Source: a virus. Taken from it: a stretch of DNA of 20,933 bases. Both the position numbers and the translations under genes were made by a program. The notes beneath the pieces are model-generated. The model was not told the origin of the DNA and did not search any database. It saw only the letters and a program-made list of their open reading frames with translations. The DNA lies in the IMG/VR virus record IMGVR_UViG_3300032296_000913, positions 1-20,933 of that record. One strand, written 5' to 3'. Below are positions 1 through 20,933 of this stretch, piece after piece. Numbering within the stretch: the first letter of the stretch is position 1; each line of letters begins with the position of its first letter.

Positions 1-567
1 AATCAACGGGTTGTCGTACGAACTCATACGAAACGACTTGTATTGTTCGTTAACACCGTCTAAGTTGAACAGGTTGTAAAAATGATTCTTACCCTTTGGC
101 GTACTGATTAACAGCACCTTTTTCCCCTTCACCAACACCGTTGCCCGTAACACCTCCGTCCATGCAGCCTCGTCCATAAATGCGAACTCGTCACACACAA
201 GGTAGTCGAACGTAAAGCCTCGGATGTTATCGTACCGTTCCGCGCTGAAGAATTGAATAGTGCTGCCTGTGATATATTCCAATATCAACTCTGATCGGTT
301 TACGTTGCGATATATTTCAGGACGCTTTCTAAACGCCTTATGCACCTCATCAAATACTTTCTTGGACTGTTTATACACTGGCGATACCCATGCACATTTA
401 GCATTCTTTTGGTTTAATGCCCAATACATCAACTGGTTCGAAGCAAGTAATGTCTTGCCGAACTGTCGACCAATATTCAGAATGTAATACTTCTCATGCC
501 CGTTGTTAATCGCGCTATGAATTATTTTCTGATTCTGATGCGGTGTGTATAGGATTGCCTTCGCCAA
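1..567 (-). CDS. terL: Terminase large subunit, N-terminal part (cut by left edge)
   Basis: This is the ATPase motor that packages phage DNA into the prohead. I translated the minus strand by hand: 189 residues are open up to the window edge. The ATPase motifs are in order: Walker A GRQFGKT at residues 33-39, Walker B YLVCDE at 122-127 with the catalytic glutamate, and coupling motif ISTPKG at 154-159. The nuclease domain should lie beyond the edge. The frame has an in-frame TGA at 583-585 and no ATG or GTG before Walker A, so I placed the start at TTG 565-567, inside the end of the small terminase gene (53-nt overlap). The identity is secure; the start is not. A frameshift from the upstream gene would be an alternative. 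Confidence 0.9.
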   Translation of the reverse strand, partial: MAKAILYTPHQNQKIIHSAINNGHEKYYILNIGRQFGKTLLASNQLMYWALNQKNAKCAWVSPVYKQSKKVFDEVHKAFRKRPEIYRNVNRSELILEYITGSTIQFFSAERYDNIRGFTFDYLVCDEFAFMDEAAWTEVLRATVLVKGKKVLLISTPKGKNHFYNLFNLDGVNEQYKSFRMSSYDNPLI

Positions 568-892
568 AGTCTGCTCTAAATGTCACGTTACCTGTTACCT
601 TAATATCTTGCTGCTCGATATAACCGCGCTTTTTGCCTTTGCACTTCAAAAAGAAAATAGTGGATAACGGATTGCCCTTCATAATCTGCTTATGCAGTTG
701 TGATTCGGCAAAGTCTAAAGCTACGTTCTCCATGTCTTTGCACTTAACGCGGTAATCTTTATCCTCCTTTAACCAACGGTAATGTGTATCACGTGAAATT
801 TGCGCCTGTTTACAAGCCGTTGTTACAACGCCCAAAGACTTCTCCAAAGCCTCCAACATTGCTCTTTTTTTATGTCCGATGCTGTCCGTCAT
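515..892 (-). CDS. terS: Terminase small subunit
   Basis: The 125-residue protein probably recognises phage DNA and hands it to the large subunit. Its N-terminus carries a helix-turn-helix of the kind found in phage terminase small subunits: about residues 10-45, with a QAQISRDTHYRWL segment typical of the recognition part. A middle region (about 55-95) with alternating charged and hydrophobic residues would suit oligomerisation. It sits directly upstream of the large subunit and overlaps its start, the usual phage order. It starts 41 nt after the ABC-GNAT gene. The assignment rests on position and the HTH pattern, because small terminases are poorly conserved. Confidence 0.82.
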   Translation of the reverse strand: MTDSIGHKKRAMLEALEKSLGVVTTACKQAQISRDTHYRWLKEDKDYRVKCKDMENVALDFAESQLHKQIMKGNPLSTIFFLKCKGKKRGYIEQQDIKVTGNVTFRADFGEGNPIHTASESENNS

Positions 893-933
893 ATTTTTTT
901 GAATTATGTAGTTTTTTTTGCCATTTTAGACTG

Positions 934-2064
934 TTATTTTAGACCCACATATTCAAAATTAAATGTTTTTACGCCTTTTTCTCTGAATCCTGATTGTCGT
1001 AACATATTACCGCCTGTTTTCATTTTTCCCATTAATCTTGTTTGCCCAAGAAATACCCATTCTTTTTGTTTTATCATTGCTTTGTATACAGGCATTGCTG
1101 AGAATTTAGCCATGATTCTGCAGGATATTTTTTGTTTCAATAATTTTGATGTTTCGTTGATCAATTTTATTCCCAATCCCATTCCATTGTAATCTGGGTG
1201 TATTACAGTTCTGTTTGAATGATATATAATTGTTGTTCCTGGCTTGTGTGGCGTATAATTAGCAAAACATTGAAATCCTATTTGATTTTCTCCATGAAAC
1301 AAACCATATAAATAGATTTTTCCTCCAGGCAAATGCTCGCTCAAATAATGATATTTGCTAAAATATTTCCACGATTTTCTGTCAACTTCTTTAATTGTAA
1401 ATTCAATTTGTTCTCGTTCGTTAAAAAAAAAATCTTTGCTTTTTGGCAAAATAAATTCTTGTTTATTGCAATCTATTAACCAATCAGGTTGCAACCATTC
1501 CAAAATATCATAATGGCAACTTAACAATATTATTTTTTTATTGAATTTTTTGGCAAATTTATTTATACATAATGACATAGCTTTTGCTACCGTTCGATCA
1601 ACAACACTCGTCCATTCGTCAATACATACTAAATCTGTTTTACACATTAAATATGCAGCTTCTGCTCTTGCTTTTTGACCATTTGATAATGTTTTAATTG
1701 GTCTTATCCAACACGGCACACTATTTAATCCTATCCCGTTTAATATAGAAGCGCATTGATCATAATTAAATTCTTTGGGAAGTTGATCAATTATTGGCAA
1801 ATTTTCATCTAATGAAACTTGGAATATATCGTTTCCAAATAAATGTTTTGCCATTGTTGTTTTACCACTTCCTGATGCGCCATATATTATCCCAACATTC
1901 CATTCATTCGGTATAGCAACATTATCTATTTCTACTGAATGTTTGCTTTTCTTTTTTACATCGATATCCAGTGAATTTGCTGCTGCCTGACATCGAAAAG
2001 TATTAAATACTTCGCTGCTTAATTCGTATTTAATTTTTTGGGGTATCATTGAATTATTTTGCAT
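934..2064 (-). CDS. ABC-type ATPase fused to a GNAT/Mom-like acyltransferase
   Basis: A two-domain protein of 376 residues. The N-terminal half is an ABC-class ATPase without any membrane segment: Walker A GASGSGKTT at 62-70, signature LSNGQ at 126-130, Walker B DLVCIDE at 144-150, D-loop near 153-157 and an H-loop histidine in SCH at 182-184. The C-terminal half (about 225-376) looks like a GNAT fold, with the acyl-CoA loop pattern HPDYNGMGLG at 289-298, preceded by a KYHYLSEHLP segment that recalls the Mom branch of phage DNA-modification enzymes. The gene overlaps the upstream ParB-like gene by 19 nt and lies just before the terminases. It is visibly more AT-rich than the neighbouring genes, suggesting recent transfer. 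I infer ATP-dependent modification of phage DNA bases. The domains are clear; the substrate is inferred. Confidence 0.78.
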   Translation of the reverse strand: MQNNSMIPQKIKYELSSEVFNTFRCQAAANSLDIDVKKKSKHSVEIDNVAIPNEWNVGIIYGASGSGKTTMAKHLFGNDIFQVSLDENLPIIDQLPKEFNYDQCASILNGIGLNSVPCWIRPIKTLSNGQKARAEAAYLMCKTDLVCIDEWTSVVDRTVAKAMSLCINKFAKKFNKKIILLSCHYDILEWLQPDWLIDCNKQEFILPKSKDFFFNEREQIEFTIKEVDRKSWKYFSKYHYLSEHLPGGKIYLYGLFHGENQIGFQCFANYTPHKPGTTIIYHSNRTVIHPDYNGMGLGIKLINETSKLLKQKISCRIMAKFSAMPVYKAMIKQKEWVFLGQTRLMGKMKTGGNMLRQSGFREKGVKTFNFEYVGLK

Positions 2065-2561
2065 ATAAGACCTTCCTTTGTTAATTTTTCATACCATTCT
2101 TGGCATTGTTCTTCATTTTCAAATTGTATGTTAATAAACCATTGTGAACTTAATTCATATCCACTTGGTTCTATTTCTCCTGTATTATCATCAAATTTTG
2201 GAATATCCATACCCCATTCAGACAACTGATCTGCATGCCATTCGTTCGCCAATGTTTCCCAATTCCATTCACCGAAACCAACGTTGTCTTTGATGATAAA
2301 CTCACGCTTCTGATCGTCGGTAAGGTTATCTGCAATTATTACTTCCACATCCTTAACTCCTGCATCTTTTAACGCACGTAGTCGCATATTGCCACCAAGC
2401 ACTACCATGTCTTTGTCGACAACGATAGGACGTAGTTTTAGCATTTCAGGAAAGTCTTTAATCGATTGTACTAACTTTTTGAATTTATCGTCCTTGATAA
2501 TTCTTGGATTGTCTGGGTTAGGCTTCAATTTGTCTATGCTAACCTTTTTTGTGTCGCTCAT
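2046..2561 (-). CDS. ParB-like N-terminal domain protein (ParB/sulfiredoxin fold)
   Basis: A 171-residue ParB-domain protein. The first half shows the family landmarks: KPNPDNPR at 13-20, a central GGNMRLRA at 56-63 in place of the chromosomal ParB GERR box, and an IIKDN motif at 89-93. The last 40 residues form a short alpha/beta tail (WFINIQFENEEQCQEWYEKL) of a type that follows phage ParB domains. Phage proteins like this are often annotated as ParB nucleases, but a role beside DNA-modifying enzymes is also known for this fold. The overlap with the ABC-GNAT gene argues that the two act together. The stretch beyond about codon 117 is more AT-rich than the first part. A plasmid-type partition role is unlikely, as no ParA is present. 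Confidence 0.8.
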   Translation of the reverse strand: MSDTKKVSIDKLKPNPDNPRIIKDDKFKKLVQSIKDFPEMLKLRPIVVDKDMVVLGGNMRLRALKDAGVKDVEVIIADNLTDDQKREFIIKDNVGFGEWNWETLANEWHADQLSEWGMDIPKFDDNTGEIEPSGYELSSQWFINIQFENEEQCQEWYEKLTKEGLICKIIQ

Positions 2562-2763
2562 ATTCTAATATGTGTTGATGTATTCGTTCGTATGCTTCAC
2601 GGATGCAACTTGAACACGACATCGGTTTCAGTTCTCCGTATATTTCTAACCATGCAGCCTGTAACGCTTGACGCGGTGCTGTGCTAACCTCCTGACCGAC
2701 CTGAATAAAGCGGTCAATGACTTCGCGGTGCTGTTGTAAAGCGTTGTATGTCTGTTCGGTCAT
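2539..2763 (-). CDS. Small cysteine-pair phage protein, function unknown
   Basis: A 74-residue protein I cannot assign. It is predicted mostly helical and contains a CSSC motif (MSCSSCIREAY) near residue 50, which could bind a metal or form a disulfide, followed by a helix rich in charged residues and a basic tail. No signal peptide or membrane segment is visible. It overlaps the ParB-like gene by 23 nt and its upstream neighbour by 4 nt (ATGA), so it is translated as part of the long chain that ends in the ABC-GNAT gene. Confidence 0.65.
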   Translation of the reverse strand: MTEQTYNALQQHREVIDRFIQVGQEVSTAPRQALQAAWLEIYGELKPMSCSSCIREAYERIHQHILEYERHKKG

Positions 2764-3047
2764 CGTTGCAGGTTCTTGTGGAACTCCATCGTTAACACGC
2801 TAAACATCGAGGCGAAGCCTGACATTAGCACGGTAACAATAATAGATTCTACCTGTGTAAAATTACAAAACAGCATAATGTTAATGGCTAACGCGCTCCA
2901 CCATGACAGGCAAAGACCACAGGTAAACGGTTTAAGGCTAATCTTGCCAGTTAATTTTAGCAGGATGCGTTGAGGTATTAAAGTACATTCCGCGAACCAA
3001 TAGCAGAACACCCCGATTAATGCGTTGATGAATAGTTGATGTATCAT
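2760..3047 (-). CDS. Small membrane protein with CxxC motif
   Basis: A 95-residue protein with hydrophobic segments at about 5-25, 45-62 and 66-85, so probably two or three membrane spans. A CGLC motif at the mouth of the second span (FTCGLCLSWW) resembles the cysteine/tryptophan pattern of DUF1360-like phage membrane proteins, but the match is by eye only. It overlaps both neighbours by 4 nt. The role is unknown; a link to the glycosyltransferase cassette just upstream (for instance at the membrane) is possible but not shown. Confidence 0.62.
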   Translation of the reverse strand: MIHQLFINALIGVFCYWFAECTLIPQRILLKLTGKISLKPFTCGLCLSWWSALAINIMLFCNFTQVESIIVTVLMSGFASMFSVLTMEFHKNLQR

Positions 3048-3301
3048 TTGTTAATTATTACGTAGTTGTATTTACTTAGGTCAATGTCGCTGATCCATTT
3101 GCGTTGTATGTGGTAAGTTCCGTGATAGTCGGATGTTTGTTTTTCCGTTTCGTTCATGTAATACGTTATTAACACCTTTTTGTGCCGTCTACAAATGTTA
3201 ACCAAAGTAGTGTGCAATTCAATGTCAGCGCATCCCACTTGAACGATCTCGGTCGTGCATTCTTTTATCTGCTTTGTATGTTCAATTAGGTCGTAGGTCA
3301 T
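3044..3301 (-). CDS. Hypothetical protein
   Basis: An 85-residue protein of unknown function. The start (EIVQVGCADIELHTTL) has a beta-strand then loop then helix pattern faintly like the first unit of a Rossmann fold, and the end (YNYVIINK) reads as a buried strand, so it could be a reduced or degraded nucleotide- or SAM-binding domain. No catalytic motif is seen. It is coupled to the glycosyltransferase-like gene before it and the membrane gene after it by 4-nt overlaps, and lies at the tail of the sugar cassette. Confidence 0.55.
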   Translation of the reverse strand: MTYDLIEHTKQIKECTTEIVQVGCADIELHTTLVNICRRHKKVLITYYMNETEKQTSDYHGTYHIQRKWISDIDLSKYNYVIINK

Positions 3302-4011
3302 GCCTTTGGTATTTGACGGTGTGCGATATAGAAGTCAGTTCCATACTCGAATGGCTGTAAGTAATGCGGATGCGTTACTATTGTGCCGTATGGCAAAAGT
3401 TTGTATTCGTACCAGTGTAACAACACGGATAAAACGGATTGATCGTGACGGTGTGCAATAAATCCTTCGCGTGTAGATGTGCCGTTGTTAAAACACCCAG
3501 AGTCAGCAGCATTTAGTAAGTCATCAAATACCCATAATGCAGTAGGTGAATTGAAATTAAGCGCAAATGCACCTCCCCATGTTTGTTCCATATTAGGCAA
3601 ATCTTTTTCGCATCCAAAATAACTCACGCATTGGTCGCTAATGTAATTCTTTAACGGATGCCCTAAATTATGAAACGCCATAATACCATGAGTAAACAAG
3701 TCAGGCGTTAATTCTTTTTCTAACGTCATAACGCTATCCAACCAAATGATCTTTTTGTAGCCTTGCTCACGCATTAGCTGTATCATGGTCAACTTAAAAA
3801 AGTACGGACGCTGATCATGCGTTAAGTGCTTAAATGCTAACGGATGCGGTGGTTCTGAATCAGTAGCTTCCCATAGAAAGTAATCGTATGATGTGTTACG
3901 CTCGATGCTTTCCGCTAATCGAGGCAAGGCAGCAGGGTAATTCTCCCGACCGCGCTTTGCATACGATACCACGCAAGTATCAGTATTCCTTGTTGTACGT
4001 GAGATAAGCAT
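3298..4011 (-). CDS. Putative glycosyltransferase (GT-A-like, DXD-type)
   Basis: A 237-residue protein resembling small single-domain nucleotide-sugar transferases. A YKKIIWLDSV strand at about 85-94 sits where GT-A enzymes carry the metal-binding DXD motif, although only one acidic residue is present. An HRHDQSVLSVL block near the C-terminus matches the late (R)xDQ segment of several eukaryote-like and bacterial GT families. It overlaps the upstream GT2 gene by 32 nt, longer than the 4-nt overlaps around it, so an internal GTG (about residue 14) may be the true start. Its place in a row of glycosyltransferases supports the call; the sugar and acceptor are unknown. Confidence 0.6.
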   Translation of the reverse strand: MLISRTTRNTDTCVVSYAKRGRENYPAALPRLAESIERNTSYDYFLWEATDSEPPHPLAFKHLTHDQRPYFFKLTMIQLMREQGYKKIIWLDSVMTLEKELTPDLFTHGIMAFHNLGHPLKNYISDQCVSYFGCEKDLPNMEQTWGGAFALNFNSPTALWVFDDLLNAADSGCFNNGTSTREGFIAHRHDQSVLSVLLHWYEYKLLPYGTIVTHPHYLQPFEYGTDFYIAHRQIPKA

Positions 4012-4561
4012 AGTGATAAATTGGTTCTGTTATTTCTGTTTCGGTGTTAAGGTAAGGATTTAATGCTTCGCTGTATGCTTTATCTTCTGCATTGCTGATG
4101 TGCGGAAATTTAGCTTTTAATGCTAATTCTCTTTTGACTGGTGTCAGGTGGTTAGCCTTACGATAAAACACCAAACGCTGCCCATCGTGTTTGTTCTCAT
4201 TTTGAAACCTTTTAGATAGCTTCCAAAGTATTAACGCTCCACCATTCTCGCTGTAATGTCCGCACGTTGCCACGCAATCAACGCCTGACTGAATCGCGTC
4301 AAGTATTAATCTAACGTAGTTCGGATAAACATGATCGTCATCGTCGATAAATACAATGTAATCCTTTAACGCACGGTTAAGCAGCCTGTTCCGTTTCTCG
4401 CCTGTTGTCACCTCTTTATCATCAACGTCAGTAATAACCTCAACCAACGCAGCGTAATCAGATGGCAGCGTAAGTATTTGAGCGTACAAAGAACGTAGCA
4501 GCCTATCTAATGAACTGCGACGCTTATGTAATGACGGGATAAGGATTGACAGGGACTTCAT
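3980..4561 (-). CDS. Family 2 glycosyltransferase (GT-A fold)
   Basis: A 193-residue GT2 enzyme expected to move a sugar from a nucleotide-sugar to an unknown acceptor in the cytoplasm. It begins with the LSILIPS strand, has a GEKRNRLL helix at 54-61, the metal-binding run FIDDDDHVYPNY at 71-82, and an ISNAEDKAYSE block near residue 157 holding the likely catalytic acid pair. It is short for GT2, essentially the bare catalytic domain with no membrane segment. It is clearly related to the gene immediately upstream, sharing these blocks in the same order, so the two look like a tandem duplication. Confidence 0.85.
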   Translation of the reverse strand: MKSLSILIPSLHKRRSSLDRLLRSLYAQILTLPSDYAALVEVITDVDDKEVTTGEKRNRLLNRALKDYIVFIDDDDHVYPNYVRLILDAIQSGVDCVATCGHYSENGGALILWKLSKRFQNENKHDGQRLVFYRKANHLTPVKRELALKAKFPHISNAEDKAYSEALNPYLNTETEITEPIYHYAYLTYNKEY

Positions 4562-5157
4562 GCGATACGATCTACTTCCGATAAGTTGGCACTATGGTTG
4601 TATTGGTGTAGGATTTGCTCGGTGTGTACCTCTGTTGTGCATTGTGGTAATACCTGCTCCATGTACGCCCAATCCTCCGCATTGTTAATGTCGGGTAATT
4701 TGCAGCGTTGCGCTATGCTTGTTTTGATTGGGCAAATGTGAAACGGTCTGCGTTTGAACTCACCGTAAGGTGTAGCCTGTTCATTTATAGGATGGTGTAG
4801 ACTCATGTTGGCAACACCCCAATAATAGTCGCACTTAAATATTGATTTGAACGTGACGATGTCCGCACCGATGTTGCATAGTCTTACCAATTGCTCAATA
4901 TAGTTCGGTGAAATAGTTTCGTCATCATCAACAAAGCAAAGATATTCGCCCTTCGCCATGTTGATCAATGCTTCACGCTTCTTACCTACACTCAAGCCAC
5001 CGTAAATAAATTTAGGCGTTTCGAGGTAGTATATTTCTACACCACCCAATGCAACAGGTAGTTTCTCAATTTGTGTGCGAAGTTTAGCGTAAAGGTTTCC
5101 GAACAATTGACTACGTTCAGGAATCGTTGGAATTAGTATTGATAGTTTTTCGCTCAT
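4558..5157 (-). CDS. Family 2 glycosyltransferase (GT-A fold)
   Basis: A 199-residue GT2 catalytic domain. Landmarks: LSILIPT at 5-11, a VGKKREALI helix at 57-65, the DXD-type run FVDDDETISPNY at 75-86, and INNAEDWAYMEQ near residue 157. All blocks align with those of the next gene downstream, so they are probably paralogues that have since diverged in the acceptor-facing middle part. The stop overlaps the next start by 4 nt (ATGA), implying coupled translation and balanced output. Substrate and acceptor cannot be read from the sequence. Confidence 0.85.
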   Translation of the reverse strand: MSEKLSILIPTIPERSQLFGNLYAKLRTQIEKLPVALGGVEIYYLETPKFIYGGLSVGKKREALINMAKGEYLCFVDDDETISPNYIEQLVRLCNIGADIVTFKSIFKCDYYWGVANMSLHHPINEQATPYGEFKRRPFHICPIKTSIAQRCKLPDINNAEDWAYMEQVLPQCTTEVHTEQILHQYNHSANLSEVDRIA

Positions 5158-5759
5158 CGTGCAAAGATTATATTTTCAGCATTTCGGTTGATTTCTGTTA
5201 AGCCGTATTTTGTGCAATGTGCTATGTATTGCTCAGGGTTGACACCGTTGTATTCCACGCACACCATTTGCGTTTGTGACGCATTAAGGTCAATCTGTTG
5301 CAGGATTGCTAAATCCATACCCTCCGCATCGATGGTAATAAAGTCAAAACGTAAACCTGCAAATAACTCATTATAATTCATTGCCTCTACTTTAACTTTC
5401 TTAAACTTTATGCCACTCCACCTGTTTATTTCCGCTTCTAACGTTGTGCTTAATAGGCTGTCATCGTTTGGAATGTGCGGATCATTTACGTGCAAATTTA
5501 TCGATGTCTTATTGTAATCTTGGTTAACTATTGCCACATCAAATACAGATACGTCTTTGCGATCTTTGTAAAGTTGTATAAGTTTTTGAACGCATGACGG
5601 TGATGGCTCAACTAAACAACCAGACCAACCGTTAAGCAGTAGGTGACGGCTGTTGCTAAATGTTACACCGTCATTTGCTCCGATGTCTAATAATATCCCC
5701 TTCTTACCTTGAAAGTAGTTAACAATTATTTCCTGCTCATTGTTTTGGCTATAATTCAT
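5154..5759 (-). CDS. FkbM-type SAM-dependent methyltransferase
   Basis: A 201-residue class I methyltransferase of the FkbM type, a family that usually O-methylates sugars. The SAM-binding motif LLDIGANDG is at 23-31, the acidic residue after strand 2 lies in CLVEPSP at 48-54, and the family's IDAEGMDLAIL block is at about residue 145. The reading frame stays open upstream to 6089, but I chose the ATG at 5757-5759 because the fold begins just after it and it gives an 11-nt overlap with the preceding gene, in keeping with the rest of the chain. Within a glycosyltransferase cassette it probably caps or modifies the glycan. Confidence 0.85.
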   Translation of the reverse strand: MNYSQNNEQEIIVNYFQGKKGILLDIGANDGVTFSNSRHLLLNGWSGCLVEPSPSCVQKLIQLYKDRKDVSVFDVAIVNQDYNKTSINLHVNDPHIPNDDSLLSTTLEAEINRWSGIKFKKVKVEAMNYNELFAGLRFDFITIDAEGMDLAILQQIDLNASQTQMVCVEYNGVNPEQYIAHCTKYGLTEINRNAENIIFAR

Positions 5760-6417
5760 AGTTTCGTGCTTTACGTTCGTTATACAGTTTCTCATCGTGA
5801 TTCCACATGGCAGGATTCTCGTTACGTTTGTATAGGTCATCCCATTCAGCCTTACCCCATGCAACGTGAAGATGTGTGAGTATGTTGATGTTGTCACCCA
5901 TGTACTTGTAGCATCCGCGTAATTTAGCCACCTCCGTTGCTTCCACGTCACACCATAGACTTTTGTAGTCGGGATGGTAAATGTAGCCGTCACGCTCGAA
6001 GTATTTGCGTCCCATAATTGACATCGTGCTGATGTTTGACTTTTGAAAACCATCGCTGAAATGCACAAACAAATCCGTATTGTCATCAAACGCTAATCGG
6101 ATTACCTCATCAAAGCCTTGCGCGGTGAACACCATGTCGTCAGACATATTTACTAAAATATCCCAGTCCTGAACCACATTTAAGTCACGGTTAATCGCGT
6201 CGATCTTGTTCTTTGACGTTGCGACTGTTGCGATCACCTGCGATGCTATGCTGCATTCGCGTAATTCTTTACGGTATTGCTCAATAGCAGGATCATCGCT
6301 GTCTAATGTAGCCAACACCACATAATTGTCGCTAACAGAATTTTGCGCGATACTTTCTAATCCCCTCCGAAACTTGTCAGGACGTGAGCGCGATGCGTAT
6401 TTGTACAGGATTCTCAT
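5749..6417 (-). CDS. Putative GT2-like glycosyltransferase
   Basis: A 222-residue protein with a GT-A layout: an opening strand and basic loop (MRILYKYASRSRPDKF), an acidic loop near 39-42, and the DXD-like motif NMSDDMVF at 90-97. The C-terminal part carries a histidine (HLHVAWGK) and an unusual charged, aromatic tail (EWDDLYKRNENPAMWNHDE). No membrane segment is seen. It overlaps the upstream glycosyltransferase by 4 nt. It is less typical than its GT2 neighbours, and the reaction is inferred from fold pattern and context. Confidence 0.75.
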   Translation of the reverse strand: MRILYKYASRSRPDKFRRGLESIAQNSVSDNYVVLATLDSDDPAIEQYRKELRECSIASQVIATVATSKNKIDAINRDLNVVQDWDILVNMSDDMVFTAQGFDEVIRLAFDDNTDLFVHFSDGFQKSNISTMSIMGRKYFERDGYIYHPDYKSLWCDVEATEVAKLRGCYKYMGDNINILTHLHVAWGKAEWDDLYKRNENPAMWNHDEKLYNERKARNYEL

Positions 6418-7070
6418 TTTTGGTCATTTTTAGATTGCTCAACCTTTTGCTGCCATCGTTCACGGCTCAACTCAACTGCTTGTTTGATCTCATTCGGGAA
6501 TAATGTCGGACGATGTTCTATTTCGTATTGCAGGTAGTTGTCAATGTCAAGCGAATAAATGTATTGTGCTGCACCTAATGGACAAACAAACGGTGACGGA
6601 CTGCAACCTTCTAAATGCGCCCTCATGCTCATATCTGCGTGTTCAAACCCATACACACCGAACTTCTCATCAAACATTCCGACCTTATCTAAGCACTCAC
6701 GTGTAAAGTACATCATGCAGCCGTTACTGTTATTGTATATTCCAATGTTAGGCTCAATCGCTTTAATCATTCGCACGTCAATAGTTTCGTGTTGGTAGAT
6801 AAAGTGACCAATGTTAGCCATTTGCGCTGCTTCGATAAAAAACAATTCCCATTCCTTTGCACGTGGAAAAGCGTCATCGTCAAATAGGAATATATGATCG
6901 CAATCTTTTAACGCTTCAAGACATTGGTTCTTATTCCATGCCACGCCTTTCTTTTCCGTGTCAATGCTTACGTGCAACTTGTACGGTGATTGTGTGTACT
7001 TCTCAATTTGGTCAATCGTTAGCTGTACGTGTTCAGGTCGATTGCATCCCGTTACTCCTATTCCTATCAT
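6414..7070 (-). CDS. Family 2 glycosyltransferase
   Basis: A 218-residue GT2-type enzyme. It opens with GIGVTGCNRPEHVQLTI (the nucleotide-sugar binding strand and loop), has the metal-binding run FLFDDDAFP at 61-69, a conserved NNSNGCMMYFTR acceptor segment and the late GFEHADMSMR block at about 141-150 with the likely catalytic acid. Length is that of a bare GT-A domain. It is coupled by 4-nt overlaps to the GT4-like gene before it and the GT2-like gene after it. Confidence 0.83.
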   Translation of the reverse strand: MIGIGVTGCNRPEHVQLTIDQIEKYTQSPYKLHVSIDTEKKGVAWNKNQCLEALKDCDHIFLFDDDAFPRAKEWELFFIEAAQMANIGHFIYQHETIDVRMIKAIEPNIGIYNNSNGCMMYFTRECLDKVGMFDEKFGVYGFEHADMSMRAHLEGCSPSPFVCPLGAAQYIYSLDIDNYLQYEIEHRPTLFPNEIKQAVELSRERWQQKVEQSKNDQK

Positions 7071-8230
7071 AATGTGTTTAATACTTGTGTTACTTTCTCG
7101 TGTGCTATATTCTGATTAAAATGCTCTCGTACATAGTCATGCAGGTTATTTGCTAGTCGTTCGCGCAATTCTTTGTCGTTCGTCAGTCGCAAGATAGCGG
7201 TAAACCATCCCTCTTTCTCATTGCAGACCAAAGCGTTTACGTTGTGTTGCAAATGCGGTGCGTAAGGTAACACGTTGCTAACTATTGCAGCGCATTTAGT
7301 CCATCCTGCTTCGATCAACTTCAATTCGGACTTACAGCTATTGAATACACCGTGTTCCATTGGAATCAACGCCACGTCGACCTCCTCATACATCACACCG
7401 TAGTCGATTGCGTCCTTTGCCCAAAAACGTTTGTAAAACTGTTGGTTGCCTATGTGATTACCTTCTCGCACAAACGATTTCAGGTAATCGCGATAAAAGT
7501 CAGGAAGTTGTGTGTAGTTAAATGTAAACATCCGCTCCACTTCCGTAAATGACGGATGCAAATTAAAGCTATTTACAAACTGCACTTTTGAGCGAATATG
7601 CTTATTCTGGTAAGCAGAACGAACACCATTAAACATTAACGCTGCATCGCGTTCGCGGTACATACCTGCAATAAAGCCAAATCGCGTAAATCTTGACGGC
7701 TGTTTGTTCGTGCTAAACTTAGTGATATTTGGATCAATAGTGTTAGGCACAATCGTTGCGTCAATGCCGTATTCGTTTTTGATATGACGCGCTAATGTTT
7801 CGGTTGAGCAAGTGACAGCGTCAACAATTTTAACGACTTCCTTTGTCTGATTCTCCCACTCGCTAACCTCATTTAACTGATGCGTAAAATATCGCACCGC
7901 TTCATCGTTTTTAAGGCTTGTCGCGTGTTGTATGCGACCTTTAATTGATTTGTGGTGTAGCTGATGCCACGTTGGAATTTTCCAGTAATCGTCAATGTCA
8001 AGAATGATCTTTTTACCTGCATCTTTAAGTTTGGTAAACAGTTCCATTGGATGCGCTCGGTTAATGACGTACACATCGCTATCTAATGGCGAATTAAGGA
8101 TGTCATGCTTCGATGCTATTTGCGCTCCGTCAATTCGGCAATATGGCATATACAGACGATACAAATCCATACCATTTGCGATCAATTCACGGTCTTTGCC
8201 GAAGCCGTTGGTTAATACGGTTACTTTCAT
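7067..8230 (-). CDS. Family 4-like glycosyltransferase (GT-B fold)
   Basis: A 387-residue protein with the two-domain GT-B layout. The N-terminal half has Rossmann-like strands (MKVTVLTNGFG, DVYVINRAHP, KKIILDIDDYW); the C-terminal half begins with RFGFIAGMYRERD and contains the donor-binding segment SELKLIEAGWTKCAAIVSN near residue 305, the E-x7-E-like region of GT4 enzymes, followed by NALVCNEKEGW. It is the first glycosyltransferase of the cassette in transcription order, overlapping the sigma-like gene by 4 nt. It has no membrane segment. Donor and acceptor are unknown. Confidence 0.83.
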   Translation of the reverse strand: MKVTVLTNGFGKDRELIANGMDLYRLYMPYCRIDGAQIASKHDILNSPLDSDVYVINRAHPMELFTKLKDAGKKIILDIDDYWKIPTWHQLHHKSIKGRIQHATSLKNDEAVRYFTHQLNEVSEWENQTKEVVKIVDAVTCSTETLARHIKNEYGIDATIVPNTIDPNITKFSTNKQPSRFTRFGFIAGMYRERDAALMFNGVRSAYQNKHIRSKVQFVNSFNLHPSFTEVERMFTFNYTQLPDFYRDYLKSFVREGNHIGNQQFYKRFWAKDAIDYGVMYEEVDVALIPMEHGVFNSCKSELKLIEAGWTKCAAIVSNVLPYAPHLQHNVNALVCNEKEGWFTAILRLTNDKELRERLANNLHDYVREHFNQNIAHEKVTQVLNTL

Positions 8231-8778
8231 TGCTTGGTTTTATTAAATTCTTTGACCATCGTCCGCACGTAAACACACGCTGACGAATAATGTATGCCTG
8301 TTTTCTTCTGAAAATCTCTGTAACTGCGTTTCTTAATCGGTTCGTACTCCATGTACTCCAATGTGACCAGTGACTGTAAACTAAGTTCGGGATTAGTCTT
8401 GTTCTGATCACAAAACGCTTTAAACTCGTGTATCAATTCAGGATCGAGACCTACGCGCTCCGTTTGCTCATCCACAACGTCCAATTCAAGATCGTCGATA
8501 AATTCGTAGGTAGGAAAATTCTGTTTGTTGAAGTTTGATCGTGGTAGCATCACCTCACGCACCATTGTAATAAATGCGTAATGCTTTAATTTGCCGTTTT
8601 GGTATAGGTTAAAAATATTTTCCTCTGGCAAAGCACAAACACGCTCAATGACAAGGTGCAACAAGTCTTCACGGGCTGCGAATGTGCGACAGTAGGCCTT
8701 TATTGCTGACCGCAATTCCTTACTGTTGTACAACTCCGTGATGATCTGATCTCTGTTCACGGACTGCAATTTACGCAC
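8227..8778 (-). CDS. Sigma-70-like transcription factor
   Basis: A 183-residue protein that resembles a small phage sigma-like factor. Residues about 18-80 are helical with an AAREDLLHLVIERV segment like sigma region 2, followed by an aromatic KHYAFITMVREVML helix. An acidic linker with EFIDDLELDVVDEQ leads to a C-terminal helix-turn-helix (YRDFQKKTGIHYSSACVYVRTMV) placed like region 4. The similarity is by pattern, and the basic region-2.4 residues are not obvious. It heads the 13-gene overlapping chain that includes the glycosyltransferases and DNA-modification genes, so it may switch transcription of the late region. Confidence 0.62.
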   Translation of the reverse strand: MRKLQSVNRDQIITELYNSKELRSAIKAYCRTFAAREDLLHLVIERVCALPEENIFNLYQNGKLKHYAFITMVREVMLPRSNFNKQNFPTYEFIDDLELDVVDEQTERVGLDPELIHEFKAFCDQNKTNPELSLQSLVTLEYMEYEPIKKRSYRDFQKKTGIHYSSACVYVRTMVKEFNKTKQ

Positions 8779-8811
8779 ATTCGCAAATCGTTTAGATATT
8801 ATTTATTGACA

Positions 8812-9315
8812 TTAGTTAACACACATAAACGAATCAATTACTCGCATCCGTTCCTGCGTTGCTTTTATGTGTATTTCGATTAATTCCATATTAATTTCAT
8901 CACCCACCTGCTTGCATAATTCGTACAACTTCCACAACTGGTCAATTTCATAACCAACAAAACATAGGCGAAGTTCAGGCGTGTCGGCTGCTGCGTACAT
9001 ATCCAACTTTGGCGACAAGTCAGCCATTAACGTTCTGTATGCTTCAGCGTATTTAAGATCAGCCTTTGTGTTATGGCGGTTGTTATGCCTCCGCATCGCG
9101 TGAATAACGGTAGCATGATTACGGTTAACTATTTGCCCGATTGATACCAACGATAACATCGTATGCTCTCGTAGTATGCCCATAACCAGTTGACGGACCA
9201 ATACTATTTCGCCCAATCGCGTTTTGCCTTTGATTTCGTCGAATGTTAATCCGAACACGTTATGTACTGATGCCTGTAATGCAGACATGAATTTCTGTGA
9301 ATCTGTTGCTTTCAT
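8812..9315 (-). CDS. Stand-alone DnaA domain IV (DnaA box-binding) protein
   Basis: A 167-residue protein whose residues about 16-80 match the DNA-binding domain IV of the replication initiator DnaA: LTFDEIKGKTR, then ARQ-type helix LVRQLVMGILRE, and the signature NRNHATVIHAMRRH at 65-78 (family core H-x-T-V-x-H-A). No AAA+ ATPase domain precedes it. The remaining 85 residues are helical and unassigned. It may bind the phage origin or compete with host DnaA. Its leader contains two CCAAA boxes (9316-9337) and no Shine-Dalgarno. It lies 33 nt before the sigma-like gene. Confidence 0.8.
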   Translation of the reverse strand: MKATDSQKFMSALQASVHNVFGLTFDEIKGKTRLGEIVLVRQLVMGILREHTMLSLVSIGQIVNRNHATVIHAMRRHNNRHNTKADLKYAEAYRTLMADLSPKLDMYAAADTPELRLCFVGYEIDQLWKLYELCKQVGDEINMELIEIHIKATQERMRVIDSFMCVN

Positions 9316-9389
9316 TTTTGTTTGGTTTTTGGTTATTAATTAATTTGTGGGATGTGCGCTACGAGTTGCGTGTATTTGCGAGTTAGCTG

Positions 9390-9569
9390 CTATTTTACCG
9401 ACCACTCCGAAAGTTTAGACTTTACAATCAATTTCAGTTCATCAACTTTTGACAATGGACAGCGAAAAGCAATCGTTTTGGTTTCTTCGTTGTATTTAGG
9501 TTTAGCACCCGAACCTTGCCGAGTGCCTCCTCTTTTTAATTTACTTGTATTGATTTTTCTATTGAGCAT
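9390..9569 (-). CDS. Small basic RGGxRxGxG protein
   Basis: I found this 59-residue gene by translating the gap by hand. It starts at ATG 9567-9569 inside the end of the 81-aa gene (34-nt overlap, different frame) and ends at TAG 9390-9392. The N-terminal half is basic and carries KRGGTRQGSGAKPKY, a motif shared by many small phage and bacterial proteins that continue as here with TIAFRCPLSKVDELKLIV, probably a strand-helix-helix DNA-binding unit of ribbon-helix-helix style. Function is not established. The stop is 75 nt from the DnaA-like gene. Confidence 0.7.
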   Translation of the reverse strand: MLNRKINTSKLKRGGTRQGSGAKPKYNEETKTIAFRCPLSKVDELKLIVKSKLSEWSVK

Positions 9570-9781
9570 AATAAATCATCTATATTAGTTCTATTAAAAT
9601 CACTTTCGTTTATTCTCATTTTGTAACCTAAATAATTGATAACAAAAATGTATTTTCTGCCTTCTTTTGTAAAGTCAAAAATATATTCTTTATTATTTGG
9701 GGTTACAAATGTTCTACCAGCCTTAGCCATTAATACATCGTCTTTTTTTGTGTATTTACCGATTTGATTTACTTGTTTCAT
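9536..9781 (-). CDS. Hypothetical protein
   Basis: An 81-residue protein with no recognised family. The pattern is mostly beta strands (EYIFDFTKEGRKYIFVINYLGYKM) with a basic start, which would suit a small SH3-like or OB-like fold, but this is only a guess. It is AT-rich relative to its neighbours. It follows a good Bacteroidetes-type promoter at 9807-9838 and overlaps the 59-aa basic protein gene, so both probably come from that promoter. Confidence 0.6.
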   Translation of the reverse strand: MKQVNQIGKYTKKDDVLMAKAGRTFVTPNNKEYIFDFTKEGRKYIFVINYLGYKMRINESDFNRTNIDDLLCSIEKSIQVN

Positions 9782-9806
9782 TTTGTTATTGTTTTAATTT
9801 CTGATA

Positions 9807-9838
9807 CAAATATAAACCCTTTATTTTGAATTTGCAAA
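9807..9838 (-). promoter_or_regulatory. Bacteroidetes-type promoter (-33 TTTG, -7 TATATTTG)
   Basis: On the minus strand a TTTG (9835-9838) is followed after 20 nt by TATATTTG (9807-9814), close to the Bacteroidetes consensus TTTG-N19-TAnnTTTG. It lies 25 nt ahead of the ATG at 9781, leaving a short A-rich leader. It should drive the 81-aa gene and probably the downstream block. Confidence 0.65.
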
Positions 9839-9949
9839 CTATTTCAAAGATATTTTCAATTTATTTTTTAAAGTGCTAAAAATCAAATAGAAAAAAACAG
9901 CGGCTAACAGCACATAAGCAAAAGCCCAAATCCAACCGCACAATGCCAA
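9839..9949 (-). CDS. Possible 36-aa single-span membrane peptide (TTG start)
   Basis: Between DnaB and the next gene the minus strand encodes a hydrophobic stretch (CGWIWAFAYVLLAAVFFYLIF) followed by a basic tail (STLKNKLKISLK) and a TAG stop. An in-frame TAA shortly upstream leaves only TTG codons (9947-9949 or 9941-9943) as starts. The inside-positive layout is what a real small membrane protein would show, but the same DNA carries nested inverted repeats and could simply be a structured intergenic region. Weak call. Confidence 0.3.
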   Translation of the reverse strand: MALCGWIWAFAYVLLAAVFFYLIFSTLKNKLKISLK

Positions 9950-9972
9950 CGCTATTTGTGCCTTCGCTTATC
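9914..9972 (-). repeat. Nested inverted repeats downstream of dnaB
   Basis: An outer pair ATAAGC/GCTTAT (9914-9919 with 9967-9972) encloses an inner pair GCACAA/TTGTGC (9938-9943 with 9956-9961). On the transcribed strand a run of seven T follows at 9897-9891, about 16 nt past the outer stem, too far for a standard intrinsic terminator. It may still slow or end transcription after dnaB. Confidence 0.35.
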
Positions 9973-9981
9973 TGCAAATCG

Positions 9982-11373
9982 TTAAAATGGTAAATCGTTT
10001 GTCTTTGGTATAAAATCCGTGTTAGGTTGCAATGTGTTACTGATGTATGTCTTTTTAGGATCAACGAACAAAGTATGCTCACCGTCCCAGTTAAGATCAA
10101 CCGCGCCAGTTTCACCGTTACGATGCTTTGCAATGATAACCTCTGCCTTACCTTCCGTGCTTTGTCCGTTCTCATCCTGCATTTCACCGTAGTATTCAGC
10201 GCGGTGAATAAACATTACAATATCCGCATCCTGTTCGATTGCGCCTGATTCGCGCAAGTCGGATAGTTGTGGACGTTTCTCACCGCGTGATTCTACCGCA
10301 CGACTTAATTGTGATAAGGCTACCACAGGCACGTTGCAATCTTTTGCTACTCGCTTCAACTCTCGGCTGATCTCGGATATAATTGCTTCACGGTTTCGGT
10401 TTCGTCCGTTTGGTACGCTCACTAATTGCAGGTAATCAACAATAATCAACCCGACACCACCTTGCACGGCTTTCAACGACTTACTGCGAAGTTCCTGCCA
10501 GTCAATTCCTGCCTTGTCTTCAATCTGCAACGGATGGCATTCTATCACACCTCGCGCCTGTTCCACTTTGCGAAGTTCATCAGTAGTCAGACATCCGTTT
10601 TTGTAGTTGTGCGAATTTACCAGCGATTCCATCACGATTAGACGCGTGGTAAGTTGCAGCGCGGACATTTCAAGACTAAAAAACAATACAGGTTTGTTGG
10701 AATTACGGGCAAATGCTAACGCTAACGCTGTCTTACCCATTGCAGGACGCGCAGCAAGTATCACAAGGTCTGATGGCTGCCATCCACCAAACACACGGTT
10801 CATATCAGTGAATCCTGTGCTGATTCCAGTCGGCAGGTTATGTTCACGGGCGTAAACTTTCTTAGCGTACTCTTCGCGCTCCAACTTTACCACCTCCGCA
10901 ACAGATACCACCTGCTTACCTTTAGTAGTTTCAGACATTAGATAGTCGTTTAACTGCTTAACGTCATCGCGAATGTTAAACACGTCCACGCTGTCTGCAT
11001 AGCTGCGATTAATCAACCTGTCGGCCTGTTGTATCACTTCCCTACGCATAGCCAATTCCTGAATCTCTCTGCAATGTGCTTCGATATGAACATCACTACC
11101 AACACGGTTGCACAACTCGGAAACGATCATAATGCCGACAATTTCTAATTCGTTAGTCGCTTTAAGTTCTTTGGTCACGGTAACCATATCAACGGCTTCG
11201 CGCTTACGGAATAGTCGATCAATAGCTGCAAAGATGCGACGGTGTTTCTCGTGATAAAACGTTTGCTCATTAATGATTTCCATAACACGGGCAATGCTCT
11301 GCTCAAACAATACCATCGTGCCGAGTACCACGCGCTCCGTGTCTAAGTTGTATGGCGGTTTTCTGTCGTTCAT
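9982..11373 (-). CDS. dnaB: Replicative DNA helicase, DnaB type
   Basis: A 463-residue hexameric 5'-3' helicase that should unwind the phage fork. The N-terminal domain (about 7-105) starts with the typical PPYNLDTERVVLG. The RecA-like domain has Walker A ARPAMGKT at 208-215, FFSLEMS at 231-237, Walker B IIVDYLQL at 310-317, the SQLSR sensor near 354-358, the RESGAIEQDAD loop at 374-384 and IIAKHRNGETG with the arginine finger near the end. Length is normal for DnaB. The leader carries AACCAAAC and no Shine-Dalgarno. It lies within the replication block, just after the RadC-like gene. Confidence 0.95.
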   Translation of the reverse strand: MNDRKPPYNLDTERVVLGTMVLFEQSIARVMEIINEQTFYHEKHRRIFAAIDRLFRKREAVDMVTVTKELKATNELEIVGIMIVSELCNRVGSDVHIEAHCREIQELAMRREVIQQADRLINRSYADSVDVFNIRDDVKQLNDYLMSETTKGKQVVSVAEVVKLEREEYAKKVYAREHNLPTGISTGFTDMNRVFGGWQPSDLVILAARPAMGKTALALAFARNSNKPVLFFSLEMSALQLTTRLIVMESLVNSHNYKNGCLTTDELRKVEQARGVIECHPLQIEDKAGIDWQELRSKSLKAVQGGVGLIIVDYLQLVSVPNGRNRNREAIISEISRELKRVAKDCNVPVVALSQLSRAVESRGEKRPQLSDLRESGAIEQDADIVMFIHRAEYYGEMQDENGQSTEGKAEVIIAKHRNGETGAVDLNWDGEHTLFVDPKKTYISNTLQPNTDFIPKTNDLPF

Positions 11374-11388
11374 TTGTTTTAGTTTGGT

Positions 11389-11835
11389 TTATAACTTGCC
11401 TTCGTCAGCAAATGAATAATAACTACTTTTTGTCAAGATTACATGGTCACAAATATCAACATCAATCAATTTTAACGCTTGTGTTGTCTTTTTGGTTAAA
11501 TTTATATCTTGATCTGAAGGCTGTAAATTTCCTGATGGATGATTGTGTGCAAGTATAACAGCGTCTGCCAAACTATCCAATGCATATTTTGCAATAATAC
11601 GGATATCGACAACAGTACCTGATATTCCACCTTGCGATATTTTAGCGTAGCCAACAGTTGTTTTGCTTCTATTCAATAATAATATAAAAAATGATTCATA
11701 AACCTCTATATCTTCAAAATAAAATTGCCTAATAAAATTGTATGCATCAAGGCTTGATTTAATTTTTACTTGAGGAAATTCTGTGTCATTTTTTTTAATA
11801 GTAAATAGCGGAGTGTATTTTGTTTTAGTCTTCAT
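11389..11835 (-). CDS. RadC-like JAB/MPN domain protein
   Basis: A 148-residue protein equal to the C-terminal metalloprotease-like domain of RadC. The JAMM zinc motif is intact: AHNHPSGNLQPSDQD at 96-110, with the upstream glutamate in EVYESFFIL near 44-52. The N-terminal HhH part of full-length RadC is absent, as in many phage and mobile-element copies; their function is still unsettled despite the 'DNA repair' label. The gene is AT-rich beside its neighbours dnaB and the replication protein, so it may be a later insertion. A -7-like TAACTTTG lies at 11855-11862, 20 nt before the start. Confidence 0.87.
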   Translation of the reverse strand: MKTKTKYTPLFTIKKNDTEFPQVKIKSSLDAYNFIRQFYFEDIEVYESFFILLLNRSKTTVGYAKISQGGISGTVVDIRIIAKYALDSLADAVILAHNHPSGNLQPSDQDINLTKKTTQALKLIDVDICDHVILTKSSYYSFADEGKL

Positions 11836-11854
11836 ATTGGTTTAGTTTGGTTTA

Positions 11855-11862
11855 CAAAGTTA
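11855..11862 (-). promoter_or_regulatory. Possible -7 element (TAACTTTG)
   Basis: The short gap before the RadC-like gene has TAACTTTG on the minus strand, matching TAnnTTTG, at the same distance from the start codon as the other promoters here. No TTTG box stands at the right spacing, so it is a weak candidate for separate expression of the RadC-like gene. Confidence 0.35.
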
Positions 11863-11869
11863 ATGTTAA

Positions 11870-12604
11870 TTACTCAAAATTAAACTTTTTGTACTGTTGT
11901 TTCGGTTTTGGTTTAAGTTCACCGTTCTTTTGCTTTACTCCGAGCCAATTAGTAAAATGTGATTTCAGATCGCGCTCCGTTTTATCCTCATCCTTTCCTT
12001 GCGAATGACAATGGGATATAAACTCATCCACAAGCCTATTAAAGTCATCAGTACTGATCTTATAGGCTCGGATAACATTCTCATACCACAACGTCTGTTT
12101 GGGCAATTCTCGGATGTGTTCAACCTTATACTTTGGCTGCGGTTTGAATTGGTCGACATATCGTGGCGGTAAAATTTCCTCCACACCCCCTTTGTTATTA
12201 TCAACTAAATTTACATCTTCATCTTCATTTTCAGTCGGCATATTCAATTCCATATCCGTAGCAGATGCATTTGCATATGCATTTGCATCACCCGATGTAG
12301 CTTTTGCCCATCTTTTTTGAGCATTTGCACTTAGATTTGTACTTTTCTTTTGGCGCAACACCATTTCCTGCATCAGTCGTTCATTATAAAATCCATCCTC
12401 CGTTTCAATAAATTTAGAACGAACAACCGCATCATCTTTGACCATATTGTTAAAACTAAATTTATCAATCAATCCCCCGTGTTGATGTTGAGCGCATAGC
12501 ATACGTACGTACAATCCAACCTGCTCGTTGGTCATAAACAAAGTGCCAGTCAAAAAATCTGACGTGTAAAACAAAAATGCAGGATCTTTAGCTTTCTTAG
12601 CCAT
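11870..12604 (-). CDS. DUF1376-like phage replication protein
   Basis: A 244-residue protein. The N-terminal domain (about 8-45, PAFLFYTSDFLTGTLFMTNEQVGLYVRML) resembles the winged-helix DUF1376/YdaU-type start of phage replication proteins. A linker of about 90 residues follows, with an Ala/Asn-rich run and an acidic stretch, and then a C-terminal unit (WYENVIRAYKISTDDFNRLVDEFISHC ... LKSHFTNWL, written here in parts) similar to the tail of Bacteroidetes replication initiators or helicase loaders. By position before dnaB it probably loads the helicase or marks the origin. The linker DNA holds a perfect tandem 12-mer. Exact function is inferred. Confidence 0.72.
   Translation of the reverse strand: MAKKAKDPAFLFYTSDFLTGTLFMTNEQVGLYVRMLCAQHQHGGLIDKFSFNNMVKDDAVVRSKFIETEDGFYNERLMQEMVLRQKKSTNLSANAQKRWAKATSGDANAYANASATDMELNMPTENEDEDVNLVDNNKGGVEEILPPRYVDQFKPQPKYKVEHIRELPKQTLWYENVIRAYKISTDDFNRLVDEFISHCHSQGKDEDKTERDLKSHFTNWLGVKQKNGELKPKPKQQYKKFNFE
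12265..12288. repeat. Perfect tandem repeat of ATGCATTTGCAT (2 copies)
   Basis: Two head-to-tail copies of the 12-mer lie inside the linker-coding part of the replication protein gene, and a further GCATTTGCA occurs near 12321-12329. They encode the Ala/Asn-rich linker. They could be plain low-complexity coding sequence or iterons of an origin placed inside the gene, as in lambda gene O. Confidence 0.6.
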
Positions 12605-12616
12605 TGTAAAATAAAT

Positions 12617-12701
12617 ATGCCCACCAACATACTAACAGCGTTCCACTTCTGCTTTCTGCCAATGGGCATTTAATTCGTTAGGTTGCTTATAATGTGGAAC
12701 G
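12617..12701 (-). other. Interleaved inverted repeats in 5' leader of the replication gene
   Basis: The 118-nt gap holds two inverted-repeat pairs that cross each other: CGTTCCAC (12639-12646) with GTGGAACG (12694-12701), and ATGCCCA (12617-12623) with TGGGCAT (12663-12669). In the transcript from the promoter at 12715 these could form a pseudoknot or two competing hairpins just ahead of the start codon. This gene also lacks the AAACCAAAAC leader found elsewhere. Confidence 0.5.
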
Positions 12702-12714
12702 GCAACACTTAATG

Positions 12715-12722
12715 CAAATATA
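12715..12722 (-). promoter_or_regulatory. Promoter -7 element TATATTTG
   Basis: TATATTTG on the minus strand is the same octamer as at 9807 and 16447. No good TTTG box stands at the usual distance; only a weak TTTC at 12740-12743. It abuts the stop codon of the upstream HTH gene and would give a leader of about 105 nt for the replication protein gene. Confidence 0.45.
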
Positions 12723-13010
12723 CTACTTATTTCCTTTCTGAAAATCTTTTAGCAGTCTTTTTCCTTTTGACTTATTGACAATGGTGTATTTGACGTAACG
12801 TTCACCGTATTTATCTACGGCATCCACGCTCTTTATATTTGGCTGTCCGTACTTTTTATTGAACAACTGACGAAGATCGAATATACGCGCTCCTAATCGC
12901 GTAGTGTCGTATCTTTTAGCATATTCCAATGCCGTTATACTTTTACCGTCAATCATTTCCTTTAATGCGGTTAGCATTAATTCGCGTTTACGTCCTGTTT
13001 TTGTTTTCAT
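12723..13010 (-). CDS. Small HTH_39-type helix-turn-helix protein
   Basis: A 95-residue basic protein. The segment DGKSITALEYAKRYDTTRLGARIFDLR (given in parts: SITALEYAKRYD, TTRLGARIFDLR) at about 22-48 matches the phage helix-turn-helix family usually labelled HTH_39, followed by a wing-like part ending in KYTIVNKSKGKRLL. It probably binds DNA; the target is unknown. It is translated from an AAAACCAAAACC leader directly before ATG 13010, and lies between the VRR-NUC nuclease and the replication protein. Confidence 0.75.
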   Translation of the reverse strand: MKTKTGRKRELMLTALKEMIDGKSITALEYAKRYDTTRLGARIFDLRQLFNKKYGQPNIKSVDAVDKYGERYVKYTIVNKSKGKRLLKDFQKGNK

Positions 13011-13020
13011 GGTTTTGGTT

Positions 13021-13284
13021 TTAATTATTGGTTAGTAATTCGATTGCTTCGTCTGATGTTCGTACCACGTACACGGGAGCGCAGTTGACTTGTTGAAATC
13101 GCTCCTGACCTTCGCGTAGTTTGCCTGTTTTGGTTTTTACCTCGATCACAAACCACTTACCGCGATAAGACACAAGCAGGTCGGGAATGTCACGTCCGTT
13201 GATCTTGTTAACGGTCGCACCAATGGCTTCCATCGCCTTGACAATTTCGGCTTCATTCCCGTCCCGCTTGTATTTGTACTTCAT
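13021..13284 (-). CDS. VRR-NUC / PD-(D/E)XK nuclease
   Basis: An 87-residue nuclease of the stand-alone VRR-NUC type. It has all the expected active-site residues: Glu11 in the first helix, Asp35 in GRDIPDLLVSY, Glu48 and Lys50 in FVIEVKTKTGK, and Gln60 in REGQERF. Such phage enzymes cut branched or Holliday-type DNA, and here it sits among recombination genes. Its start shares one base with the stop of the upstream gene (TAATG), so the pair is coupled. Confidence 0.88.
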   Translation of the reverse strand: MKYKYKRDGNEAEIVKAMEAIGATVNKINGRDIPDLLVSYRGKWFVIEVKTKTGKLREGQERFQQVNCAPVYVVRTSDEAIELLTNN

Positions 13285-13523
13285 TATTTCTCCGTGATTT
13301 TGATGCTGTCGATGAAGCGGATGCGGGTATCTTCGTTGTATGTATATACTTCGCCTTCTTGTGCTTCGTCGTACCTATTGGCATTATTCAGGCTAATTAG
13401 AATTAACTTCCCACAACCAATTTCAGCGCATATATAAATATGCTCATCAATTTCTACATACTGCCCCTTCTTAATTTTAACTTTTACCGCTTGGTTCTTC
13501 AATTCAACTGTTACTTCTGTCAT
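13284..13523 (-). CDS. Hypothetical protein
   Basis: A 79-residue acidic protein predicted to be largely beta-sheet (TVELKNQAVKVKIKKGQYVEI, HIYICAEIG). No family recognised. It follows an AAAACCAAAACA leader and shares one base with the start of the VRR-NUC nuclease gene, so it is co-expressed with recombination functions. It might modulate one of them, but nothing in the sequence shows that. Confidence 0.6.
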   Translation of the reverse strand: MTEVTVELKNQAVKVKIKKGQYVEIDEHIYICAEIGCGKLILISLNNANRYDEAQEGEVYTYNEDTRIRFIDSIKITEK

Positions 13524-13533
13524 TGTTTTGGTT

Positions 13534-14193
13534 TTATGGGTTAATTACAAACTTAGTGATTTTCAACTTTTCTTTCAACTCCTGCAACTCCGATTCCGCT
13601 TTACGGATGGCTTCTTTAGCGACGTCAATATCATTTGCATCAACGATGAAAGATAGGTAATACAAGCCACATTCATCATCTACACGTGGATCGAATGAGA
13701 CAAACATTCCACGATCAATGCCGTGAACGATGCAACCTGCGACGATCTGCCAGTAATACTTCGGCATTTCCTTCTTTAAGTCCTCGACGCTTTCCATCAG
13801 GCAATAACGTAGGTGTGTTGTTGTCTTAGGACATTTGACCTCAAAAATACATGGTTCACCTGCATACGTACCAACACGATCACACGTTGCGCCAAATGTA
13901 GGCATTTCGTCCCATTGCTGAAAATAGCTGCTATCTTCGAGCGTGACCGTAGGCACTAACTTTTCAAGCCATGTAAATGCACGGGATTCGTTCTCTACAC
14001 CGTGTGCAATGTCAGCACTCTCGTAGAAGTCCTCCTGACTTTCGCCAGTCAATCGCTCCGCTAACTTCTGCATCACATACGGACGTGGTCGCTTTTTAGG
14101 TGTGCAAATCAGGTCGTACAAATTACTTGCAGTCCATTTGCCTACACGCGCCTGATGCCATTCAAACGAATTTGATTCTATTCTTGTGTCCAT
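13534..14193 (-). CDS. YqaJ-family viral exonuclease (lambda exonuclease fold)
   Basis: A 219-residue exonuclease expected to resect double-stranded ends to give 3' single strands for annealing. The start SFEWHQARVGKWTASNL is typical of YqaJ. Active-site residues are Glu68 in HGVENE, Asp105 in GATCDRVG, Glu118 and Lys120 in CIFEVKCPK, and YYWQ at 146-149. Length is normal. It overlaps the RecT-like gene by 16 nt, the classic two-gene recombination pair. The last 30 residues are a charged helix that may contact the partner. Confidence 0.93.
   Translation of the reverse strand: MDTRIESNSFEWHQARVGKWTASNLYDLICTPKKRPRPYVMQKLAERLTGESQEDFYESADIAHGVENESRAFTWLEKLVPTVTLEDSSYFQQWDEMPTFGATCDRVGTYAGEPCIFEVKCPKTTTHLRYCLMESVEDLKKEMPKYYWQIVAGCIVHGIDRGMFVSFDPRVDDECGLYYLSFIVDANDIDVAKEAIRKAESELQELKEKLKITKFVINP
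13548..13578 (-). promoter_or_regulatory. Possible internal promoter (TTG-N20-TAAGTTTG)
   Basis: Inside the 3' end of the exonuclease gene the minus strand reads TTG (13576-13578), 20 nt, then TAAGTTTG (13548-13555), 24 nt before the start of the next gene. It fits the Bacteroidetes pattern and the spacing of the other candidates, but coding sequence could produce it by chance. Confidence 0.3.
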
Positions 14194-14897
14194 CGTGTGT
14201 TCTGTTTTAATGGTTGTGATTGTACGTCGATTACTTCCTCGTAAGTGTGGATGCCCATGCTGATTTCAGGTGCAAACTGTCGCACAAAGAACGCTGCTGC
14301 TCGGTAGCGTAACATTAGCTGTGGCATTGTTTTCCACTTGCTACCTGCCTTCGTTGCCCATCCCTCATCCGTTGCCATCTTAACGCTCACCCAGATTCCG
14401 TGCTTAATTTCGCCAGTGCGCTTGTCTTCTGCATACGCTCTGCATGAACCACCGTCCTTGTCCGATTCCTCGTAGCCAATAGTACCCCATGCGCTCGATG
14501 CGTTAAGCGTTGCAATCAGGAAATTGCTTGACCATGCAGGTTTGCCGTGAACGATGTAAAGATTCTGCATGACCATTAGCGGCGACGCTCCGATACGTGA
14601 TGCTGTTTCGATTGCAATGATGCAGTCTGCGATGTTGCCCTGATAAGTCTTAGGCACTAACTGTGATGCTGCAAGTACCTTTGCCTGACGTTGAGCCAGT
14701 TCAAAAGATTCTGCATTGGTAAACACACTCACCGCTTGGTTTACTTGACGCGGTTGGATAGCAACAGGTTCGTCAATTACAATAGGCACTTCGGCTGTTG
14801 GTTGCTCGGTAGGTTGCTCTTGCACCTCCGTTTGTTGATCGAAGTCAATCGGGTATTCGATGCCGTCAACGATTTTTGGTTCTGTTTTTTGTTTCAT
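14178..14897 (-). CDS. recT: RecT-family single-strand annealing protein
   Basis: A 239-residue protein. The first 50 residues are an acidic, Pro/Gln/Glu-rich tail. The core has features of the RecT/Redbeta group: FELAQRQAKVLAASQLVP, a helix NIADCIIAIETASRIGASPLMVMQ, then NLYIVHGKPAWSSNFL and a TMPQLMLRYRAAAFFVRQFAPE block near the end. It should anneal complementary strands during phage recombination. It overlaps the YqaJ exonuclease gene by 16 nt, which supports the call. A promoter with a palindromic operator lies just upstream. Confidence 0.86.
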   Translation of the reverse strand: MKQKTEPKIVDGIEYPIDFDQQTEVQEQPTEQPTAEVPIVIDEPVAIQPRQVNQAVSVFTNAESFELAQRQAKVLAASQLVPKTYQGNIADCIIAIETASRIGASPLMVMQNLYIVHGKPAWSSNFLIATLNASSAWGTIGYEESDKDGGSCRAYAEDKRTGEIKHGIWVSVKMATDEGWATKAGSKWKTMPQLMLRYRAAAFFVRQFAPEISMGIHTYEEVIDVQSQPLKQNTRWTQE

Positions 14898-14912
14898 TTT
14901 GTTTTGTTTTTG

Positions 14913-14930
14913 ATTTACACAAATGTAAAT
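14913..14930. promoter_or_regulatory. Palindromic operator over the recT promoter
   Basis: ATTTACA-CAAA-TGTAAAT is a perfect 7-bp inverted repeat. It contains the minus-strand -7 box TACATTTG (14920-14927), so a bound repressor would block RNA polymerase. The core TTACACAAATGTAA differs by one base from the palindrome at 16469-16482. No -33 box is visible. Confidence 0.6.
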
Positions 14931-14935
14931 AAAAT

Positions 14936-15106
14936 TTATATAAGTTGGTTGTCCTGCAAAGATTTTTTTTGTGCGTCAGTCAAATATCGTTCGCCGCGCA
15001 ATATCCTGTAAAGATGCGGACGGCTGCATCCAATTAACTTTGCCACGTGGGATTTACTAATACCTAATAATTTGATCTTGCGGTTTAATTTATCTATTGA
15101 CTTCAT
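14936..15106 (-). CDS. 56-aa Cro/C1-like helix-turn-helix protein
   Basis: I translated this gene by hand. It starts at ATG 15104-15106, overlapping the upstream stop as ATGA, and ends at TAA 14936-14938. Residues about 8-45 form a helix-turn-helix: KIKLLGISKSHVAKLIGCS, then RPHLYRILRGER as recognition helix and wing. The length and layout suit a small Cro-like repressor. It lies between two near-identical palindromes (14913-14930 and 16469-16482), each placed over a promoter element, and belongs to the operon of the second. It is the obvious candidate to bind both, repressing its own operon and recT. Confidence 0.75.
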   Translation of the reverse strand: MKSIDKLNRKIKLLGISKSHVAKLIGCSRPHLYRILRGERYLTDAQKKSLQDNQLI

Positions 15107-15351
15107 AATTTATCGATGACTTCGGTTTCTACGTAATTAATAACGTCCTGCTTCATAAAGTCCGCAAAGCGTTGGATCGCATCGGTCAAATCTTTGTAAT
15201 CAATTACCGCGTTTATGTCCGTTTGTTTCTCATTGTACCAGTCACCTGCAACTTCGCTGACTGTTACGTGTACAGGAATATCAAATGCGATTCCTTCCGT
15301 GTCATCCATAAAGAAGTTGATGGTGACGTACTTTGTGAGTGTTGATTTCAT
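15103..15351 (-). CDS. Hypothetical protein
   Basis: An 82-residue acidic protein of unknown family, with beta strands at the start (YVTINFFMDD, IPVHVTVSEV) and a helical second half (DAIQRFADFMKQDVINYVE). No membrane segment or motif is seen. It overlaps the small HTH gene by 4 nt and lies 1 nt after the preceding gene, so it is part of the early operon driven from 16447-16476. Confidence 0.6.
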   Translation of the reverse strand: MKSTLTKYVTINFFMDDTEGIAFDIPVHVTVSEVAGDWYNEKQTDINAVIDYKDLTDAIQRFADFMKQDVINYVETEVIDKL

Positions 15352-15352
15352 G

Positions 15353-15607
15353 TTATTCGGGTAAGGTTAAGTAAATAGATAAGTTTAACTCGTCATGCTG
15401 CAATTTTACCCAGTTTTCATCAGTCAGGTAAAAGGATGTGTCAAATGCTGCCTCGCATTGCTTACGGACTTTCTTGCTATAATGTCCCTGCATTCTGATC
15501 TTACCGTGTGATGTCTCGATAGAGTAGAATAACTCCAAAGATATTTTGTCGTTAATCTCCGTTAAGATTTGCAGCAATTCTGCTTGTGTTTTGTTTTCTG
15601 TTGTCAT
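15353..15607 (-). CDS. Hypothetical protein
   Basis: An 84-residue protein of unknown family. A helical acidic start (TQAELLQILTEINDKI) is followed by strands (LELFYSIETSHGKIRMQGHY) and a tail LNLSIYLTLPE. Its leader has two CCAAA-type boxes before ATG 15607. It belongs to the early cluster of small genes, where takeover and anti-host proteins are often found, but no function is visible. Confidence 0.6.
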   Translation of the reverse strand: MTTENKTQAELLQILTEINDKISLELFYSIETSHGKIRMQGHYSKKVRKQCEAAFDTSFYLTDENWVKLQHDELNLSIYLTLPE

Positions 15608-15630
15608 GTTTATTTGGTTTATTGGTTTAC

Positions 15631-15924
15631 TTATTCATGATCCACCCATTCGTCAGCCTTGAGTGGTTCGGCTTGTCCTGTTGTGTCGTTGAGCCATAAC
15701 GCACGGCATAATTTTACCGCTGCTTCGTAGCTGACACGCTTTTTAACGTTGCGTTTGATGCACTCGTCGCAGTTCTTAATCGCCTCCGTGCTATCGTTGA
15801 CAAAGATGGTTGGAGCGTGCATATCGCGTGGATGACGCTCGTCATATTGGTTACACGCTTTCGCGAACATTATTGCTATAATTAGCAGGAAGATCGGCAC
15901 GGCTATAAATTGTTTCCAGTTCAT
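15631..15924 (-). CDS. Small membrane-anchored protein with CxxC
   Basis: A 97-residue protein with an N-terminal membrane span (FIAVPIFLLIIAIMF, about 6-20) and a soluble remainder that carries NCDECIK near residue 52 and another cysteine near 72. The orientation is probably N-in with the rest outside the cytoplasm, so the cysteines could form disulfides. The leader ACTAAAACCAAAAC precedes ATG 15924. Function unknown; an early membrane protein could alter the host envelope or block superinfection, which is speculation. Confidence 0.62.
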   Translation of the reverse strand: MNWKQFIAVPIFLLIIAIMFAKACNQYDERHPRDMHAPTIFVNDSTEAIKNCDECIKRNVKKRVSYEAAVKLCRALWLNDTTGQAEPLKADEWVDHE

Positions 15925-15936
15925 GATGTTTTGGTT

Positions 15937-16140
15937 TTAGTTGGTTGTTTTAGTTAGTCCTAATTCTGAACAGGCATAGTTAATGTGTTTTGATGTCGTT
16001 ACGCTCCAATATCCCAATACTTTAGCGGTCTTGATTTCGTAGTCAATTTTAGCTACATTGGTTGAATAAGAGCGAATAAAATCGCCTTCGCTTGTTGTTA
16101 CAATACATAGATTCTGTTTGTACTTTTTAAATGTTCTCAT
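15937..16140 (-). CDS. Small phage protein, DUF8033-like pattern
   Basis: A 67-residue protein. The order IRSYSTNVAKID, then GYWSVTTSKHINYACSEL recalls a short phage domain (SY-x-T-x-VA ... TTSKH) that I recall as DUF8033; I could not check this. Function of that domain is unknown. It follows an AAAAACCAAAAC leader and belongs to the early operon. No membrane segment is seen. Confidence 0.58.
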   Translation of the reverse strand: MRTFKKYKQNLCIVTTSEGDFIRSYSTNVAKIDYEIKTAKVLGYWSVTTSKHINYACSELGLTKTTN

Positions 16141-16195
16141 GTTGTTTTGGTTTTTAAGGTTATGCAGTTGGTCGGATGCTGCTCCCCGTTTGGTG

Positions 16196-16408
16196 TTAGT
16201 TAATTACTTGTACGTCTATTACTTTTCCAAATGTATTTGGGTACTTCATATTCCAGATCTGTTGAGCCCATGTCTTAAGAAGGTACGGATATTCACGCGC
16301 CTGTTGAGCTTTATTACTGTTAAGTTCAACTACTAATGTTGAAGGAATAGACATTACAGAATAATTTTCTGTTACTTCGTTGTGGCTGATGGTGATTTGG
16401 ATTTTCAT
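16196..16408 (-). CDS. Hypothetical protein, first gene of the early operon
   Basis: A 70-residue protein of unknown family, with two beta strands at the start (MKIQITISHNE, PSTLVVELN) and a helix (AREYPYLLKTWAQQIWNM). It is the first gene after the promoter and operator at 16447-16482, with leader ACTAAAACCAAAAAC before ATG 16408. A gap of 55 nt without visible signals follows. Confidence 0.58.
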   Translation of the reverse strand: MKIQITISHNEVTENYSVMSIPSTLVVELNSNKAQQAREYPYLLKTWAQQIWNMKYPNTFGKVIDVQVIN

Positions 16409-16446
16409 AGTTTTTGGTTTTAGTTGTTTGTTTTAATTTGATAGGA

Positions 16447-16476
16447 CAAATATACAGCGACATTTTGATTACACAA
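16447..16476 (-). promoter_or_regulatory. Early promoter (-33 TTG, -7 TATATTTG)
   Basis: TTG (16474-16476) is followed after 19 nt by TATATTTG (16447-16454), a near-consensus Bacteroidetes promoter. It starts the cluster of small genes running to the HTH gene. The -33 box lies inside a palindrome, so the promoter is probably repressible. Confidence 0.7.
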
Positions 16477-16482
16477 GTGTAA
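16469..16482. promoter_or_regulatory. Palindromic operator over the early promoter
   Basis: TTACAC-AA-GTGTAA is a perfect 6-bp inverted repeat covering the -33 box of the early promoter. It matches 13 of 14 positions of the palindrome upstream of recT (14915-14928). The 56-aa HTH protein encoded between them is the likely binder. Confidence 0.6.
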
Positions 16483-16494
16483 ACGGTAAAATAA

Positions 16495-16513
16495 AGTTGC
16501 GATTTTTGCAACT
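16495..16513 (-). terminator. Weak hairpin with T-rich tail ending the lysis operon
   Basis: On the minus strand AGTTGC and GCAACT pair around a 7-nt loop, and TTATTTTA follows directly. It stands 21 nt after the stop of the spanin-like gene and just before the early promoter, where a terminator is expected. The stem is only 6 bp, so termination is probably partial. Confidence 0.4.
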
Positions 16514-16533
16514 AATCCGTAACTAATTGATAA

Positions 16534-16968
16534 TCAACGCAATAAATTTAATGTAAATCCTGCTATTATTCCACTTAGGGCTGCAATTACCGCGTTTTTT
16601 CGACGGTTTTTCTTTTGGACTTGCCCTAACTCTGCAACATTTTGGGCATTAATTAACCCTAATTCCGTGACATACTCGCGGTGAAGGCTATCCTGCTGCC
16701 TGTATTGCTCGGCTAAACTATCGCATTTAACCACGATTGTATCGCACATTTGTAGCTTTGTGACCGTGTCTGTAATGGTCTGATATTTAACGATCATCGA
16801 CTGCAATCGCTCGACGTGTTCAATTACGGTATCACGATGCAAGATTAACGTGTCGTACTTAACAATAACCTCACGCTCTACAACGGTTTCAACTTTACCG
16901 CTAAATAAGTACCAGCCTATTCCGATGCCGAACGCGATTGATAAACCAATTCCAAATAGTCGTTCCAT
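16534..16968 (-). CDS. Spanin-like coiled-coil membrane protein
   Basis: A 144-residue protein with an N-terminal membrane span (about 4-22, FGIGLSIAFGIGIGWYLF), a long heptad-like helical middle (about 24-115, VERLQSMIVKYQTITDTVTK) and a C-terminal hydrophobic segment (about 125-143, NAVIAALSGIIAGFTLNLL) after a basic RRK. It lies in the lysis block after holin and amidase. The layout suits a spanin that spans the periplasm to join inner and outer membranes, though two membrane ends and no lipobox are unusual. A tail-region tether is the alternative. Confidence 0.6.
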   Translation of the reverse strand: MERLFGIGLSIAFGIGIGWYLFSGKVETVVEREVIVKYDTLILHRDTVIEHVERLQSMIVKYQTITDTVTKLQMCDTIVVKCDSLAEQYRQQDSLHREYVTELGLINAQNVAELGQVQKKNRRKNAVIAALSGIIAGFTLNLLR

Positions 16969-17201
16969 TGTTTTATACGTTCAGTTATTTTCTTGTATGA
17001 ATCCACAGCGATATATTCCCACCCGTCCGACGTTCTCATGTAAACAACTTTCTCACCGCTTACCTCCGTTGATCGCCAGAACACGATCCATTCAGCAACG
17101 TAGCATAGTGTAGCTTTACGCTTAAAATACAACTCCTTGCCCTCATCGTATTCAAGCATGTCAAACTCAAAATAAGGGAATCCGTTCGGTGCTTCCATCA
17201 C
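16917..17201 (-). CDS. Hypothetical protein
   Basis: A 94-residue protein with many aromatic and acidic residues (FPYFEFDMLEYDEGKELYF, EWIVFWR). No family, signal peptide or membrane span seen. Its last 17 codons overlap the start of the spanin-like gene (52 nt), the longest overlap between well-supported genes here apart from the terminase pair, while its start overlaps the phosphoesterase stop by 4 nt. Overlap of that size within lysis genes is known for spanin pairs, but this protein does not look like a spanin. Confidence 0.58.
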   Translation of the reverse strand: MMEAPNGFPYFEFDMLEYDEGKELYFKRKATLCYVAEWIVFWRSTEVSGEKVVYMRTSDGWEYIAVDSYKKITERIKQWNDYLELVYQSRSASE

Positions 17202-18184
17202 GCGTAAACTTTACCGTTAACTATTCGCGCCTGTTTCATCACGTATTCGCCTGTCTTAGCGTCTATGTGCAACACCGCGCAACCTTGCGTCCAGTCGTTC
17301 TCAGGCAAGTAGTCAGGCGAAAGGTCGCACAAACAGCCGAATGAATAACAAACGTAATCCGTGCCATCGCTGTTCTTCCATGTAAATTGTGACTCCTTAT
17401 GAAAATGACCAACGGCTGAACTAATGCGCGATTTTAAGGCTAACCAACGTGCAGGATATACGCCTCCGCTACCTTTGAACTCATGCCCGTGATAAATTGT
17501 AAACTTACCTGCTTTGATGCGTTGTAACGATCCTATTTCGATAATTCCATGCTTACCGAACTCAAGTATCTCTGACAGGTTAAAGTTCGGCAAATCGAGT
17601 AATTCAGGTGCTTTCACTTGCATATAACGCACCAAACGCTGTTCGTGGTTGCCGATCTTGAAGTAAATCGGGCAACTTAACTCATGTTTCACCCATGCGA
17701 TAAACTGCTTCCATGTTTCAATTTCCTCGCTAATTCTCCGCGCTCTTGGATCTTTCTCGTGAAATGATACACCGTGAAAGTCCAACGTATCACCGTTAAG
17801 CAATAAACCGTTAACCTTTTGATCTTTCAAGTGATTAACGGCTGCGATCAACGCTGCTTCATCGTGGTAAGGTAAATGAATATCCGATAAAATACCTAAC
17901 CGCGTGACACCTTTAGGCATTATAAAATCTTCGCGCTTCTCTGCGTATGATACTGGCGGTTGAGGTGTTTGGAATTGAAATCCTTTGCGTTGTACTTGTT
18001 CTCTTTTCTTATCGCCTAACGCACCACGATAGTATTTTACGGCGTTACGTACTGCGTCATAGGATGTAAACAATTCGATGTTCTCATTGTAAATTTTACG
18101 CGCTATCGCTCGTGTCGCTACCGTTGGAAACTTCTCAAGGTAATTAATTACTACCTTACCCTGAATTTTAGTTTTTCCTGCCAT
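17198..18184 (-). CDS. Calcineurin-like metallophosphoesterase with N-terminal HTH-like region
   Basis: A 328-residue enzyme. The two-metal phosphoesterase motifs are complete: D101 and H103 in LSDIHLP, GD at 131-132 in LNGDTLDFH, GNHE at 178-181, YHGHEF at 231-236 and GHFH at 259-262. Residues about 1-60 are helical and basic (FPTVATRAIARKIYNEN, YDAVRNAVKYYRG) and look like a helix-turn-helix or DNA-binding region. It could act on nucleic acid ends or cyclic nucleotides; the sequence does not decide. It sits between the amidase and the spanin-like gene, an odd place for a nucleic acid enzyme. The leader has three CCAAA boxes. Confidence 0.87.
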   Translation of the reverse strand: MAGKTKIQGKVVINYLEKFPTVATRAIARKIYNENIELFTSYDAVRNAVKYYRGALGDKKREQVQRKGFQFQTPQPPVSYAEKREDFIMPKGVTRLGILSDIHLPYHDEAALIAAVNHLKDQKVNGLLLNGDTLDFHGVSFHEKDPRARRISEEIETWKQFIAWVKHELSCPIYFKIGNHEQRLVRYMQVKAPELLDLPNFNLSEILEFGKHGIIEIGSLQRIKAGKFTIYHGHEFKGSGGVYPARWLALKSRISSAVGHFHKESQFTWKNSDGTDYVCYSFGCLCDLSPDYLPENDWTQGCAVLHIDAKTGEYVMKQARIVNGKVYA

Positions 18185-18199
18185 TGGTTTGGTTTTGGT

Positions 18200-18697
18200 T
18201 TATAACTTGTACATCAGGTCGTTAAGATAGATATTTTCATCTTTCACGCCAATGCTTCGCGCCCATGATCGCACATCGAAAGAGGGACAAGCCTTTACCG
18301 CAAATTGGTTGTGACCTGCCACCTTTATCTGTGGATGCTTTGCAATAGTGTTTAATACATACGCTTTCATCGCTTCAAGTTGTTCTGGCGTTCGCGTGTC
18401 CTTTGCTTTCTTCATATCCTTGCTCATGCCACCAACGTAACACACGTGACGCGCTTTCTGATTAGTACCTACCGCACCATTTGTAACCTCACGCGGTTGA
18501 ACAATGTTATCACCATCATACGGCACTAAATTCTCAACCGTGCCACGCATTTGAATCAAATCGCTATACCCGACCTGCTTCCAACCTCTGCCCTTTGGCG
18601 GTGCGGACGTATGCCATGCGCGAATATCTGCGCCTGTGTGCGATCTGCCTTCAGGTGTTGATGTGCAATGGATGATTAGTAGTTCTAACTCTTTCAT
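18200..18697 (-). CDS. N-acetylmuramoyl-L-alanine amidase (endolysin)
   Basis: A 165-residue single-domain Amidase_2/PGRP enzyme that cleaves the bond between muramic acid and the peptide stem of peptidoglycan. Zinc ligands by comparison with T7 lysozyme are H10 (IIHCTST), H129 (VAGHNQF) and C137 (KACPSFDVRSW), with the same 8-residue spacing between the last two. GYSDLI near 43-48 and RHVCYVGG at 83-90 are the other family blocks. No signal peptide, so it needs the holin. It overlaps the holin gene by 4 nt. Confidence 0.93.
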   Translation of the reverse strand: MKELELLIIHCTSTPEGRSHTGADIRAWHTSAPPKGRGWKQVGYSDLIQMRGTVENLVPYDGDNIVQPREVTNGAVGTNQKARHVCYVGGMSKDMKKAKDTRTPEQLEAMKAYVLNTIAKHPQIKVAGHNQFAVKACPSFDVRSWARSIGVKDENIYLNDLMYKL

Positions 18698-19092
18698 TTA
18701 CGTTTAATTGCTTCAATTACTTTTTGGAATACACCCTTACCAGTTGCTTTCTTTAGGTTCTCGTCGATGCTCATTAACTCGTTGCCGAGTATAGCCAATG
18801 ACACAATGCTGCGAACGCTGAATCCAAAATCGATCTTAAATACGTTCTCAATCGTATGCGCTAACAGAATCAAAAGAAAGTACACCAACAGTTTTGGGAA
18901 TACGTCCGCTAACCTACGGCTGCTTATCTTCTCGCCTACTTTACGCGCTGCCCATACCCCCGTTGCCGTGTCGCATAGCACAGCCATTGCAACTACGAAC
19001 AACTGACCACTTGCAGGAGCAAAATAAATGATTAGCAATTCAGGTAGGTGAATTAACTTCTCACCTAACTTCATTAACCACACGCGTACCAT
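18694..19092 (-). CDS. Phage holin, class Phage_holin_4_1
   Basis: A 132-residue membrane protein with spans at about 30-50 (LFVVAMAVLCDTATGVWAA), 68-85 (FPKLLVYFLLILLAHTI) and a weaker third near 93-108. The DTATGVWAARKVGEKISSRRLADVFPK order (in parts: DTATGVWAA, SSRRL) is typical of the Bhl/TcdE-like holin family, and the basic tail KVIEAIKRK is usual. It times lysis and lets the amidase reach the wall. It overlaps the amidase by 4 nt and its start touches the stop of the upstream gene. Confidence 0.88.
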   Translation of the reverse strand: MVRVWLMKLGEKLIHLPELLIIYFAPASGQLFVVAMAVLCDTATGVWAARKVGEKISSRRLADVFPKLLVYFLLILLAHTIENVFKIDFGFSVRSIVSLAILGNELMSIDENLKKATGKGVFQKVIEAIKRK

Positions 19093-19436
19093 TAGTTGTA
19101 TTGTAACTGAACGTAAAGTGCTGACTGTGGTGCGTTAGTGTCACTATCCGCTACACCTGTTGTAGCTGCGATTACGATTGCGGTGCTGAAAAACTGAATT
19201 GTTTTACCTGATTCGAAAGGTTGATAAACATTCCCTGATGACGGAACTGCAATCGTCAAAACTGGCTTAGTTGTGCCAAGTGTAATATCCGCATCAAAAT
19301 TGTCAAAGAACTTAACGTAAATAGTATTCTGATTTGGATTGATGATGTTTAATCCGCGAACGGTTAATCCAGCCACTCCGCACTCTGCAACGCTCAACAA
19401 TTCTTCTGTTAATGATAGGCTTCTAAAGTTGTTCAT
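19092..19436 (-). CDS. Small probable virion protein
   Basis: A 114-residue protein rich in beta strands and small polar residues (NTIYVKFFDNFDADITLG, TIAVPSSGNVYQPFESGK), ending in ALYVQLQYN. It resembles small accessory proteins found next to tail fibres in Bacteroidetes phages, and may be a fibre or decoration component. No family recognised with certainty. It lies between the tail fibre and the holin, sharing one base with the holin start. Confidence 0.6.
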   Translation of the reverse strand: MNNFRSLSLTEELLSVAECGVAGLTVRGLNIINPNQNTIYVKFFDNFDADITLGTTKPVLTIAVPSSGNVYQPFESGKTIQFFSTAIVIAATTGVADSDTNAPQSALYVQLQYN

Positions 19437-19454
19437 GATAAATAAGTTTATGTG

Positions 19455-19667
19455 TTAATTGTTAATTCCAAGTATTTGTTTTATCTGTTCGATTTCTTGC
19501 GGTGTACAATTAGCAAAGAAGTCAACGACACGATTTGTATTTTGTACTGTCGAGTATGGATCATCATAAACCATGTATTCATCTACAAGATTACCCAAAT
19601 CATCTGTTTCGGTGCATATCCAAGAATCTCGTCCGTCGCCTTGTAATTTGTATTTGTATGTTTTCAT
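19455..19667 (-). CDS. Hypothetical protein after the tail fibre gene
   Basis: A 70-residue acidic protein. The frame stays open to 19730, but I chose the ATG at 19665-19667 because it lies 2 nt after the tail fibre stop and gives a sensible start (MKTYKYKLQGDGRDSWICTE). The end PQEIEQIKQILGINN is a short helix of a kind seen in small phage proteins that follow tail genes. No motif or membrane segment; function unknown. Confidence 0.62.
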   Translation of the reverse strand: MKTYKYKLQGDGRDSWICTETDDLGNLVDEYMVYDDPYSTVQNTNRVVDFFANCTPQEIEQIKQILGINN

Positions 19668-19669
19668 AA

Positions 19670-20933
19670 TTAAGATCGTTTGAAGGTTAATACAGCGCGA
19701 TAAATTACACCAACTGGATTCGTTGCCCAAACTGGATTTGTTACCCTTAAAGTAAAAAAGTCAGAAGCACCTATTGCAATGTTCAGTCCCGTTATTGTTG
19801 TATTGGTAGTAACTGTTGCGCTTCCTCCATTTGCAGCGGTTGTGCCTATTGAAGTTGTTGTGTTTTGAGTGGTGTTGCGCAATTCAAATGTAACAAGCTC
19901 ACCAGTTCCCGCTGTTGTGTTACCATAAGTCATAATTGTGGCTGCTACAATAGTAACTGCATAGCCAAAATTAAAATCATTATTCGTGTCAGTATTTCCC
20001 GCTGTTGGTGATATACCAGAATTTAAGAAATGCCAAACTGAACTATCCGCTGCAGGTGCTGCACCACCATGTAAACAAAGGAATGTAAAATATGCATCGT
20101 CTAATGTTATCTTACTATTTAGCTGCGTCTGAATAGCTGATGTAACGCCTTTCACATATGACAACTCTGTAAGGCTTGGATAAGTCGCAGTTGTCAAACT
20201 TGTGATCGTGCTACCAGTCGAGTTAAATGCAGCTATCTCGTTATTTGTTCCCGTACCTGTTACGGGATTTGTAAGCGTTGCCTGTTTACCGTTTAGCTGT
20301 GTTTGTATAGCTGATGTCGTACCCTTAACGTAAGACAATTCTGTCAAACTTGGATATGTCGTAGTATTCAACGATCCAACCGTTCCAGATGTTGCCCAGT
20401 ACGTTATCTGATTAGCCGTTCCCGTACCTGTTACTGCATTTGGTAGAATTGTGTTAATGCTTTTAGCCGACCACAACTGTGACGATGAATTGTAAGCCAA
20501 AAGATCATTATTCACAGGTGGAACTGTAATCAAATCCACATTGTGAATTTCATCAAGTTCGTAACCGTTTTGACAACGGACATAAATCTGCCCGTTACCC
20601 GCATTTGCCCTTTCAACTATTCCAACATACACCAAATGATCAGGAGCGTAAGGCTTGACGTTTGTCAAACCTCCAAATGTCGATGCACTAAGATAAAGCG
20701 TGTCACCTGCCGAGTATGCAGCCGTGTTAACGCCTACGATTACGCCTTGTATGATTATATAACCTTCCGCACCTATTCCAATCGTAGAATCATAAACAAT
20801 ACCGATTGTTTTGGCTGAGGTAGCATCTGCGTCTGCCCGTGCTAATTTAACGGACATTTTGTTGCCACTTGATCCAAAAGCGTACACTACCTGTCCTTTG
20901 CTAATTACAGAACCTTCCGCATTGTGAACGTAT
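19670..20933 (-). CDS. Tail fibre / adhesion protein, C-terminal part (cut by right edge)
   Basis: The frame is open to the window edge, so the start is missing; about 421 residues are visible. The first part (from YVHNAEGSVISKGQVVYAFG to HLVYVGIVERANAGNGQIYV and QNGYELDEIHNV) is a domain I know from many phage tail fibres. Two tandem repeats of about 57 residues follow, each with TYPSLTELSYVKG and SAIQTQLN, a shaft-like pattern. The last 130 residues are Thr/Asn-rich beta structure, likely the receptor-binding tip. It should act in host recognition. Internal GTG at 20885-20887 is not taken as the start because coding continues upstream. Confidence 0.82.
   Translation of the reverse strand, partial: YVHNAEGSVISKGQVVYAFGSSGNKMSVKLARADADATSAKTIGIVYDSTIGIGAEGYIIIQGVIVGVNTAAYSAGDTLYLSASTFGGLTNVKPYAPDHLVYVGIVERANAGNGQIYVRCQNGYELDEIHNVDLITVPPVNNDLLAYNSSSQLWSAKSINTILPNAVTGTGTANQITYWATSGTVGSLNTTTYPSLTELSYVKGTTSAIQTQLNGKQATLTNPVTGTGTNNEIAAFNSTGSTITSLTTATYPSLTELSYVKGVTSAIQTQLNSKITLDDAYFTFLCLHGGAAPAADSSVWHFLNSGISPTAGNTDTNNDFNFGYAVTIVAATIMTYGNTTAGTGELVTFELRNTTQNTTTSIGTTAANGGSATVTTNTTITGLNIAIGASDFFTLRVTNPVWATNPVGVIYRAVLTFKRS
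20121..20440 (-). repeat. Two degenerate tandem repeats within the tail fibre gene
   Basis: Copies starting at 20121 and 20295 (period about 171-174 nt) encode the LTELSYVKG...AIQTQLN unit. The protein copies are nearly identical while the DNA copies differ at many third positions, so selection maintains the repeat. Confidence 0.75.

Follow-up and report, generated by a model that had tools for sequence, protein, structure and literature searches.

In bacterial DnaA, the AAA+ domain and domain I are needed for formation of the ATP filament and for DNA melting. Phages encode origin-binding proteins of their own, the lambda O-type replisome organizers, which act together with the helicase. Small phage proteins resembling the DNA-reading end of DnaA are already known by annotation, as DnaA-type names occur both in phage records and in BFVD, where several rows are called "Chromosomal replication initiator, DnaA C-terminal". 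Such proteins occur, for example, in the annotated phages Flavobacterium Muminvirus, Olleya phage Harreka_1, Pelagibacter phage HTVC100P and a Rhodobacteraceae phage, and the part of PMC6811365 available to us lists DnaA among the proteins of all HTVC010P-related genomes. The literature searched describes no function for a phage stand-alone DnaA domain IV.

Here we analyse such a gene in a bacterial virus. The window, that is, the whole stretch of 20,933 nucleotides of record IMGVR_UViG_3300032296_000913, encodes a stand-alone DnaA domain IV protein, hereafter DnaA-IV, with the following parts:

8812 to 9315, minus strand: DnaA-IV gene, 167 aa with an ATG start, recognised by Pfam, PDB sequences, predicted fold and dN/dS
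9001 to 9315, minus strand: domain IV part, residues 1-105, from the structure matches to 3pvp and 1j1v
9097 to 9120, minus strand: recognition-helix signature NHATVIHA, residues 66-73, from the ORF translation and alignment to 1j1v
8815 to 9000, minus strand: C-terminal extension, residues 106-167, with a two-helix hairpin in the predicted model and no assigned family

Profile searches and the predicted fold confirm that the protein encoded at 8812-9315 (minus strand) contains a DnaA domain IV and lacks the AAA+ ATPase domain. Pfam PF08299 (Bac_DnaA_C), which occurs at a single place in the 20,933-base record, matches residues 13-75 with E=6.1e-17 (61.8 bits against a cut-off of 31.5), and all three sequences found by phmmer in the PDB at E<=0.01 are DnaA entries (3pvp, 1j1v, 8btg). 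This bears out the original prediction, which had proposed a DnaA domain IV from the letters alone and had held that the ATPase part was missing; indeed, no AAA+ family in Pfam matches the protein at E<=0.1. The NCBIfam DnaA models match through their C-terminal end only and far below their cut-offs, TIGR00362 for instance reaching 57.4 of the 343.9 bits needed with a match restricted to profile positions 345-433. Since domain IV starts at about residue 8, there is no room N-terminally for another domain such as DnaA domain I.

The fold prediction suggested along with the original prediction was run, using a 46-row alignment hand-chosen from 107 ORFs plus the window protein. The resulting AlphaFold2 model (mean pLDDT 85.3, pTM 0.65) agrees with DnaA domain IV at Z 13.0-13.9. 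In VIA-align, run over candidates supplied by Foldseek, model residues 8-105 matched M. tuberculosis DnaA (3pvp_A; Z 13.9, 96 residues, rmsd 2.0 A) and residues 8-102 matched E. coli DnaA (1j1v_A; Z 13.0, 93 residues, rmsd 2.0 A), while the best unrelated row, at Z 8.5, stood below both DnaA entries. Foldseek by itself also ranked DnaA domain IV entries at the top, with E 0.005-0.023. The extension is modelled as a hairpin of helices 113-137 and 140-166. An "unassigned helical half" had been proposed for this part, which is helical and has no family named for it, but is not a half: as domain IV reaches about residue 105, the added part comprises some 60 residues, or about a third of the protein. 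No family is named because the rows matched by residues ~98-167 are mixed helical hairpins with Z up to 8.5, and a known fold for the C-terminal part was accordingly rejected among these rows, while a family absent from them may still fit. PHROG 4878 covers residues 39-155 at E=0.013 only.

The excerpts available from PMC7561715 and PMC5043019 give R399, P423, R432-T435 and residues 438-439 as the base-specific contacts of E. coli DnaA. With the register taken from the sequence alignment to 1j1v and from the 1j1v numbering in the structure match, DnaA-IV has R33, V57, R65, N66, H67, A68, I71 and H72 at these positions. By this partial contact list, the equivalents of R399, R432, H434 and H439 are retained (R33, R65, H67 and H72) and three positions are altered (P423V, D433N and T435A). 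The DnaA box recognition signature NHATVIHA described in the original prediction is present at residues 66-73. Conservation of the recognition-helix letters among the relatives is largely by construction, because the motif itself found most of the set; however, R33 and R41 both lie outside the motif through which the loci were found, and all 46 aligned phage proteins have R33 (E. coli R399), while 44 of the 46 have R41, which corresponds to E. coli R407. Residue 66 is D in 30 of the 46 phage proteins and N in 16. For the hosts, we sampled 34 loci of Bacteroidota (L217-L250, mostly best-scoring matches), in which 23 chromosomal DnaA motifs were readable, all in ORFs of more than 450 codons; 22 read DHST and one NHAT, indicating that the phage recognition helix is not the usual host one.

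Proteins of this kind are common in phages, with at least 309 related stretches confirmed among 600 examined in an alignment-based scan of IMG/VR, of which 80 were kept. The window protein itself was found in 12 other contigs at 95-100% identity, one of them matching residues 45-167 only. Across loci L002-L096 the motif is present in 94 of 95 and gives 96 ORF rows, all of at most 218 aa and none of DnaA length; two of these rows, of 25-26 aa, are chance matches or fragments, and a few are clipped at contig ends. A first scan of bacterial genome contigs for the close family returned 25 pattern stretches and no relative. The second found 94 relatives in 107 stretches, of which 80 were kept and two inspected. 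The best relative (L137) is a chromosomal DnaA, and the other inspected one, a Prevotellaceae contig (L149:5414-6101), carries two tandem DnaA-IV genes after DnaB- and methyltransferase-like ORFs, both recognised by eye.

Two groups of phages were compared more closely. Their DnaA-IV proteins are 38% identical between groups, residues 1-105 sharing 48 of 105 positions and residues 106-167 sharing 15 of 62. The whole gene has a dN/dS of 0.034 in group 1 (11 genes, 8 distinct, after exclusion of one identical and one partial contig) and 0.025 in group 2 (9 genes, 7 distinct, one partial excluded); for the C-terminal part alone the values are 0.043 and 0.008, respectively. Both the domain IV part and the C-terminal part are therefore under purifying selection, with dN/dS of 0.01-0.04.

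The surroundings of the gene contain further features relevant to its role:

8227 to 8778, minus strand: next gene (n183), a 183-aa protein that is ECF-sigma-like by fold in a predicted model (low confidence), with a homologue after DnaA-IV in group 2
9807 to 9838, minus strand: promoter-like site of the Bacteroidota type ahead of the small genes and DnaA-IV; two such sites were found against 1.03 expected, not above chance by count
9982 to 11373, minus strand: DnaB replicative helicase (Pfam DnaB_C, E=2.9e-93)
11870 to 12604, minus strand: replisome-organizer-like (primosomal) protein, DUF7833, from Pfam and PHROG-type profiles
12600 to 12720, minus strand: structured RNA leader with two hairpins and an 8-bp loop-loop (kissing) helix, from covariation, with no match in Rfam

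On the minus strand the window encodes, among other ORFs, a RecT-like protein, a YqaJ exonuclease, an endonuclease-like protein, an HTH protein, the primosomal protein, RadC and DnaB, followed by two small ORFs, DnaA-IV, the 183-aa protein and glycosyltransferase-like genes (the last by eye). The order DnaB, DnaA-IV, n183 is repeated in group 2, where in contig L020 the stop of DnaB lies 23 bases from the start of DnaA-IV and the next gene is a 183-aa homologue, 48% identical. Mechanical ORF calling in L109 and L103 places one small ORF between DnaB and DnaA-IV. All 20 contigs found via n183 are also in the DnaA-IV contig lists. The window n183 protein has no Pfam match. Its model (pLDDT 66) is topped in VIA-align by sigma factors at Z of about 7-7.5, a range in which matches can arise by chance (Z <8), and its Foldseek hits are at E 0.46 or worse; a resemblance to ECF sigma factors is thus a lead only. 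Across the wider family, three ORFs per side were available in 46 of 55 representatives, and 251 of the 276 neighbours lie on the same strand. The two nearest neighbours per side (184) include, among the matches listed, a primosomal protein, helicase, primase, exonuclease, methyltransferase and nucleotide kinase, and no family occurs in more than 6 of 92 proteins among the first 25 families of 135 and of 177 in the two tallies.

Several other observations were made in this neighbourhood. Two pieces of the small-gene stretch at 9316-9984 are 87-89% identical to pieces of G015:16941-17580, and apart from them little of the window aligns with G015 at the DNA level. The shared stretch lies between DnaB and DnaA-IV in the window and about 2.4-3 kb upstream of DnaA-IV in G015, and it is mostly absent from several sister contigs; it looks like a mobile cassette. 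The organizer gene seems, by eye, to keep its C-terminal end and to vary in its N-terminal part in the window (11870-12604, minus strand), L009:3280-4089 and L111:2117-2863. At 934-2064 (minus strand), the window has an ORF that appears by eye to combine an ATP-binding cassette protein with an acetyltransferase-like end in one fusion, adjoined by a ParB-domain gene at 2046-2561 (ParB_N, E=3.1e-8).

The RNA leader is a separate feature of these phages. It is non-coding, is flanked by the HTH and primosomal genes, and is 82.5-86.6% identical to its group 2 counterparts; 80 bases within 12601-12700 are unchanged in the three contigs that align there. It folds into a hairpin H1 and a long hairpin P3, and the loop of H1 can pair with the apical loop of P3. 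Its single-strand folding energy is not exceptional (z -1.2, -1.7 and -2.4). The 8-bp loop-loop helix is fully paired in 10 sequences (9 distinct), with four pairs changed on both sides. A covariance model built without the loop-loop helix was searched among 80 loci and matched Flavobacterium phage snusmum (L019, E 3.7e-6), L055 (5.8e-5) and, weakly, L054 (0.6), in which, despite differing letters, the loops can pair at 8, 8 and 7 of 8 positions. Once L046, which duplicates L019, and L087 (E 2.7) had been removed, the loop-loop helix has standard pairs in 103 of 104 cells over 13 rows, and among 11 distinct rows both sides have changed in 19 of the 28 pairs, a count reached by 0 of 500 shuffles, although the helices besides the loop-loop helix were fitted to the model and the shuffles ignore relatedness. 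An RNA model run on Bacteroidota genomes matched 0 of 118, in a search without a known positive. Replisome-organizer-like ORFs follow the leader in the window and, judged by eye, in L009, L111 and L055; in G015 it is followed by an ORF that looks HNH-like by eye, and in snusmum it overlaps the annotated start of a helicase gene. A T-rich tract comes after the long hairpin, which makes it reasonable to suspect an attenuator-like leader.

Other group-1 phages have a different leader at the same place (L005:1778-1962, L006:2473-2657 and L098:14083-14267, also G002), with a compensated loop pair of its own (CTGACAG/CTGTCAG against GTAGCTG/CAGCTAC). Downstream of TAnnTTTG, crossing 7-bp stem pairs were found at 19 of 817 sites against 4-12 in ten shuffles, and crossing 6-bp pairs at 95 against 62-78. 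Further crossing-stem sites after the Bacteroidota -7 box lie at L014:9718-9865, where the site extends into the start of an annotated endonuclease gene, L019:12830-12977 and L086:6992-7139, and they possibly represent a wider class of leaders.

Canonical DnaA boxes were considered as the target of DnaA-IV and set aside as its probable target, as they are not clearly enriched in the phage DNA examined. With at most one mismatch, TTATNCACA has 27 matches in the window against 32.9 expected. Over 83 partly redundant loci (L014-L096), TTATNCACA occurs 45 times (45.8 expected), TTWTNCACA 95 times (119 expected) and TTATCCACA 15 times (8.0 expected). Between -300 and +50 of the DnaA-IV gene in 55 representatives, there are no copies of TTATNCACA (0.88 expected) and two of TTWTNCACA (1.92 expected). 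Clustering was examined in 11 phage sequences, namely five contigs (the window, G002, G006, G013 and G015) and six annotated loci, the latter being 16-kb parts of their phages. None has a clear canonical box cluster, with G006 as a weak exception: three TTATCCACA-like sites (at most one mismatch) fall within 400 bp, a density that 3 of 60 shuffles also reach. In G002 such sites number 16 against 10.0 expected and are not clustered. In the positive control, E. coli oriC, four TTATCCACA-like sites lie within 400 bp, a number reached by 0 of 60 shuffles, and TTATNCACA gives five sites, reached by 2 of 60. No iteron in the form of a 9-mer repeated four times within 400 bp was found in G002, G013, G015 or the window, and the 7- and 8-mers upstream of the gene in the representatives are weak, mostly AT-rich words, uncorrected for multiple testing. 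These results argue against bacterial-style oriC copies in the examined stretches and are compatible with single or altered sites. For alphaproteobacterial phage genomes, the part of PMC9437464 available to us reports that DnaA sites show no positional asymmetry. The element conserved ahead of the primosomal gene was likewise considered as a DnaA-IV site, as the CGTTCCAC arms resemble part of a box; these arms vary as compensated pairs, which means that base pairing is conserved, and the candidate was rejected.

Tentatively, we favour the reading that DnaA-IV is a DNA-binding accessory of phage replication with a changed site preference. The protein would be an ATP-independent, sequence-specific binder of double-stranded DNA encoded by the phage, composed of domain IV and a helical hairpin. 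Its target may be a DnaA-box-like site in phage DNA with a sequence unlike TTATNCACA, and the C-terminal hairpin may serve in dimer formation or in contact with the phage helicase or organizer. As it has neither the AAA+ domain nor domain I, no ATP filament and no DnaA-like origin melting would be expected, and the protein would assist initiation of phage replication rather than perform it. Domain IV itself, retention of the DNA-contact arginines and histidines, purifying selection, the presence of DnaA-IV in all 20 contigs found via n183, the recurring place after DnaB and the primosomal, helicase and primase families among the neighbours speak for a replication accessory; the position near the phage DnaB, seen again in group 2 and, by eye, in the Prevotellaceae contig, fits such a role. 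The original prediction, which proposed that the protein could recruit replication to the phage origin or titrate host origins, is partly supported. However, the box, iteron and upstream searches yielded no candidate binding site, the phage already encodes the replisome-organizer-like gene at 11870-12604, and no neighbour family recurs beyond the counts given above. A bolder form of this reading, in which phages converted the part of DnaA that reads DNA into a factor that recognises origins without ATP and has a changed box specificity, works as partner of the phage DnaB encoded close by in groups 1 and 2, and uses the C-terminal hairpin in place of domains I and III as helicase or dimer contact, is in our judgement improbable.

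The same evidence bears on other roles. DnaA itself doubles as a transcription factor, and the HTH of domain IV might likewise bind phage promoters and control phage genes; this is somewhat unlikely, though it would suit an ECF-sigma-like next gene (Z 7-7.5, pLDDT 66), the occurrence of DnaA-IV in some other phages among small hypothetical genes with no helicase adjoining, and the lack of a clear origin-like box cluster. The closeness to DnaB seen in both groups, and by eye also in L149, is harder to reconcile with a regulator, as is the region upstream of the gene in the representatives, where neither a TTATNCACA box nor a convincing 7- or 8-mer occurs. The targets could also be in the host, given that the contact residues are largely kept and phage DNA has no clear box clusters. 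DnaA-IV would then occupy oriC or other DnaA boxes of the host, block or delay host initiation and free replication resources, and a domain IV that lacks AAA+ should act as a competitor but not as an activator. We consider this anti-host role unlikely, since the D433N, P423V and T435A changes may shift specificity, the phage helix is no copy of the usual host one (22 of 23 Bacteroidota motifs being DHST, one NHAT), and the link to the phage DnaB would be left unexplained. That the domain is a functionless leftover is very improbable, as it is contradicted by the low dN/dS in both parts and both groups and by the presence of DnaA-IV in every contig found through n183. If DnaA-IV were shown to recruit the phage DnaB without ATP, it would reveal how little of DnaA origin recognition needs; if instead it blocks host oriC, it would represent a common anti-host tool.

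Among the described systems nearest to DnaA-IV is domain IV of bacterial DnaA (1j1v, 3pvp; PF08299), with which it shares the predicted fold over residues 8-105 and the equivalents of R399, R432, H434 and H439, while it differs in having no domains I-III, in the three altered contact positions and in the added C-terminal hairpin. Lambda O-type organizers have another fold, and here the separate gene at 11870-12604 is the one that matches primosomal and replisome-organizer profiles. PHROG 27829 (DnaA-like replication initiation protein, a 72-position profile) also describes a DnaA-like HTH, and the match of DnaA-IV to it is weak (E=0.0014). Muminvirus gp026 and gp028, Harreka_1 gp24 and HTVC100P gp21 are likewise small proteins with a DnaA domain IV and no ATPase, as are the "Chromosomal replication initiator, DnaA C-terminal" proteins of uncultured Caudovirales phages. 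From the known stand-alone phage DnaA-HTH proteins, which are 112-186 aa long, DnaA-IV is set apart by an identity of 25-28% (three aligned) and by their other N- and C-terminal additions.
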